From: Geothrix sp. 21YS21S-4
GTDB taxonomy: Bacteria > Acidobacteriota > Holophagae > Holophagales > Holophagaceae
Reading direction: 5' to 3'
DNA: 64,000 nucleotides
Assembly (NCBI RefSeq): GCF_030845995.1
Contig: NZ_CP132719.1
Location: 2,914,001-2,978,000 of the forward strand
Made by a program: the position numbers and the translations under genes. A model generated the notes under the pieces. The model was not told the DNA's origin and ran no database searches. It saw only the letters and a program-made list of their open reading frames with translations. Positions 1 to 64,000 of the stretch are shown here, one piece after another; the first letter of the stretch is position 1; each line of letters starts with the position of its first letter.

Positions 1-149
1 AGTTCGGATCCAACGCGGTGGTGAAGGACATGGCCCTGGGCTTCGACGGGACCAAGGTCCTCACCGTGAGCTGCCTCAAGAAGCCCGACGGCACCTGGGG
101 CGTCTCCTACCTGCGCTACGACGTGGCCCTCAAGAACCTGAAGCAGTAG
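1..149 (+). CDS. C-terminal end of an unidentified protein (partial)
   Basis: The window opens inside a reading frame that starts at base 3 and stops with TAG at 147-149. It gives about 48 residues ending in a lysine-rich tail. The visible part has alternating hydrophobic and charged residues, compatible with a small beta domain, but no family motif. The start lies upstream of the window. Codon use matches the GC-rich neighbours, so it is probably a real chromosomal gene. I cannot name it. Confidence 0.55.
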   Translation, partial: FGSNAVVKDMALGFDGTKVLTVSCLKKPDGTWGVSYLRYDVALKNLKQ

Positions 150-303
150 CGACATTCTTTCCCTCCCGCCGCGGCCCCGGAAGACCCGGGGCCGCGCTGC
201 GCCTGGGTTCCCCCCTTCGCGGTGGATTTTGGCGGGGGCGCCTGGGAAAATACCCAGTTGGTCCGGCGGGGGCGTCCCGAAGAAAGCCGGCCTGGGAGGA
301 TGC

Positions 304-1359
304 ATGTCCAACAAGAACATCGTGCACGTGGTCGGCACGGGCACCATCGGGGAACCTCTGATCGGCCTGCTCACCGAGTACAAGAAGGAACTGGGCATCG
401 ACGAGGTCACGTTCCACAAGAACAGCGTCAGCGACCGCCCCAAGGTGAAGGCCCTCCTCAAGCGCGGCGCCAAGCTGGTGGTCGACGCCGACAAGGTGGA
501 CGGCTTCAAGGCCTGGGGAATCGAGCCCGCCATGCTGCACGACCAGGCCCTGGAAGAGGCCACCGCGGTCATCGACTGCAGCCCCAAGGGCATGGACATG
601 AAGGAGCGCTTCTACACGAAGTACGAGCACAACACGAAGGGCTTCATCGCCCAGGGCAGCGAGTTCGGCTTCGGCACCATGTACGCCCGCGGGATCAACG
701 ACGACGTCCTGAAGCAGAGCGGCCAGTACGTGCAGGTCGTGAGCTGCAACACCCACAACCTCTCCTGCATCATCGACACCCTGGCCCTGGGCGACGGCGA
801 GGACAACCTGCTCGAAGGCAGCTTCGTGTGCATGCGCCGCGCCAACGACATCAGCCAGGTGAAGGACTTCTGCCCGGCGCCCCAGGTGGGTACCCACAAG
901 GACGGGAAGTTCGGCACCCATCACGCCCGCGACGCCTACCACCTGTTCCAGACCAAGGGCCTCGAACTCAACCTGTTCAGCAGCGCCGTCAAGCTGTCCA
1001 CCCAGTACATGCACAGCCTGTGGTTCGACCTGCGCCTCAAGCGCCCCACCACGCTGGAGGCCCTCAAGACCCGCATCAAGGCCAACGACCGGATCGCCAT
1101 CACCGAGAAGAAGGACGCCAACACCGTGTTCTCCTTCGGCCGCGACCAGGGCCACTTCGGCCGCATCCTCAACCAGACCGTGATCCCCCTCAGCACCCTC
1201 ACCATGCCCAGCGAGACCCGCGTGGTGGGCTTCTGCTTCACGCCCCAGGACGGCAACAGCCTGCTGTCCAGCGTGGCCGCCGCCCTCCGCTTCATCCACC
1301 CCGAGGATTTCGAGGAGCGCATCCAGGTCCTGAAGCCCTACTTCTTCGACGAAGTGTAG
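304..1359 (+). CDS. Type II (archaeal-type) glyceraldehyde-3-phosphate dehydrogenase-like protein
   Basis: This 351-residue protein has an N-terminal Rossmann motif GTGTIGEP (residues 11-18). A cysteine at about 148 sits in SCNTHNL, which aligns with the catalytic SCNTTGL of archaeal GAPDH. A later THHARDAY segment resembles the family's conserved HH region, and DCSPKG resembles the family's DATPEG. Length fits the type II family (about 340). I chose the ATG at 304 because GGAGG lies just upstream. The expected role is NAD(P)-dependent oxidation of glyceraldehyde-3-phosphate in the cytoplasm. The altered active-site context (THN rather than TTG) means the substrate could differ. It appears monocistronic and ends at a strong terminator. 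Confidence 0.7.
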   Translation: MSNKNIVHVVGTGTIGEPLIGLLTEYKKELGIDEVTFHKNSVSDRPKVKALLKRGAKLVVDADKVDGFKAWGIEPAMLHDQALEEATAVIDCSPKGMDMKERFYTKYEHNTKGFIAQGSEFGFGTMYARGINDDVLKQSGQYVQVVSCNTHNLSCIIDTLALGDGEDNLLEGSFVCMRRANDISQVKDFCPAPQVGTHKDGKFGTHHARDAYHLFQTKGLELNLFSSAVKLSTQYMHSLWFDLRLKRPTTLEALKTRIKANDRIAITEKKDANTVFSFGRDQGHFGRILNQTVIPLSTLTMPSETRVVGFCFTPQDGNSLLSSVAAALRFIHPEDFEERIQVLKPYFFDEV

Positions 1360-1375
1360 CCGCCGGACGCCGACG

Positions 1376-1402
1376 AAAAGGGCCCGCGGCGCGGGCCCTT
1401 TT
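1376..1402 (+). terminator. Rho-independent terminator after the GAPDH-like gene
   Basis: A perfect GC-rich hairpin (GGGCCCGCGGCGCGGGCCC) is flanked by AAAA on the left and TTTT on the right, 17 bases after the stop codon. The flanking A and T runs could let it work on both strands. Confidence 0.85.
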
Positions 1403-1434
1403 CATGGAACGCTAGGTTCATCGCAGGAACGCCC

Positions 1435-1911
1435 ATGCACATCTCCGCCCAGTACACCCTGACCCCCGAGGAGGCCCTCCGGGGCGTCCGCGCCTTCAAG
1501 CGGGTCCGCTATCAGATCTCCGTGGGCGCGGGCCTCGCCCTGATCCTGCTGGGGCTCGGGGCATTTCTCTTCGCGCCGGGGCAGCGGGTTCCCGGTGGCT
1601 TCATGGTCCTCAACGGGCTGGTGTTCGCCCTGGTGCCCGAGGCGGTCCTCCGCCTCGCCCGGCGCCGGCGGGGCAGCGACGCCTACGCCCCCGTGGAGGT
1701 CCTGTTCGACGACGAGGGCCTGGCCCTCCGCACCGACGGCAGCGAGGGCGGCCTGCCCTGGTCCGCCTTCGCGAAGATCGACCGCCACAGCGGGTTCTGG
1801 CTCTTCCGCAGCGGCCCCTCCCAGGCCGTCCTCCTGCCCGATCGCGCCCTGGATTCCGCCGCCTCCGCGGAACTGGAGGCATTCCTCCGCGCCCGGAAGC
1901 TGATGAAGTGA
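1435..1911 (+). CDS. YcxB-like membrane protein
   Basis: This 158-residue protein has two closely spaced hydrophobic helices (about residues 28-45 and 55-72) followed by RRRR. A soluble C-terminal half carries the pattern VEVLFDDEGL...GLPWSAFAKI...GFWLF typical of the YcxB-like C-terminal domain (PF14317 type). It is probably an inner-membrane protein with a cytoplasmic PH-like fold; the function of the family is unknown. Its TGA stop overlaps the GTG start of the DNA glycosylase gene (GTGA), so the two are probably translated together. Confidence 0.6.
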   Translation: MHISAQYTLTPEEALRGVRAFKRVRYQISVGAGLALILLGLGAFLFAPGQRVPGGFMVLNGLVFALVPEAVLRLARRRRGSDAYAPVEVLFDDEGLALRTDGSEGGLPWSAFAKIDRHSGFWLFRSGPSQAVLLPDRALDSAASAELEAFLRARKLMK

Positions 1912-2495
1912 AGGACCTCGCCCGACGCGTGGATGAGGTTGCCCGCGGGCTGGTGGGCGATCTGCTGATGCGGGACGACGTCACCCTCCGGATCACCGAA
2001 GTGGAGGCCTACGGCGGCGCCTGGGACAGCGCCAGCCACGCGCGGCACGGGCCCACGGCCCGCAACGCGCCCGTGTGGGGCCCGCCCGGCCGCGCCTACC
2101 TCTATTTCTGCTACGGCATGCACTGGATGCTGAACGTGGTGGCGGCGCCCGAGGGCGAAGCCTCCGCCGTGCTCATCCGCGGCGCCGAGGTGGTTGCCGG
2201 GCTGGACACCGTCCTCCAGCGGCGGAAGGCCGCCCACCCCTCGCCCCTGCTGTGCGCCGGCCCCGGCAAAGTGGCCCAGGCCCTGGCGCTGGACGGGACG
2301 TTCAGCGGTCACGACCTCCTCGCGCCCGGCGGCCTGGAGCTGCGCCCCGGTGCCCCGCCTGCGCTCCTCCTCGCGGGGCCGCGCCTGGGCATCGGGTTCG
2401 CCGCGCCGGAGGATCAGGCCCGCCCCTGGCGTTTCGCCGATGCGGCCAGCGGCGCCATCCTCCAGAAGAAGGCCCTGCGTCCCGAAACCCGATAG
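1908..2495 (+). CDS. mpg: 3-methyladenine DNA glycosylase (AAG/Mpg family)
   Basis: A 195-residue cytoplasmic base-excision repair enzyme that removes alkylated or deaminated purines. The family signature is clear: ITEVEAYGG with the catalytic glutamate, then SHARHGPTARN, and YLYFCYGMHWMLNVV holding the intercalating-loop tyrosines. Length matches bacterial Mpg (about 190-200). The start is GTG at 1908, overlapping the upstream stop; no ATG lies near the expected N-terminus. It sits between a YcxB-like gene and a tautomerase gene on the same strand. Confidence 0.88.
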   Translation: MKDLARRVDEVARGLVGDLLMRDDVTLRITEVEAYGGAWDSASHARHGPTARNAPVWGPPGRAYLYFCYGMHWMLNVVAAPEGEASAVLIRGAEVVAGLDTVLQRRKAAHPSPLLCAGPGKVAQALALDGTFSGHDLLAPGGLELRPGAPPALLLAGPRLGIGFAAPEDQARPWRFADAASGAILQKKALRPETR

Positions 2496-2514
2496 CCTCT
2501 TCCCGGAGGCCGCC

Positions 2515-2718
2515 ATGCCCTATGTGAACATCCGCATCACCCGCGAAGGCGCCACTGTGGAGCAGAAGGCGCGGCTCATCGAAGGCGCCACCCGGCTGCT
2601 GGTGGATGTCCTGGGCAAGAATCCCCAGACCACCGTGGTCGTCATCGACGAAGTGGACACCGACAACTGGGGCGTCGGCGGCGAGACCGTCACCGCCCGG
2701 CGGAAGCAGGGGAAGTAG
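2515..2718 (+). CDS. 4-oxalocrotonate tautomerase family protein
   Basis: A 67-residue protein starting MPYVNI. After Met removal Pro1 would be the catalytic base, as in 4-OT enzymes. It continues with the family pattern of a beta strand, a long helix (EQKARLIEGATRLLVDVLGK) and a second strand TTVVVIDEV. The full length equals the usual 60-70 residues. The ATG at 2515 was chosen because it places Pro directly after Met; GGAGG lies about 7 bases upstream. Such enzymes work as hexamers. The substrate cannot be told from sequence. It is the last gene before the tmRNA region. Confidence 0.8.
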   Translation: MPYVNIRITREGATVEQKARLIEGATRLLVDVLGKNPQTTVVVIDEVDTDNWGVGGETVTARRKQGK

Positions 2719-2729
2719 GGACATTGCGG

Positions 2730-2735
2730 TATACT
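2730..2735 (+). promoter_or_regulatory. ssrA: Possible -10 element for the tmRNA transcript
   Basis: A TATACT hexamer lies shortly after the tautomerase stop codon and is the best -10 match in the 234-base gap before ssrA. No convincing -35 is seen at 16-18 bases upstream. If used, the primary transcript would carry a leader of about 210 bases including the duplicated tmRNA 5' segment. Confidence 0.3.
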
Positions 2736-2790
2736 TCCGGTCCGCCCGATTCGTCCCCTCGCGGGGGAACGAGACGGCGGCGCCGAGCGG

Positions 2791-2850
2791 GGTTCCACCG
2801 CCTCGGTGAGCACGGACCGCGAGGATGACCGGTTTCGACAGGTCCCGACC
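2791..2850 (+). repeat. Partial upstream duplication of the tmRNA 5' end
   Basis: Sixty bases here match 2923-2982 imperfectly: GGTTCCA, CGGT(G/A)AGCACGGACCG and TGACCGGTTTCGACAGGTC are shared, with a period of 132 bases. The second copy covers the start of functional ssrA; the first has GAGGATG where ssrA has GAGGGGGTG, so it cannot pair with the acceptor stem. No tag frame or CCA end follows it. Small hairpins follow (CGACC/GGGTCG and CAAAGCC/GGCTTTG). It is best read as a tmRNA 5' remnant or promoter-proximal duplication. Confidence 0.75.
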
Positions 2851-2952
2851 ATGCGGGTCGCGAAACAAAGCCCGGGGGGCTTTGTGAAGCGGGACCCCGC
2901 AGGAAGGGAATCATGCCGGACAGGTTCCATTTGATCGGTAAGCACGGACCGA

Positions 2953-3343
2953 GGGGGTGACCGGTTTCGACAGGTCGTGACCCGGGTGTCCGGTGCAGGC
3001 GGGGGTTGGTCGGCTGGCCCCCTCATCAAGCCGCCCACATCAAACTGCCAACGATAACTTCGAACTGGCTCTCGCTGCCTAGGGCAACCTAGGTTCCGAG
3101 CGAGTCCCCGGGATCTCTGGGTACCGGGCTCGTTAAACCTCCGAAAGGGTGGCTTCGGCCTGCCGGACGGAGGCACCAGATAGGCCGCCGCGACGCCCCC
3201 TGACGACGGCCGAGATCAGGGAGCAAGCGTTCCGAGCGGCTCGTCCGCTCCCCGCCGGAACGCTTCAAGAGCGGACCAAGCCTGTGGAAGAGCCGCCATT
3301 CGGCATGTCTTGGACGTGGGTTCGACTCCCACCACCTCCACCA
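2953..3343 (+). ncRNA. ssrA: Transfer-messenger RNA (tmRNA)
   Basis: The 391-nt RNA rescues stalled ribosomes. Its 5' end GGGGGUGACCGG pairs with the 3' acceptor CACCUCC followed by ACCA, and the T-arm shows GGGTTCGACTCCC (3318-3330). The conserved GGTTTCGACAGG lies near the 5' end. The tag frame at 3047-3082 reads ANDNFELALAA then TAG, ending in the ALAA-type degron recognised by ClpXP/ClpAP. The encoded CCA is at 3341-3343. The 3' end doubles as the attachment site of the adjoining island, and insertion has kept the gene intact. Confidence 0.96.
3329..3343 (+). other. attL: left attachment core at the ssrA 3' end
   Basis: The 15-base sequence CCACCACCTCCACCA, which forms the last 15 bases of tmRNA, recurs exactly at 20970-20984. 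A tyrosine integrase gene of the P4 type begins 164 bases downstream, the standard arrangement for ssrA-targeted islands. Confidence 0.85.
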
Positions 3344-3449
3344 ATTCGACTTCCAACGACATCCAAAATCGTTCAAAACGACACGAAAAATCAGCAATTT
3401 GCGCGATTTTCGAGTCCAGTGGAGTCCGACGAAGTTCATTGAAAGCCGG

Positions 3450-3508
3450 GGGCAACTGGGGGCAAGATTGGGGGCAACCACCGAGGTGCCCCCGGGAGTT
3501 GCCCCCAT
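3450..3508 (+). repeat. GGGGGCAA repeat cluster, probable integrase arm-type sites
   Basis: Three direct copies of GGGGGCAA(C/G) are followed by inverted partners GTGCCCCC and GTTGCCCCC, ending at the integrase start codon. Two further copies (GGGGGCAAC) lie at about 20889-20908 beside attR. Presence at both ends of the island, outside coding sequence, suggests integrase binding and possibly autoregulation of the integrase promoter. Confidence 0.55.
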
Positions 3509-4685
3509 GCCCCTGACCGACGTCAAGATCCGCCAGGCCAAGCCAGGCCCAAAGCCCATCAAGCTCTCGGATGAGCGCGGGCTCTACCTGGAGGTGGCCC
3601 CCGGCGGGGGCAAATGGTGGCGCCTGAAATACCGCTTCGAGGGCAAGGAGAAGCGCCTATCCCTCGGCATCTACCCCGACGTGGGCCTCAAGGAGGCCCG
3701 GGAGCGCCGGGATGAGGCCCGGAAGCTGCTGGCCGACGGCGTGGACCCCAGCCTGCACCGCAAGGCCATCAGGCAGGCCCGTGAGGACGAGGCCGAAAAT
3801 ACCTTCGAGGTGGTGGCCCGCGAGTGGCACGCCAAGAACGCCCACACCTGGGTCGCCGAGCACCGCGATGGCCTTCTCCGGCGCCTCGACCGAGACATCT
3901 TCCCCTGGATCGGCAAACGGCCCGTTGGAGACATCACCGCTCCCGAGCTGCTGGCCGTCATCCGTCGTATCGAGGCCCGGGGGGCACTGGAGACTGCCCA
4001 TCGGGCCCTGAGCACCTGCGGACAAGTCTTCCGCTACGCCATCGCCACAGGTCGCGCCCAGCGGGATGTCGCCGCCGATCTTCAGGGCGCCCTGCCGCGT
4101 CCCCAAGTGAAGCACCTGGCGTCCACCACGGACCCTGGGCGTCTTGGTGAGCTGCTTCGGACCGTCGACACCTACCAGGGAACCCTGGCCACCCGATGCG
4201 CTCTTCGCCTGGCGCCACTCACCTTTGTCCGCCCGGGAGAGCTGCGGACAGCCGAGTGGGCTGCCATGGACCTGGAGGCCGCCGAATGGCGTTTCCAGGC
4301 CAGCAAGGGGGGCCCCCCGCACATCGTGCCCCTCAGCACCCAGGCTATGGCCATCCTCAAGGAGCTTCAGCCCCTCACGGGAAAGGGGCGCTATGTCTTC
4401 CCCGGCGCCCGTAGCAGCGCCCGCCCCATGAGCGAGAACACCGTCAACGCCGCCCTCCGGCGCCTGGACATCCCAAAGGAAGAGCTTTGCGGTCACGGCT
4501 TCCGGGCCGCCGCCCGCACCATCCTGGACGAGGTGCTGGGCTTCCGCCCCGACATCATCGAGCACCAGCTCGCCCACAAGGTGAAGGACCCCAACGGCCG
4601 CGCTTACAACCGCACCGCTCACCTGCCCGAGCGCCGGAAGATGATGCAGCTGTGGGCCGACTATTTTGATCAGATCAAGGGGTAG
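3507..4685 (+). CDS. P4-type tyrosine site-specific integrase
   Basis: A 392-residue integrase of the bacteriophage P4 family. The N-terminal DUF4102 domain (about residues 1-90) begins MPLTDVKIRQAKPG and includes RLSLGIYPDVGLKEAR. A SAM-like core-binding domain follows, then the catalytic domain with R in FVRPGELRTAEW, HGFRAAAR, and a C-terminal AYNRTAHLPERRKMMQLWADY with the nucleophilic Tyr in AYNR. The ATG at 3507 gives the canonical family N-terminus; an in-frame extension upstream runs through the repeat cluster. It should catalyse insertion and excision of the island at ssrA. It points inward from attL and converges on hsdM. Confidence 0.93.
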   Translation: MPLTDVKIRQAKPGPKPIKLSDERGLYLEVAPGGGKWWRLKYRFEGKEKRLSLGIYPDVGLKEARERRDEARKLLADGVDPSLHRKAIRQAREDEAENTFEVVAREWHAKNAHTWVAEHRDGLLRRLDRDIFPWIGKRPVGDITAPELLAVIRRIEARGALETAHRALSTCGQVFRYAIATGRAQRDVAADLQGALPRPQVKHLASTTDPGRLGELLRTVDTYQGTLATRCALRLAPLTFVRPGELRTAEWAAMDLEAAEWRFQASKGGPPHIVPLSTQAMAILKELQPLTGKGRYVFPGARSSARPMSENTVNAALRRLDIPKEELCGHGFRAAARTILDEVLGFRPDIIEHQLAHKVKDPNGRAYNRTAHLPERRKMMQLWADYFDQIKG

Positions 4686-4738
4686 TCGGGAGCTGCCGAG
4701 TGCTCGTCGGGGGTCACTCGAAGTCCTGGGGGGTGGCT

Positions 4739-6211
4739 TCACTCGTCACTGGCAAGACCCTCCTCAACGCTGGAAAACGCCTCCAGGGCAGCCTCCAAGT
4801 CCTCGACAATCTCGCGGGCGAGGACATCCGGGGCCGGGAGGTTCTCGCTGGCTTCGAGGTCCTCGTCCTTGATCCAGAAGAGATCCAGGTTGGCCTTGTC
4901 GCGAGCGAGGAGAGCCTCGCGGTCGAAGACCCGGAACCGCTCGCTCTCCTTACGCTTCTTGCGGTCTTTGGGCTGGTAGCAGGCCACGAAGTCCCGGAGG
5001 TGCTCTTCGCCCAGCGGGTTCTCCTTGAGCGTGAAGTGGAGGTTGGTGCGGAGGTCGTAGATCCACAGCTTCTCGGTCCACGGCTTGGCCGCGCCGGGTT
5101 TGCGGTCGAAGAAGAGCACATTCGCCTTCACTCCTTGGGCGTAGAAGATCCCGGTGGGCAGGCGCAGCAGGGTATGGACGTCGCACTCGTGGAGGAGCTT
5201 CCGCCGAATCGTCTCGCCCGCCCCGCCCTCGAACAGGACGTTGTCGGGCACCACCACCGCGGCCCGTCCGCTGCCGGGCTTGAGTATGGACTTCACATGC
5301 TGGAGGAAGTTCAGCTGCTTGTTGCTCGTGGTGGTCACGAAGTCGGCCCGCTCGTAGGTGAGGCTCTCCTTCTGGGCCTTCCCGTCCTCGCCCACCACGG
5401 TGATGCTGCTCTTCTTCCCGAAGGGCGGGTTCGTGAGCACCATGTCCACCAGCACGGAGGGCGGCGAGGCCAGGGAATCCCGCCCGCCCTCGATGAGGCT
5501 GTCCTCCCCGCCGATGCCGTGCAGGTGCAGATTCATAGCGCAGAGCCGGGCCACCTCGGTGGTGATGTCCGCGCCGCGGAATGCCCGTTCCCGAAGATGC
5601 CGGGCCTGGTCGGGCGTGAGGGGACCCTGGGCGGCCATGTGGTCGTGGGCCGCAATGAGGAAGCCGCCTGTGCCGCAGGCGGGGTCCGCCACGACGAGCC
5701 CGGGGTTGGGGTCCATCACCTCGACAATGGCCTTGATGAGGGGGCGCGGCGTGAAGTACTGGCCTGCGCCGCTCTTCACATCCCGAGCATTGCGCTCCAG
5801 CAGGCCCTCGTAGATCTCGCCCTTCACATCGGCGTCGAGGCCACTCCAGCTCTCGGCGTCGATGAGCATGACGAGGCGCTTCAGCTTGGCCGGATCCTGC
5901 AGCTTGTTCTGGGCCTTCCGGAAGATGGTGCCCAGCAGGCCCGGCTGGTGGCCCAGCTCCTGGAGGACCTTCCGGTAATGGTTCTCCAGGTCGTCTCCGT
6001 CCAGCCTCAGCAGGCTGGGCCAAGCCAGGGCCTTGGGAATGCGCGCCTCGACCTTCCTCCCCAGGGCGGCGTCCAGTTCCTCCCGTTCCTGGGCCATCTT
6101 GAGGAACAGCAGGTAGGTGAGCTGCTCCACGTAGTCGCCGTAGCTCACACCGTCGTCCCGGAGGACCGTGGCGAAGTTCCAGACTTTCTGCACGAGGGTT
6201 TGGGCGTTCAT
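4739..6211 (-). CDS. hsdM: Type I restriction-modification DNA methyltransferase subunit
   Basis: A 490-residue N6-adenine methyltransferase subunit. An N-terminal helical HsdM domain (about 1-130) precedes the catalytic domain with the SAM-binding motif DPACGTGGF (176-184) and the catalytic motif NPPFG (261-265). With HsdS it methylates the recognition site, and with HsdR it forms the restriction complex. It is the last gene of the leftward locus, separated by 128 bases from the AlbA_2-like gene, so it may have its own promoter. Length is usual for the shorter HsdM class. Confidence 0.95.
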   Translation of the reverse strand: MNAQTLVQKVWNFATVLRDDGVSYGDYVEQLTYLLFLKMAQEREELDAALGRKVEARIPKALAWPSLLRLDGDDLENHYRKVLQELGHQPGLLGTIFRKAQNKLQDPAKLKRLVMLIDAESWSGLDADVKGEIYEGLLERNARDVKSGAGQYFTPRPLIKAIVEVMDPNPGLVVADPACGTGGFLIAAHDHMAAQGPLTPDQARHLRERAFRGADITTEVARLCAMNLHLHGIGGEDSLIEGGRDSLASPPSVLVDMVLTNPPFGKKSSITVVGEDGKAQKESLTYERADFVTTTSNKQLNFLQHVKSILKPGSGRAAVVVPDNVLFEGGAGETIRRKLLHECDVHTLLRLPTGIFYAQGVKANVLFFDRKPGAAKPWTEKLWIYDLRTNLHFTLKENPLGEEHLRDFVACYQPKDRKKRKESERFRVFDREALLARDKANLDLFWIKDEDLEASENLPAPDVLAREIVEDLEAALEAFSSVEEGLASDE

Positions 6212-6339
6212 GGAGGCTTTCAGGCGTCAAACAGGCCGGATGATTGCGCAATGAAGAGGTGTTGTGAAAACAGCAACATGCACGAGCAGAATTGGTGAAC
6301 GGGGGCAAAAGTGAGCAAAAGGGGGCATCCGAATGACGC

Positions 6340-8031
6340 CTATTGCGCAGGAAGGCCGAACTCACCCCACCGGGAACCTGGGAAGTAGCGCTTGCCGCCT
6401 TCTTCCCGCCGGAGCACGCCGTCCTGGACCAACTGGGCCAGCGCGCGGGTGGCGTATTGCCGGGAGACCTCGTAGACCGCCTGGTAGTCCAGGTTCTTGA
6501 TGAACCCCTTGCTGTCCATGCGCTCCCGGAGGGCGGCGGCGGGCCCCTGGGGTTGCGGCGGCGGGCCCCCGGCCGCAGGCAGGGTGAGGCGCACCCGGTA
6601 GATCGCCCCTGCACCCGGATGGTCGGGGCCCTCCAGGTAGTCGGCCTCCACCAACTCGCGTAATTCTCGATACGCCTGATCCCGGTCCACCTGGTTGAGC
6701 GCCTGGTATTCCCCACTGCGGAAGCTCCCGCCTTCGTTCTTCACCAGGATCCGTTTCTGGCGGGTGCCGATGGGCAGTTGCCGCACGAAGGCCGCCCACT
6801 CGGGCCGCCCTGTCTCGAAGATGGGGGTGTTCCTGAGGGTGACAGTGAACAGGCCGTTCTCCTCCTTGAACTCCGGGAGGGGCAGCCAGGACTGTTCCAT
6901 CTCCTCGTGGATTCGAGGGACGCCTTCCCCCCGTTCCCGCATGAGGCCCAGCTCGGCGAGGATCCGCGCCATGCGGGGGTTCCGACTGGCATGGACCTCC
7001 CGGCGCTTCTGCAGATCATCGATCGTGAGCGACGGGAGAAGCGTGCCGGGGCTGATGACTTCCAGGCGGTCCTGGTAGAGCCACACCTCCGTTCCACGGG
7101 CCTGCTGGCGGTAGTCTCGGTGGCCGGCGGCGTTCACCAGAGCCTCCTGCCAGGCGAAGGTGGGGTATTTCGGCATCTCGCGGAAGAAGAGGTCGTGCAG
7201 CTTCTCCGAGAACCCGATCAACTGGCCCAGACGTTCGTAGGCCCGCTCGAGGACCACAGGCAGGGCACCCTCCAGGCGGGGCTTGATCTCCTCCACGTTG
7301 CTGTGGGGGCCGCTCTGCCGTTCCCGCCCCTCCACCCGGAAGACGCGGAACCCCGCATTGGGGTGTTGCTGGAGGGAGGCGCTCTTGGCAAAGAGGAGCA
7401 GGGCGGCGCGCCGAAGCACCAGGTCGGCCCCTCGACGCTCGGCCAGGCGGCGCTCGATCAGGTAGTCCTGGGGGTCCTCGCCATCCAGCCCGGCCGCCAG
7501 CGCGGCGCGGCGGAGCAGGTCGAGGTCGAGATCCTCCAGGCGCGCCTCGGGCAGCAGGTCCACCTCGGCGCTTTCAATCTGGCCCTGGCGCTTGACGGCG
7601 TTGATGGCCTCCTCCGAATCCTGGATGACGAGGTCGTCCACGCGCCGGGGGTAGCCATCTCCTTCGACCCGCACGGCCTTGGGTGCAGAGCCCCAGGAGA
7701 AGACTAGAACCTCCACGTCTCCGATGCGCTGGCGCCAGCCCTCGGCCTGAGGAGGCACAAGGCGGCGGGCGGGTACCTTGAGCATCTCCTCAACGGCCTC
7801 CGAGGGGTATCCGTGGCCCGCCAGGCTACCGTCGTCCTCCATGCCCAGGATCAGCACGCCCCCATCCGCATTGGCGAAGGCAGCGGCATATTCCGCGATC
7901 TGGTCGCGCACCTCCTTGCGTTCCCGGGGGATCTTCCGTCCTTCGGGGCCATGCCAGAGCGATTTCCGCTCGAAGTATTGCCCCTCTTCCTGGCCCTGGT
8001 AAGTGGCGAGGTCCAAGTGACGGCTGGTCAT
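6340..8031 (-). CDS. AlbA_2/Schlafen-like DNA-binding protein with RecG-type HATPase_4 domain
   Basis: A 563-residue protein. The N-terminal AlbA_2 (Schlafen-fold) domain, about residues 15-140, has EGQYFERKSLW and AYAAAFANADGGVLILGMEDDG. The middle region has the HATPase_c_4 pattern FAWQEALVNAAGHRDYRQ (about 275-300) and MRERGEGVPRIHEEM. A winged-helix region lies at the C-terminus. Such genes often accompany type I R-M loci as accessory or regulatory proteins; their exact role there is not settled. The start overlaps the hsdS stop by 4 bases (ATGA), so it is translated with hsdR and hsdS. Confidence 0.75.
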   Translation of the reverse strand: MTSRHLDLATYQGQEEGQYFERKSLWHGPEGRKIPRERKEVRDQIAEYAAAFANADGGVLILGMEDDGSLAGHGYPSEAVEEMLKVPARRLVPPQAEGWRQRIGDVEVLVFSWGSAPKAVRVEGDGYPRRVDDLVIQDSEEAINAVKRQGQIESAEVDLLPEARLEDLDLDLLRRAALAAGLDGEDPQDYLIERRLAERRGADLVLRRAALLLFAKSASLQQHPNAGFRVFRVEGRERQSGPHSNVEEIKPRLEGALPVVLERAYERLGQLIGFSEKLHDLFFREMPKYPTFAWQEALVNAAGHRDYRQQARGTEVWLYQDRLEVISPGTLLPSLTIDDLQKRREVHASRNPRMARILAELGLMRERGEGVPRIHEEMEQSWLPLPEFKEENGLFTVTLRNTPIFETGRPEWAAFVRQLPIGTRQKRILVKNEGGSFRSGEYQALNQVDRDQAYRELRELVEADYLEGPDHPGAGAIYRVRLTLPAAGGPPPQPQGPAAALRERMDSKGFIKNLDYQAVYEVSRQYATRALAQLVQDGVLRREEGGKRYFPGSRWGEFGLPAQ

Positions 8032-9533
8032 GCGGAACCTCCCGAGGCAAGGGGTGCGGCCTTCCAGGGTCGCCCGCGGCGGCGTGGGGCCTGCGGTTCG
8101 GCGGGCGCGGCCTTCGGGGGGCGGCCCCGGCGGCGGGAGGCGGGGGTGTCGGGGGCAGCGGCCTTCAGGCGGGCCAGGAGAGTCTCGGCAGACTCGTCGT
8201 TCGGATTCTGGGGCACCAGCTCGCCGCGGAAGGTGCGTTCGAGGATGGACTGGCGCAGGAGCTCGGCGCGGCGAAGGTTGGCCTGGAGGGTGGCGTCCAG
8301 GGCGTCCGCGGCCGAAAGTCGACGGTCGAGTTCGGCGAGGAGCGCCTCCCTCTCTTCGGTTGGAGGAAGGGGGATCGGGATGGTTACCAACTTCGCCTGC
8401 GAAATGTTCCTCATGGATAGCTGATTGCCCGACGCCCGGGCTTCGAGTTCATCGCGGCCCGCGCGAGACCTCAAGAAGGTGAGGGTCCATGGTTTGAGGG
8501 ACTCATCGGCGAAGTGAAGCCGGAGCACCTTGTCACTCAACATGATGTCTCTGGTCGTCCTGTGGACGATGACACACGCCCCTACCAGTTCCAGGGTGTT
8601 GGCTCGGCTGATCAGGAAGTCGCCAGGATGAATGAACAGCCGTGGGTTAACAAGATCCTTCCGGGGCACAGTCTTGCTCTCGAGTTCGTCATAGGCGCCC
8701 CAGGTGACGGCACTGATCTTGAGGATGCCGACCTCTCCCCCTTCGGGAGGTCTGCCCTTGGCGGCGAAGTTCTTGCCGGCCTCGATGTCAGTCAATAACG
8801 CCCCGAACGTTGTACTCGTCCATCCCTCAGGCAGATCACCAAGCTTCCCAAGCTTAAGGTCGTGGCCCTGCGCCTCGCGCCACTCCCGCGTCAGCTCGCC
8901 GGTGACGGCGGCTTGGAGGAGGGCCTGGCGGTAGCGGGTGAGGCGGCGCTGGGCGCGGCGCAGGGGGGCCACCCCGGCGTCCAGCTCGCTGAACAACTCC
9001 TCCAGCTTGGTCACGATGCGGTGCTGCTCGGCGAGTGGGGGGACTGGAACAGGGATTGTAGACAGGTTACCCCTAGAGATGCGCTTTCGAGTTGAACCCG
9101 ACTGGAGGCCAGCAATCGCCACCCTAAATGGGGAAGCATTGATGAACGCGGACAACCACCTGTGGCTGAACTCAGCTCTGCCGGACCTGACAATGCAGAC
9201 ATCCACAACTGTCACACATGGCCTGACATCACCAGGGAACACGCATGCTCGCCCGAGAGGATCTGGCATGCGGGCGACCAGAACATCTCCTGGCTCAAGG
9301 AAGGTGCAGCGAAGTGCGTGTGCCTTATCCCTAGTGAGGAATCGTTCGGACCTATCGCGAAAGTGACCGTCGCCAATGTCAGCAAGCTGGACTAAGCGGA
9401 CTTCTCCCTCTGGATCTTGGTCCTTGCTTTCAACCCAGTCCCCATCGACGAATACCCCATCGGGGCCCGTGAGCATTGGAATAGTTGCCCACGCCCATCC
9501 ATTTGGCAGTGGGTAGTCTCCAAGATTGCTCAT
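8028..9533 (-). CDS. hsdS: Type I restriction-modification specificity subunit
   Basis: A 501-residue HsdS with two target-recognition domains. TRD1 spans about residues 5-165 and TRD2 about 235-400, each followed by a conserved helix (PVPPLAEQHRIVTKLEELFSELD and PIPLPPTEEREALLAELDRRL). The TRD-encoding DNA is visibly less GC-rich than the conserved spacer parts, as expected for exchanged specificity segments. Unusually, the C-terminus adds about 50 residues with two RRRGRP repeats resembling AT-hooks. It overlaps hsdR and the AlbA_2 gene by 4 bases on each side. Confidence 0.92.
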   Translation of the reverse strand: MSNLGDYPLPNGWAWATIPMLTGPDGVFVDGDWVESKDQDPEGEVRLVQLADIGDGHFRDRSERFLTRDKAHALRCTFLEPGDVLVARMPDPLGRACVFPGDVRPCVTVVDVCIVRSGRAEFSHRWLSAFINASPFRVAIAGLQSGSTRKRISRGNLSTIPVPVPPLAEQHRIVTKLEELFSELDAGVAPLRRAQRRLTRYRQALLQAAVTGELTREWREAQGHDLKLGKLGDLPEGWTSTTFGALLTDIEAGKNFAAKGRPPEGGEVGILKISAVTWGAYDELESKTVPRKDLVNPRLFIHPGDFLISRANTLELVGACVIVHRTTRDIMLSDKVLRLHFADESLKPWTLTFLRSRAGRDELEARASGNQLSMRNISQAKLVTIPIPLPPTEEREALLAELDRRLSAADALDATLQANLRRAELLRQSILERTFRGELVPQNPNDESAETLLARLKAAAPDTPASRRRGRPPKAAPAEPQAPRRRGRPWKAAPLASGGSA

Positions 9534-12301
9534 GCCACCAACACCTCATTCAGCTCCTCCAGGATGGCACGCAGGGCGGGGCCGAAGAGCTGGACGGCTC
9601 GGGCGGGGCCGCCCTTCTGGGCGAAGGGGGCCTGGTCCAGGTCCTCCACCTGGATGGCGCTGGCGGCCTGGATGCGCTCCTTGAAGAGGGCGAGCCAATC
9701 CAGCTGGGTGGAGGTGAAGGGCTGGCCGCTCTGCTGGTGCTGGGCCAGCCATGCACTGAAGCGGCGCTCGGCTTCGTCGCGGAAGGGCTCCAGCTCGGGC
9801 CGGTCGCCCAGGGCGAAGCGCACGAGGGAGATGAGGTCCGTCAGCAGGCGCTGGCTCCCCGCGCCCTTCACGCGGCCGGCCTCCAGGCGGGCGTAGGCGC
9901 TCCACAGCAGGTCTGGCGCCAGGGGCGGCTTGCCGCGGCCCAGGGCCTCCGCCAGCTCCTTCACGGCCTGGAAGGTGAGATGCCGATCCTTGTGGCGGTG
10001 CTGGTAGAGCACCTGCAGGGCCAGCAGCTCATCCTGGTGCGCCTCCATGAAGGTCTTGAAGCTGGTGATGAGCCCCTTGGCCTTCTCCACGTCGAAGCCG
10101 GCGTAGAGCACCTGGTCGCGGCTCACATGGTCGATGACCTGCTCCAGCTCGCGGGTGAGGTTGACTAGGCGTTCCCGCAGGGCGGGGCGCTGGAAGGGCT
10201 TGGCGGCTTCGTCGGCCATGGCCGTGCGGGCGGCCTGGAACTGGGCATCCGTGGGCTCGGCGCCGTTGGCGAGGCTGAACTGGGCCCGGGCGCGGGCCTG
10301 CACCTTGTCGGGGTCACAGGCGTCCAGCAGGCGGTTGGCCAGGAGCTTCAGGCCGGGACCCTTGCCGTTCTCGGCGCTCACTGGGGGCACCTGGGCGGCC
10401 TGTTCGGGGGTGGCGCGGCGGTCGAGGCGGGCCAGCCGCCCCGCGAGGGTCGCCAGGGTGTCGACAGAGCGGTCGCCCTGGGCCACGTGCAGGAGGAGCT
10501 GCTCCAGGGGCACAGTGGGTTCCCGCTCCAGGGGGCGGGTGTCGGTCTTGTCCGTCTCGGTGACGCCCACGGCATCCACCAGGACGAAGTGGGTCTTGGC
10601 GGGGGCGTCGGCGGTGACGCTGTGCAGTTCGTCCGGGCTGAGGACGCGGGTGGCGCGCCCCTTCATCTGCTCGTAGTAGAGCTGGCTCCGCACGTCCCGC
10701 ATGAAGAGCAGGCATTCCAGGGGACGCACGTCGGTGCCGGTGGCGATCATGTCCACGGTGACGGCCATGCGGGGATAGAAGCTGTTCCGGAACTCGGCCA
10801 GCAGCGTGTCGGGATCCTCGCCGGAGAGCTTGGAGCGGTAGGTGATCTTCTTGCAGAAGGCGTCGCCCTCCCCGAAGACCTCCCGGGCCATGAGGACGAT
10901 GTCCTCGGCGTGGTTGTCGTCCTTGGCGAAGACGAGGGTCTTCGGGACGAGGGCCCGACCCGGGAAGAGGTCCGTGAAGAGCTTCTCCTTGAACGTGGCC
11001 AGGACGGTGCGGATCTGATCCTTGGCGACGATGGAGCGGTCTAGGGCCCCAGCCTCGTAGGGCAGGTCGTCCTTGAGCTGCTCCCACCGCTTCTGGCGGG
11101 TGAGGCGGTCCCGGCGGTCCACCACGGTGCCGGCCTGGACCTTGGCGCCCTGCTCGGTGATCTTGGTGCGGATGCAGTAAATCTCGAAGCCCACGTTCAC
11201 GCCGTCCACCACGGCCCGCTCGTGGGGATATTCGCTCACGAGGTTCTGGTTGAAGAAGCCGAGGGTGTGGGCGCTGGGCGTGGCGGTGAGCCCCAGCAGG
11301 AAGGCGTCGAAGTATTCGAGCACCTGCCGCCAGAGGTTGTAGATGGAGCGGTGGCACTCGTCCACGATGATGAGGTCGAAGGCGTCGATGGGGATGGCCG
11401 GGTTGAAGGTGACATCCCGGGGCTGCTGGTTTCGGACATCGGCCTCGAAGCCGCTGTGCTCCTCGGCCTCGTCATCCGGCCCCTCCTCGCCCCGCAGGCT
11501 AGCGTAGAGGCGCTGGATGGTGGTGATGACCACCTTGGCAGCCGGGTCCAGGGCGCCGTGAGTGAGGTGCTGGACGGGATACAGCTCGGTGAACTTCCGG
11601 CCATCACGGGGTACCACGAACTGCTCGAATTCGTTCTTGGCCTGCCGGCCCAGGTTGCGCCGGTCCACCAGGAAGAGGATCTTCTTCGCCCGGGCGAACT
11701 TGGCCAGCCGGTAGCAGAGGGTGACGGCGGTGTAGGTCTTGCCGCTCCCCGTGGCCATCTGGAGCAGGGCCCGGGGCTTGTTCTGCTTGAGGCTCGCCTC
11801 GGCGCCGCGGATGGCCTCCACCTGGCAGGCGCGCAGATTCGTGAGGTCCAGGTCAGGCAGATCCTGAAGGCGCCCGCGGAAGGTGGTGGGTTCCAGGATC
11901 AGCTCCTTCAGCCCCTGGGGCGTGTGGAAGGTGAGGAGGCTCCGGGAGCGGTGGTTCGGGTCGCGGGTGTCGCAGAAGTAGGTCTCGACCCCCGTGCTCT
12001 CGTAGAGGAAGGGCGGCTCGGGGCACCACCTCTGGAGGTGGTCCGGCAGGTTGGCCTGGTAGCGGGCGGCCTGGTCGGCCACGCCGCTGAGTGTGGTTCC
12101 CTCCGCCTTGGCCTCGATGATGCCGGCCACCTTACCCTCGATGAACAGCACGTAGTCCGCGGGCCCGGTCTTCCCCGGGAATTCCCGCACCACCACGCCT
12201 GGGGCCGCGCCGAGGTCGATCGCCTTCGCGTTCTGGATCACCCAGCCTGCTGCCTCCAGCTGGGCGTCGATGTTCTCTCGGGCCAGGGCTTCAGGGGTCA
12301 T
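9530..12301 (-). CDS. hsdR: Type I restriction endonuclease subunit R (EcoEI-like)
   Basis: A 923-residue motor and nuclease subunit. The N-terminal nuclease domain shows ADYVLF...IIEAKAEG (Asp49, Glu63, Lys65). The SF2 helicase has Walker A ATGSGKT (183-189), DECH (314-317), LTATPS, and a C-terminal helicase half ending MIATGTDVRPLECLLFMR and QMKGRATR. A helical C-terminal region would contact HsdM/HsdS. The ATG at 12301 was preferred over an upstream in-frame start because it begins the family-like MTPEALAR. It is the first gene of the leftward locus. Confidence 0.94.
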   Translation of the reverse strand: MTPEALARENIDAQLEAAGWVIQNAKAIDLGAAPGVVVREFPGKTGPADYVLFIEGKVAGIIEAKAEGTTLSGVADQAARYQANLPDHLQRWCPEPPFLYESTGVETYFCDTRDPNHRSRSLLTFHTPQGLKELILEPTTFRGRLQDLPDLDLTNLRACQVEAIRGAEASLKQNKPRALLQMATGSGKTYTAVTLCYRLAKFARAKKILFLVDRRNLGRQAKNEFEQFVVPRDGRKFTELYPVQHLTHGALDPAAKVVITTIQRLYASLRGEEGPDDEAEEHSGFEADVRNQQPRDVTFNPAIPIDAFDLIIVDECHRSIYNLWRQVLEYFDAFLLGLTATPSAHTLGFFNQNLVSEYPHERAVVDGVNVGFEIYCIRTKITEQGAKVQAGTVVDRRDRLTRQKRWEQLKDDLPYEAGALDRSIVAKDQIRTVLATFKEKLFTDLFPGRALVPKTLVFAKDDNHAEDIVLMAREVFGEGDAFCKKITYRSKLSGEDPDTLLAEFRNSFYPRMAVTVDMIATGTDVRPLECLLFMRDVRSQLYYEQMKGRATRVLSPDELHSVTADAPAKTHFVLVDAVGVTETDKTDTRPLEREPTVPLEQLLLHVAQGDRSVDTLATLAGRLARLDRRATPEQAAQVPPVSAENGKGPGLKLLANRLLDACDPDKVQARARAQFSLANGAEPTDAQFQAARTAMADEAAKPFQRPALRERLVNLTRELEQVIDHVSRDQVLYAGFDVEKAKGLITSFKTFMEAHQDELLALQVLYQHRHKDRHLTFQAVKELAEALGRGKPPLAPDLLWSAYARLEAGRVKGAGSQRLLTDLISLVRFALGDRPELEPFRDEAERRFSAWLAQHQQSGQPFTSTQLDWLALFKERIQAASAIQVEDLDQAPFAQKGGPARAVQLFGPALRAILEELNEVLVA

Positions 12302-12327
12302 GGTGGTATTAACCAGGGATGCTGCTC

Positions 12328-12384
12328 GTCGCAAATGCGTGGAGAGACTCAGTATTATCCATGAGCTTGTCGGTTATTTGCGAC
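12328..12384. promoter_or_regulatory. Inverted repeat between divergent hsdR and the 12443 gene
   Basis: The 9-base GTCGCAAAT at 12328-12336 is matched by its exact complement ATTTGCGAC at 12376-12384, with 39 bases between. The pair sits in the 141-base divergent promoter region, where an operator controlling R-M expression would be expected. No C-protein gene is recognisable nearby. Confidence 0.45.
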
Positions 12385-12442
12385 CTAAAATGCACGGAGC
12401 CCCCCCTTGGCGAGTCGATCTCGATCCCACGGATTCAAGCCC

Positions 12443-13519
12443 ATGCCCCAGCCGGTTGAAATCCATTCGCAGATGATTCAGCGCCAGCTTGAAACCGCTC
12501 AAATCCGCGAGTCCCGCCGAAATGGGAATCGTCGAGGGGATGCGGATCGCGAGGCCATCCTTGAAGCCATGTCCCACCTGGAGCGCCTCCGACCGGTCTA
12601 CCGCGAGGCCCTAGCCGAACAAGCCCACTCGGTTCGAGTCAAGCAGATTGCCGACGACCTCGCGGGCCTCGAAGCCCTGCTCCGCGAGTTCGGGGGCCAG
12701 CCCTTGACCGAGCCGCTGCAGGAGAGGGTTCGGACGCGGATCCGAACTTGGCACTACGAGACGCGCCGATGGGTCCAGGACCTGCCCCATCAGCCGTGCC
12801 TCGATAGGCTCCCTGGACGGGAGGGCGAAGCCTCGACGGAGCGCAGGGCCCGGGTCGAGCGGCTGTGGCTCCAGGCCGGCGGAGCCTGGTTCGGCGCGCC
12901 ACCGCTGACCTCCCGCAACCAGACGAGCGACCCACCTCGTCAGCTACGCCTCCAGGGTCTGCCCCAGGCCCTGGTCCCGGACCCGCTTCGCTCCAGTGAG
13001 GCCAACGACGCCGCGCAGGGTCCATCTCGTGGGATCTGCCGTCCCGGTCCCCTGGCCGAGCTGATGACGCTGGCCCGTGAGGCGCTGGAGGTGGAGATCG
13101 GCGGCCCGAACCTTGGCGGCCATGCCCCGTTCGAGCAGCGCCGTCGGAGGGCCTCGCTGAAGGACGCCTTTGCCTTCACCTGCCTGCGCATCTACGAGAA
13201 GGCCGTCGGGCCCAAAACGGCTCGGCAGGGAGATGCTCTGCGGCGAGATCTGAACGAGGTTTCTTTCGATCATTTCGTGGCCTTGGTTCATCGCTGGGTG
13301 GCGGGGCCTGAGGCGCCAGTCAGCTGGGAACCCGGGGTTGGCCCCATCCGCAAGGCCATCGCGACCCAGCGGGCCTGGCAGAAGCTGTTGAAGATGGCCA
13401 AGTGCAAAGACGAAGACACATTCAATGCACTGCCGCTGGAAGACCAGAAGGCCGCCGCCAGGAAGTTGCCGGAAAAGGTGCGTATGCGCCTGACACCTCC
13501 AGCCCCGCCCCTGATCTAG
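12443..13519 (+). CDS. Hypothetical island protein, 358 aa
   Basis: I do not recognise a family. The protein is soluble and rich in Arg, with a helical N-terminal half (about 15-115) containing many charged residues. The central region (130-200) is Pro/Gly-rich and probably disordered. The C-terminal half has FAFTCLRIYEKAVG, SFDHFVALVHRWVAG and a final helix-rich segment. No transmembrane helix or signal peptide is seen. It is divergent from hsdR and shares its control region. The ATG at 12443 was chosen over an upstream in-frame start at 12407 because the extension is short and basic without family-like features; neither has a strong ribosome-binding site. It may be an island-specific accessory gene. 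Confidence 0.5.
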   Translation: MPQPVEIHSQMIQRQLETAQIRESRRNGNRRGDADREAILEAMSHLERLRPVYREALAEQAHSVRVKQIADDLAGLEALLREFGGQPLTEPLQERVRTRIRTWHYETRRWVQDLPHQPCLDRLPGREGEASTERRARVERLWLQAGGAWFGAPPLTSRNQTSDPPRQLRLQGLPQALVPDPLRSSEANDAAQGPSRGICRPGPLAELMTLAREALEVEIGGPNLGGHAPFEQRRRRASLKDAFAFTCLRIYEKAVGPKTARQGDALRRDLNEVSFDHFVALVHRWVAGPEAPVSWEPGVGPIRKAIATQRAWQKLLKMAKCKDEDTFNALPLEDQKAAARKLPEKVRMRLTPPAPPLI

Positions 13520-13620
13520 GGATCAAAAGGTTGAGGTAGGTCGAAAAATCGAACCCCGAAGAGGCTACAAGCTGCATGGCATCGCACGGCCTCGGAACGA
13601 GGTGAACGTCAGGAGATGCC

Positions 13621-13920
13621 ATGACCACGCCGACCCTCAAGACCAATCAGGTGGAGCTAGACGCTTTCGCCCCCTCCAGCACCTACACGCTTCTGCGGCT
13701 CCCTGCCGTGCTGAAGGCCCGAGGCCGGTCCCGCAGCTCCCACTATGCCGACATCAAGCAGGGGCTATTTACACGCCAGGTCAACCTGAGGGTTCACTGT
13801 GTTGGCTGGCCCGAGCACGAGGTCATGGCCCTGAACGCGGCTCGCATTGCGGGAAAGACTGACCAGGAGATCCGGGACCTGGTGCAGCACCTGGAGGCCC
13901 ATCGGAAACGAGGCACCTGA
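13621..13920 (+). CDS. AlpA-like phage/island transcriptional regulator
   Basis: A 99-residue protein with the AlpA-type winged-helix layout: LLRLPAVLKARGRSRSSHYADIKQGLFTRQVNL (about 25-57), then VGWPEHEVMALNAARIAGKTDQEIRDLV. That matches the family pattern of a helix-turn-helix recognition helix, a wing, and the conserved W-x-E-x-E/V-x-A/W-N region. CAGGAGATGCCATG provides a good ribosome-binding site. In P4-like elements AlpA proteins activate excision or directionality functions; here it precedes the Rep gene and probably controls excision or replication. Confidence 0.72.
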   Translation: MTTPTLKTNQVELDAFAPSSTYTLLRLPAVLKARGRSRSSHYADIKQGLFTRQVNLRVHCVGWPEHEVMALNAARIAGKTDQEIRDLVQHLEAHRKRGT

Positions 13921-14052
13921 ACTGCCGAGATCGGCAATTCAACCAGAAGACGCAATGAAGTGAATTGAAGGTCTGCGCTGAGGGGCGTGACCAGGGTCCG
14001 GGGCTCGCCCCTGCCCAAGTGGCGGGGATGCAGGGCCGCCCCGGAGGGAGCC

Positions 14053-14901
14053 GTGGTCAAACTTGACAGTAGAGCAAGCTGGAAACCGCCCATCGAGCGT
14101 CGAAAAGAAGTCCTGGACCTGGCGGACCGTCTGGAGGACCTCGGCACCTTCCCCGACCAGGTGAAACGCCTGCGCTGCTGTGGGCTGATCTGGACGGTGG
14201 CCCACAGCGGGCAGAGAAACCTCCCATGCAACCAGAGATTCTGCCCACTGTGCCGCCCGCGCTGGCGTCAACGGGAGTTTCGGAAGTGGTGGCCTAAAAT
14301 TGCTTCGATCTCAGGTCAACAGGGTGAGGTGGTGGCCTTGACGCTGACCCGCCCGCTTCGAAGTGGGACTTTGGTCGAGCAGAAGACAGCCTTGCGAAAA
14401 GCCGCAGCCAGGCTATTCCACCGGCAGCCGTGGAAGGGGGCATCGGGCTTCATCAATCAAGTGGGCATCCTCCTGGTGGTGGAGATCGGCACGGAGGGGC
14501 CCCACAACGGCCTGCCCCACCTGCACCTGCTGGTGGTCGGCTTAGAGCCCGGCTTGGCCCTCGCGGCGGCCCAGTGGCTCAGAGATACCTGGTTGGAGGT
14601 GAACCCCGACGCCAGCCCTTTGGGGCAGGATTTTTCACTTTGCAGTGGGCCCAAGGGATTTGGAGCCTGGCTCAACTACATCCTGAAAGGGTTCACCATC
14701 GCCCCCACCTGGAGCGACGAGCGCCTTGAGGCCATGCTGGAGGCGTTGACCGATGGGAGTCACCGCCTGACCTCTTCCGGCCTGCTCAGTCCGCGAAAGG
14801 GCAAGCCCCGCTCCACGGCCAAGGCTCGTCTGAAGACCCACCAAGCAGCTTCTGTCGAAGTGAGTTTCGGACATGAAGGTATCGACACTTCGCGACAATA
14901 A
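14053..14901 (+). CDS. Rolling-circle replication initiator-like protein (HUH Rep)
   Basis: A 282-residue protein with a zinc-binding CNQRFCPLCRPRW segment, then the HUH metal-binding motif in PHLHLLVV, and a Tyr/Lys pair in WLNYILKG that fits the Rep_1-type catalytic tyrosine. These three in this order are typical of rolling-circle Rep proteins, which nick one strand at an origin. I prefer the GTG at 14053 because GGAGGG lies 5 bases upstream; a GTG at 13987 gives a longer form without such a site. It suggests the excised island can replicate. A repeat cluster lies immediately downstream. Confidence 0.7.
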   Translation: MVKLDSRASWKPPIERRKEVLDLADRLEDLGTFPDQVKRLRCCGLIWTVAHSGQRNLPCNQRFCPLCRPRWRQREFRKWWPKIASISGQQGEVVALTLTRPLRSGTLVEQKTALRKAAARLFHRQPWKGASGFINQVGILLVVEIGTEGPHNGLPHLHLLVVGLEPGLALAAAQWLRDTWLEVNPDASPLGQDFSLCSGPKGFGAWLNYILKGFTIAPTWSDERLEAMLEALTDGSHRLTSSGLLSPRKGKPRSTAKARLKTHQAASVEVSFGHEGIDTSRQ

Positions 14902-14950
14902 CTGTCGACACCCATGATTAAAAAATCATCGACTGTCGACGACTTTTCGC
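14880..14950. repeat. GTCGAC repeat and palindrome cluster after the Rep gene
   Basis: ACTGTCGAC occurs at 14901-14909 and 14932-14940, flanking the palindrome ATGATT-AAA-AATCAT (about 14913-14927). ATCGACACTTCGCGAC lies just before. Related GTCGACA copies recur at about 17059 and as a tandem GTCGACATCAA pair at about 17360-17382. The arrangement could be a Rep origin or an operator for the next gene. Confidence 0.45.
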
Positions 14951-15013
14951 GTGTTTCTTCTCACGCTTCCGGGTTTGATCGAAGCATCGTCCTTCAAAAC
15001 CCGGAGCACCCGA

Positions 15014-17020
15014 ATGAGCATCCACCCGCGCCCAGGCGAGTACGGCCAGCCCGTGACGATCAAGCATCCACATACCCCCACGCCGCTGGCCACCTGGAGC
15101 GACCCGACCGCCGTAGCCACCGCCGTCCCCGACGGGCCCATGCCGCCGATGATTAACGAGGTTCCCCTCATTCCGCTTGGCGACCCTCTTCCCGGTCGCG
15201 CTGACTGGGAGGAGCGGGCGCAGGAGATGGATTTCGAGGAACCGCCCTTCGACGGGGAGGGGTCAAAGCCTGCGGCGGGAGCCGTGGTGGTGGAACCGGA
15301 CGGCCGCCTATGGCTCGTGTCCCCAACGAACGAATACGGCCATTGCAAAACCACCTTCCCGAAGGGTAAAGCCCACGGCATGAGCCTCAAGGCCACGGCC
15401 TTGAAGGAGGTCTTCGAGGAGGCGGGCCTCCAAGTTGAGCTCTTCGACCACCTCGTCGACGTGACGAAGACCACCTCCCGCACCCGCTACTATCTGGCCC
15501 GCCGGAAGGGTGGTAGCCCCGCAAGCATGTGCTGGGAGATGCAATCGGTCCACTTGGTGCCGCTGGAAAAGGCCAAGGAGATGCTGAATCAGCCGGTCGA
15601 CCACCAGATCATCGACACCCTGATCGAGCATTGGCCAAGCTGGGCCGGTTGGTTTTTCCGACGCAACGGCGAGGCCCCTGCCTGGGAGGCAGCCAAAAGC
15701 GGTCGGACACCAGCAAGCCGCAAAGACTGGCTCACTCTTCCGCTCCCGACGAGGCGGGCACGTATTCCGCTGGACATTCGACTTGACGCGAGTGAATCCA
15801 ACAATCTGAAGCTGGGCCTCGTGCCCCAGAGGATGGAGCAGAAGTGGTTCGCCTACTTCGAGGGCGATATCCTCCACGAGCATCGAAGCTGGACCGGGTT
15901 CTGCATCAGCGAAATCCATTTCCAACCCGACGGTGATGGGCTCCGGGCGACCTACGCTGACGTGAACCGGCAGACAGGTCGGTACGAATGCACTGATGAC
16001 GCCGAGGATGCCCGCCTCCTCACCGAACGCATCCGGCAACTCGCCCACATCACCGAAGAAGATCGGAACGCTGAGGATTCCTTTGTCGCCGGGTTAAAAG
16101 CATCCTTGGTGCCGAACTACCTGGGCGACCCCAAGGTGGTCGGCAGGCTCGTGGAGAGCTACCTCCAGGCCGTGCTGGACCAGCATGTGGCCTCGAACCA
16201 AGGTGGAGATGTCCAGGCCGCCCACGCGGCATTCATGGACCAGAACAAGGCCCTGGCGCGCATTTTCGCGGGCGACGACTCGACTTACCAAACCATCGGC
16301 ATCTGGAACACGGCTGGCTCGCTGGGAACACTCGCCATCAAGGCTCTGGACCTGGACCCGGCCTACTATGCCGATGAGAACCTCCTTTGCATCCTTTCAG
16401 AAGGACTGGCTGGGGTGGCCATCTGCTTGCGCGAGATGACCACGGCCTTTGAGGCAGACCCCCAGGCCGAGTTCAAAAGAGACTTCCTGCCCCAAATCCA
16501 GAGGCTCGCGCAATTCACAGCCTCGGTGCTCATGGGCACCCAGGCTGTACTGTTTCCCGAGCTGTCCCTCCGCGCCTTCACCTATGTGCAGGCAATTCCT
16601 AAACCGAAGGTGCCTGGGTTGTTTGACACCCCCATAGACATCGACAACACGCAAGAGGAAGAGGAGGAGAAAGGCCAGGCCGACGAGGACATGACCCCCG
16701 ACGAGATTGACGAACTTCGGATCGCTTTTGATCTCGCGCCGCTCAACGGCAAGCCCACACATGGAGGAGGAGGTTCATCGGAGCCTACCTTGAACAAGAT
16801 GGGCAGGCCCATCACGCTTCCGGGCCCCATCGGCGCCCTCGCGAAGAAGGTCGGGGGCGTCGGCGCCCTCGCTGATGAGTTGGGGATCTCACCCCGAACC
16901 GTCCGGCGTTGGGCTACGGATGGTGTGATTCCCAAGATGGGCTTGAAGGTACTGAAGCACCCGTTTGAGCAGCATGCCGTTGATCTGGAGGGGCTCGTGG
17001 ACACCTCGGTCAAGGAGTAG
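15014..17020 (+). CDS. NUDIX hydrolase-like / HTH multidomain protein
   Basis: A 668-residue protein of unusual build. Residues 85-200 form a NUDIX domain (PAAGAVVVEPDG, FPKGKAHGMS, then KEVFEEAGL). The box is imperfect: the first acidic position is Met and the Arg is Lys, while the EE pair is kept. Residues 255-345 hold a compact domain with QKWFAYFEGDILHEHRSWTG. I associate this segment with ADP-ribose/NAD-linked proteins, but only from memory. A helical region and an acidic linker (EEEEEKGQADED) follow. Residues 610-655 form a HTH (VGALADELGISPRTVRRWATDG). The ATG at 15014 has GGAGC 6 bases upstream. It could bind or cleave a nucleotide and control transcription. Confidence 0.6.
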   Translation: MSIHPRPGEYGQPVTIKHPHTPTPLATWSDPTAVATAVPDGPMPPMINEVPLIPLGDPLPGRADWEERAQEMDFEEPPFDGEGSKPAAGAVVVEPDGRLWLVSPTNEYGHCKTTFPKGKAHGMSLKATALKEVFEEAGLQVELFDHLVDVTKTTSRTRYYLARRKGGSPASMCWEMQSVHLVPLEKAKEMLNQPVDHQIIDTLIEHWPSWAGWFFRRNGEAPAWEAAKSGRTPASRKDWLTLPLPTRRARIPLDIRLDASESNNLKLGLVPQRMEQKWFAYFEGDILHEHRSWTGFCISEIHFQPDGDGLRATYADVNRQTGRYECTDDAEDARLLTERIRQLAHITEEDRNAEDSFVAGLKASLVPNYLGDPKVVGRLVESYLQAVLDQHVASNQGGDVQAAHAAFMDQNKALARIFAGDDSTYQTIGIWNTAGSLGTLAIKALDLDPAYYADENLLCILSEGLAGVAICLREMTTAFEADPQAEFKRDFLPQIQRLAQFTASVLMGTQAVLFPELSLRAFTYVQAIPKPKVPGLFDTPIDIDNTQEEEEEKGQADEDMTPDEIDELRIAFDLAPLNGKPTHGGGGSSEPTLNKMGRPITLPGPIGALAKKVGGVGALADELGISPRTVRRWATDGVIPKMGLKVLKHPFEQHAVDLEGLVDTSVKE

Positions 17021-17023
17021 CCG

Positions 17024-17344
17024 ATGTGGATCTTCACGCCGTCATCGTTTCTTTCGATTGTCGACAAGGGTGGTGATGGGAGCACCCTGCTGATCCGGGC
17101 CCGCCGAGAGGGCGAGATCGAAGCCCACTTCCCGGAGGTCGTGGTCGAGACCACGCCCCGCAATGACTATCTCTACCGGGCCAGGATCGACCGGGAGCGC
17201 GTGGCACAAACCATGGCCGAAATCATTCGAAAATTGCATCACCCCAACTACAAAGCAGCGATCAAAGGCCCAGACCTCCATGACTCCTGCATGGAGGTCT
17301 GGGACGTGATGTATCGCTACCAGAACCGGCACCGGAAACAGTGA
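17024..17344 (+). CDS. Small conserved hypothetical protein (MWIF-type)
   Basis: A 106-residue protein that begins MWIFTPSSFLSIV, continues with a strand LLIRARREGEIEAHFP, then DYLYRARIDRERVAQTMAEI and HPNYKAAIKGPD, and ends near MEVWDVMYRYQ. I recognise the overall pattern (MW-F-T...G-F-SIV... VRAR ... DY-YRA ... NFK ... VW) as a widespread uncharacterised bacterial family, but I know no assigned function. It starts only 3 bases after the NUDIX-HTH stop, so the two are almost certainly co-expressed and may act together. Confidence 0.6.
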   Translation: MWIFTPSSFLSIVDKGGDGSTLLIRARREGEIEAHFPEVVVETTPRNDYLYRARIDRERVAQTMAEIIRKLHHPNYKAAIKGPDLHDSCMEVWDVMYRYQNRHRKQ

Positions 17345-17390
17345 GCGCAGCGAGAACTCGTCGACATCAAGTCGACATCAAGGAGAAGCC

Positions 17391-17729
17391 ATGGAATGGA
17401 AGGTCAGGAAGGGCGGGGACGAATATCCCTGCCCCGATATCCCCACCCTCAAGCAGTGGGCCACCGAGGGCCGAATTCTGAAGGAGGACTACATCTTCAA
17501 CCCTGTCCTTAGGCAATGGCTCTACGCCCGTGACGTGGCCGAAATTCAACCGAATTTCATCAAGACCACGAACCAAGCCCAGGCCCAGCACTTGAAGAAG
17601 GTCGCCACCGCGTTGGCGATCCTGGGCGTGATCTTCCTGGTGCTCTCCCCGCCCTTTGGCGGGCTGCTCCTTCTGGCGGCGGCGACCTGTGCCGTGGTCC
17701 ACCATGTGAAGGCGGGAACGGTCATCTAG
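17391..17729 (+). CDS. GYF_2 (DUF4339)-like membrane protein
   Basis: A 112-residue protein. The N-terminal half, MEWKVRKGGDEYPCPDIPTL...QWATEGRILKEDYIFNPVLRQWLYARDV, has the G-x-P-x2-L...G-x-I...V/I-N-P...W motif of GYF_2 domains, which bind proline-rich or membrane partners. Two hydrophobic helices follow (about 68-85 and 90-106). AAGGAGAAGCC precedes the ATG. A tandem GTCGACATCAA repeat lies just upstream and could be a regulatory site. Its function in the island is unknown. Confidence 0.6.
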   Translation: MEWKVRKGGDEYPCPDIPTLKQWATEGRILKEDYIFNPVLRQWLYARDVAEIQPNFIKTTNQAQAQHLKKVATALAILGVIFLVLSPPFGGLLLLAAATCAVVHHVKAGTVI

Positions 17730-17760
17730 GGTCTCACTCTTCTACGGCTGCGGAGGCATC

Positions 17761-18804
17761 ATGGCTGGCAATAAGCACCACTTCCTTCCTCGATTCCTGA
17801 TGAAGGGCTTTGCAAGCAGAATTGAAGAAAAGAAGGTCTTCGTCTGGCTATACCGTAAGAACGCCGCCCCCCGGGAAGAAAGCACTCGCAATATCGGACA
17901 CGAAAAGGGCTTCTACAGAACCGGACAGGACACCGCAGACCCCGAGATTACGGCCGCTGAGAGGCCCATGGTGGAGCTTGTCGATCACCTACGGGACCTG
18001 CCTACCGGAAGCGCAGCCGATGGTATGGGCGTACCTGAAATGGTCGCCCACTTCGTGACCCGCACCAGGCACATACGTGATTCTGTCGAGGCCCTCGGAG
18101 ATATCGCGCTTGAACGATTCGATGATTTTCTGGCATCCGGTCAGGACTTCATGCGCATGGTGCTGAATTCTCCGAAGACTAAGCAGCAGATCCTGGCGGG
18201 GACCCCAGCATTTCTACGTCCGATGGCCATGCAGGACTTTCCCAGTTTACTCAAGAGATTTGAGGAAGAGTGTGGACCAGCGCTTCAGGCCATGATTCTT
18301 GATGCCATGTCTCAGACCCGAAAGAGAATCCCCGTGCTGGTGAAGAAAACCCATGTGGAACTACTGCGAAGGGAATTGGCCCCCGAGGCGCGAGTGGCGA
18401 ACTACCGCAAGCTGTCGTGGTCTGTGATCGACGTTCCGTCCCCGATGATTCTCGGTGATGTGGGTGTGCTCTTCGAAACAGGAGGGACCCGTCGATACAA
18501 ACCCTATGACGAGAAGGGCGACCTGCTGATGGGGGCGTATCTCCCGATCACGAGCCAACGGCTGCTGGTGGGACTCCTCCCTGACCGACCTCCAACATCA
18601 TCTCCGGAAGAAATACGCGCCGCCTATGCGAGGGCTTGTAGGGAGTTTTTCGTGGGGAGCGCCCAATCCGAGGAGTTGAAGCAGCTTCAGCCGCTACTCG
18701 GAACCGAGTCCGAAATGATGAGTCTTGATGAGGTGGACAGAGCTTTCAAAGAGTGGATGTTAGAGGCATCGGCTGACCTGGCTGGCAACGATGCACTGGA
18801 ATGA
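17761..18804 (+). CDS. DUF4238 domain protein
   Basis: A 347-residue protein beginning MAGNKHHFLPRFLMKGFAS, the diagnostic start of DUF4238 (H-x-F-P-x-F-L-x2-F). The body is mostly helical, with later strands around WSVIDVPSPMILGDVGVLF and AYLPITSQRLLVGLLP, typical of this family. No membrane segment is visible. DUF4238 genes occur widely in accessory regions and no function is established. Base composition is slightly less GC-rich than the core genes. It lies alone between the GYF_2 gene and the interrupted zinc-ribbon gene. Confidence 0.8.
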   Translation: MAGNKHHFLPRFLMKGFASRIEEKKVFVWLYRKNAAPREESTRNIGHEKGFYRTGQDTADPEITAAERPMVELVDHLRDLPTGSAADGMGVPEMVAHFVTRTRHIRDSVEALGDIALERFDDFLASGQDFMRMVLNSPKTKQQILAGTPAFLRPMAMQDFPSLLKRFEEECGPALQAMILDAMSQTRKRIPVLVKKTHVELLRRELAPEARVANYRKLSWSVIDVPSPMILGDVGVLFETGGTRRYKPYDEKGDLLMGAYLPITSQRLLVGLLPDRPPTSSPEEIRAAYARACREFFVGSAQSEELKQLQPLLGTESEMMSLDEVDRAFKEWMLEASADLAGNDALE

Positions 18805-19473
18805 AGCTCCCTATTGATTTCGAAATTATTCACGAGAGGAAAGTATGAGTGGATTCGATAGCGGTCGTAAGCGATCTCTGCATGCCAAGCCTATGACCTC
18901 GCACCTCCGGGCCATCGACATCCGCAAGTGGCAGCGCGAAGGACTTCTCCGACCTGGTTTTTCGTTTACGCGGACATGGCATCAGTGCGGTGAACTTCTG
19001 GCCCAAATCCAGGTCCACCCCATGGGCGACCATCTTCAGATCGCCTATAGCACCGGACCCTGCAAAGAACCTGGACCCGTACAGCATGACGTCATCCACG
19101 TGGTCCGCACGACCTGTCACCTGGGCGGGCACCGGCCGTGGTTCCTATGCCCCCGCCCCGGTTGCGGACGCCACGTGGCCTTGCTCTACGAGTGTGGGGG
19201 CTTCGCCTGTCGCCAGTGCCTCGATCTCGTCTACCCAAGTCAGCGGGAGTCGGCTGCGGGACGTGCCCTTCGAAAGGCCGAGCGGGTCCGCCAGCGCCTC
19301 GGTTGGGAGCCCTTATTCCGTCCCCCTCTGAGGTTGGACAGGCAATAAGGAGCCGAGAAGGATGATATCCAGCCGCCAGGGTGCGAAGCGATGGGAGGCC
19401 GTAGGCCGACCGAAGCGAAGCACCCTGGCGCGGCGGCTCCGGAGGGCTCAGGTCCTTCACCAGGAGAACCCCT

Positions 19474-19809
19474 ATGTCCCAAACCCAACCCCTCCCCGAA
19501 GGGAATATCCAGCGATGGACGGCCAAAAGGAAGGCCGCCGTCGTTCTGGACCTGATCAAGGGAAAGATCACGGCCGCCGATGCCGCCCGCCAGCACGGGC
19601 TGACCGTGGCCGAGTTGGAGCAGTGGAAGGACGACTTCCTCAGCCAGGGCACGGAGGCCCTGCGCACCCACCCACGGGACCGCGAGGCCCAGTGGGAGGC
19701 CGAGAAGCAGCGCCTGCAAGCCAAGGTCGGCGAGCTGGCGCTGGAGGTGGACATCCTAAAAAAAGCGCATCGCATTCTCGGCAAGGACTTGCCGGAAGGG
19801 ATCTCGTGA
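19474..19809 (+). CDS. IS3-family transposase OrfA
   Basis: A 111-residue DNA-binding subunit with a helix-turn-helix (AKRKAAVVLDLIKGKITAADAARQHGLTVAELEQW, about 17-51), followed by a leucine-zipper-like helix (EAEKQRLQAKVGELALEVDILKKAH). CCAGGAGAACCCCTATG gives a ribosome-binding site. The TGA stop overlaps the GTG start of orfB (GTGA), so OrfB may be made by translational coupling rather than, or as well as, frameshifting. Confidence 0.88.
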   Translation: MSQTQPLPEGNIQRWTAKRKAAVVLDLIKGKITAADAARQHGLTVAELEQWKDDFLSQGTEALRTHPRDREAQWEAEKQRLQAKVGELALEVDILKKAHRILGKDLPEGIS

Positions 19810-20657
19810 ATGCGGTGCGGTGCGATGTGCTGGAGGCGGGGATGGAGATCCCGATGACTCGCCTCTGCCGGGTGCTCGGTGTGCCGCGCTCCACGGTCTA
19901 CCACCAGCCCAAGGTGGAGAAGCTGCATCGCCCGGTGGACGAGGCCCTGGCCAGGACCGTCCACGAGATCATCCAGGCCCACCCGACCTTCGGCATCCGG
20001 CGGGTATGGGCCTGGTTGAGGTATCGCCTGGGTCAGTCCACCAATCGCAAGAAGATCCACCGCCTCATGCGGATCAAGGGCTGGAGCTGCCGCCAGCGGG
20101 CCGTGGGGAAGCGCCCAAGGGTGCCGGGGTCGAAATCCATTGCCCCGTTCCCCAACCAGCGCTGGTCCACGGACATCGCCCTGGTGGAATGCGGGGTTGA
20201 TGGTTGGTGCGCGTTCGTGCCCGTCCTGGACTGCTGCACCCGCGAAGTCCTGGGCTGGAGCCTGGATCGAACGGCCAGGGCCCAGAATGCGGAACGCGCT
20301 CTGGAAGAAGCCCTGATCCACCGGTTCGGATGGACCCACGGCGCACCGCCGGGCCTCGCCCTCCGCCATGACAATGGCCTCGTGTTCGGCTCCCGGGCCT
20401 ACCGGGCTCTGGTCAAGGACTACGGCCTGAAGCAGGAATACATCACGCCCTATACCCCCGAGCAGAACGGCTTGTGCGAGCGGTTCATCCGTTCGTTCAA
20501 GGAAGAGTGCGCCTGGCTCCACCGGTTCCAGGACATCCGCGAAGCCCGCGCCGTCATCGCCCGATACATCGACCACTTCAACACCCAGAGGCCCCACCAG
20601 GCCTTGGCCTACCGGACGCCCCGAGAGGCGTTCCTCAACCCCCAACCCGCTGCCTGA
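19806..20657 (+). CDS. IS3-family transposase OrfB (DDE integrase)
   Basis: A 283-residue transposase with an HTH_21 region (GIRRVWAWLRYRLGQSTNRKKIHRLMR, about 62-88) and an rve catalytic core. The DDE residues are in WSTDIALV, LRHDNG and NGLCERFIRSFKEE, and it ends with the usual YIDHFNTQRPHQALAYRTPREAF. It appears full length, so the element could still be active. The start is GTG at 19806, overlapping the orfA stop. Confidence 0.9.
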   Translation: MNAVRCDVLEAGMEIPMTRLCRVLGVPRSTVYHQPKVEKLHRPVDEALARTVHEIIQAHPTFGIRRVWAWLRYRLGQSTNRKKIHRLMRIKGWSCRQRAVGKRPRVPGSKSIAPFPNQRWSTDIALVECGVDGWCAFVPVLDCCTREVLGWSLDRTARAQNAERALEEALIHRFGWTHGAPPGLALRHDNGLVFGSRAYRALVKDYGLKQEYITPYTPEQNGLCERFIRSFKEECAWLHRFQDIREARAVIARYIDHFNTQRPHQALAYRTPREAFLNPQPAA

Positions 20658-20969
20658 TAACCCTCAAACTTGTCCAACAATCAGGGGAGCACTACACCCT
20701 GGGAGTGCAGCGCCACGGGTCGCAGGCCGAGAGGCATGCACGAGCGCACATTCAGTCGCTTGCGGGCTCTGCGTGCATGCCTGATGATTCAAGCGCTGGG
20801 CGGGGCAAAGCGACGACTGGATTGGATCTCGCGGTCCTTGGATGGCCGAAAATGATCGGAACGACCGGGGAGCCAAGGCCCATCAAGCGGGGGCAACATT
20901 GGGGGCAACCCATCAATCACTATTTCAATAACTTGTTTTTATGCTGTAGATACACATTAAATTCGGTAG

Positions 20970-20984
20970 CCACCACCTCCACCA
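20970..20984 (+). other. attR: right attachment core of the ssrA island
   Basis: An exact copy of CCACCACCTCCACCA from the ssrA 3' end. Sequence on either side differs from attL (GTAG before, TTTATG after). The two GGGGGCAAC repeats lie about 62-80 bases to the left, mirroring the cluster inside attL. Base composition drops sharply to AT-rich just beyond. Confidence 0.82.
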
Positions 20985-21030
20985 TTTATGAAGATTCGAT
21001 AAGTTTCATCAAATTTTATAATTACACCTT

Positions 21031-21057
21031 CTAAATGACTCGCAAATTGTCATTTAG
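21031..21057 (-). terminator. Hairpin at the end of the beta-helix gene
   Basis: CTAAATGAC (21031-21039) pairs exactly with GTCATTTAG (21049-21057), a 9-bp stem with a 9-base loop that overlaps the stop codon. There is no uniform U-run immediately after, so termination is plausible rather than certain. Confidence 0.4.
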
Positions 21058-22595
21058 TTCACACCGGGTCCATCAACAAGCCATACATTAGCCTGAATGT
21101 TAATCAATCTCGCCAATCCATTAGGACCGATAGTTCTTGTCCCGGGACCCCCCGAAGTACCTGTTAAGTACAGAGAAACGCCAGACGCACCGACGATTGT
21201 TTGGTTTCCACCTGTTTCATTATGCAAATAAATAACAGCACCGACAGGCACATACGGGCTCAATATTGAATTCGGGACAGTCACAACAGTAGGTAAATTT
21301 GTTAATCTTTTGATTTTTCCACAATCTGTTTGCGACAGAGCATAAGTTGTTTTCGTGACTTTCTCTGTACCAAAAACAGCGCCAGGATTACTCCAAGGTT
21401 CGGCGGCTAATAAATTAGGATTTGTTATTTGTACCCTACGTCCATCATCATTTGAAGAAGGAATAGACAAGGGGACAAAACCAGAAGCGGTATTATGCCA
21501 TTGATTCCCGTAATCATTCTGTTCAATCATCAAATGACCATCAACAATCCCCCCATAAACAACGTGATCTATAGTCCAATCAATATATCTAACATTGGAG
21601 TCAAAAACTTTAACCATAGGAATATTATGACCGTGAAAATTTATATAAGCATTTTTCACAACAATTCCTTGCGGAAAATACAAATTCCCTCCAATGGTTT
21701 TGCTCACTGTAGTAATGTATGCTAAAGCATTATTTGCCATTTCAGCATAAACACTATCAATGATTATATCTTGAGCATCTGGTGTAAGAATTATCCCATA
21801 ACTACTATTAACAAATGATCCACCCAAAATTCTTGACCCAGTTCCGCTAATTTGTGCATAAACCCCTAAATCAATATCATTATAAGCAGCCATAAAACAA
21901 TTGCTGATTGTAACTCTTGAGTTTCCGCCGTCAGATACCCCGGCAGGACTGACACCAATTATTCCAATAAAATTCGCATTAGCATCATTTCTATCTACAG
22001 TATACATACGAACATTTTCAATTACGGCGTCCCATATATTGTCATATCCATAAATACAGTAATTACTCCCGCCAGCACCACTCCCAAAGTCCTTGAAGAC
22101 AACGTTTATTATTCTCGGGCTAAGAACAAATGGTCGCAAGAAAATACCATGAATAGCGGCCTTTGTACTAGTTATTCTAAGGCCATCTACGGTATAGTGC
22201 GCATTTGAATAAGGATATAAGCCGGTATTTAAATTTCCTAAATCAATGGCGTTTCCACTCCCCGTGTAATAGAGCGTAGCATCTCCATTAGAAAACAAGT
22301 AAACGGGAGTTTGAAAGTCTAACCCGCCAGAATACTGGTAAGTCCCCATCGGGAAATAAATCCCAATAGGCTTACCGCCCTGAACAACATATTGAGAATT
22401 CACCCATTCCGATAATAACTTAAAAGCAGAAGCATTGTCATTGGCAGTCGTATTTACTCCCCAGTCCAACACATTGATGGGAGCGCCATTAATCATTGCG
22501 TAAGATATTGAATTGGAGGATAGATCTCTCCCAAAACAGGGCATGGTTATTGTTGCCATTAAAGCAAAAACCACAGTTATAAGTCGTTTGAACAT
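21054..22595 (-). CDS. Secreted right-handed beta-helix protein (pectate-lyase/tailspike-like)
   Basis: A 513-residue protein. The N-terminus (MFKRLITVVFALMATITMPCFG) is a signal peptide, so it is exported. Next comes the pectate-lyase-3/tailspike entry pattern (VLDWGVNTTANDNASAFKLLSEW...GGKPIGIYFPMGTY), then a long run of parallel-beta-helix turns with Asn/Gly-rich loops. The C-terminal 90 residues (YVPVGAVIYLHNETGGNQTIVG) resemble phage tail-fibre tips. It may bind or cleave polysaccharide. DNA is strongly AT-rich compared with all neighbours, a sign of transfer from another genome. A GTG 6 bases upstream is an alternative start. Confidence 0.65.
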   Translation of the reverse strand: MFKRLITVVFALMATITMPCFGRDLSSNSISYAMINGAPINVLDWGVNTTANDNASAFKLLSEWVNSQYVVQGGKPIGIYFPMGTYQYSGGLDFQTPVYLFSNGDATLYYTGSGNAIDLGNLNTGLYPYSNAHYTVDGLRITSTKAAIHGIFLRPFVLSPRIINVVFKDFGSGAGGSNYCIYGYDNIWDAVIENVRMYTVDRNDANANFIGIIGVSPAGVSDGGNSRVTISNCFMAAYNDIDLGVYAQISGTGSRILGGSFVNSSYGIILTPDAQDIIIDSVYAEMANNALAYITTVSKTIGGNLYFPQGIVVKNAYINFHGHNIPMVKVFDSNVRYIDWTIDHVVYGGIVDGHLMIEQNDYGNQWHNTASGFVPLSIPSSNDDGRRVQITNPNLLAAEPWSNPGAVFGTEKVTKTTYALSQTDCGKIKRLTNLPTVVTVPNSILSPYVPVGAVIYLHNETGGNQTIVGASGVSLYLTGTSGGPGTRTIGPNGLARLINIQANVWLVDGPGVN

Positions 22596-22601
22596 GATCA
22601 C

Positions 22602-22887
22602 CCCATTAATAAATTAAAACGATTTAAAAAACAAGCCTTTGTGGAAGCTCTTGCTTACAAATTATTTCATCTCCGTTAGTCTGAGTAGTCTTAATAAACT
22701 CACTGTCAGTCGCCTCTTCTCGGAAAGTCTCCCCCCACTGCACTCTGAGTTGCCATGTTCCCCCAATATGGCTTTACGCAACACCCCAAAAAGGAGCAAA
22801 TACAATAGACAAATAACGAGAGGCAGGATGGGGGACATCGGAATCAGGGGAATCCGGTTGATACTGCTGCGGACCTAGGATGGTGAA
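22602..22887. other. Gene-free stretch, AT-rich to mixed
   Basis: About 286 bases between the beta-helix gene and the DHFR-family remnant. I see no convincing coding sequence, RNA gene or terminator. A short open frame on the plus strand (22639-22878) has no ribosome-binding site and no family features. Base composition changes from AT-rich to mixed across it, so it probably holds the right edge of the foreign DNA. Confidence 0.5.
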
Positions 22888-23028
22888 CTATCCCAGCTTC
22901 AAAGATCCGACGACTTTGTAAGTCCGATAGGGCGCAGTCCAGTCGCTGTACGAAAAACCGTCGTCATCGTCGGAATGCTGAATGACGCCATCCAGCGAGA
23001 TGTGCTCGATGATTCTGAGCTTCCTCAT
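22888..23028 (-). pseudogene. Truncated dihydrofolate-reductase-family (RibD_C-like) gene, 5' remnant
   Basis: The start MRKLRIIEHISLDGVIQ...DGFSYSDWTAPY matches the N-terminus of the DHFR-like RibD C-terminal domain family. After about 36 residues the match ends in TYKVVGSLKLG and a stop; the family needs about 180 residues. GGTGGAGG upstream of the ATG at 23028 shows it was once translated normally. The break lies at the chromosome side of the AT-rich insertion, suggesting that the insertion or an associated deletion removed the rest. Confidence 0.65.
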
Positions 23029-23150
23029 GCGAGCCTCCACCTTCTTGGCTTGAGATTTCGAGAATATCTTCATCCTCGCTAAGTCAGCTGAAAGCTACCG
23101 TGGACGCTTTACCAAATCAGTTTGCGGATCCTGTCTCGAAAGGAGACACC

Positions 23151-23567
23151 ATGACCAACGCTGTAGCCAACCTTCAGACGGCACTCCAACAGGCGATGGT
23201 GGGCCGGCCGAAGGCGGGGGGATTCCCCTACCTGGCCGAGACCCTGCGCCGGGCGGAGGTCCGGCGGAACCGGTGGGCCCTGCCCTCCTGCCAGAGCACC
23301 TACTGGACGGGGCTGGGCGCGGTGGTGATGCAGGGGCAGCCTCTGGCGCTGGGCGCGCTGGAAGTTCCTCCGTTCGATGAGGAAGCCCTCGTCGCGGCCC
23401 TGCGGCGGGACCAAGCGGGCGAGGGCAGCTTCCCGGAATTCCTGGCGGCGGCGTGGCGGGCGGGGGTGATCGACTACGACGTGGACTTCGAGGGGCGGAC
23501 CGTCACCTACCGCGGCGCCAGCGGCGAAAGCTACGTGGAGGCCTATCCGGCGGTGGACGTTCCCTAG
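23151..23567 (+). CDS. DUF1398 family protein (YbcV-like)
   Basis: A 138-residue soluble protein. The family features include GFPYLAETLRRAEVRRNRWALPSCQSTYWT near the start and FPEFLAAAWRAGVIDYDVDFEGRTVTYRGASGESYVEAYPAV at the end, the usual layout of DUF1398. The function is unknown. AAAGGAGACACC precedes the ATG at 23151, which I therefore prefer to an upstream in-frame start. It is a single-gene unit closed by a strong terminator. Confidence 0.75.
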   Translation: MTNAVANLQTALQQAMVGRPKAGGFPYLAETLRRAEVRRNRWALPSCQSTYWTGLGAVVMQGQPLALGALEVPPFDEEALVAALRRDQAGEGSFPEFLAAAWRAGVIDYDVDFEGRTVTYRGASGESYVEAYPAVDVP

Positions 23568-23610
23568 CCTTTCCGAAGCAACCCGCCCACGGCGGCCCGT
23601 CGGTACGCGA

Positions 23611-23636
23611 AGGCGGGGGCCGAAGCCCCCGCCTTT
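23611..23636. terminator. Terminator between convergent DUF1398 and dctA genes
   Basis: A strong hairpin (GGCGGGGGC-CGAA-GCCCCCGCC) is followed by TTT on the plus strand. It lies 44 bases after the DUF1398 stop and 22 bases before the end of the convergent transporter gene, so it may serve both. Confidence 0.75.
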
Positions 23637-23657
23637 GGTTCGTTGGAAGAGTGCGCC

Positions 23658-24983
23658 CTATTCCGCTTCGCCGGCCAGCACCGGCACTTCCGCGACGGCC
23701 ACGGCGGTGGTGACGGGAGCGGACTTGGCGGAGCGGCCGATGTTGGCGTGGAACTTCTCCCAATCGATTTCCTTCTCCCAGCTGGCCATGACCACGGCGG
23801 CGATGCAGTTGCCGATGTGGTTGGTGATGGCGCGGGCCTCGGACATGAACTTGTCGATGCCGAGGATCAGGGCCATGCCCGCCACGGGGATCCCGGGGAC
23901 GACGGCGAGGGTGGCGGCGAGGGTGATGAAGCCCGAGCCGGTGACGCCGGCGGCGCCCTTACTGGTGATCATGGCCACCACGAGGATGCCGAGCTGCTGG
24001 CCGAGGGTCAGCTCGATGCCCAGGGCCTGGGCGATGAACAGCGAGGCCAGGGTCATGTAGATGTTCGTGCCGTCCAGGTTGAAGGAGTAACCGGTGGGGA
24101 TGACCAGGCCGACGATGGACTTGGACAGGCCGATCTTCTCCATCTTCTCCATCAGGGGGATCAGGGCGGATTCGGAGGAGCTGGTGGCCATCACGAGCAG
24201 GAGCTCGTCCTTGATGTAGCTCACCACCTTGAAGATGTTGAATCCGGCGATGCGGGCGATGGCCCCGAGCACCACGAACACGAACAGGGCGCAGGTGGCG
24301 TAGAACAGGAAGATCAGCTGGGCCATGGGCACCAGGGACTTCAGCCCGAACTTGCCGATGGTGTAGGCGATGGCGGCGCCGGCGCCGAGGGGGGCCAGGT
24401 AGAGGATCTGGTGCATGACGCCGAAGAAGGCCTTGCTGAGGTTCTCCAGGAAGCCGATGAGGGGCGCTTTGTGCTTCTCGTTGAGGGCGGCCACCGCGAA
24501 CCCGAGCAGGACGGAGATCAGCAGCACCTGCAGGATGTCGCCGTCGGTGAAGGCGCTGAACATGGTCTTGGGGATCATTTTCAGGAGGTGATCCGCCACG
24601 GTCATGTGCTGCGCCTGGGTCACGTAGTTGGCCACCAGCTTGGGATCAAGCTTGGCGGGATCGGCGTGGAAGCTGCGGCCGGGGCCGAACAGGTTGGCCA
24701 TCACGAGGCCCACCACCAGCGCCAGGGTGCTCACCACCTCGAAGTACAGGATCGCCTTCCCGCCCACGCGGCCGGCCTTCTTGATGCTGCCGGAGCCCGC
24801 GATGCCCAGCACGACGCTGCACAGGATCACCGGGGGGATCAGCATCTTGATCAGGCTGATGAACCCGTCGGCGAAGGGCTGCATCTTGACGGCGACCACC
24901 GGGTAGAAGTGCCCCAGGATCGCCCCGAGAATGATCATCAGGGCGACCCAGTTGTAGAGTTTGGTTGCGGCGCGCTTGAGCAT
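23658..24983 (-). CDS. dctA: C4-dicarboxylate/cation symporter, DctA type
   Basis: A 441-residue inner-membrane transporter of the DAACS family. It has eight or more hydrophobic helices and the family hallmarks: the serine-rich motif VMATSSSESALIPLMEKM, the unwound segment PTGYSFNLDGTNIYMT, and TSKGAAGVTGSGFITLA. Substrates are probably succinate, fumarate, malate or aspartate taken up with H+ or Na+. The ATG at 24983 has AAAGGA upstream; a longer in-frame start is less likely. The gene follows, on the same strand, a DcuS/DcuR-like two-component system that probably controls it. Confidence 0.9.
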   Translation of the reverse strand: MLKRAATKLYNWVALMIILGAILGHFYPVVAVKMQPFADGFISLIKMLIPPVILCSVVLGIAGSGSIKKAGRVGGKAILYFEVVSTLALVVGLVMANLFGPGRSFHADPAKLDPKLVANYVTQAQHMTVADHLLKMIPKTMFSAFTDGDILQVLLISVLLGFAVAALNEKHKAPLIGFLENLSKAFFGVMHQILYLAPLGAGAAIAYTIGKFGLKSLVPMAQLIFLFYATCALFVFVVLGAIARIAGFNIFKVVSYIKDELLLVMATSSSESALIPLMEKMEKIGLSKSIVGLVIPTGYSFNLDGTNIYMTLASLFIAQALGIELTLGQQLGILVVAMITSKGAAGVTGSGFITLAATLAVVPGIPVAGMALILGIDKFMSEARAITNHIGNCIAAVVMASWEKEIDWEKFHANIGRSAKSAPVTTAVAVAEVPVLAGEAE

Positions 24984-25119
24984 GGTGAAGGTCCTTTCAG
25001 CGGATCCGGGCATGGAAACCGGCGGCCCCAGAAACAGGGCCGGATGGAGACGCGGTGGGAAAGATGCCGGACGGCGATGGGAACGAAGGACCCGGGTGCC
25101 GGACTGGCGTACTACACAT

Positions 25120-25136
25120 ATGACCTACGGGTAGGT
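25120..25136. promoter_or_regulatory. Near-palindrome in the dctA upstream region
   Basis: GACCTACGGGTAGGT is a near-perfect dyad about 140 bases upstream of the dctA start, beside CATATG. It is the most symmetrical element in the 244-base gap between dctA and the regulator gene, which otherwise shows nothing clear. It could be the binding site of the adjacent response regulator. Confidence 0.3.
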
Positions 25137-25227
25137 TTGATCATTCTGGGCTAGCCCCTCCGGGGCCGGCCGTTCTGGAAGTTGATTTCGGGAATTGAAA
25201 CTTTTGAAAGCGCCGGTCTGACCACCC

Positions 25228-25944
25228 TCACAGGAGGCGCTGGACCTCGCGCAGATGGGCCTTCTGGAGGGTGAAGCGGTGGACGGGCCGCCCGCCCGTG
25301 CCGTAGCCCGGCTCCATCCGCAGGACATGGAGGGCGGCCAGGAACTCGAAGTACTTCCGCACCGAGACGCGCGACAGGCCGACCTGCTGGCCGATCTCCT
25401 CGCTGGTGAACCAGGGGGAGGCCTCCGGCCACGCGAGGATGGCCCGCAGCACGCGGTCCAGGGTGTTCCGGTCCAGGCCCTTGGGAAGGCCCGCGGCCCT
25501 CGCCGGTTCCGCCGGGCGGCGGCCCAGGTGCTTGTCCAACTCCGTCTGGTCCAGGGCCTGGCCCTCGCGGATGCGGTGGCGGGTCTCGCGGTAGCGCTCC
25601 AGCGCCTGCTTCAGCCGCTCGAACTCGAAGGGCTTGATCAGGTAGTCCACGGCGCCCAGCTTCAGCGCCCGGTCGATGGTGGCCGTGTCCCGGGCGGCGG
25701 TCACGAAGATCACGTCGACGTCCACGCCCGCCCGGCGGATCTCCTCCATGAGTTCGATCCCGCTCTGGCCGGGCATGAAGATGTCCAGCAAGAGCAGATC
25801 CACGGGCCGGCTGCGCAGCAGCTCCAGCGCCTCCGGCGCGCTCCGCACCAGGGCCACGGCCTCGAAGCCCTTCACCCGGGTCAGGTAGATCCGGTTCAGC
25901 TCGGCCACCATGGGATCGTCTTCCACCAGCAGGACGCGGATCAT
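25228..25944 (-). CDS. CitB/DcuR-type response regulator
   Basis: A 238-residue regulator. The receiver domain (1-120) has the acidic pair Glu9-Asp10, phosphoacceptor Asp54 in LLLDIFMPG, and the conserved Lys in VDYLIKPFE. The C-terminal half holds a DNA-binding helix-turn-helix (TSEEIGQQVGLSRVSVRKYFEFLAALHVLRME), as in DcuR, CitB and MalR. The start overlaps the kinase stop by 4 bases (ATGA). With the kinase it probably senses a dicarboxylate and activates dctA. Confidence 0.9.
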   Translation of the reverse strand: MIRVLLVEDDPMVAELNRIYLTRVKGFEAVALVRSAPEALELLRSRPVDLLLLDIFMPGQSGIELMEEIRRAGVDVDVIFVTAARDTATIDRALKLGAVDYLIKPFEFERLKQALERYRETRHRIREGQALDQTELDKHLGRRPAEPARAAGLPKGLDRNTLDRVLRAILAWPEASPWFTSEEIGQQVGLSRVSVRKYFEFLAALHVLRMEPGYGTGGRPVHRFTLQKAHLREVQRLL

Positions 25945-27542
25945 GCCTCCTCCCCCGGGAACAGGCGGAGCGACGCTGTGAAGAGGGCGCCGCCCTCCTC
26001 GCGGTTCCGGGCCTCCAGGCGGCCTCCGCGGGCTTCGACGGTGCGGGCCGCCTGCCACAGGCCGAAACCGCGGTTCTCGCCCTTGGTGGAGAACCCCAGC
26101 GTGAAGGCCCGGGCGAGGACGTCCTCGGGCAGGCCCGGCCCCGTGTCGGCGACGGACAGGTGCACGTCGTCCTCCTCCGGCCGGAGCGAGACCTGGATCT
26201 CCCGGTGGGTCCGGTCCCCAATGGCCTCCACGGCGTTCTCCAGGAGGTTGCCGAGGACGGTGACGAGGTCGTGGGACGCGGCGCCGTCGGGACAGGGCGG
26301 CAACGACGCGTCCTCGTCGAGGCGCATCAGGATGTTCTGCTCCCGGGCGGAGGCGAACCGCGCGAGCAGGAAGCCCGCCACCACCGGATCCTTGATGCGC
26401 TGAACCACGAAGCCCACCTCGTCGTCCAGCCGCCCGGCCACGCCGGTGATGTAGGTCTCCAGCCGCTCGTACTCCTCCAGCTTCACCAGCCCGAGGATCA
26501 CGTGGAGCTTGTTCATGAACTCGTGGGTCTGGGCCCGCAGGGCATCAGCGTAGAACCGGACCCCGGTGAGCTGCTCCGCCAGGCGGTTCACTTCGGTCTT
26601 GTCGCGGAAGGTGGCGAGCGCTCCCGCGATGCGGCCCTCCACCAGCACGGGGACGCGGTTCGTGAGGATGGGCAGGCCCAGGATGTCGCCTTCCTGGTCG
26701 TACTCCGCCTGGCCCGTCTCGACCACGCCCCGCAGCCGGGAGCTGGGCAGGACCTCCTCGACGTTGCGGCCCACCAGCTCGCCGTGGCTCCCCGCGCGGG
26801 CGAACAGGCGCAGGGCCTCCTCATTGACGATGGTGACGACCAGGTCGCGGTTCACGCCCAGCACGCCCTCGCGCACCGAATGCAGCATGGCGTTCCGCTG
26901 CTGGAGGACCGTCGAGATCTCCTGGGGCTCCATGCCCATGAGGATCCCCTTGATCCGGCCGGCGAGATACATCGCGCCCAGGATCCCCGCCGCGAAGCCC
27001 ACGGCACCGCCGAACAGGATGCGCTTCTGGACGCTGACCACGGCCCGGTCCACGCCGGACATCAGCATTCCCACCGCGACGGCCCCCACCTGCCGCTCGC
27101 CATCGCGGACGGGGGTGAACGCGCGGAGCGACACGCCCAGGGTCCCCTGGGCCACGGACAGGTAGGACCGGCCGCGGTAGACGTCCGCGTCGTCGCCCCC
27201 GGCGAAGCGGGCGCCGATCTGGGTGGGCGTGGGATGGGACAGCCGGAGGCCGTCCATGCCCATCACCACCACGTAGTCCGTGGCGGATTCCAGCCGGATG
27301 CGCTCGGCGAAGGCCTGCACCTCGTCGGGGGAGCGCTTTCCCAGGAGGCCCTCCCGCGCGATGTCGGACTCGGCGACGATGCGGGACAGGAGGACCACCT
27401 TCTCGCCGAAAGCCTCCCGGGCCTGCTGCTCCATCTTCCAGTCCACCAGCACGCCGGTGACGAGGAGGGCCAGCCCGAGGATCAGGCTGACCAGGAGGGT
27501 GATCCTGGCCCGCAGGCGTATGACGGGGCGCGTCCGGGACAT
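25941..27542 (-). CDS. DcuS/CitA-type sensor histidine kinase
   Basis: A 533-residue membrane kinase. Transmembrane helices at about 12-33 and 174-195 bracket a periplasmic PDC-like sensor domain. A cytoplasmic PAS domain spans about 210-310. The SpoB-type dimerisation motif THEFMNKLHVILGLVKLEEY holds the phospho-accepting His340. The ATPase domain includes NLLENAVEAI, DTGPGLPEDV and GFGLWQAARTVEARGG. This set is that of the CitA/DcuS family, which detects di- or tricarboxylates. It is the first gene of the kinase-regulator pair. Confidence 0.9.
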   Translation of the reverse strand: MSRTRPVIRLRARITLLVSLILGLALLVTGVLVDWKMEQQAREAFGEKVVLLSRIVAESDIAREGLLGKRSPDEVQAFAERIRLESATDYVVVMGMDGLRLSHPTPTQIGARFAGGDDADVYRGRSYLSVAQGTLGVSLRAFTPVRDGERQVGAVAVGMLMSGVDRAVVSVQKRILFGGAVGFAAGILGAMYLAGRIKGILMGMEPQEISTVLQQRNAMLHSVREGVLGVNRDLVVTIVNEEALRLFARAGSHGELVGRNVEEVLPSSRLRGVVETGQAEYDQEGDILGLPILTNRVPVLVEGRIAGALATFRDKTEVNRLAEQLTGVRFYADALRAQTHEFMNKLHVILGLVKLEEYERLETYITGVAGRLDDEVGFVVQRIKDPVVAGFLLARFASAREQNILMRLDEDASLPPCPDGAASHDLVTVLGNLLENAVEAIGDRTHREIQVSLRPEEDDVHLSVADTGPGLPEDVLARAFTLGFSTKGENRGFGLWQAARTVEARGGRLEARNREEGGALFTASLRLFPGEEA

Positions 27543-27646
27543 CGTAGGACCATCCTAACCCGCGCCCTGACCTGCACAGGCCCTTGACACCCCCTTGGGC
27601 CGGCCGCAGGTTGGCCCTTTCCGCGACGCGCCCGACCGGAGGCCCC

Positions 27647-28114
27647 ATGAGCACCCCGAGGAGCACCCCCGAACCCGCCTGGGATCCCGACTGCGAGATC
27701 GTCTCCCGCCGGGTCTTCGCCGCGCCCCGGGAGCGGGTGTTCGCCGCCTGGACCGACCCCGTCCACCTCGCCGTGTGGTGGGGGCCGAAGGGCTTCACCA
27801 ACACCTTCGAGGCCTTCGAGCCCGTGCCCGGCGGCGCGTGGCGCTTCGTGATGCACGGGCCCGACGGCACCGACTACCCCAACCAGAGCGTGTTCGTGGA
27901 GGTGGAGGCCCCCAGCCGCCTCGTGTTCGACCACGTCTCGGGCCACCGCTTCCGGGTGGTGGCCACTTTCGAGGCAGCGGACGGCGGGACGGAGGTGACC
28001 TTCCGGATGCGGTTCGAGTCCGCCGAGGCGTGCGCGGAGGTGCGGGACTTCGTGGTCCCTGCGAACGAGGAGAACTTCAACCGCCTGGAGGCGGAACTGG
28101 GGCGGATGGGCTGA
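27647..28114 (+). CDS. SRPBCC (AHSA1-like) family protein
   Basis: A 155-residue protein with the activator-of-Hsp90-homologue-1 pattern: IVSRRVFAAPRERVFAAWTDPVHLAVWWGPKGFTN, then GGAWRFVMHGPDG, PSRLVFDHV and a C-terminal helix (FNRLEAELGRM). The fold binds hydrophobic ligands. Such proteins are often paired with ArsR-like regulators, but none is adjacent here. The ATG at 27647 has GGAGG about 4 bases upstream. No specific ligand can be proposed. Confidence 0.85.
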   Translation: MSTPRSTPEPAWDPDCEIVSRRVFAAPRERVFAAWTDPVHLAVWWGPKGFTNTFEAFEPVPGGAWRFVMHGPDGTDYPNQSVFVEVEAPSRLVFDHVSGHRFRVVATFEAADGGTEVTFRMRFESAEACAEVRDFVVPANEENFNRLEAELGRMG

Positions 28115-28164
28115 CGGGGATGGCCCTTTGACACTCCGTCAACCCGATTGGGGCGCGGGAGCCT

Positions 28165-28178
28165 AATCGGGCCCGATT
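28165..28178. promoter_or_regulatory. Perfect palindrome upstream of gdhA
   Basis: AATCGGGCCCGATT is a perfect 14-base palindrome about 195 bases before the gdhA start. An additional CCCGATT half-site lies at 28143-28149, and TTGACA at 28128-28133 could be a -35 element though no well-spaced -10 follows. The rest of this 258-base gap shows nothing else clear. Confidence 0.35.
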
Positions 28179-28372
28179 TAGTGCTTCCCATCACCTCTTG
28201 AAGGGGGGCCCTCGCCCGCCCCGATTCCAGCGGCTAGAGTCATGTCGTCCCGTTTTCGGACCCCTGAACCACGCCGCGGATGCCCGGGAACGGGCGAGGC
28301 GGCACCCCCTCAAGACCCCCTTCGACCGGAGCATAGGCTCCGCCTTCACACCCTCTCCTTCCCGGAGGAACC

Positions 28373-29722
<1,350 letters not shown>

Positions 29723-29739
29723 TCTTTCTCTCCCCGCGA

Positions 29740-29769
29740 AGGAGGGCCCGCCCGGGCCCTCCTTTCGTT
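29740..29769 (+). terminator. Terminator after gdhA
   Basis: AGGAGGGCCC and GGGCCCTCCT form a 10-bp GC-rich stem followed by TTCGTTTG, 18 bases after the gdhA stop. Confidence 0.78.
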
Positions 29770-29799
29770 TGTACACTTCCGGCATACGACGAGGCCCCG

Positions 29800-32700
29800 A
29801 TGATCAGTCCGGAGTTCAACGAGATCTTCCACAAGTACGCCTCGGACAAGGAGATCTTCCACGACCTGATGCCCCTGCGCGCCCGGGAGATCCTGCTGGT
29901 CTCGCCGGCCTTCGACGCCTTCACCCTGGAGCAGGACGGGCTGCTGACGGAGATCCTGTTCGAGGGCTACTACCAGCTCAACATGAGCAATCCGCCGCGG
30001 GTGACCAACGTGTCCACGGTGGAGGACGCGCTGGAGACCTGCGCCAGCCGCCACTTCGACATGATCATCGTGATGAGCCGCCTGGGCCAGGGCGGGCACG
30101 TGGAGCTGAGCCGGGCCCTGCGGAAGGCCGACACCAAGATCCCCATCTACCTCCTGCTGAACGACAACGTGGAGGTGGGCGCCATGGACCGGCGCCGCCA
30201 GGATCTGCTGCGCCACTACGACCAGATCTTCGTGTGGAACGGGAACCCCGAGATCTTCATGGCCATGGTGAAGTTCATGGAGGACCGGGCCAACGTCCAG
30301 AACGACACCCGCGTCGGCCTCACCCGCGTGATCCTGCTGGTGGAGGACAGCATCCGCTACTACTCGCGGTACCTGCCCATCCTCTACAGCGAGATCCTCA
30401 AGCAGACCACCCGCCTGGCGAAGGACCAGAACCTCGACCGGATGACCCGCACCCTGTCCATGCGGGTGCGGCCCAAGGTGATCCTGGCCACCTCCTATGA
30501 AGAGGCGATGGGCTTCTGCGACCGCTACCAGGACTGCCTGCTGTGCGTCATCTCGGACCGAAAGTTCCCCAAGGACGGGGTCCTGGATTCCCAGGCGGGG
30601 ATCAAGCTCATCCGCGCCCTGAAGGAGCGCATCCCGGACCTGCCAACCCTGCTCCAGTCCTCGGATCCCCTGAAGGAATCCTGGGCCACGGCGCTCAACA
30701 GCGGGTTCCTGAACAAGAACTCCTACACGCTGGGCGCGGAGCTTTCGAGCTTCTTCTACGAGCGGCTGGGGTTCGGCGATTTCATCTTCCGCGACCGGGA
30801 AGGGGCGGAGATCGCCCGCGCCACCAACATGGAGGACCTGCGCGACAAGCTGCGGATCATCCCCGTGGAAAGCCTCGTCTACCACGCCTCGCGCAACCAC
30901 TTCTCCGCCTGGATCATGGCCCGCGGCGAAGTCCAGGTGGCCAAGGTCCTGGCGAAGTTCCGGATCTCGGACTACCGCGACCCGGAGGAGATGCGCGCCT
31001 TCCTCATCCACGTGGGCGACTACGTCCAACGGATGAAGACGCTCGGAAAGGTCGTCCCCCTCACGGAATCCACGCCCAAGGAGGAGCCCAACATCCTCCG
31101 CCTGGCGGCCGGATCCATGGGCGGGAAGGGGCGGGGCGTGGCCTTCACCCACGCCCTCCTGTCCCGGCTGGACCTCGAGCGGCAGATCCCCGGCGCCAAC
31201 ATCCGCATCCCCCGCTCCGCCATCGTGGGGACGGAGGAATTCACCGCGTTCATCAACCGCCACGACCTGCGGCACAGCCTCCAGGAGGACGCCGACGACG
31301 ACGCCATCAAGCACCGGTTCCTGGCGGGCAGCCTGTCGCCGGAGCTGATGGACAAGCTCCGCCTGTTCCTGTCCCGCCACGCCCAGGTGCCCCTCGCCGT
31401 CCGATCGTCGGGGCTGATGGAGGACAGCCTGTCCCATCCCTTCGCGGGGCTGTACAACACCTTCTTCCTGCCCAACAACCACCCCGATCCCGAGGTCTGT
31501 CTCGCCCAGGTCGCCGAGGCCATCAAGCTGGTCTACGCGTCGGTGTACTCCAAGGCGTCGCGCTCCTACTTCCAGGCCATCGACTACAAGATCGAGGAAG
31601 AACAGATGGCCCTCCTCATCCAGGAGGTCTCGGGCAGCCGGTTCGGCGACCGCTTCTACCCGCACCTGTCCGGCGTGGCCCAGTCCTTCAACTACTACCC
31701 CGTGGCCTACACCCAGCCCCAGGATGGGATCGCCAATATCGCCGTGGGCCTGGGGAAGTACGTGGTGGAAGGGGACAAGGCCTACCGGTTCACCCCGGCC
31801 TACCCCGAGATGGACGTGGTTCCCCCCAAGGAGCAGCTCCGCACCACCCAGCGGCACTTCTACGCCCTCGACCTGAGCCGCACGTCCATGGACCTCTACG
31901 CCGGCGAGGACGCCACCCTGCTCAAGCTGGACATCGCCGAAGCGGAGAAGGACGGCGCCCTCCAGCACTGCGCCTCGGTCTGGGACTGGAATGACGACCG
32001 GATCCGCGACGGCCTGGACTATCCCGGGCCGCGCATCGTGAACTTCCGCAACATCCTCAAGTACGACCAGTTCCCGTTGGCGGCCATCCTCCAGCGGCTG
32101 CTGCAGCTGGTCCGCGAGGCCATGGAGACGCCCGTGGAGATCGAGTTCGCCGTGAACCTCGATCCCGATCCGGAGAACGGGAAGCCCACCTTCACGCTGC
32201 TCCAGATCAAGCACCAGCTCATCGACGGCGGGGACGTGAACCTCTCCGCCGAGGACCTGGATCCCGCCGACCTGTTCCTGTTCTCCGAGCGGTGCGTGGG
32301 CAACGGCACCGTCGAGGGGATGCGGGACATCGTGTGGGTGGACCCGGCGGGCTTCGACAAGTTCGAGACGCCCGCCCTGGCCGCGGAGCTGGAGAAGCTC
32401 AACGACCGTTTCCGCGCCGAGGCCGGGAAGTACGTCCTGCTGGGCCCCGGCCGCTGGGGGAGCAACGACCGCCACCTGGGGATCCCCATCACCTGGTCGA
32501 TGATCTCCTGCGCCCAGGTGATCGTGGAGTACGCCATGGAGAACTTCCAGGCGGACGCTTCGCTCGGCTCCCACTTCTTCCACAACGTCACGTCGCTGAA
32601 CATCGGCTACTTCACCGTGCCCTATCCCCGCGGCACGGCCCTGCTCGACTGGGACTGGCTGCGGGCCCAGCCGGAGGTGTGGCGGTCGGGCTGCCTGGTC

Positions 32701-32820
32701 CACAGCCGGGTGGAAGAGCCCCTCCACATCGTCATGGACGGCCGGCGCAGCGCCTCGGCGATCTTCAAGCAGGCGCCCCTCCCGCCCGAGCCGGAGCCCG
32801 AGCAGGAGGGGTTCGCCTAG
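29800..32820 (+). CDS. Receiver-like/PPDK-N (PEP-pyruvate-binding) protein
   Basis: A 1006-residue protein. The N-terminus has two receiver-like folds: residues 28-165, which lack a clear phosphoacceptor, and 175-330, with VILLVEDS and CVISDRKF that could be phosphorylated. Residues 420-990 match the ATP-grasp nucleotide-binding domain of PEP synthase/pyruvate phosphate dikinase (GGKGRGVAFTHALL, PLAVRSSGLMEDSLSHPFAGLYNTFF, and LLGPGRWGSNDRHLGIPI). The swivelling phospho-histidine domain and the PEP-binding TIM barrel are absent, so it cannot be a normal PEP synthase. It may be a nucleotide-dependent signalling protein. Confidence 0.75.
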   Translation: MISPEFNEIFHKYASDKEIFHDLMPLRAREILLVSPAFDAFTLEQDGLLTEILFEGYYQLNMSNPPRVTNVSTVEDALETCASRHFDMIIVMSRLGQGGHVELSRALRKADTKIPIYLLLNDNVEVGAMDRRRQDLLRHYDQIFVWNGNPEIFMAMVKFMEDRANVQNDTRVGLTRVILLVEDSIRYYSRYLPILYSEILKQTTRLAKDQNLDRMTRTLSMRVRPKVILATSYEEAMGFCDRYQDCLLCVISDRKFPKDGVLDSQAGIKLIRALKERIPDLPTLLQSSDPLKESWATALNSGFLNKNSYTLGAELSSFFYERLGFGDFIFRDREGAEIARATNMEDLRDKLRIIPVESLVYHASRNHFSAWIMARGEVQVAKVLAKFRISDYRDPEEMRAFLIHVGDYVQRMKTLGKVVPLTESTPKEEPNILRLAAGSMGGKGRGVAFTHALLSRLDLERQIPGANIRIPRSAIVGTEEFTAFINRHDLRHSLQEDADDDAIKHRFLAGSLSPELMDKLRLFLSRHAQVPLAVRSSGLMEDSLSHPFAGLYNTFFLPNNHPDPEVCLAQVAEAIKLVYASVYSKASRSYFQAIDYKIEEEQMALLIQEVSGSRFGDRFYPHLSGVAQSFNYYPVAYTQPQDGIANIAVGLGKYVVEGDKAYRFTPAYPEMDVVPPKEQLRTTQRHFYALDLSRTSMDLYAGEDATLLKLDIAEAEKDGALQHCASVWDWNDDRIRDGLDYPGPRIVNFRNILKYDQFPLAAILQRLLQLVREAMETPVEIEFAVNLDPDPENGKPTFTLLQIKHQLIDGGDVNLSAEDLDPADLFLFSERCVGNGTVEGMRDIVWVDPAGFDKFETPALAAELEKLNDRFRAEAGKYVLLGPGRWGSNDRHLGIPITWSMISCAQVIVEYAMENFQADASLGSHFFHNVTSLNIGYFTVPYPRGTALLDWDWLRAQPEVWRSGCLVHSRVEEPLHIVMDGRRSASAIFKQAPLPPEPEPEQEGFA

Positions 32821-32832
32821 CGCGAAGCGGGC

Positions 32833-33360
32833 CTACTTCACCCGCGCATACTCCATGTCCATCTGCTTGACGAAGGTCCCGCCCTTCGCCTTGACGAACA
32901 TCGCCATGGTGCGGTGGTCGCGGTCCACCTGGGTGTGCACTTCCTTGTAGGAAGCGGGCTTCCCGGCCTCGTCGTAGCCCTCGAAATACAGGACCTGCTC
33001 CCGGCAGTTTCCGCTGCACTGCCCCTTGGTGAGCGCCATCCAGGTGCCGGAGCTGTCCACCCAGCTCCCCACGTGGGCGTTCTGCTGGGTGTCGTACCCG
33101 AAGAGCCCGTGGCCCTCGAAGGCCTGGCCCATCATCTCGGCCTTGAGTTCGCTCTTCAGCCAGAGGCCGCCCGCGACGAGCGCGTTGACCTCCGTCCCCT
33201 TGGCCACCACCGGCGGCTTCGAGGGATCCATGTACAGCCGCGCCACGGCCGTCCAGGTCCCCGCCTGATCCTTCATGGCGAGGTGGTGGCGGGTGGGCTT
33301 GGGGCCTTCCTGGGCCGACAGGACCAGGGCGCATCCGAGGAACAGCGTCAATCCGCGCAT
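32833..33360 (-). CDS. Secreted DUF1579 protein
   Basis: A 175-residue protein with a short signal peptide (MRGLTLFLGCALVLSAQ) and the DUF1579 layout: GTWTAVARLYMDPSKPP, GGLWLKSEL, GHGLFGYDTQQNAHVGSWVDS, and YFEGYDEAGKP. The family is a small lipocalin-like beta structure of unknown function, probably periplasmic. Two cysteines in KGQCSGNCREQ may form a disulphide. It converges on the preceding PPDK-N gene with only 12 bases between. Confidence 0.75.
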   Translation of the reverse strand: MRGLTLFLGCALVLSAQEGPKPTRHHLAMKDQAGTWTAVARLYMDPSKPPVVAKGTEVNALVAGGLWLKSELKAEMMGQAFEGHGLFGYDTQQNAHVGSWVDSSGTWMALTKGQCSGNCREQVLYFEGYDEAGKPASYKEVHTQVDRDHRTMAMFVKAKGGTFVKQMDMEYARVK

Positions 33361-33443
33361 GGGAACCTCCTGGCGCCATCCTAGGACTTGCCTGGCTGGG
33401 CGCCAATCGGCTTCCGCTAAGCTGGAGGATTCGGAGGGGCGCC

Positions 33444-34058
33444 TTGATCCACCATCCCGGCAGCGTGTTCGTGGTCTCCGCTCCGTCGGGAGCGGGCAAG
33501 TCGACCCTGGTCCACCGGCTGGTCCGGAACGTCCCCGACCTGGTGTTCTCCATTTCCTGCACCACCCGCCAACCCCGGGCGGGCGAGGTGGACGGCCGCG
33601 ACTACTTCTTCATCGACGACGCCCGGTTCGACGCCATGATCCAGGAAGGCGGCTTCGTGGAGTGGGTGGAGGTCTACGGCCACCGCTACGGCACCGGCCG
33701 CGCCTGGCTGGAGGAGGTCCTGGCCAGCGGGCGGGACGTCCTCCTGGATATCGAGACCACCGGCGCCCTCAACCTGCGGCAGGCCATTCCCGATGCGCGG
33801 ATGATCTTCATCCTCCCCCCGTCGGCGGCGGCCCTGGAGCAGCGCCTGCGCAGCCGCGCCAAGGATTCCGACGAGCAGGTGGGCATCCGGATGCGCCACG
33901 CCCGCCACGAGATGGAGCAGTATCCGGCCTACGACTATCTGGTGATGAACGATGACGTGGAACTCGCCTATCGCCAGTTCGAGGGCATCATCCACGCGGC
34001 CCGCGCGGAGCGGCCGCGGATGACCCCCCTGGCCCGCCGGATCCTCGAAGGGTTCTGA
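33444..34058 (+). CDS. gmk: Guanylate kinase
   Basis: A 204-residue enzyme that phosphorylates GMP to GDP. The P-loop is SAPSGAGKST (12-21). The GMP-binding region has SCTTRQPRAGEVDGRDYFFI and EWVEVYGHRYGT; the lid and C-terminal helices are complete. The start appears to be TTG at 33444, with GGAGGGG about 4 bases upstream; no ATG or GTG fits the family N-terminus. The rare start codon may lower expression. Confidence 0.94.
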   Translation: MIHHPGSVFVVSAPSGAGKSTLVHRLVRNVPDLVFSISCTTRQPRAGEVDGRDYFFIDDARFDAMIQEGGFVEWVEVYGHRYGTGRAWLEEVLASGRDVLLDIETTGALNLRQAIPDARMIFILPPSAAALEQRLRSRAKDSDEQVGIRMRHARHEMEQYPAYDYLVMNDDVELAYRQFEGIIHAARAERPRMTPLARRILEGF

Positions 34059-34104
34059 CAAAAGGCCTCGTCGCCCCGTGCCGGAGGCGGGCGTATCCTG
34101 GGGA

Positions 34105-35709
34105 ATGACGTTCTCCCGGATCAAGCCCATGGCCCGTTTCATCACGCGCAACTGGATGTGGATGGTCATGGCGGCCACGGTCGCCGTCGCCGGCCCTCTG
34201 CTCGCCCGCACCAGCGGAGAGGGCGGACGGCAGCGCAGCCTCGACACCCTGACCGAGATCATGGACCTGGTCCAGAAGCAGACCCCGGAGCCGCCCCCTT
34301 CCAAGCAGCTCGCCCACGCCACCATCCAGGGGATGCTGCACACCCTCGACCCCCACTCGAACTACATGGACGAGAGCGAGTTCCGGCTGCTGCGCGAGGA
34401 GCAGAAGGGCTCCTTCTTCGGGATCGGGGCCATCATCCAGCAGCACGACCAGGGCATCGCCATCATCAGCCCCATGAAGGGCGGCCCCGCGGAGCGCGTC
34501 GGCATCCGCTCCGGCGACATCATCAAGGAGATCGACGGCACCAACACCGAGGGTATGAGCTCCAACGCGGCGCTCCAGAAGCTGCGCGGGGAAAAGGGCA
34601 CCCTCGTGGAACTGGCCGTCCGCCGCGCGGGGCTCGCGGACCTGATGCGGTTCTCGATCCCCCGGGCCGAAGTGCCCACCAACAGCGTCTACCACAGCTT
34701 CATGCTGGATGCCGACACGGGCTTCATCCAGATCAAGGACTTCGGCGAGACCACCTCCGACGAGTTCGAGAAGGCCGTGGCCTCCCTCAAGAAGCAGGGG
34801 ATGAAGCGCCTCGTCCTCGACCTGCGCTTCAACGGCGGCGGCGTCCTCGACGCGGCCATCGGGATCTGCCGGCAGCTCCTCGGCCCCGACCAGCTCATCG
34901 TGAGCCAGAAGGGCCGCGACGGACGCGACGAGAGCCAGACCCGCACCAGCAAAGGCGCCCAGCTCGATCCCTTCCCCCTGGTGGTGCTCATCAACCGCCT
35001 GTCCGCCAGCGCCAGCGAGATCGTCACCGGCGCCGTCCAGGATCACGACCGCGGGGTGGTGGTGGGCCAGACGAGCTGGGGCAAGGGCCTGGTCCAGAGC
35101 CTCCTGCCCATCAACCGCTCCCGGGGCCTCGCCCTCACCACCGCGCGCTACTACACGCCGTCGGGCCGCAGCATCCAGCGCGACTACACCCATGGCCTGG
35201 ACGACTACTACAACCCCGAGGACGAGAAGGACACGAAGCCCCAGGGTCCGGCCTTCAAGACCGACCTGGGCCGCACGGTCTACGGCGGCGGCGGGATCAA
35301 CCCCGACTATTCGCTCCCCGTAGCCAAGGTGAACGAGTTCATGGCCACTTTCCGGTTCCGCCACTCCGCCTTCTTCCGGTTCGCGGTCCACGAGAAGGAG
35401 CACTTCGGCGTGCGCCCCGGCCAGCACGCGGACGACGCGGTGATGGCGCGCTTCCGCGCCTGGGCGCAGGAGCAGTCGCTGACCATCTCGGACCAGGACT
35501 GGGAGGCCAACGCGGAGGCCATGCGCGAGCAGATCTCCATCGAGATGCAGAACGTCGCCTTCGGCATCGAGGCGGGCTTCAAGATCCAGTGCGAGAAGGA
35601 CCCCGCCATCCTCAAGGCCCTGGAAGTGATGCCCGAAGCCGAGGGCCTCCTCCGCAAGAAGCAGCTCATCGCCCGCGGCGCCTCCACCACGGTCGCCGCC
35701 CTCCGCTGA
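34105..35709 (+). CDS. S41-family C-terminal processing peptidase
   Basis: A 534-residue periplasmic serine protease of the CtpA/Prc type. An N-terminal membrane anchor (about 17-35) is followed by a PDZ domain ([10 protein letters not shown] to about 185), then the catalytic domain with [17 protein letters not shown], the serine in [11 protein letters not shown] (300-306), and the general-base lysine in TSWGKGLVQ. The C-terminal 150 residues form an extra helical extension. Starts at GTG 34078, ATG 34105 and ATG 34129 are possible; I prefer 34105. It follows gmk by 46 bases. Confidence 0.88.
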
Positions 35710-35722
35710 AGCGAGGCCCGCC

Positions 35723-36880
35723 ATGGACGTCACGCTGCCCGATCACGTCGAAGCCCTGCGGCAGGAAGTCCGGCGGTTCGCCGAGAAGGAGATCCGCCCC
35801 CACGTCATGGCCTGGGACGAGGCCAAGACCTTCCCCCTGGACGTGGTGAAGCGCCTGGGCGGGATGGGCCTGATGGGCGTGATCTTCCCGGAGCAGTACG
35901 GCGGCGCGGGGATGGGCTATCTGGAATACGCCGTGGCGGTGGAGGAGCTGTCCCGGGTGGACGGGTCCGTCGGCATCACCGTGGCCGCCCACAACAGCCT
36001 GTGCAGCAACCACATCTACGCCATGGGCGACGAGCGGCAGAAGCAGGCCTGGCTGCGCCCCCTGGCCAGCGGGCAGGCCATCGGCGCCTGGGGCCTGACG
36101 GAGCCCGGCTCCGGCAGCGACGCCGGGGCCCTCGTCACCTCCGGGCGGAAGGAAGGCTCCCACTACGTCCTGAATGGGACCAAGACCTTCATCACCCACG
36201 GCACCGTGGGCGACATCTTCGTGGTCATGGCCCGCACCCGCCCGCCCGTGGCGGGCCGCAGCAGCGCCGACGGGATCAGCGCCTTCATCCTGGAGAAGGG
36301 CATGAACGGCTTCCGCGCCGGGAAGCAGGAGAACAAGCTGGGCCTCCGGGCCAGCGACACCTCCGAGCTGATCCTGGAGGACGTGAAGGTCCCCGAGGCC
36401 AACCTCCTGGGCGACGAGGGCGTGGGCTTCAAGCAGGCCATGAAGACCCTGGACGGCGGCCGGATCAGCATCGGCGCCCTGGGCCTGGGCATGGCGCAGG
36501 GCGCCTTCGAGGAGGCCGTGCGCTACAGCAAGCTGCGCCGCACCTTCGGCCGGCCCCTGGCCGACCACCAGGGCATCCAATTCAAGCTGGCCGACATGGG
36601 CACGGAGATCGAGGCCGCGCGCCTCCTGATCTACCGCGCCGCGGGCCTCAAGGACCAGGGCCTGCCCTACGCCAAGGCCGCCAGCATGGCCAAGCTCTAC
36701 AGTTCCGAAGTCGCTTGCCGCGTGGCCAGCGAAGCCGTGCAGATCCTCGGCGGCTACGGCTACACCAAGGACTACCCGGTGGAGAAGTACTACCGGGACG
36801 TGAAGCTCTGCACCATCGGCGAGGGCACCAGCGAGATCCAGCGGACGGTCATCGCGCGGTACCTCCAGTCCGAGTACTGA
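35723..36880 (+). CDS. Acyl-CoA dehydrogenase
   Basis: A 385-residue FAD enzyme. The three domains are complete: an N-terminal helical domain, the middle beta domain with [15 protein letters not shown] and [13 protein letters not shown], and the C-terminal helical domain with [43 protein letters not shown] and the catalytic glutamate in IGEGTSEIQ. That Glu position is typical of short-chain or branched-chain members. It starts 13 bases after the S41 gene stop. No electron-transfer flavoprotein gene is adjacent. Confidence 0.93.
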
Positions 36881-36895
36881 TTTTCCGGAGCACCC

Positions 36896-38902
36896 ATGAG
36901 ACCCCCGATCCTCCTCCTCGCGGCAGCCCTGCCTCTGCTCGCCTCGCGCCCCCTCCAGGTGGACGACCTATTCAAGGTCAAGCGCGTCGGCGATCCCCAG
37001 CTCTCCGCCGCCGGGGACCTCGCCTACCAGGTGGGCGCCGTGGACATGACCGCCAACAAGTCCGTCAGTCGGATCTGGTTCCAGCCCGCGGGCGGCCCGG
37101 CCAAGGAGCTGGATCTGGGCGGCGGCAGCCAGAGCCGGCCGCGCTTCAGCCCCGACGGGAAGAAGCTGGCCTACCAGTCCGGCAGCCAGGTGTGGGTCGT
37201 GGACCTGGGCACGAAGGAGAAGCGCCAGATCACGAAGCTCAGCGGCGGCGCCGAGGGCCAGGTCTGGAGTCCCGACGGCAAGTGGCTGGCCTTCCTCTCC
37301 ACCACCGTGCCTTCGGGCAGCGACGCGGAGAACGCGGCCTACCTGAAGGCCCAGGAGGAGAGCAAGGTCAAGGCGCGCCACATCAAGACGCTGATGTACC
37401 GCCACTGGAACGAATGGAAGGATCCCCAGCAGGTGAGCCATCTCTTCGTGGTGCCCGCCGACGGCAACGCCGCGCCCCGGGACCTCACCGCGGGCCTCGC
37501 GACGGACGTTCCCAACTTCGCGGGCGTCTCCGCGGGCGACGGGTTCGGATGGGCCCCCGACAGCAAGGCCCTCGCCTTCGAATCGGCCCCCGAGCAGACC
37601 AAGGGCACCAGCACCAACGGCGAGATCTACGAAGTGGCGCTGGCCGGCGGCCCCGCGAAGAAGCTCACCGACAACCCCGCCATGGACAACACGCCCCGCT
37701 ACTCGCCCGACGGGAAGTCCATCGCCTGGCGCGCCCAGCGCCGCGCGGGCTTCGAGGCGGACCAGTGGGAGCTGCGGATCATGGACCGCGCCACGGGCCA
37801 GATCGTCCGCACCACCGCCGCCCTCGACCAGAGCTTCGGCGACTACCAGTGGCAGGGCCAGGATCTCGTCGCCACCAGCGACCAGCAGGGCCACACGGAC
37901 CTGTTCCGCTGGACCGGCAAGGGGCTCCAGCGCCTCACCACGGGCCTCCATGTGGAAGGCTTCGCCCTGGCGGGCGACCGGGCCGTGATCGCCGCCACCA
38001 CCCTCGCCACGCCGCCGGACCTGCACAGCCTCGACCTGAAGACCGGCCGCGCGTCGCGCCTCACCGCCCACAATGAAGCGCTCGCCAAGGAACTGGCCCT
38101 CAATCCCGGCGAGGACCTGTGGGTGGACACCGTGCCCGTGGACGGCAAGCCCGCGAAGGCCCACGCCTTCATGGTGAAGCCCGTGGGCTTCGATCCCGCC
38201 AAGACCTACCCCGTGGCCTTCGTCATCCACGGCGGGCCCCAGGGCGCCTGGGCCGACAGCTGGCACGCGCGGTGGAATGCCCAGGCCTGGGCGGGCCGGG
38301 GATTCATCACCGTCCTGCCCAACCCCCGCGGGTCCACGGGCTTCGGCCAGGCCTACACCGACGCCATCAGCGGCGACTGGAACGGCGCCGTGATGACCGA
38401 CCTGATGAACACCCTGGACGCCGCCCTGAAGCGGTTTCCCAACGCCGATCCCAAGCGCGTGGTGGCTTGCGGCGGCAGCTACGGCGGCTACGCCGTGAAC
38501 TGGATCGCGGGCCACTACCCCGACCGCTTCGCGGCCTTCGTGGCCCACGCCAGCATCTACAACACCGAGAGCATGCAGATCGGCAGCGAGGAGCTGTGGT
38601 TCCCCCGCTGGGAATTCAAGGGCTGGCCCTGGGAGAGCGCCGAGACCCAGGCCCGCTGGCGCGCCCAGAGCCCCAGCAGCGGCGCCGCCAACTTCAAGAA
38701 GCCCATGCTCGTGGTCCACGGCGAGCTGGACTACCGCGTCCCCGTCACCGAGGCCTTCCAGCTCTACAACGTCCACCAGGTGTGCGGCATCCCCAGCGAA
38801 CTGCTCTACTTCCCCGACGAGTTCCACTTCATCGCCAAGCCCCAGAACAGCAAGCTCTGGTACGACACCGTGCTCGGCTGGTGCGAGCGCTGGACGAAGT
38901 AG
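36896..38902 (+). CDS. Secreted S9-family prolyl oligopeptidase / acylaminoacyl-peptidase
   Basis: A 668-residue peptidase with a signal peptide (MRPPILLLAAALPLLASRP). An N-terminal WD40-like beta-propeller (about 20-390, with PDGKKLAYQSG and SPDGKWLAFLS repeats) gates a C-terminal alpha/beta-hydrolase. The nucleophile is Ser528 in CGGSYGGYAVNW, with the acid in HGELDYRVP and His in DEFHFIAKPQN. It cleaves short peptides, probably in the periplasm, and fits a peptide-consuming lifestyle with the M2 peptidase gene nearby. It starts 15 bases after the acyl-CoA dehydrogenase gene. Confidence 0.9.
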   Translation: MRPPILLLAAALPLLASRPLQVDDLFKVKRVGDPQLSAAGDLAYQVGAVDMTANKSVSRIWFQPAGGPAKELDLGGGSQSRPRFSPDGKKLAYQSGSQVWVVDLGTKEKRQITKLSGGAEGQVWSPDGKWLAFLSTTVPSGSDAENAAYLKAQEESKVKARHIKTLMYRHWNEWKDPQQVSHLFVVPADGNAAPRDLTAGLATDVPNFAGVSAGDGFGWAPDSKALAFESAPEQTKGTSTNGEIYEVALAGGPAKKLTDNPAMDNTPRYSPDGKSIAWRAQRRAGFEADQWELRIMDRATGQIVRTTAALDQSFGDYQWQGQDLVATSDQQGHTDLFRWTGKGLQRLTTGLHVEGFALAGDRAVIAATTLATPPDLHSLDLKTGRASRLTAHNEALAKELALNPGEDLWVDTVPVDGKPAKAHAFMVKPVGFDPAKTYPVAFVIHGGPQGAWADSWHARWNAQAWAGRGFITVLPNPRGSTGFGQAYTDAISGDWNGAVMTDLMNTLDAALKRFPNADPKRVVACGGSYGGYAVNWIAGHYPDRFAAFVAHASIYNTESMQIGSEELWFPRWEFKGWPWESAETQARWRAQSPSSGAANFKKPMLVVHGELDYRVPVTEAFQLYNVHQVCGIPSELLYFPDEFHFIAKPQNSKLWYDTVLGWCERWTK

Positions 38903-38913
38903 AAGCCCGCTTC

Positions 38914-38958
38914 AACCGCAGCGCGCGCAGAGGCCTTTTTGGCTCCTCTGCGCGCGCT
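38914..38958. terminator. Long hairpin between convergent genes
   Basis: AGCGCGCGCAGAGG (38920-38933) pairs perfectly with CCTCTGCGCGCGCT (38945-38958). The loop contains TTTTT. It lies between the ends of the S9 peptidase gene and the GYF_2 gene. The left edge AACCGCAG resembles the repeat ends found around the GxxExxY gene at 40774, so this hairpin may belong to that dispersed family. Confidence 0.65.
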
Positions 38959-38976
38959 GTGCGCTAGACCGCTCCC

Positions 38977-39666
38977 CTAGCGGAAGCCCTTGAGGGCCGC
39001 GCCCACCATGATCACCACCGGAATGGTCGCGAGGTAAAGGCACAGCATCACCAGGGTGAAGATGCCCACGTAGCGCCAGAAGGACTTCTGCGCGGCCAGC
39101 GCCCCGCGGAGATCGGCGGCCTCGCCGCTGGCCATCAGATCCCCGATGCGGCTGGCGTAGCGGTTGAGGAACAGCACCGGCGGAAGGTGGAGCCCCGCCA
39201 GAAGGAGGTAGACCCCGCCCACGGCCATTCCCACGCCGGGGGACGCCTTCCGGGTGGCGATCGCCACCGCCATCCCGATGCAGGAGATCAGCACCATCGC
39301 GCCGATGGCGAGGAAGCCCAGCACCGCCATGAAGCGCGCCCACGGCTTGGTCCGGCGCAGCAGCTCGACGAGATCGGGCGAAACGGCCGCGCCGCCCGAT
39401 CCCCAGGCCGCGCCGGAAGGGAACCCCGCCGACGCGGAAACCGGACCCGGCCCGGCCGCAGATGCCGGAGGAAGGTCCAGCTCGATGCGCACGGGCGCTG
39501 CGGAAAGCCCCGGAAACTGCCGGATCGGCGTCCACTCGGCGGTGCCCTCCCGCCACACGAGGTCGTCTCCGCTCAGCGTCCCGTCGGTCACCAGGGCCTT
39601 GAGCTGTTCGTCGGTGACGGGCCCTTGCACCTGGCCCTGCTGAAGGTAGTTCCAGAGACTCGCCAT
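38977..39666 (-). CDS. GYF_2 (DUF4339) membrane protein
   Basis: A 229-residue protein. The N-terminal GYF_2 domain (1-52) reads WNYLQQGQVQGPVTDEQLKALVTDGTLSGDDLVWREGTAEW. A Pro/Ala/Gly-rich linker follows, then three or four transmembrane helices (about 115-140, 150-168 and 200-222). The ATG at 39666 begins MASLWNY, directly at the domain; AGGAAAGG lies upstream. Related proteins occur as small-membrane-protein modules with unknown partners. Confidence 0.75.
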   Translation of the reverse strand: MASLWNYLQQGQVQGPVTDEQLKALVTDGTLSGDDLVWREGTAEWTPIRQFPGLSAAPVRIELDLPPASAAGPGPVSASAGFPSGAAWGSGGAAVSPDLVELLRRTKPWARFMAVLGFLAIGAMVLISCIGMAVAIATRKASPGVGMAVGGVYLLLAGLHLPPVLFLNRYASRIGDLMASGEAADLRGALAAQKSFWRYVGIFTLVMLCLYLATIPVVIMVGAALKGFR

Positions 39667-39771
39667 GCCGCGCCTTTCCTGTGTCCGCGCCCAAGGGGAG
39701 GAGCGCCGGCCCCGGGAAAGCAGGAAGGAACGGGCGGCTCCGAAAAGTTCCTGCATGATGCCACGGCGCGT

Positions 39772-40242
39772 TCAGGCCCGGGGAATCACGCCTCCGCAGG
39801 CGCCCGGATCGGACAGCGCCCGCCACGGTTCCAGCACGAAGGGCCGGCTGAAGGCCCGCGGATGGGGCAGCTCCAGGGTCAGCTCCGCGCCGAGGGCCCG
39901 CAGATCCTCCGGCGCGGCCCAGGTCCAGTTTCCGGGCGGACCGTCCGTGGTGATCAGGTCCAGATCCAGCGTCCGGGGCGCGTTCCGCCCCACGCCCCTG
40001 TCCCGCCCCGCCGCCAGCTCCAGACGCAGCAGCGCCTCCAGCAGGCGGCGAGGATCGGTCTCCTCCGCTACGAGGATCGCCACGGTGTTGAGGTAGGCCG
40101 GCCCGCGCCCCGACTCGTCCGGCGTCTCCATCACCAGCGGCGACGGCACCACCGTCCCCAGCGTCCGAAGCGCCGCCAGCCCCGCGTCGAGGTGCGCCTG
40201 GCGATCGCCGAGGTTGGAACCGAGCGCAATAACGGCTTTCAT
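39772..40242 (-). CDS. folK: HPPK, 6-hydroxymethyl-7,8-dihydropterin pyrophosphokinase
   Basis: A 156-residue folate-pathway enzyme. It begins MKAVIALGSNLGDRQAHLDAG, then has YLNTVAILVAEETDPRRLLEALLRLE, the catalytic RNAPRTLDLDLI region with its Asp pair, and LPHPRAFSRPFVLEPW near the end. All are diagnostic of FolK. No folP or folB gene is adjacent. The dispersed repeat lies just upstream of its start. Confidence 0.92.
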   Translation of the reverse strand: MKAVIALGSNLGDRQAHLDAGLAALRTLGTVVPSPLVMETPDESGRGPAYLNTVAILVAEETDPRRLLEALLRLELAAGRDRGVGRNAPRTLDLDLITTDGPPGNWTWAAPEDLRALGAELTLELPHPRAFSRPFVLEPWRALSDPGACGGVIPRA

Positions 40243-40263
40243 CCTTCAACCCAACAGAAATGG

Positions 40264-40338
40264 GCCACGGATGAACACGGATGAACCCAGATCGTCAGCA
40301 GCATGTCCCATCCGTGTTCATCTGAGTTCATCCGTGGC
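40264..40338. repeat. Dispersed-type imperfect inverted repeat between folK and queF
   Basis: GCCACGGATGAACACGGATG on the left is matched by ATCCGTGTTCATC and TTCATCCGTGGC on the right, giving a hairpin of about 75 bases. Internal units ACGGATGAAC are repeated. The right edge touches the queF stop codon. Similar CCACGGAT-type repeats occur in many genomes, so this is probably a non-coding dispersed element or processing site. Confidence 0.7.
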
Positions 40339-40751
40339 TAATGCTTCTTTCCATGTTCCGCCACCACCAGCGTGCGGATGCCGCCGCGGATCAGGAAGTC
40401 GCCCTCCACGCGCATCCACTGGGGCTGCGTGGCCTTCACCAGGTCGTCGAGGATCTGGTTGGTGACGGCCTCGTGGAAGGCGCCGCGGTCGCGGAAGCTC
40501 CACAGGTAGAGCTTGAGCGACTTCGATTCCACGCACAGCTGGTCGGGCTGGTAATGGATCCGCAGCTTGGCGAAGTCCGGCTGGCCCGTCAGCGGGCAGA
40601 GGCACGTGAACTCCTCCGTCTCGAACGTGATCGTGAACGGCCGCCCCGGGCGCGGGCTGGCGAACGTGTCCAACTCGCCGGTGGGCCGCGTCACCACGAA
40701 CTGGGGGAGCGTTTCCGGAAGGGTGGGCTTGGGGGTCTTTTTCGTGGCCAT
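40338..40751 (-). CDS. queF: NADPH-dependent preQ0 reductase
   Basis: A 137-residue enzyme that reduces 7-cyano-7-deazaguanine to preQ1 in queuosine synthesis. The catalytic cysteine is in [15 protein letters not shown], followed by the NADPH-binding QueF motif [20 protein letters not shown]. Size matches the short, single-domain (type I) QueF. It lies on the same strand as queC, separated only by the GxxExxY gene and its flanking repeats, so it was probably adjacent to queC before that insertion. Confidence 0.94.
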
Positions 40752-40773
40752 GAGAAATCCTTTTGTGTTGTTT

Positions 40774-40803
40774 AACCGCAGAGGACACAGAGATCGCAGA
40801 GAA
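40774..40803. repeat. Left repeat flanking the GxxExxY gene
   Basis: AACCGCAGAGGACACAGAG-ATCGCAGAG on the plus strand resembles the minus-strand reading of 41213-41240 (AACCACAGAGATCGCAGAG...). The two form imperfect terminal inverted repeats of about 30 bases around the GxxExxY gene. Confidence 0.7.
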
Positions 40804-40808
40804 GGCCC

Positions 40809-41213
40809 TCAGGCAGATTCTGAAGAGGTGTGGATCACCCTCGTGACGCCATCCACCAATCGGACTTGGTTGAAATTCACGCCGAGCCCCAGAGCAAGAT
40901 TCATCAGCTTCAAATACGTCAGTACCTGGGCTCGAAGCAGGTTGATGGGGCTTCTGGCCGCCTTGAGCTCGACAATCAGTCGACCCTCCACGAGCAGATC
41001 GATCCGATAGCCTGCATCGAGAATCGCTCCTTTGTAGGACACAGGTACAGCAACCTGGCGCTGAAAGGGGATGCCCGCCAGAGCCAGTTCCCTGGCCAGA
41101 CACACCTCATAGGCAGATTCAAGCAATCCCGGCCCCAAGCTCCGATGCACCTCAATGCAGGCGGCAATGACGCGCTGGGACAACCCGTTGAGTCCATCGA
41201 GATCCCGTTCCAC
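40809..41213 (-). CDS. GxxExxY family protein
   Basis: A 134-residue protein of the GxxExxY family: LSQRVIAACIEVHRSLGPGLLESAYEVCLARELALAG contains the naming motif GLLESAY, and the C-terminal half has GYRIDLLVEGRLIVELKAARSP, which recalls a PD-(D/E)xK nuclease core (D...E-x-K). The family is multi-copy in many environmental bacteria, and no function is established. The start is a GTG at the edge of the right-hand repeat. It sits between queF and queC and is bracketed by inverted repeats, so it looks like a mobile or self-spreading unit. Confidence 0.85.
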   Translation of the reverse strand: MERDLDGLNGLSQRVIAACIEVHRSLGPGLLESAYEVCLARELALAGIPFQRQVAVPVSYKGAILDAGYRIDLLVEGRLIVELKAARSPINLLRAQVLTYLKLMNLALGLGVNFNQVRLVDGVTRVIHTSSESA

Positions 41214-41240
41214 TCTGCGCCCTCTGCGATCTCTGTGGTT
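41213..41240. repeat. Right repeat flanking the GxxExxY gene
   Basis: CTCTGCGCCCTCTGCGATCTCTGTGGTT, the inverted partner of 40774-40803. Its outer edge overlaps the last bases of queC, so the queC stop codon lies within or beside the repeat. Confidence 0.7.
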
Positions 41241-41937
41241 AATGGTTCAGGTTTTCCGGAATGAACGCGTACGGAATGGGATCCGGGAATCCCGCTTCCT
41301 TGAACCCGCGCAGCCGCAGGTGGCAGCTGTCGCAGTGGCCGCAGGCTTCGGTTTCGCCCTGGTAGCAGGACCAGCTGAGATGCAGGGGCGCGCCGAGGTC
41401 GCGGCCCTTCCGCACGATGTCGGCCTTGCGGAGGTGGAGGAGCGGGGCGTGGAAGGCGAGACGCGTCTCGGGCCTGGTGCCCAGGTTGGCGGTCTGCTCG
41501 AAGCTGCGGAGGAAGGCTTCGCGGCAGTCGGGGTAGCCGCTGCTGTCCTCCTCCACAAACCCCACGAAGATGGCGCTGGCGCCCAGGACCTCGGCCCAGC
41601 TCACGCAGGTGGCGAGCAGGTGGGCGTTGCGGAAAGGGACGTAGCTCACGGGCACGCCCGGGCGATCCAGCTCGCCCTCGGGCAGGGCGATGGAGGCGTC
41701 GGTCAGGGCGGAGCCGCCGATGGCCTTCAGGGTGTCGAATCCGATGATGAGGCGGCGGTGGGCGGGCACGCCGTAGAAGTCCGCGATGTCACGGAAGGCG
41801 CGTCGCTCGCGGTCCTGGGTGCGCTGGCCGTAGTCCGCGTGGAGCAGGGCGAGGTCGAAGCCCTCGGCCTGGGCGATGGCGGCGGTGACGCAGGAATCCA
41901 TCCCGCCGGAGAGGGAGATGACGGCGAGTTCAGCCAC
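41239..41937 (-). CDS. queC: 7-cyano-7-deazaguanine synthase
   Basis: A 232-residue ATP-dependent enzyme that makes preQ0 from 7-carboxy-7-deazaguanine and ammonia. It has the PP-loop SLSGGMDSCV near the N-terminus, HADYGQRTQDRE, and four zinc cysteines in SCYQGETEACGHCDSC. The C-terminal tail ends in NLNH at the repeat boundary. Its start overlaps the LPLAT gene end by 8 bases. No queD or queE is in the window. Confidence 0.94.
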   Translation of the reverse strand: MAELAVISLSGGMDSCVTAAIAQAEGFDLALLHADYGQRTQDRERRAFRDIADFYGVPAHRRLIIGFDTLKAIGGSALTDASIALPEGELDRPGVPVSYVPFRNAHLLATCVSWAEVLGASAIFVGFVEEDSSGYPDCREAFLRSFEQTANLGTRPETRLAFHAPLLHLRKADIVRKGRDLGAPLHLSWSCYQGETEACGHCDSCHLRLRGFKEAGFPDPIPYAFIPENLNH

Positions 41938-42646
41938 GGGAGATCCCTTCAGCCCAGTGTTCCAGGTCGTCCATCTGGCCCTGCAGCCGGTCGCCTTCGG
42001 CGGCGTCGTCGGCCTTGGGCGGAAGCTGGTACGGCGTTCCGTACTTGATCACGCAGGTGGCGAACGGCAGCGGGATCACCATCCGGTCCCAGGTCTTCAA
42101 CTCGAAGCTGCGGTCGAAGGCGAGGGTGACGGGGACGATCCACGCGCCGGTCTTGCGGGCCAGGGCGAGGGTGCCCGGCTTGAGCTTCATCAGGGGGCCG
42201 CGGGGGCCGTCGGGGGTGATTCCGAAGTCCCAGCCCTGGCGCACGGCCTGGATCATCCGCACCAGGGCCCGGGCGCCGTCGTCGCTGGCGGTGCCGCGCA
42301 CCGCGTGGATGCCGAACCAGCGCCAGGTGGCCGCGCTGCGTTCGCCGTCCTTGCTGTCGCTGGACAGGATGGCCACGCCGCGCGCTTCTCCGGCCGCGTT
42401 CCGCCGCTGGAAGGGATAGGCGAGGGGCATCATGAACAGCCGCCGGTGCCAGAAGGCGAGGATGACGCGCTCATCCGCGACCACCAGGCTTTCCAGGGGC
42501 CCGAAGCCCTCCCGCCGGACCCGGAGGGTGTAGGACCACGCCTTGGTCAGGCCCGCCACCAAGAAGGGGACGGCGCGGAAGTGGAGCCACACCGACAGCG
42601 GCGAGCCCAGGGGGCGCCCCCGGTCGGCGATGTCCACGGCGGCCAT
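41930..42646 (-). CDS. DUF374 lysophospholipid acyltransferase family protein
   Basis: A 238-residue protein. ILAFWHRRLFMMPLAYPF holds the acyltransferase HX4D-like histidine, VAILSSDSKDGE and FGITPDGPRGP (the family's signature) follow, then LKPGTLALARKTGAWIVPVT. It probably acylates a lipid A or phospholipid precursor at the inner membrane. One N-terminal hydrophobic segment (about 20-38) may anchor it. It begins directly after the Hsp33 gene (ATG at 42646), sharing its stop region. Confidence 0.85.
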   Translation of the reverse strand: MAAVDIADRGRPLGSPLSVWLHFRAVPFLVAGLTKAWSYTLRVRREGFGPLESLVVADERVILAFWHRRLFMMPLAYPFQRRNAAGEARGVAILSSDSKDGERSAATWRWFGIHAVRGTASDDGARALVRMIQAVRQGWDFGITPDGPRGPLMKLKPGTLALARKTGAWIVPVTLAFDRSFELKTWDRMVIPLPFATCVIKYGTPYQLPPKADDAAEGDRLQGQMDDLEHWAEGISRG

Positions 42647-43482
42647 CAGGCCTCTCCGTCCACGAGATCCTCGGGGTGGATCGGATAGCGCGTGCCGCAG
42701 TAGTCGCAGCGCACGTCCAGCGGACCCGGTTCCTGGAACAGGTCGGCCTTCTGCTCCGGGGAAAAGCGGCGGAGGGTCCCGACCAGGGCCTCCCGGGTGC
42801 AGCGGCAGCGGTAGAAGAGGTCCAGGGCCGCCAATTCCTCCACGCCCTCGCCCTGGGACACCCAGGTGGCCAGGAAGTCCGGCGTGCGCTCCCAGAAGGG
42901 GACGACTTCGAGGCCCTCCAGGGCCTGGACCAGCCGGGCCAGCCGCGCCGGCGGGCAGTCCGGCAGCGGCTCCACCAGGAGCCCTCCCGCCTCGCCGGTG
43001 CCCGGATCGCACCACAGGGTGAGGCTCGCCTGGATCTGCTCCGACTGCTGGAGGTAATGCTCCACTTGGACCTGGATCCCGCCTTCCACCAAGGGGAGAT
43101 GGCCCACGTAGGGCTGGCCGTTGTCGCGGGAGCGCATGACCTGGAAGACGCCGGGGCCCGCGATCCACTCCGGGGCATCCTCGGGGCCGAGGTCCAGCAC
43201 GCCGCGGATGGTGCCGTCGGGCCAGCAGTCCGCCACCACCGCCTTGGCCCTGCCGGCCCCCTTCACCAGCAGCTGGAGGCGCTCGGCGAACAGGGTCCGG
43301 GTCTGGAGGAGGGCCGTGGCCGACAGGAGTTCCGTGAGGCAGGCGCAGGCGGCGGGATCGAGGTGGGGATGCCCCCGCCGCACGCCGTCCCACAGCGGGC
43401 TGGCGTCCAGGGACGAAAGGCGGATGTGGTGGTCGCGCGTCAGCGCCTTCACCACCTTCGCGTGGGGGACGGCTTCGGGCAT
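42646..43482 (-). CDS. hslO: Redox-regulated chaperone Hsp33
   Basis: A 278-residue chaperone activated by oxidation. The C-terminal zinc site is intact: YRCRCTREAL followed by VRCDYCGTRY supplies four cysteines (CxC and CxxC). The N-terminal domain has LSATALLQTRTLFAERLQLLVKGAG and VVADCWPDGTIRG. The start at 43482 overlaps the M2 peptidase stop (ATGA); an in-frame ATG 9 bases upstream is an alternative. It protects unfolded proteins under oxidative stress. Confidence 0.9.
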   Translation of the reverse strand: MPEAVPHAKVVKALTRDHHIRLSSLDASPLWDGVRRGHPHLDPAACACLTELLSATALLQTRTLFAERLQLLVKGAGRAKAVVADCWPDGTIRGVLDLGPEDAPEWIAGPGVFQVMRSRDNGQPYVGHLPLVEGGIQVQVEHYLQQSEQIQASLTLWCDPGTGEAGGLLVEPLPDCPPARLARLVQALEGLEVVPFWERTPDFLATWVSQGEGVEELAALDLFYRCRCTREALVGTLRRFSPEQKADLFQEPGPLDVRCDYCGTRYPIHPEDLVDGEA

Positions 43483-45281
43483 CAGTCCCATCCGATCTGC
43501 CGTCCCTTGTTCTGCTGCTCCAGCCAGGCCATCAGCGGCTTGAAGTAGTCCATCATGGCGCGGGTCGAGAGGTCCTCGCCGGTGGCGTCCTTCAGGACCT
43601 TCCGCCAGTCCTCGGTGGCGCCCTTTTCGAGGATCTGCTTCAGGAAAGCGCCGACCTCCTTGTGGCCGGAGTAGTTGCAGCTCCGCGGGTCCTGGTGGAG
43701 GATCTTCCGGGCGATATGGTCGTGCATCTGGAACTTGAAGACGGTGGCCCAGCCGTAGCTGTAGTAGTAGGCGGGGTTGTCGTTGATGTGGGTCTTGGTG
43801 GCGGGATCGCAGAACGCTTCGCCGCGGGGGCTGGGCGGCTCCACGCCCTGGAGGTCGCGCACCAGCTTCCACCAGCGGGTGTTGAGCTGGTCGGCGGGCA
43901 GGCCCTTGGCGTAGAAATCCGCCTCCCATTCGGGCATGGTCCCGCAGGCCCAGAACATGAAGGGGATGGCCACTTCCAGGGCGTCGTTCAGCAACACCTG
44001 CATCTGATCCACCTTGTAGTCCGCCGGCAGGACGCCCGCGGATTTCAGGTACGGCACCTGGCGGGTGGCCATGGCGATCAGCTCGCCCACGCCCTCGTGG
44101 AAGCTGGGGTTGGCGCCGTCCCGCAGCAGGGGCGGCACGCCCGGGTTGGTGTAGCACATGAAGTAGTAGCCGTGGCCCAGCTCGTGGTGGCAGGTCTCGA
44201 ACCACTGGGCGTTGGACTCCACGCTCATCAGGGAGCGGATGTCGGTGTTCAGGTCCATGTGCCAGCAGGAGGCGTGGGAGTTCTTCTTGCGGGCGTCGCC
44301 GGCCTTCACCGGATAGAGGTCGGACTTGGTCCAGAAGCTCGCGGGCAGGGGATCGAAGCCCAGCCCCGTGTAGAAGGCCTCAGCGGTCTTGACGATGCGC
44401 TCGGGCTGCCAGCCCTTGAAGTAGGGATCGAAGTCGACGGCGCTGACGAACCCGGTCCAGTTCTGGCTCCACCGGTTGTTGATCCAGTGGGCGGGGATGG
44501 CCTTGGGCACGGGCTGGCCGTACTTCTTCGCCATCTCGTACTTCACCCAGGTGTGCAGCTGGAGGTAGAGGGGCCGCAGTTCCGCCAGGAACTTGCGGTT
44601 GAAGGCCGTCATCTCGTCCGCGGTCAGGCCGTAGCGGGCCACCTGGAGCGAGAAGTAGTCGGGATGGCCCAGCTCCTTCGCCACGCCGTTGCGGAGGTCC
44701 CGGAGGCGCACCAGGCCGTCCTTCAGGGGGATCCCGATCTCCTTGCTGGCCTCCCACCACAGGCGCCGCTCGGCCAGGTCCCCGCTGGAGACCAGCTTGT
44801 TGTCGATGTCGTTGGCGCTCACGGGCTTGCCGCCCACCTTGAACTGGAACCCGTTCATCAGGGAGGTCTGGCGGGTCTCGGCGGCGATGCGCTCGGCCAC
44901 CAGCTTCGGCTGGGTCATGGGGCCTTCGGCGCCGTAGGGCATCAGCAGGATGCGCTCCAGCTGCCGGACGGTCTTCCCGTCCAGGTCGGCGCGCCGCTTC
45001 AGCAGCTCCTTGGCCTCGGTGATCACGTAGGGGTTGCCGTTGAACGCGGCGAAGGCCTTCCCCGCCCACTCGGCGGCGGCGTCGTGCTCCGGCTTCACGT
45101 CCGTGGCGGCCGCCCAGGCGGCTTCGGAATTGACGTAGTAGAGCGCCTGGTAGCCGGCGTTCACCAGCTGGAGGAACCGGTCCGCCCGCTCCTGGAGCTT
45201 CGCGTTGGAGGGAGGCACCGCCTGGGCGCTCAGGGAGACGGCCAGGGCGGGCAGAAGGGCGGAAAGGGTGCGGCGGCGCAT
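43482..45281 (-). CDS. M2-family (ACE-like) zinc peptidyl-dipeptidase
   Basis: A 599-residue secreted peptidase with a signal peptide (MRRRTLSALLPALAVSLSAQA). The zinc motif is HELGH (366-370), the third ligand lies in FHEGVGE (394-400), and the surrounding ETCHHELGHGYY and PAHWINNRWSQNW are typical of the angiotensin-converting-enzyme family. It removes dipeptides from peptide C-termini, probably in the periplasm. It starts a short unit with hslO, the LPLAT gene and queC that is coupled by overlaps. Confidence 0.92.
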   Translation of the reverse strand: MRRRTLSALLPALAVSLSAQAVPPSNAKLQERADRFLQLVNAGYQALYYVNSEAAWAAATDVKPEHDAAAEWAGKAFAAFNGNPYVITEAKELLKRRADLDGKTVRQLERILLMPYGAEGPMTQPKLVAERIAAETRQTSLMNGFQFKVGGKPVSANDIDNKLVSSGDLAERRLWWEASKEIGIPLKDGLVRLRDLRNGVAKELGHPDYFSLQVARYGLTADEMTAFNRKFLAELRPLYLQLHTWVKYEMAKKYGQPVPKAIPAHWINNRWSQNWTGFVSAVDFDPYFKGWQPERIVKTAEAFYTGLGFDPLPASFWTKSDLYPVKAGDARKKNSHASCWHMDLNTDIRSLMSVESNAQWFETCHHELGHGYYFMCYTNPGVPPLLRDGANPSFHEGVGELIAMATRQVPYLKSAGVLPADYKVDQMQVLLNDALEVAIPFMFWACGTMPEWEADFYAKGLPADQLNTRWWKLVRDLQGVEPPSPRGEAFCDPATKTHINDNPAYYYSYGWATVFKFQMHDHIARKILHQDPRSCNYSGHKEVGAFLKQILEKGATEDWRKVLKDATGEDLSTRAMMDYFKPLMAWLEQQNKGRQIGWD

Positions 45282-45328
45282 GGGTGCTCCCGGCGAGCCC
45301 TCTATTGTGCCTTCCGGGGGGGCCGCCG

Positions 45329-46488
45329 TCAGCAGGGGAGCAGGACGGTGAAGCTCGATCCGAAGCCCGGCTGGCTCTGGGCCCGGATCTGCCCGCCGTG
45401 GGCCGCCACCAGCCGCTGGACGATGGCGAGGCCGAGCCCCACGCCGCGCCCCGCCTCGCTGCGCTGGCCCTGGCCCTGGCCCTGGCGGAAGGGATCGAAG
45501 ATGTAGGGCAGCTCCGCCGGAGGCACCCCGCGGCCCGTGTCGATCACGGCGATCCGCAGGAAACGCAGCCCCGCCTCCACCCCGGCGCCGTATTCGACGC
45601 CGGCCTCCACGCGCACGCCCCCGCCCCGGGGCGTGAACTTGAAGGCGTTCTCCACCAGATTCAGGAGCGCGCGCTCCAGCTTCAGCCGGTCCGCCTGCAG
45701 AACCGGCAGCCCCGCGGGAACGCTCACCTGGAAGGTCAGGTCGGCCTCCGTGCCCCGCAGGGCGTAGGGCACGAGGAGGCCCTCCAGCCAGGGGGCGGTG
45801 TCGATCTCCGCCACGTCCATGGGCGTCTCTCCGCTCTCGCTGCGGTAGATCTCCAGCATCTCGTCCAGCAGGTCCCGCATCCGGGCGAACGCGTCCTGGG
45901 ACTTGTCCATCAGGTCGGCGGACTGGGCCGCGCCGTTCCGCAGGGCGTCCAGGGTCAGGCCCAGGAAGGTGAGGGGCGAGCGCAGGTCGTGGACCAGCAT
46001 GGCCGTGAAGTTCGACTTGAGGGTGTTCACTTCCTTGAGCTTGAGGTTGGCGTCCAGGAGGTTCTGGTTCTGGAACTCCAGCTCCCGCTGGAGGCGGGCC
46101 AGCCGCACCTGGTGCTCCACCCGCACCAGGACCTCCTCGGCGTGGAAGGGCTTGGCGACGTAGTCGCGCCCCCCCGCCCGGAAGGCCCTGACCTTGTCCA
46201 GGGGCGCGTCCAGGGCGCTGATGAACACGATGGGGATCCGCGCCAGCAGCGGATCCGCCTGGAACGCCTCGCAGGTCCCGTAGCCGTCCAGGCCGGGCAT
46301 GTTCACGTCCAGCATCATCAGCTCGGGGGGATGGCGCCGCGCGGCTTCCAGGGCCATGGTCCCCGAGGGCACGGCCCGCACCCGGTAGTTTCCTTCCCGC
46401 AGGACCGAAGCCAGGAGATCCAGGTTGTCCGGATGGTCGTCCACGATGAGGATGTCGCCCTGCGGGACCAGCATGTCGTCTCTCCCGT

Positions 46489-46492
<4 letters not shown>
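45329..46492 (-). CDS. Receiver-histidine kinase fusion
   Basis: A 387-residue cytoplasmic protein. An N-terminal receiver domain (12-130; Asp62 in LMMLDVNMPGLDG, Lys in YVAKPFHAEE) is joined by a coiled-coil helix to a HisKA domain with His168 in TAMLVHDLRSPL, and an ATPase domain (ALLNLVENAFKFTPRGG, IDTGRGVPPAELP, GVGLGLAIVQRLV). It has no output domain, so it probably acts within the phosphorelay of the adjacent hybrid kinase. The ATG overlaps that kinase's stop by 4 bases. Confidence 0.88.
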
Positions 46493-49056
<2,564 letters not shown>

Positions 49057-49103
49057 GGGCGGCTCGGAGGGAAGATTCCCGACCAGGATGCCAGGATCGA
49101 GGT

Positions 49104-49131
49104 TTGCCGTCCCGCAGGGCTCCGCTATAGT
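49104..49131 (+). promoter_or_regulatory. Sigma-70-like promoter for modABC
   Basis: TTGCCG at 49104-49109 and TATAGT at 49126-49131 are separated by 16 bases and end 29 bases before the modA start. No molybdenum riboswitch or ModE-type palindrome is evident in this 104-base gap. Confidence 0.5.
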
Positions 49132-49160
49132 CGCGGGGTCACTGCGGATCGGAGGATGCC

Positions 49161-49919
49161 GTGTCCACTTCCCTGCGCCCCCTGCGGGTTCTCGCCTTCG
49201 GCTTGGGCCTCCTCGCCGCCCTTCCCGCCCGGGGCGGCGACCTGGTGGTCTCCGCCGCCGTCAGCCTCACCGAGGCCTTCCAGGAACTGGGGCGCCGCTA
49301 TGAAGCGCGCCACCCCGGCACCAAGGTCGTGCTCAACACGGGCGCGTCGGACAAGCTCCTCCAGCAGATCCTGGCGGGGGCGCCCGCGGACCTGTTCGCC
49401 TCGGCAGACCAGGTGGCCATGGACAAGGCCGTCGCCCAGAAAGCGGTGGATCCGGCCACCCGCGCCACCTTCGCGGGCAACGCGCTGGTCCTGATCGTTC
49501 CCGCGGACGCGAAGGGCCCCGCCTCGCCCGCCGCCCTGCTGGATCCCAAGGTCCGCCGGGTCGCCGTGGCCAATCCCGCCAGCGTCCCCGCCGGGCGCTA
49601 CGCCCGCGAAGCCCTGGAGGCCCAGGGGCTGTGGGCCGCCGTGGAAGCCAAGGCCGTCTTCGGCCAGAGCGTGCGGCAGTGCCTGGACTACGTGGCCCGG
49701 GGCGAGGTGGACGCCGGCTTCGTCTACGCCACGGACGCCGCCGTGCAGGCGGGCAAGGTGCGGGTGGCCGCCACCGTCCCCACCCGCACGCCCGTCACCT
49801 ATCCCATCGCCCTCGTGGCCGGCACCCGCCAGGCCGAGGCCGCCCGCGCCTTCGTGGCCCTGGTGGTCTCCGCGGAGGGCCGGGAGGTTCTCGCCCGCTT
49901 CGGATTCACGGCCCCCTGA
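49161..49919 (+). CDS. modA: Molybdate ABC transporter substrate-binding protein
   Basis: A 252-residue periplasmic protein with a signal peptide (about 1-24). The family pattern is clear: LVVSAAVSLTEAFQELGRRYE, VLNTGASDKLLQQILAGAPADLFASADQ with the oxyanion-binding serines, FAGNALVLIVP, and ASVPAGRYAREAL. It captures molybdate or tungstate and delivers it to ModB. The start is GTG at 49161 with CGGAGGA upstream. Confidence 0.93.
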   Translation: MSTSLRPLRVLAFGLGLLAALPARGGDLVVSAAVSLTEAFQELGRRYEARHPGTKVVLNTGASDKLLQQILAGAPADLFASADQVAMDKAVAQKAVDPATRATFAGNALVLIVPADAKGPASPAALLDPKVRRVAVANPASVPAGRYAREALEAQGLWAAVEAKAVFGQSVRQCLDYVARGEVDAGFVYATDAAVQAGKVRVAATVPTRTPVTYPIALVAGTRQAEAARAFVALVVSAEGREVLARFGFTAP

Positions 49920-49925
49920 CGCCGG

Positions 49926-50618
49926 ATGGATCAGGCCTGGATTCCCCTTCTCCTGTCGCTCAAGGTGGCGGGCCTGGCGACGCTGGCGGTGCTGATCGCC
50001 GGCACGGCCCTGGGCTTCCTCCTGGCGCGCCGGCCCTTTCCCGGGCGGGAGCTGCTGGACGCGGTCTGCACCCTGCCGATGGTGTTGCCGCCCACGGTGC
50101 TGGGCTACTACCTGCTGGTGCTCCTGGGCCGCCGGGGACCGGTGGGCGGCTTCCTGGACCGGACCTTCGGGATCCAGCTGATCTTCACCTGGCAGGGCGC
50201 GGTGATCGCCGCGGCCATCGTGTCCTTCCCTCTGGCCCTCAAGGCCGCGCGGTCGGCCTTCGAGCAGGTGGACCCCCAGTTCGAGCGGGCCGCCCGCACC
50301 CTGGGCGTCTCCGAACCGGGGATCTTCTTCCGGATCAGCCTGCCCCTCGCCTGGCGCGGGATCCTGGGCGGCGCCCTCCTGGCTTTCGCCCGGGCCCTGG
50401 GCGAGTTCGGCGCCACGCTGATGGTGGCGGGCAGCATCCCAGGACGGACGCAGACCCTGTCCGTGGCCGTCTACGAAGCCGTCCAGGCGGGCCAGGACGG
50501 CCTGGCCGCCACCCTGGTGCTGGTGACGTCCGCCACCTGCCTGGCGGTGCTCCTGGGCGCCTCCCGCCTGCTCCGCGGCCACGACGCCCGCAGCGCGGGA
50601 CGGGAGCCCTGGGCATGA
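49926..50618 (+). CDS. modB: Molybdate ABC transporter permease
   Basis: A 230-residue inner-membrane permease with five or six helices and the cytoplasmic EAA motif in LGEFGATLMVAGSIPG that docks the ATPase. LPMVLPPTVLGYYLLVLLGRRGPVG is typical of ModB. It starts 6 bases after modA and its stop overlaps the modC start (ATGA). Confidence 0.93.
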   Translation: MDQAWIPLLLSLKVAGLATLAVLIAGTALGFLLARRPFPGRELLDAVCTLPMVLPPTVLGYYLLVLLGRRGPVGGFLDRTFGIQLIFTWQGAVIAAAIVSFPLALKAARSAFEQVDPQFERAARTLGVSEPGIFFRISLPLAWRGILGGALLAFARALGEFGATLMVAGSIPGRTQTLSVAVYEAVQAGQDGLAATLVLVTSATCLAVLLGASRLLRGHDARSAGREPWA

Positions 50619-51292
50619 AGCTGGAGGTGGACATCCGGGGCACCCTGCGTACCCGGGACCGCGTCTTCCGCCTGAAGGTGACCTTCGCCTGCCAGGCCCG
50701 CTCCCTGGTGATCTCGGGCCCCTCGGGCGCCGGGAAGAGCCTCACCCTGCGCGCCATCGCGGGCCTGCTCCGTCCCGAGGCGGGCCTCATCCGCTTCGAG
50801 GGCCGCGCCCTGTTCGACGGCGCGGCGGGGCTCCACCTGCCGCCCCAGGCCCGCGGCATCGGCCACGTCTTCCAGGACTACGCCCTGTTCCCCCACCTCA
50901 CCGCGGCGGAAAACGTGGCCTTCAGCTTCTCGCGGACCTGGCGCCGCCCGTCACGGACGGCCCTCGCCGAGGCCCTGCCCTGGCTGGAGCGCCTCGGCCT
51001 CGGCGGCTTCGGAGATGCCCGCCCCGCCCAGCTCTCCGGCGGCCAGCGCCAGCGCGTCGCCCTGGCCCGCGCCCTGGCGGCCAAGCCCCGCCTGCTGCTG
51101 CTGGACGAGCCCTTCGCCGCCCTGGATCCCCGCCTCCGCGACCGCCTGCGCCTCGACCTGAAGGCGCTGGCGGCGGAGGAATCCCTGCCCCTGGTGGTGG
51201 TGAGCCACGACCTCGGCGATGCGGAGATCTTCGGAGAGGAGCGGATCGAGCTGGAAGAAGGGCGGGTGGTGGGAGCGGAACCGGCCTCCTGA
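50615..51292 (+). CDS. modC: Molybdate ABC transporter ATPase, short form
   Basis: A 225-residue ATPase with Walker A GPSGAGKS, Q-loop in HVFQDYALFPHLT, signature LSGGQRQRVALARAL, Walker B LLLLDEPFAALD, and the switch His in VVVSHDLGD. Usual ModC proteins are about 350 residues with a C-terminal molybdate-binding TOBE domain; that domain is absent here, so the regulatory inhibition described for full-length ModC probably does not apply. It converges on gcvPB with 4 bases between. Confidence 0.92.
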   Translation: MKLEVDIRGTLRTRDRVFRLKVTFACQARSLVISGPSGAGKSLTLRAIAGLLRPEAGLIRFEGRALFDGAAGLHLPPQARGIGHVFQDYALFPHLTAAENVAFSFSRTWRRPSRTALAEALPWLERLGLGGFGDARPAQLSGGQRQRVALARALAAKPRLLLLDEPFAALDPRLRDRLRLDLKALAAEESLPLVVVSHDLGDAEIFGEERIELEEGRVVGAEPAS

Positions 51293-51296
51293 GCCC

Positions 51297-52826
51297 TCAG
51301 CCCTTCGTCCACCGCAGCACCGGCTTGCGGGCGGCGGTGGTTTCGTCCATGCGGCGCAGGGGCGCCAGGGTGGGCGCCTGGTGCAGGGCCTCCGGGTTCT
51401 CCTCGGCTTCCTTGGCGATGGCGAGCATGGTGTCGCAGAAGGCGTCCAGCTCGTCCTTGCCTTCGCTTTCGGTGGGCTCGATCATCAGCGCGCCGGGCAC
51501 GATCAGGGGGAAGTAGATCGTGGGCGGGTGGTAGCCGTGGTCGATGAGGCGCTTGGCGATGTCCAGGGTGTGGACGTCGTGCTGGGCCTGGATCGTGTCG
51601 CTGAAGACCACCTCGTGGAGGCTGGGCGAATCGATGTGCAGAGCGTAGGCGCCCTTGAGCCGGGCGCGGATGTAGTTGGCGTTCACGATGGCGCGCAGCG
51701 TGGCTTCCTTGAGGCCGTCGGACCCGTGGCTCAGGCAGTAGGTCAGGGCGCGCACCAGGATCCCGAAGTTGCCGTAGAAGGTGTGCACCTTGCCGATGCT
51801 CTGGGGCCGGTTCCAGTCCCAGCGGTAGGTGTGCCGGGGCACTTCGCCCTCGCCCACCTTCACCGTCTCCCGCACGACCACGGGCACCGGGAGGAAGGGC
51901 GCCAGCTTCTCGGTGCAGCACACGGGACCCGCGCCGGGGCCGCCGCCGCCGTGGGGCGTCGACATGGTCTTGTGCAGGTTGAGGTGCATCACGTCCACGC
52001 CGAAGTCGCCGGGCCGCGCCACGCCCACCAAGGCGTTCATGTTGGCGCCGTCCATGTAGACCAGGGCGTCGACGCCGTGCAGCAGGTCGCTGATCTCCTT
52101 GAAGCGGTACTCGAAGACGCCGACGGTGTTGGGGTTGGTGATCATGGCGCCGGCGATCTCGGTGCCCAGCTCGGCCACCAGCGTCCGGAGGCCCTTGCGG
52201 ACCTTGCCGTTCACGGGATCGGTGACGTCGTCAAAGCTGATGGTGCCGTCGGGCAGCGAGGGCAGTTCCACCACCTCGTAGCCCGCCATGGCAGCGGTGG
52301 CGGGGTTGGTGCCGTGGCCGCTGTCGGGGATCAGGATCACGCGGCGCTTGGCGCCCTTGGACAGGTGGTAGGCGCGGATCAGCATCACGCCCGTCAGCTC
52401 GCCCGCGGCGCCGGCGCTGGGCTGGAGGGTGACGCCGGGCAGGCCCGTGATCTCCTTCAGCCATTCCTGAAGGGTGTAGACCATCTCCAGGTTGCCCTGC
52501 ACCAGGGCGTCCGGCGCCATGGGATGGCTGTCGGTGAAGCCGGGCAGCGATGCCACCTTCTCGTTGAGGCGGGGGTTGTGCTTCATGGTGCAGCTGCCGA
52601 GGGGGTAGATCCCGTCGTCCACGCCGTAGTTCCACTTGGAGAGGCGCGTGAAGTGGCGGATGACCTCCACTTCGCTCAGTTCCGGCAGGGCGTCGAAGCC
52701 CTTGCGGACGAGGTGGGCGGGGCGGGTGTCCTGGGCGGCGGGCACGTCGAGCTTGGGCAGGTCCATACCCCGCTTGCCGGGGACGGAGCGGTCGAAGGAG
52801 AGGGGTTCGCGCTGACGAAGAAACAT
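51297..52826 (-). CDS. gcvPB: Glycine dehydrogenase (decarboxylating) subunit 2
   Basis: A 509-residue PLP subunit of the two-chain P-protein of the glycine cleavage system. The PLP lysine is in HLNLHKTMSTPHGGGGPG; IYPLGSCTMKHNPR, LQPSAGAAGELTG and DSGHGTNPATAAMAG are family motifs. Its ribosome-binding site, GAGGGAG, lies in the last codons of the inserted AT-rich gene upstream, an unusual feature. No gcvT or gcvH gene is in the window. Confidence 0.95.
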   Translation of the reverse strand: MFLRQREPLSFDRSVPGKRGMDLPKLDVPAAQDTRPAHLVRKGFDALPELSEVEVIRHFTRLSKWNYGVDDGIYPLGSCTMKHNPRLNEKVASLPGFTDSHPMAPDALVQGNLEMVYTLQEWLKEITGLPGVTLQPSAGAAGELTGVMLIRAYHLSKGAKRRVILIPDSGHGTNPATAAMAGYEVVELPSLPDGTISFDDVTDPVNGKVRKGLRTLVAELGTEIAGAMITNPNTVGVFEYRFKEISDLLHGVDALVYMDGANMNALVGVARPGDFGVDVMHLNLHKTMSTPHGGGGPGAGPVCCTEKLAPFLPVPVVVRETVKVGEGEVPRHTYRWDWNRPQSIGKVHTFYGNFGILVRALTYCLSHGSDGLKEATLRAIVNANYIRARLKGAYALHIDSPSLHEVVFSDTIQAQHDVHTLDIAKRLIDHGYHPPTIYFPLIVPGALMIEPTESEGKDELDAFCDTMLAIAKEAEENPEALHQAPTLAPLRRMDETTAARKPVLRWTKG

Positions 52827-52827
52827 T

Positions 52828-53400
52828 TTATTCTCCCTCGTTAAGAAGGTTTGTTACTCGAGGCATGCCGTTCGTATGGAATGGAGCCTCTGTGCTTTTG
52901 AATATCTTAATTATTCTAACAGTTCCGTTAACCCCATCTTTTAAATAATTAGAAATAATTTCTTTTTCTTCACCAGTCAGTCCTTTGTACTTTTCAATTT
53001 GCCTTAAAATCATCTCTGCCTCTATAAGATTAGCTATTCCCTTCATTTGCCATATTGAATGCTTTATTTCCCTAAGAGGATCATCAGGAGGAGGCAGTAA
53101 TTCTGCTTCTTTCCAGAAATCAACAGCATTTTTATAAAAATTTAAAACCAAATCAGCTGTTCTTTGAAAATCAAGCTTTTGTTGTTGTGAATGTTGAAAA
53201 AAATACATTCCCGCGGCAACTATGACTGCAACACTACCAAAAAGAGTGGACCAATTTGATAAATTTTTTAACAATATATTTTCATTCTTTGATAAAAATG
53301 CCGCAATAAACCCACTGAACAACAAGGATATATATATAGATAAACCTATAAACACTAATGTTCCACCAGTTTTTTTTATGGTTCGATCTAAAAAATCCAT
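52828..53400 (-). CDS. Two-helix membrane protein inserted between gcvPA and gcvPB
   Basis: I do not recognise a family. The 190-residue protein has two transmembrane helices (about 14-36 and 52-69) then a charged helical cytoplasmic domain: QQQKLDFQRTADLVLNFYKNAVDFW, EIKHSIWQMKGIANLIEAEMILRQIEKY, and a final FKSTEAPFHTNGMPRVTNLL. The DNA is strikingly AT-rich against very GC-rich neighbours. It begins 2 bases after the gcvPA stop and ends 1 base before the gcvPB start, so it is wedged inside an operon. It could be a phage-defence or other accessory effector; nothing in the sequence proves that. Confidence 0.75.
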   Translation of the reverse strand: MDFLDRTIKKTGGTLVFIGLSIYISLLFSGFIAAFLSKNENILLKNLSNWSTLFGSVAVIVAAGMYFFQHSQQQKLDFQRTADLVLNFYKNAVDFWKEAELLPPPDDPLREIKHSIWQMKGIANLIEAEMILRQIEKYKGLTGEEKEIISNYLKDGVNGTVRIIKIFKSTEAPFHTNGMPRVTNLLNEGE

Positions 53401-53402
53401 TA

Positions 53403-54758
53403 TCACTCCACGGCGGCGGGGACGCGGGCCAGGATCTCGACGAGGCTCTCGATCATCCGGCGGGAGTGGAGTTCGGTGGCGCACCACAGGATGCAGCCTT
53501 CGTATTCGGGGTACCAGCGGCCCAAGTCCAGGCCCGGCAGCAGGCTCTCCGCGAGGCAGGCGGCCTCGAGGGCGGCCATGTCGCCGCGGTAGCGCAGAAC
53601 GAACTCGTTGAAGAAGGGGGCGTCGAAGACGGGCTCCATGTCCGGCAGGTCCAGCAGCCGCTGGCGCAGGTACTGGGCCTTGGCGGCGTTCTGCTCCGCC
53701 AGCCCCTTCAGGCCTTCGGGCCCGGCGAGCTGGAGGAAGAGGTTGGCGCGCAACGCGACCAGCCCCTGGTTCGAGCAGATGTTGCTGGTGGCCTTGTCCC
53801 GGCGGATGTGCTGCTCGCGGGCCGTGAGCGTCAGGACGTAGCCGGTGCGGCCGTCGAGGTCCTTGGTCTGGCCCACCACGCGGCCGGGGATCTCCCGCTT
53901 GTGGGCGTCCTTCACGGCCAGGAAGCCGAGGAAAGGGCCGCCGAAGTTGGGCTTGTTCCCCAGGGACATCGCCTCGCCGCAGGCCATGTCGGCGCCCACC
54001 TTGCCCGGGCCCTCCAGCCAGCCCAAGGCGAAGGCCTCCTGGGTGACGCTGACCAGCAGCGCGCCCGCGGCGTGGATGAGCTCGGCCAGGGCCGGGAGGT
54101 CCTCCACGGCGCCCAGGAAGTTGGGGTAGCCCACCAGCACCGCCGCCACATCGCCGTTCAGCTTGGCCTGGAGGTCCGCCAGGTCGGTGATCCCGTCCTT
54201 GAGGCCCACCTCCACGAGCTTCAGGCCGTCGTGGGGGGCGAAATTGGTCTTCAGCACCTCGCGGTAGAGCGGGTGCAGGCCGCGGCTCACGAGGACGGTG
54301 TTCCGCTTCTTCTGGACGCGCACCGCCATGAGGGCCGCCTCCACGCAGGCCGTGCCGCCGTCGTAGAGGCTGGCGTTGGTGACGTCCAGGCCGGCGAGGT
54401 CGCAGATGAGGGTCTGGTACTCGAAGATGTGCTGCAGCGTGCCCTGGCTGATCTCCGGCTGGTAGGGCGTGTAGGCCGTGAACCACTCCTGGCGGCTCAC
54501 CATGGCGTCGATGGCCGAGGGCACGAAGTGGTCGTAGGCGCCCGCGCCGAGGAACTGGGCGCAGAACCGGGTATTGCGGTTGGCCAGATCCATCATCTGC
54601 CAGGCCACCTCCTGCTCGGAGCCCTGGGCGGGCAGGTCCAGGTCGCGCTTCAGCCGCAGGTCCGCGGGGATGCCGGCCAGAAGATCCTCCGCCCGGTCCA
54701 CGCCGATGGCGTCCAGGAGGGCTCGGTCTTCGGCGGGAGAAGAGGGCAGGTAGCGCAT
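53403..54758 (-). CDS. gcvPA: Glycine dehydrogenase (decarboxylating) subunit 1
   Basis: A 451-residue subunit of the split P-protein. Features include MRYLPSSPAEDRALLDAIGV, NRNTRFCAQFLGAGAYDHFVPSAIDAMVSRQEWFTAYTPYQPEISQGTLQHIFEYQ (near the usual family sequence) and KPNFGGPFLGFLAVKD. It works with GcvPB to decarboxylate glycine and load the lipoyl arm of GcvH. Its last codons (GTG GAG TGA) supply the GGAG ribosome-binding site now used by the inserted gene. Confidence 0.95.
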   Translation of the reverse strand: MRYLPSSPAEDRALLDAIGVDRAEDLLAGIPADLRLKRDLDLPAQGSEQEVAWQMMDLANRNTRFCAQFLGAGAYDHFVPSAIDAMVSRQEWFTAYTPYQPEISQGTLQHIFEYQTLICDLAGLDVTNASLYDGGTACVEAALMAVRVQKKRNTVLVSRGLHPLYREVLKTNFAPHDGLKLVEVGLKDGITDLADLQAKLNGDVAAVLVGYPNFLGAVEDLPALAELIHAAGALLVSVTQEAFALGWLEGPGKVGADMACGEAMSLGNKPNFGGPFLGFLAVKDAHKREIPGRVVGQTKDLDGRTGYVLTLTAREQHIRRDKATSNICSNQGLVALRANLFLQLAGPEGLKGLAEQNAAKAQYLRQRLLDLPDMEPVFDAPFFNEFVLRYRGDMAALEAACLAESLLPGLDLGRWYPEYEGCILWCATELHSRRMIESLVEILARVPAAVE

Positions 54759-54854
54759 GGCGGCCTCGCAAAGAGCGGATGGAAACCCAGCGCTCCAGAA
54801 TATCAGCCCGCCCCTGCCGCCCCCCCTGTGCGGCCGGTCACAGACCCCTCGCCC

Positions 54855-57587
54855 CTAGCGGCGCTTCCACAGGTCGAAGGGCTGGGTCCCGATCAGGAGG
54901 TTGAAGCTGCCGCTGGTGGGACCCGCGCCTTCGGGCGTCCTGAACTTGAGGAATCCGTAGGCCAGCTCCACGTAGAAGTTGGACAGGGTGGTCCGCAGCA
55001 TCAGGCCGGTGCCCTGGGCCCGGCGATTGGCGTCGGCCTGGAACAGGTCCCCGTGTTCCCGGGAAACCCAGGCGAGGTCGAACCGGGGGACGATCTCCAC
55101 GGTGAGCCCGAGGCCCGCGTAGATCCGGTAGGGAAGGCCGAACCGCGCCGCGGCGAAGTTGGGCGCCACGTAGCCCACGGCCCGGGACCCGATCACGAAC
55201 GAGGGACCGCCCAGGACCCACCAACGGTCCAGGGGCAGGCGGCGGCCCATCCCCCCTTCCAGGTCCACGTCGAAGCCCAGGGTGTCGTGGAAGGAGTGGA
55301 TCCCCCGCGCCCGGAAATAGGCCTGCTGGAAGTCCGCGGCCGGGAGCTCGCCGGCCTTCGCCTCGCCCACGCCGAACCGCGCCCGGAGCAGCAGCCCTTC
55401 CCGCGGAAGGGTGTGGCGGTCGAAATTGTCCCACTCGCCGGACAGGAAGGCGGCGTGCTGGACCTGGCTGCGGCGGACGCCGTTTTCTTCGAAGGTCGCG
55501 TCCCGCCGCCCCACGTCCACGCTCGCCTTGCCGGTGCCCAGGTTGCTGAAGCGGAGGTACGTGCGCACCGACAGGTCGGAGGCGCTGATGCGGCTGTCGA
55601 TGCCGCTGCCTGAAAGGGCGGGAGAGGGCCAGCTGAGGGCCGTCTCCAGGCGCTGCCGCCAGTAGTCGGCGCTGAATTCAAGCCCCGCGCCGGGCGAGAA
55701 GCCGAAGGGGCTGCGCAGAGCCAGGGCCATCTGCTCCTGCAGGCGGTTGCGGGCGGCGGACAATTCCGCCTCGGTTCCCTTGAAGCCCAGGTTGAAGGCC
55801 CGGTAGGCGAGGCCCACCTGCCCGCCGAGGCTGCTGTCGTAGCCCAGGGAAATGTCCAGCCGGTCCCGCTTCCGGGGAACGGGCATCAGGGTGAGGACCG
55901 TCCCCTTCCCCTCTTCGGGGCGGATCAGGTAGTGCAGTTCCTCCAAATGGAGCCGATGCTCCGCCAGAATGATCCGCTTCTGGAGCACCTCGGGCTGGAA
56001 GGGCCGCCCTTCGAGGTCGCCCAGGATCCGCCGCAGGTGCAGCTCGTCCACTGTGGCGCCGGTCCGGGTCTTCACCTCCACTTTGCAGATGACGGGCTCC
56101 CGCAGGACCAGCCGCAGGCGGCCCGTGGCGGAATCGAAGCCCGAGCCCCGCGCGTCCACCAGAGGATTGCCCTCCATCATCAGCCGGTAGACCAGCTGGG
56201 AGATGGCCCGGCCGAAGACCTGGGGATTGAACGGCGCGCCAATGGGCATCTCCGCCAGGGCCTGGCGGACCCGGGGCTGCCACGCTTCGGGAACCTCCAG
56301 GTCGAGGGCCTCCACCTGAGGGAAGGGGCGCATGTGGATGGTCAGCGCCCCATCCGGATCTGCCGTGGCCCAGGCCTCGGCCGCCAGGCCATGGACCAGA
56401 ATCTGCTGCAGGAGGATCTGCACGTCGCGCAGCCAGTAGCCGCCTTCGGGGCGGCTCGCCAGGGTGACGGTCAGCAGCCCTTCCAGGGCCTCGCCCAGGG
56501 GATAGGGACTCTCGAAGGCCAGCCGCGACGCCTTGACGACCTCCTTTCCCCGCCAGCGGGAGCGCAGCAGGTCGGACAGGGCGTGCTGCCGGGCGTCGAA
56601 GGCCTCCCGCCCCTCGCGGATCAGGCGGGGCGCGAGCGTCCCGTACTCCAGGAACGGAGCCTCGCGGATGTCGGGGCGGATGAGGAAGTCCGCCGCCGCC
56701 CGGCTCTCCCACTGGCGGCGCTCGATCACCAGATCGAGGCTGCGGGAGGCCACGGAATAGATGCTGGTGGCCGGGCCGCGCGCCATGGGCGAGCTGATGT
56801 CCACGCCGATCACCACGTCGGGATGGAAGATCTCCTTCGCGGTGGACACCGGCAGGTTCTCCACCAGCGCGCCGTCCACGTACTGCTGCCCGTCGATCAG
56901 GACGGGCCGGAAGCCGCCGGGAATGGCCATGGAGGCGCGCACGGCCTCCACGAGGTCGCCCTGGCCGAAGATCCGCCCCTGGCCGGTCTCCAGGTTGGTG
57001 GCCAGGACGCGGAGGGGCCGGCGGAGGTGGTCGAAGTCCCCCTGGGAGAAATAGGTCCCGCGGGCCAGCAGGCCCTGGAGGGTGTGCTGGACTTCCACAC
57101 CGCTGCGCAGCCCCTGCGCGAGGCTGATGTGGCCCTTCTCCCGCTCCACAGCGAGGAAGGTGGATTCCTGGTCCTGCTGCTCGCTCAGGGTCTCGCCCGG
57201 CACGCGGAGGAGCGGCTCCAGGAAGGCGCGGGTCAGATCCAGGCGCAGGAACAGGTCCTCGATCTCCCGCCCCGAGAAGCCGCTGGCGTAGAGGGCGCCC
57301 ACCAGGGCCCCCGCGCTGGTGCCGGTGACGCTGTCCAGGGGAAAGCCCAGCTCCTCGAAGCGCTGGATGACGCCGATGTGGGCCAGGCCCCGCGCCCCGC
57401 CGCCGCTGAGGGCCAGGGCCACCCGCGGCATCCCCGGGATCACCACCCGCGGGGCGAACCGGAACACCATGTCCGGCGGCTCCACGGTGACTTCGATCCG
57501 CGACGGCGCTGCCGGAGGCGCCGCGGGCGCCGGGCCCGCCACGAGGGCGGACGCGGCGATCAGCCAGCCCAGCGCTGGAAGTCTCAT
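54855..57587 (-). CDS. Patatin-like phospholipase with POTRA and Omp85 barrel
   Basis: A 910-residue outer-membrane protein. A signal peptide (1-22) precedes the patatin domain with the oxyanion motif SGGGARG (61-67), nucleophile Ser91 in GTSAGAL, and catalytic Asp in YVDGALVENLPV. A POTRA-like region (about 490-580) leads to a 16-strand-type Omp85 barrel ending in LIGTQPFDLWKR. This is the PlpD (type Vd) layout, in which the lipase is secreted or displayed. Its start overlaps the rph stop (ATGA). Confidence 0.88.
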   Translation of the reverse strand: MRLPALGWLIAASALVAGPAPAAPPAAPSRIEVTVEPPDMVFRFAPRVVIPGMPRVALALSGGGARGLAHIGVIQRFEELGFPLDSVTGTSAGALVGALYASGFSGREIEDLFLRLDLTRAFLEPLLRVPGETLSEQQDQESTFLAVEREKGHISLAQGLRSGVEVQHTLQGLLARGTYFSQGDFDHLRRPLRVLATNLETGQGRIFGQGDLVEAVRASMAIPGGFRPVLIDGQQYVDGALVENLPVSTAKEIFHPDVVIGVDISSPMARGPATSIYSVASRSLDLVIERRQWESRAAADFLIRPDIREAPFLEYGTLAPRLIREGREAFDARQHALSDLLRSRWRGKEVVKASRLAFESPYPLGEALEGLLTVTLASRPEGGYWLRDVQILLQQILVHGLAAEAWATADPDGALTIHMRPFPQVEALDLEVPEAWQPRVRQALAEMPIGAPFNPQVFGRAISQLVYRLMMEGNPLVDARGSGFDSATGRLRLVLREPVICKVEVKTRTGATVDELHLRRILGDLEGRPFQPEVLQKRIILAEHRLHLEELHYLIRPEEGKGTVLTLMPVPRKRDRLDISLGYDSSLGGQVGLAYRAFNLGFKGTEAELSAARNRLQEQMALALRSPFGFSPGAGLEFSADYWRQRLETALSWPSPALSGSGIDSRISASDLSVRTYLRFSNLGTGKASVDVGRRDATFEENGVRRSQVQHAAFLSGEWDNFDRHTLPREGLLLRARFGVGEAKAGELPAADFQQAYFRARGIHSFHDTLGFDVDLEGGMGRRLPLDRWWVLGGPSFVIGSRAVGYVAPNFAAARFGLPYRIYAGLGLTVEIVPRFDLAWVSREHGDLFQADANRRAQGTGLMLRTTLSNFYVELAYGFLKFRTPEGAGPTSGSFNLLIGTQPFDLWKRR

Positions 57588-58300
57588 GCGAGGACCGCCC
57601 GCTGCGCCTCCATTAGGGCCGCGCAGCCCGCCAGTCCCAGGTCGATCAGCCCCGCGGCTTCGGCGCGGGTGAAGGAGCGCCCCTCGCCGGTGCCCTGCAG
57701 CTCCACCAGCTCCAGCTCGCCGCCCGCCGTCGGTCGCGCGGCCACGAGGTTGCAGTCCACGGCGGCCCGGTGGTCCTCCTCGTACTCCAGGTCGAGGATC
57801 AGCCCCCGGCGGCCGTCGCCGGACTCCACCACGCCCGCGCTGACGGCCGCCACCTGGCGGACGAGGGCGCCCTCCAGGCCGCGGGCCCGAAGCGCCAAGG
57901 CCACCGCCACCCACGCGCCCGTGATGGCCGCGCAGCGGGTGCCGCCATCGGCGTTCAGGACGTCGCAATCCACGGTGAGGGTCCGCTCGCCCAGGGCGGC
58001 GAGGTCCACGGCCTGGCGGAGACTCCGCCCCACCAGCCGCTGGATCTCCACGGTGCGCCCCTGCTGCTTCCCGCGCGCCGCTTCGCGGTCGGACCGCGTG
58101 TTGGTCGCCGCCGGCAGCATCCCGTATTCGGCGGTGAGCCAGCCTGTGCCGCGCCCCTTCATCCAGCCGGGTACTTTCTCCTCGAGGCTGGCGGCGCACA
58201 GGACGTGCGTCCGGCCCAACCGCACCACGCAGGAACCCGCGGCGTGGACCTGCACGCCTTTCTCCACCCCGAAGGGACGCAGTTCATCGGCGCGGCGCAT
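57584..58300 (-). CDS. rph: Ribonuclease PH
   Basis: A 238-residue phosphate-dependent 3' exonuclease that trims tRNA precursors. Key motifs are GSCVVRLGRTHVLCAASLEEKVPGW, EYGMLPAATNTR, the RNase PH core RLVGRSLRQAVDL, and DCDVLNADGGTRCAAITGA. Length matches the family (about 240). It lies in a tight unit, rpiB-rph-patatin, with 4-base overlaps at both joints. Confidence 0.95.
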   Translation of the reverse strand: MRRADELRPFGVEKGVQVHAAGSCVVRLGRTHVLCAASLEEKVPGWMKGRGTGWLTAEYGMLPAATNTRSDREAARGKQQGRTVEIQRLVGRSLRQAVDLAALGERTLTVDCDVLNADGGTRCAAITGAWVAVALALRARGLEGALVRQVAAVSAGVVESGDGRRGLILDLEYEEDHRAAVDCNLVAARPTAGGELELVELQGTGEGRSFTRAEAAGLIDLGLAGCAALMEAQRAVLA

Positions 58301-58734
58301 CAGCGGCGGCCTTCGGGCTCGATCTTCTCCACCCGCCCCTGGTGCCTTCCGCCTTCAAAAGGTGTTTCCAGGAACGTTTTGAGGTAGTATTCCGCCTTGA
58401 GCGGATCCGTCAGCCGCTGGCCGAAAGCGATGGCGTTCGCGTCATTGTGCTGCCGCGCCAGTGCCGCGTGCTCAGGGGAGGTCACCAGGGCGCAGCGGAT
58501 GCCGGCATGGCGGTTGGCCGCGATGCTGATCCCGATTCCGGACCCGCAGACCAGCACCAGGCGCTCCCACCGATCCCTTCCTTCCGCCGCCCGGTGCGCG
58601 AAATCCGGATAGTCCACCGACGCAGGGCCGTCCGTCCCGAAATCCACCGCCTCGTGTCCCTGCTCCACTGCCCAGGCTTTGAGCCGTTCTTTCAGGTCGA
58701 ATCCCGCATGATCGCTCGCAAATCCGATTCGCAT
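58300..58734 (-). CDS. rpiB: Ribose-5-phosphate isomerase B
   Basis: A 144-residue enzyme interconverting ribose-5-phosphate and ribulose-5-phosphate. It has MRIGFASDHAGFDLKERL, DYPDFAHRAAEG, and VCGSGIGISIAANRHAGIRCALV with the catalytic Cys, then RQHNDANAIAFGQR. Length is usual for RpiB. It heads the leftward unit and is divergent from the SNF2 gene. Confidence 0.94.
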   Translation of the reverse strand: MRIGFASDHAGFDLKERLKAWAVEQGHEAVDFGTDGPASVDYPDFAHRAAEGRDRWERLVLVCGSGIGISIAANRHAGIRCALVTSPEHAALARQHNDANAIAFGQRLTDPLKAEYYLKTFLETPFEGGRHQGRVEKIEPEGRR

Positions 58735-58784
58735 CGTCCGCTCTCCCGCCCCTCAGCCTACCGCCTCCCGACGGGCGCCGCTTC

Positions 58785-61700
58785 ATGCTGAATCCCTTCC
58801 TCCAGTACCGACCCCAGGATCGCGGTTTCCTCCTGTGCATGCCCGAGGCGGTCGGGCCCTCCGATTGGACCCGCGCCCTCCGCAGCCTGCCCGGCGAACT
58901 CCAGGGGCGGGAGCGCCTGACGCCCGCCAAGGCCCAGATCTTCCTGGCGGACGGCGCCCTGGTGGAAATGCACGCGGTGCCCCTCCGTTGGCAGCGCGCC
59001 TACCCCTGGCTGTCCTCCCTGGCGCTCCGCCCCGGGAACGCGGGGCCGACGCTCCGCTACTGGGCCACGGCGCTGCGCCTCCTCCAGTCGCTGGTGGTGC
59101 GCGGCGCGCTCCTGCCGCAGCTCGACACGCGCACCAACCCCTGGAAGGCCCGCTGGGGCGTCAGCCTCACCAGCCCCGCCGACCGCGCCGCCCTCCGCCA
59201 GCTGACGCTGGCCACGCCCCCGGCGGCTGTGGCCTTTCCCGAGAACGACGTCTGGGCCTTCACCAAGACCCTGGCCCTGGGGGATCTGGACGCCTTCGAC
59301 ATCGAGGATGAACTGGCCATTCCCCCCACGGCGGATGCGGTGGTCACCGCCTTCCTGGAGGACGGCGCCGATTTCGTGATGCGGTTCGTGGCGGGCGGCC
59401 TGCGGGCGGGCGAGGATCCCCGCCTGGGGCTGGTGCACCGCCTGCGCGGCCACAAGCGGGACCGCCTCCCCTGGGACGAGCGCCTGATGGTGGCGCTGTC
59501 GCATCAGCTTCCCGAATTCCCCACCATCGGAATCACGGAGCGCACCCTGGGCGAGCAGCTCGCCCAGTGGAGCGAGGGCGCGCGGCCCCAGTGGGTGCGC
59601 CCCAGCCTCCGCCTGGAGGCCCCGCCCGTCCCCACCGCCGACCGCGCCGTCCAGGACGCGGATCGCCTGGCGGAAGAGGGCTGGATCCTCAAGGTGGGCC
59701 TGGAAACCGAAGCCGGCGCCAGCCTGGGCGTGGCCCAGCTGTGGGAACCCTCCACCGAGCCGGAGGTCCTCCAGGCCCGCCAGGCGCTGCTTCGCGGCCT
59801 CGCCCGCGCCGTGCCCTTCTTCCCCGCCGTGGAGCGGGCCCTCTCCGGCCAGCGGCCAGAAGATCTCGTCCTCCGCCCGACGGAGGCGTGGAGCTTCCTC
59901 ACCCGCGGCGCCGCCCAGTTGAAGGAAGCGGGCTTCCTCGTCCACATCCCCGAGGGCCTGGCCGATTTCGGCGGGGCCAAGCGCCTGCGCGCCAAGGTGC
60001 GCCTGGGCGCCCGCAACGTGGAGGACGCCGAACCCCTGGCCCAGGTCGGACTGGAGGGCAGCGTCAGCGCCGACTGGTCGCTGATGCTGGGCGACGACGC
60101 GCTCAGCGTCGAGGACTTCGCCCAGATGGCGAGCCTCAAGCACCCGCTGGTGGCCTGGAAGGGCAAGTGGGTCGCCCTCGACCCCGAGACCCTCAAGCAG
60201 ATCTCGGCCGTCATCCAGGCCAGCCGCGGCGCGGGATTCGAGAGCATGACCAAGGGCGAGGCCCTGGCCGCCGCCCTCACCGGCACCGCGCGGATCCCCG
60301 GCGTCAGCGAGGCCATCGAGGTGGAAGTGGCCGGCGATTTCGGCGCCGCCCTGGAAGACCTCAAGGTCCTCCCGGACAAGCCCATCACCCAGCCCGCCAG
60401 CTTCCAGGGCCAGCTGCGCCCCTACCAGCTCCGCGGGCTCGCGTGGCTGGAGGGCCTGTCGCGCCTGGGCCTGGGCGGCATCCTGGCCGACGACATGGGC
60501 CTGGGCAAGACCATCCAGGTGCTGGCGCTCCTCCTTCACCGCCAGGAGCAGAGCCCCAAGCAGGGGCCCGCGACGCTGCTGGTGTGCCCCACGTCCCTGC
60601 TGGGCAACTGGGAGCGGGAGCTGGCCAAGTTCGCGCCGACGCTGCCGGTCTTCGTCCATCACGGAAACAACCGCGATCGCCTGCCCGCCGCGTTCAAGCC
60701 CCACACCCTGGTGTTGACCACCTACGGCGTGGTGCGGCGGGAGGAGGAATCCTTCGGGTCGCGGCCCTGGGGCATGGTCGTCGTGGACGAGGCCCAGGCC
60801 ATCAAGAACGCGGGATCGGCCCAGGCCAAGGCCGTGCGGCGCCTGCGCGGCGGATTCCGCCTGGCGCTGACGGGCACGCCCATCGAGAACCGGCTGACGG
60901 AGCTGTGGGCCATCCTCACCGCCGCCCTGCCCGGCTACCTGGGGAGCGAATCCCAGTTCAAGGAGCGGTTCGCGGCGCCCATCGAGAAGTACCGCGATCC
61001 GGACGCCGCGGCGGAACTGCGCCAGCGGATCGGCCCCTTCATCCTCCGCCGTTTGAAGAGCGACAAGGCCATCATCCAGGACCTGCCCGAGAAGCAGGAG
61101 ATGAAGGTCTTCACCACCCTCAGCCGCGAGCAGGCCGAGCTGTACCAGTACCGCGTCGCCCAGATGGACGAGGAGCTGGACGCCGCCACGGGGATCGAGC
61201 GCCGGGGCCGCATCCTGGCGCTGCTCACCCACCTCAAGCAGATCTGCAACCACCCCAGCCAGTTCCTCAAGGCCCAGGGCCCCTACCGCGGGCGCAGCGG
61301 CAAGCTGGACCGCCTCACGGAGATGCTGGAGGAAGTGGTCGAGGCCGGGGAGCGGGCGCTGGTCTTCACGCAGTTCAAGGAGATGGGCGACCGCCTGCAG
61401 GTCCACCTCCAGGAGGCCCTGGGCTTCGAGCCCCCCTTCCTCCACGGCGGCACCTCGCGGGAGGGCCGCGACGAGCTGGTGCGCAGCTTCCAGGAGGACG
61501 CGGATTCCTCGCCCGTCCTGCTGCTCAGCCTGAAGGCCGGGGGCGTGGGTCTGAACCTCACCGCCGCCACCCACGTCTTCCACTTTGACCGCTGGTGGAA
61601 CCCCGCGGTGGAGGACCAGGCCACGGACCGCACCTACCGCATCGGGCAGACGAAGAACGTCCAGGTCCACAAGCTGATCACCATCGGCACGCTGGAGGAG

Positions 61701-61904
61701 AAGATCGACGCCCTGCTGGAATCCAAGCGCGACCTCGCGGATCGCGTGGTGGGCACGGGCGAAGGCTGGCTCACCGAACTGGATGACGACGCCCTCCGCC
61801 GCCTGGTGGCGCTGGATCCGGACGCCGAACTGCTCGATCCCGACGAGGGGAACGGCGAGGAATCCGTCCGGCCCGTCCGCCGCCGCAAGGAGGTGGAGCC
61901 ATGA
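58785..61904 (+). CDS. SNF2-family (Swi2/Snf2, RapA-like) DNA translocase
   Basis: A 1039-residue SF2 ATPase. The first 520 residues form an N-terminal region without motifs I can name, ending in IPGVSEAIEVEVAG. The SNF2 motor starts at about 540 with Walker A DDMGLGKTIQ (565-578), DEAQ (about 668), LALTGTPIENRL, and a second lobe with VFTQFKEMGD, LLLSLKAGGVGLNLT and DQATDRTYRIGQTK. It probably remodels DNA-protein or transcription complexes. It overlaps the SWIM gene by 4 bases (ATGA), implying a stable partnership. Confidence 0.92.
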   Translation: MLNPFLQYRPQDRGFLLCMPEAVGPSDWTRALRSLPGELQGRERLTPAKAQIFLADGALVEMHAVPLRWQRAYPWLSSLALRPGNAGPTLRYWATALRLLQSLVVRGALLPQLDTRTNPWKARWGVSLTSPADRAALRQLTLATPPAAVAFPENDVWAFTKTLALGDLDAFDIEDELAIPPTADAVVTAFLEDGADFVMRFVAGGLRAGEDPRLGLVHRLRGHKRDRLPWDERLMVALSHQLPEFPTIGITERTLGEQLAQWSEGARPQWVRPSLRLEAPPVPTADRAVQDADRLAEEGWILKVGLETEAGASLGVAQLWEPSTEPEVLQARQALLRGLARAVPFFPAVERALSGQRPEDLVLRPTEAWSFLTRGAAQLKEAGFLVHIPEGLADFGGAKRLRAKVRLGARNVEDAEPLAQVGLEGSVSADWSLMLGDDALSVEDFAQMASLKHPLVAWKGKWVALDPETLKQISAVIQASRGAGFESMTKGEALAAALTGTARIPGVSEAIEVEVAGDFGAALEDLKVLPDKPITQPASFQGQLRPYQLRGLAWLEGLSRLGLGGILADDMGLGKTIQVLALLLHRQEQSPKQGPATLLVCPTSLLGNWERELAKFAPTLPVFVHHGNNRDRLPAAFKPHTLVLTTYGVVRREEESFGSRPWGMVVVDEAQAIKNAGSAQAKAVRRLRGGFRLALTGTPIENRLTELWAILTAALPGYLGSESQFKERFAAPIEKYRDPDAAAELRQRIGPFILRRLKSDKAIIQDLPEKQEMKVFTTLSREQAELYQYRVAQMDEELDAATGIERRGRILALLTHLKQICNHPSQFLKAQGPYRGRSGKLDRLTEMLEEVVEAGERALVFTQFKEMGDRLQVHLQEALGFEPPFLHGGTSREGRDELVRSFQEDADSSPVLLLSLKAGGVGLNLTAATHVFHFDRWWNPAVEDQATDRTYRIGQTKNVQVHKLITIGTLEEKIDALLESKRDLADRVVGTGEGWLTELDDDALRRLVALDPDAELLDPDEGNGEESVRPVRRRKEVEP

Positions 61905-62881
61905 TGAGCCACGCCGACCGCTTCGGCGCCACGTGGTGGGGCCGCCTCTGGATCCAGGGCCTGGAGCGCCTGGGCGACGACTACGAGAATCGCCTTCCCC
62001 GCGGGAAGAAGTACGCCGAGGACGGCCACGTCTCCCACTTCAACGTCCAGCCCGGCGAGATCCAGGCCCGGGTCCACGGCCGCAAGACCTACAACGTGAC
62101 CCTCGGCCTGCCCGCCCTGACCTCTGCCCAGTGGGAGAAGGCGCTGGCCCGCATCGCCCAGGAGAGCCGGTTCGTGGCCTCCCTCCTGACCGGCGAGATG
62201 CCCCAGGGGTTGGACGAGACCTTCCGCGAAGCGGGCGCCAGCCTCTATCCGCGCGTTCCCAAGGAACTCCAGACCCACTGCGACTGCCCCGATTGGGCCA
62301 ACCCCTGCAAGCACGTGGCCGCTGTGTGCTACGTGATGGCCGAGGCCCTCGACCGCGATCCCTGGCTGCTGTTCGACCTGCGGGGAAAGAGCCGGGACGA
62401 GGTGATGAAGGCCCTCCAGGCCGCCCTCGACGCCGCCGCCGTGGCCGCCCCCAAGAAGCGGGGCCGTCCTCCCAAGAAGAAGCTGACCGTCGTGGATCTG
62501 CTGCGGCGGGAGCACGATCAGCCGGAGCGCTGGCAGCGGCTGGACGACGACGCCTACGATGCCCTTCCGGCGGCCCTTCCCGAGGTGGGCATTCCGCGGA
62601 TGATCCCGCCCGATCCCTCCGTGTTCACCCAGCTGGGACCCCTGCCCCACGCCCGCATCGAGACCAGCCTGTGCTTGGCCGCGCTCATGCACCGGACGGC
62701 CCAGTGGGTGCTCCAGCAGATCGAGGAGGGGCCGCGCGGCCTGGACGGCGAAGGCGACGAGGCCGAAGCCGATTTCGAGCAGCCCGCCTCCCCCTTCGAC
62801 GCGCCCATGACCCCCGCCCCGCGGCCCGGCCGCAACTGGCGCCACAAGAAGCGCCGCTGGGGGAAAAAGAGCGGCCAGTGA
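61901..62881 (+). CDS. SWIM zinc-finger protein, SNF2 partner
   Basis: A 326-residue protein. The SWIM zinc finger CDCPDWANPCKH (CxCx6CxH, about 127-138) is intact, and KKRGRPPKKK (about 186-195) is an AT-hook-like DNA-binding motif. The N-terminus begins FGATWWGRLWIQGLERLG, a segment seen in SWIM proteins encoded beside SNF2 ATPases. It probably guides or regulates the SNF2 motor on DNA. It is translated from an ATG inside the end of the SNF2 gene. Confidence 0.88.
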   Translation: MMSHADRFGATWWGRLWIQGLERLGDDYENRLPRGKKYAEDGHVSHFNVQPGEIQARVHGRKTYNVTLGLPALTSAQWEKALARIAQESRFVASLLTGEMPQGLDETFREAGASLYPRVPKELQTHCDCPDWANPCKHVAAVCYVMAEALDRDPWLLFDLRGKSRDEVMKALQAALDAAAVAAPKKRGRPPKKKLTVVDLLRREHDQPERWQRLDDDAYDALPAALPEVGIPRMIPPDPSVFTQLGPLPHARIETSLCLAALMHRTAQWVLQQIEEGPRGLDGEGDEAEADFEQPASPFDAPMTPAPRPGRNWRHKKRRWGKKSGQ

Positions 62882-63035
62882 GCGCCTCCGGCAAAGCCCC
62901 GCGCCGCCGCGATGCTTCGCCGGGCCCGGATCGCGGAGTCCCTGCTACGCTCACTTCGCCCCGCTTGCCTCGCTCGCCGGCCCTCTTCGTCCGGTGGTGG
63001 GGTTTTGTGAGGCACTCTAGGTTCCAGGAGCTTCC

Positions 63036-63410
63036 ATGCGCACCATCGCCACCCCGAACGCCCCCGCCGCCATCGGCCCCTACAGCCAGGCCCAGATCTC
63101 CGGCGGCCACCTGTTCACCGCCGGGCAGATCCCCCTGGTGCCCGAGACCATGGAGATGGTGACGGGCTCCATCGAGGCCCAGACCGAGCAGGTCATGAAG
63201 AACCTCGCCGCCGTCCTCGCCGCCGCCAACACCGGCTGGGACCGCGTCGTGAAGACCACCGTCTTCCTCACCGACATGGCCGATTTCGGCGCCTTCAACG
63301 CCGTCTACGAAAAGGCCCTCGGCACCGCCAAGCCCGCCCGCAGCACCGTCCAGGTGGCCGGCCTCCCCCGCGGTGCGAAGGTGGAAGTGGAGCTCATCGC
63401 CGAGGTGTGA
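63036..63410 (+). CDS. ridA: RidA family 2-iminobutanoate/2-iminopropanoate deaminase
   Basis: A 124-residue trimeric enzyme that hydrolyses reactive enamine/imine intermediates. The motifs IGPYSQAQISGGHLFTAGQIPL, QTEQVMKNLAAVL and PARSTVQVAGLPRGAKVEVE, with the catalytic Arg in PARS, are complete. CCAGGAGCTTCC precedes the ATG. It is monocistronic and ends at a strong terminator. Confidence 0.95.
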   Translation: MRTIATPNAPAAIGPYSQAQISGGHLFTAGQIPLVPETMEMVTGSIEAQTEQVMKNLAAVLAAANTGWDRVVKTTVFLTDMADFGAFNAVYEKALGTAKPARSTVQVAGLPRGAKVEVELIAEV

Positions 63411-63430
63411 GCTCCGGAGCAAAATTTCAC

Positions 63431-63474
63431 AGAGAGCCGAGGACGGGGCAGATGGCGCCGTCCTCGGCTCTCTT
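63431..63474. terminator. Terminator after ridA
   Basis: AGAGAGCCGAGGACGG pairs perfectly with CCGTCCTCGGCTCTCT (63458-63473), a 16-bp stem, followed by TGTT. It lies between convergent ridA and the RHS-like gene and could stop transcription from both. The remaining bases to 63599 show nothing else clear. Confidence 0.8.
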
Positions 63475-63599
63475 GTTCCCGAATTAGGAAAGATCAGCAC
63501 TGTGCGGATACCCGGGTTGAGTAGCTCCAACAAAGACCGACGGAAAGACGGTAATTGACGATCCTCTATGGGTCCACCAGCCCCACGCCGGTGAGTTCG

Positions 63600-64000
63600 T
63601 CATTGCGTTCCGTCCTCGTGATTCGTGAACCGGCGGAAGCTCTTCTCGTCACTTCCTCCCATCCGCTCCCCAAACGGCAGGCTCTTCTGTCGTCCGATCA
63701 CCGTTCCGGCCGCGTTCGTCAGCACGCTCGGCGTCCCGAGGTGGTCCCCCTGGAGGTAGACCCTCCCACTCGGACGGTCCTCGCAGATCAACTGCCCGAA
63801 CCCGTAGATCAGGTTCTTCCGCCAGACGAATGCTTCCGGGATTACCACCGTGACGGTGACCGACGCAGTCGCCGTTCCCGCGCTGTTCGTGGCTATCAAC
63901 AGGTACGTCGTCGTCTGGCTCGGGCTCACCAGCACGCTCGTGCCCGTCACCGGCATTCCCTTCAATGTCAGGCTCGTCGCGCCCTGAGTGGACCAATTCA
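63600..64000 (-). CDS. RHS/YD-repeat protein C-terminal part, 5' end beyond the window
   Basis: The frame is open to the window edge. It reads an Ig/PKD-like segment (WSTQGATSLTLKGMPVTGTSV...TTTYLLIATNSAGTATASVTV), then the RHS core LYGFG-like IYGFGQL, VYLQGDHLGTPSVLTNAAGTV and LPFGERMGG...FRRFTNHEDGTQ before a stop. Normal RHS proteins continue after FTxHE. Another frame just after the stop reads RNDELTGVGLVDP, which looks like the expected continuation, so the C-terminus appears frameshifted. The gene may be a decaying fragment. Confidence 0.65.
   Translation of the reverse strand, partial: NWSTQGATSLTLKGMPVTGTSVLVSPSQTTTYLLIATNSAGTATASVTVTVVIPEAFVWRKNLIYGFGQLICEDRPSGRVYLQGDHLGTPSVLTNAAGTVIGRQKSLPFGERMGGSDEKSFRRFTNHEDGTQ

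What the first reader, a model, noticed from the sequence alone, without database searches (positions are those of the whole stretch)
15014..17020. NUDIX-like domain, RSWTG domain and HTH fused in one island protein
The order NUDIX (85-200), a KWFAYF...RSWTG domain (255-345), helical region, acidic linker and C-terminal HTH is unfamiliar to me. The NUDIX box keeps the EE pair but has Met and Lys at two normally Glu/Arg positions, so it may bind rather than hydrolyse its ligand. That suggests a nucleotide or ADP-ribose sensor that switches transcription, possibly a defence or island-control sensor.
Basis: partly seen in the sequence, partly recalled or inferred. Interest (0 to 1): 0.66.

Follow-up and report, generated by a model that had tools for sequence, protein, structure and literature searches.

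The report
Island protein with phage ADP-ribosylation parts
A gene on a mobile DNA island joins a likely working ADP-ribose-type hydrolase to little-known domains that also occur in phage ADP-ribosylating operons and in bacterial ADP-ribose-removing proteins, so it probably belongs to the phage-bacterium contest over ADP-ribosylation rather than being a simple sensor.

Summary
The architecture is real: one intact 668-aa ORF with N-terminal module, NUDIX, RSWTG domain, helical domain, acidic linker and HTH. The next gene (17024-17344, 'MW protein') belongs to it. The linkage is conserved: NUDIX and RSWTG share a chain in 11 of 80 RSWTG loci read, eight of them with the helical domain and six with an MW domain in front; 9 other loci fuse RSWTG to ADP-ribosylglycohydrolase (ARG); 60 do neither. 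The same NUDIX type, helical domain and MW protein form a phage operon, ADP-ribosyltransferase (ART) - helical - NUDIX - MW; one phage record labels three of the four particle-associated. In the loci read, ART goes with phages, ARG and RSWTG with cells. The Met and Lys that suggested 'binds, does not hydrolyse' are a clade signature; 87 of 89 members keep all three metal-binding Glu, so a working hydrolase is likelier. This HTH is fused in none of the 80 RSWTG loci and has its own possible start codon. Best reading: an island-borne ADP-ribose-processing conflict module, regulation being an add-on. Function is untested; the window's genome has no ARG. New variant of a known kind (ARG-centred anti-ADP-ribosylation systems).

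The parts
15014..15265 (+). N-terminal module (residues 1-84) typical of the phage-type NUDIX clade
15266..15613 (+). NUDIX domain (residues 85-200), Glu132/135/136 kept, Met123 and Lys131 as clade signature
15746..16063 (+). RSWTG domain (residues 245-350)
16064..16693 (+). helical domain (PNYLG..VV), residues 351-560; related to the small protein between ART and NUDIX in phages
16694..16789 (+). acidic and glycine-rich linker
   Evidence: read directly
16780..16792 (+). possible internal start for a free HTH: GGAG 16780-16783, TTG 16790-16792, lining up with the apparent start of free-standing homologues
   Evidence: inference
16790..17017 (+). HTH domain (residues 593-668)
17024..17344 (+). 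MW protein (106 aa), 3 bases after the stop of the first gene; family of a phage/cell cassette
14903..14940 (.). TGTCGAC repeats flanking the palindrome ATGATT-AAAA-AATCAT, upstream of the gene; possible operator
   Evidence: inference, the palindrome was not found in the nine related loci searched
3329..3343 (+). left direct repeat of the island, 3' end of the tmRNA gene
3399..4685 (+). integrase of the island (named by reading of the sequence)
20970..20984 (+). right direct repeat of the island

Best explanation
The gene and its MW neighbour form an island-borne ADP-ribose conflict module. Shown by sequence: its NUDIX type, helical domain and MW protein are the non-ART parts of a phage operon ART - helical - NUDIX - MW, and its RSWTG-helical half is of a type that some bacteria fuse to, or place beside, ADP-ribosylglycohydrolase. 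Inferred: the NUDIX hydrolyses ADP-ribose or a related NDP-X compound; the helical domain docks to the same partner as in the phage cassette (the ART or its target); RSWTG recognises ADP-ribosylated substrates or ADP-ribose; together they blunt ADP-ribosylation by an incoming phage ART, or clear its products. The HTH most likely controls the level of the module, fused or as a short separate product, and is not the main output.
For: NUDIX and RSWTG in one chain in 11 of 80 genome loci (L045, L046, L048-L053, L057, L059, L062) and in an Aeromonas plasmid; as overlapping neighbour genes in a Rhodobacter plasmid. L046 (Gammaproteobacteria MAG) has the window's order with an MW gene next. ARG in the RSWTG chain in 9 of 80, anywhere in the locus in 13 of 80; Pfam ADP_ribosyl_GH in all four of these nine that were scanned (E 5e-50 to 2e-70; L047 also has a phosphatase domain). 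Phage side: of 80 MW loci in viral contigs, 15 have the phage-type NUDIX and all 15 also have ART and helical; of the 65 others, ART in 1 and helical in 0. From the NUDIX side, same strand: ART in 67 of 80 loci, helical 64, MW 49, RSWTG 0, ARG 0. Phage and cell helical domains are homologous (hhalign 99.2%, E 8.8e-20). Three metal Glu kept in 87 of 89. The fHe-Yen8-01 record labels the ART, helical and NUDIX products particle-associated. Pfam supports ART in Dolphis (1e-7) and in the phage-plasmid protein P0002 (1.5e-8), both over cut-off.
Against: No ARG in the whole genome of the window and no ART hit in window 1-30000 by my profile. 60 of the 80 RSWTG loci have neither NUDIX nor ARG in the chain, and among 53 neighbour proteins of RSWTG genes scanned (53 of the 108 I listed) no Pfam family occurs more than twice, so RSWTG is not tied to ADP-ribose everywhere. 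The record's 'ADP-ribosyltransferase' of phage ST4 has no Pfam match at E<=0.01; it was one of five seeds of my ART profile, so the five seed records match by construction. ART and RSWTG are not perfectly divided by the viral label: 4 viral-labelled contigs hold RSWTG, one with ARG, though that one appears to be the Gemmobacter locus L051. Folds of RSWTG and MW gave no convincing structural match, so ligand binding is a guess. No direct evidence of activity or of protection against a phage.
Confidence: 0.48

Rival explanations
1. Counter-defence of the mobile element: the NUDIX and MW parts, of a type shared with phages, destroy NAD/ADP-ribose-derived immune signals of the recipient cell during transfer or establishment of the island, with RSWTG-helical as targeting parts.
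For: The NUDIX-MW pair without RSWTG sits in other settings of the family, one with TniQ- and TnsA/TnsB-like genes nearby (L022); the island has Rep_1-like and AlpA genes (Rep_1 slightly below its cut-off); phage parts labelled particle-associated; PMC9503650 proposes such a use for phage Nudix proteins (section 24 and passages read).
Against: RSWTG-helical is the cell-side type: 0 of 80 phage NUDIX loci have RSWTG, and it is linked to ARG, a repair enzyme, in part of the loci. The island also carries restriction genes, consistent with defence of the host cell.
Confidence: 0.25
2. Ligand sensor: NUDIX binds ADP-ribose or an alarmone without hydrolysis and the HTH switches island genes.
For: HTH in the same chain; Nudix-HTH and WYL regulators are proposed for ARG systems (PMC9503650 section 31); palindrome upstream of the gene; two ARG-operon NUDIX domains (L045, L050) do have a degenerate box.
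Against: Catalytic Glu kept across the window's own clade; HTH weak by Pfam, about 400 residues away, of a type absent from the RSWTG chains of 80 of 80 loci and separate in relatives; possible internal start.
Confidence: 0.18
3. Ordinary NUDIX house-cleaning enzyme with unrelated tails.
For: NUDIX is the only domain above a curated cut-off.
Against: Repeated linkage of NUDIX, RSWTG, helical and MW in distant bacteria and of NUDIX, helical, MW and ART in phages.
Confidence: 0.05

Closest known systems
ARG-centred systems predicted to counter viral ADP-ribosylation (Iyer et al. 2022, PMC9503650, section 31 read in full)
   Same: ARG with NUDIX or WYL and phosphatase partners; here ARG followed by NUDIX-RSWTG-helical, a phosphatase-ARG-RSWTG-helical chain (L047), and an Aeromonas plasmid with a WYL gene and an ARG-annotated gene before MW-NUDIX-RSWTG (the Pfam match of that ARG gene, E 0.012, is below its cut-off)
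   Different: The window's genome has no ARG; RSWTG, helical and MW are not named in the parts read and match no Pfam family over its cut-off, and no TY-Chap1 or TY-Chap3 row appears (both families are in the library); the NUDIX keeps its catalytic Glu
Phage virion ART cassettes (ART fused to or beside head genes; PMC9503650 passages)
   Same: NUDIX type, helical protein and MW protein of the window are found beside ART in phages
   Different: No ART found in the window; NUDIX and helical are fused, with RSWTG between them
NrtR-type Nudix transcription factors (recalled, and as cited in PMC9503650)
   Same: NUDIX plus HTH in one chain
   Different: Large chain with two more domains, catalytic residues kept, HTH dispensable among relatives
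Ap4A hydrolase-like NUDIX enzymes (PDB 3i7u)
   Same: Closest solved structure by sequence for residues 88-202
   Different: Box changes and extra domains; substrate need not be Ap4A

Membership tests
NUDIX superfamily | NUDIX fold by profile | tested here: met
   Pfam PF00293 37.2 bits, cut-off 21.1
NUDIX superfamily | three metal-binding Glu of the box (REuxEE) | tested here: met
   Glu132, 135, 136; 87 of 89 clade rows
NUDIX superfamily | full consensus box GX5EX7REUXEEXGU | tested here: not met
   loop one residue short, Met123 for Glu, Lys131 for Arg
NUDIX superfamily | hydrolysis of an NDP-X substrate | not testable with these tools
   needs enzyme assay
NrtR-type Nudix regulators | NUDIX without catalytic residues, directly joined to the DNA-binding domain (recalled definition) | tested here: not met
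   catalytic Glu kept; HTH about 400 residues further on
ARG-centred anti-ADP-ribosylation systems | an ADP-ribosylglycohydrolase in the system | tested here: not met
   no PF03747 match in the whole genome of the window; present in part of the relatives
ARG-centred anti-ADP-ribosylation systems | NUDIX or WYL partner | tested here: met
   NUDIX in the window; WYL gene near the Aeromonas relative
Phage ART-helical-NUDIX-MW cassette | NUDIX of this clade, helical and MW parts | tested here: met
Phage ART-helical-NUDIX-MW cassette | ART gene in the operon | tested here: not met
   all 21 ART hits lie in other loci; none in window 1-30000
TY-Chap1 / TY-Chap3 chaperone families | match to the Pfam profiles | tested here: inconclusive
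   no TY-Chap row for six RSWTG-bearing proteins at E<=1; a fold relation is not excluded; TY-Chap2 not looked up

The most novel reading that the evidence does not exclude
A two-sided arms race over one tool kit: phages inject ART together with helical, NUDIX and MW proteins, and bacteria and islands have the same helical, NUDIX and MW parts built around RSWTG and ARG as an antidote that docks on the same partner and undoes or drains the ADP-ribosylation. The window protein would be an ARG-free version, with RSWTG as an undescribed ADP-ribose-handling domain.
Probability: 0.3. Interest if true: 0.82.

Novelty: new variant of a known kind. Interest (0 to 1): 0.62.

Why it matters
Three families for which I found no name (RSWTG, helical, MW) connect phage ADP-ribosylation cassettes with bacterial de-ADP-ribosylation proteins. 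That gives concrete, testable candidates for how cells answer phage ADP-ribosyltransferases, a matter of which PMC9503650 says there is hardly any understanding, and it gives partners to small phage proteins that had no Pfam or PHROGs match here.

Tried and rejected
Non-hydrolysing NUDIX: rejected as first choice because the Met/Lys pair is a clade trait and the metal Glu are kept. Exceptions: L021 (degenerate box) and L025 (truncated gene) among the 89 rows, and the ARG-operon NUDIX of L045 and L050, outside that set, with a degenerate box; there a binding role is possible.

Common context for RSWTG genes without NUDIX or ARG in the chain: none found (53 of 108 listed neighbours). Structure search for RSWTG-helical: best PDB Foldseek E 0.04 and best VIA Z 5.1, rmsd 4.5 over 103 residues, to a Bet v 1-like chain; such values may mean only a common arrangement; the helical part was hardly tested by that list. 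MW: best Foldseek E 0.05, best VIA Z 4.2, rmsd 4.4 over 65 residues. Whole window protein in viral contigs: none by its own peptides. Middle region in phage records: none. RSWTG in viral contigs: 4 loci, one of which (L125) appears to repeat the Gemmobacter locus L051. PADLOC: no match at E<=0.001 for the protein or the MW protein.

Link of ARG to NUDIX inside the window's own family: of 77 genomes, 5 of the 9 with the NUDIX part (own genome and truncated or partial copies counted; five further genomes matched by the HTH only) have ARG, against 10 of 68 others (Fisher one-sided p 0.012). In three the two lie 2.6-6.4 kb apart, but two of these share flanking genes, so this may be one chromosomal site; I do not lean on it. 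Promoter and terminator scans: not above chance.

Papers. PMC9503650: sections 24 and 31 in full, passages. PMC5512222, PMC7824862 and PMC9503643 (Mecenats66): passages only. Others: search listings only. The searches did not show this architecture or the ART-helical-NUDIX-MW operon in print; only open-licence PMC papers are held, and figures and supplements could not be read, so figure 7 of PMC9503650 may show some of these domains under other names.

Limits of the counts: the scans keep the best 80 of 271, 176 and 260 relatives; viral contigs recur between scans and some are near-copies (for example L192 and L193), so they are not independent; domain calls rest on profiles that I built from these same loci, five ART seeds included. 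Of the seven named phages with both NUDIX and MW I opened four.

Full report
What is there. The window protein is one open frame of 668 aa at 15014-17020, found once in a one-contig 3.08-Mb genome. NUDIX is certain (PDB relative 3i7u). The RSWTG and helical parts match no Pfam family over its cut-off. Together (residues 220-560) they gave a confident AlphaFold model (mean pLDDT 90.4): a small alpha/beta domain (strands at about 248-257 and 278-318, helices at about 259-266 and 329-344) followed by a helical domain. The HTH is weak by Pfam but has clear free-standing homologues. The gene lies in an element of about 17.6 kb between a tmRNA gene and a 15-bp repeat of its 3' end, with an integrase and type I restriction genes (by reading; the HsdR-like one also by PADLOC), AlpA, a Rep_1-like replication protein (slightly below its cut-off), a DUF4238 gene and an IS3-like element (by reading).

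The gene after it. Three bases after the stop codon, 17024-17344 encodes a 106-aa protein that begins MWIFT. In five genomes of the same family (L019, L020, L022, L023, L024) a protein with the N-terminal module and NUDIX of the window (in L024 only its end is on the contig), without RSWTG, is followed at once by this MW gene. In the three other NUDIX-bearing genomes of the family no MW gene was found in the stretch read: G010 (degenerate NUDIX), G006 and G037 (truncated copies). I infer that NUDIX-MW is the common unit in this family and RSWTG-helical-HTH is extra here.

Linkage in cells. A scan of genome contigs with nine RSWTG sequences found 271 relatives; the best 80 were read. Counts per 80: NUDIX in the same chain 11, MW in the same chain 6, helical in the same chain 9, ARG in the same chain 9, ARG anywhere in the locus 13, this HTH in the same chain 0, ART anywhere 0. 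In L045, L050 and L051 an ARG gene comes directly before a NUDIX-RSWTG-helical gene, and in a Rhodobacter plasmid an IMPase-ARG gene before overlapping NUDIX and RSWTG-helical genes. In L048, L049 and L062, MW, NUDIX, RSWTG and helical form one chain; in L053, L057, L059 and an Aeromonas plasmid, MW, NUDIX and RSWTG. L046, a Gammaproteobacteria MAG, has the layout of the window without the HTH, with the MW gene next. L047 joins a phosphatase domain, ARG, RSWTG and helical. The other 60 of 80 RSWTG genes have neither NUDIX nor ARG in the chain, and no common neighbour was found.

The phage side. Protein searches of phage records with the MW protein and with the NUDIX part gave eight records each, seven of them the same phages. 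I opened four of the seven: in Dolphis, ST4, Mecenats66 and fHe-Yen8-01 the order is ART (in Mecenats66 an unlabelled large protein), a protein of about 160 aa, NUDIX, MW. The ART label is backed by Pfam in Dolphis (1e-7) but not in ST4 (no match at E<=0.01); the others were not sent to Pfam. The 160-aa protein is a relative of the helical domain: the four phage proteins match the cell-side profile at 4e-12 to 7e-8 in a search of five sequences (the fifth, from the phage-plasmid, 7e-25, may have been part of that profile), and profile against profile gave 99.2%, E 8.8e-20. In the fHe-Yen8-01 record the ART, helical and NUDIX products carry a particle-associated label; I found no paper on it. 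A phage-plasmid of Pseudomonas juntendi has NUDIX and ART in one chain with the helical gene next. Viral contigs: of 80 MW loci, 15 have this NUDIX and all 15 have ART and helical in the locus; of 65 without it, 1 has ART and 0 helical. Of 80 NUDIX loci, on the same strand, ART 67, helical 64, MW 49, RSWTG 0, ARG 0; among 71 with at least 2.5 kb upstream, 46 have both ART and helical upstream; among 75 with at least 1 kb downstream, 40 have MW within 2.5 kb.

Trees. The N-module-NUDIX of the window, of its family and of L046 form one clade (99/90) apart from the 50 phage rows that I kept. The helical domains split into a cell side and a phage side (96/97), the window branching first on the cell side, with weak support. 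So the window copy is not a recent capture from the phages sampled.

NUDIX chemistry. In 89 different rows of this clade the first box Glu is Leu, Met, Ile or Ala in 85, the Arg is Lys in 82, and all three metal-binding Glu are present in 87; the two misses are a degenerate box (L021) and a truncated gene (L025). This pattern fits a working enzyme with a changed box better than a decayed one; activity is not shown.

The HTH. Free-standing homologues appear to start M-A-K-I-G-R-P. The window has TTG-AAC-AAG-ATG-GGC-AGG-CCC at the matching place, with GGAG six bases before the TTG. The fusion may therefore also yield a free HTH. In G010 a free HTH gene lies just upstream of the NUDIX gene. An operator-like palindrome lies before the window gene; it was not found in the nine related loci searched.

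Interpretation. ADP-ribose is the common theme of both settings. The main reading (island-borne module against ADP-ribosylation by phages) joins the cell-side link of RSWTG-helical to ARG with the phage-side link of the same NUDIX, helical and MW parts to ART. It extends the ARG-centred systems proposed in PMC9503650 (section 31). Inferred and not shown: substrate, partner, direction (defence of the host cell or counter-defence of the element) and role of the HTH.

Noticed in passing
window 21054-22601 (-): 515-aa ORF in a stretch of about 38-43% GC right after the right repeat of the island; no Pfam match.
   Followed up: partly
window 6340-8031 (-): ATP-binding/Schlafen-like gene (by reading) inside the type I restriction operon, between hsdS and hsdM; PADLOC lists partial matches to pAgo and SIR2-Ago-associated models (E 5e-19, 7e-13).
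   Followed up: partly
L022 4501-11448: The NUDIX-MW pair of genome G040 lies near TniQ- and TnsA/TnsB-like genes.
   Followed up: partly
L020 10917-13592 and L024 1800-5108: Large Ser/Thr kinases near NUDIX-MW pairs, each with a GntR/aminotransferase-type regulator next; PADLOC matches PD-T4-6 for the L024 one, the L020 one was not scanned there.
   Followed up: partly
L041 4693-6636: Caballeronia plasmid protein: about 430 aa without a Pfam match over its cut-off, fused in front of the phage-type NUDIX.
   Followed up: partly
L021 784-2226 and 8928-9770: NUDIX with degenerate box and a C-terminal half without Pfam match, beside type III restriction genes and a replication protein related to that of the window.
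   Followed up: partly
window 17761-18804 (+): DUF4238 gene in the island with a weak match to PADLOC DUF4238-Pers.
   Followed up: no
L045 and L050 NUDIX domains: Box degenerate in two ARG operons, so here NUDIX may have become a binder.
   Followed up: no
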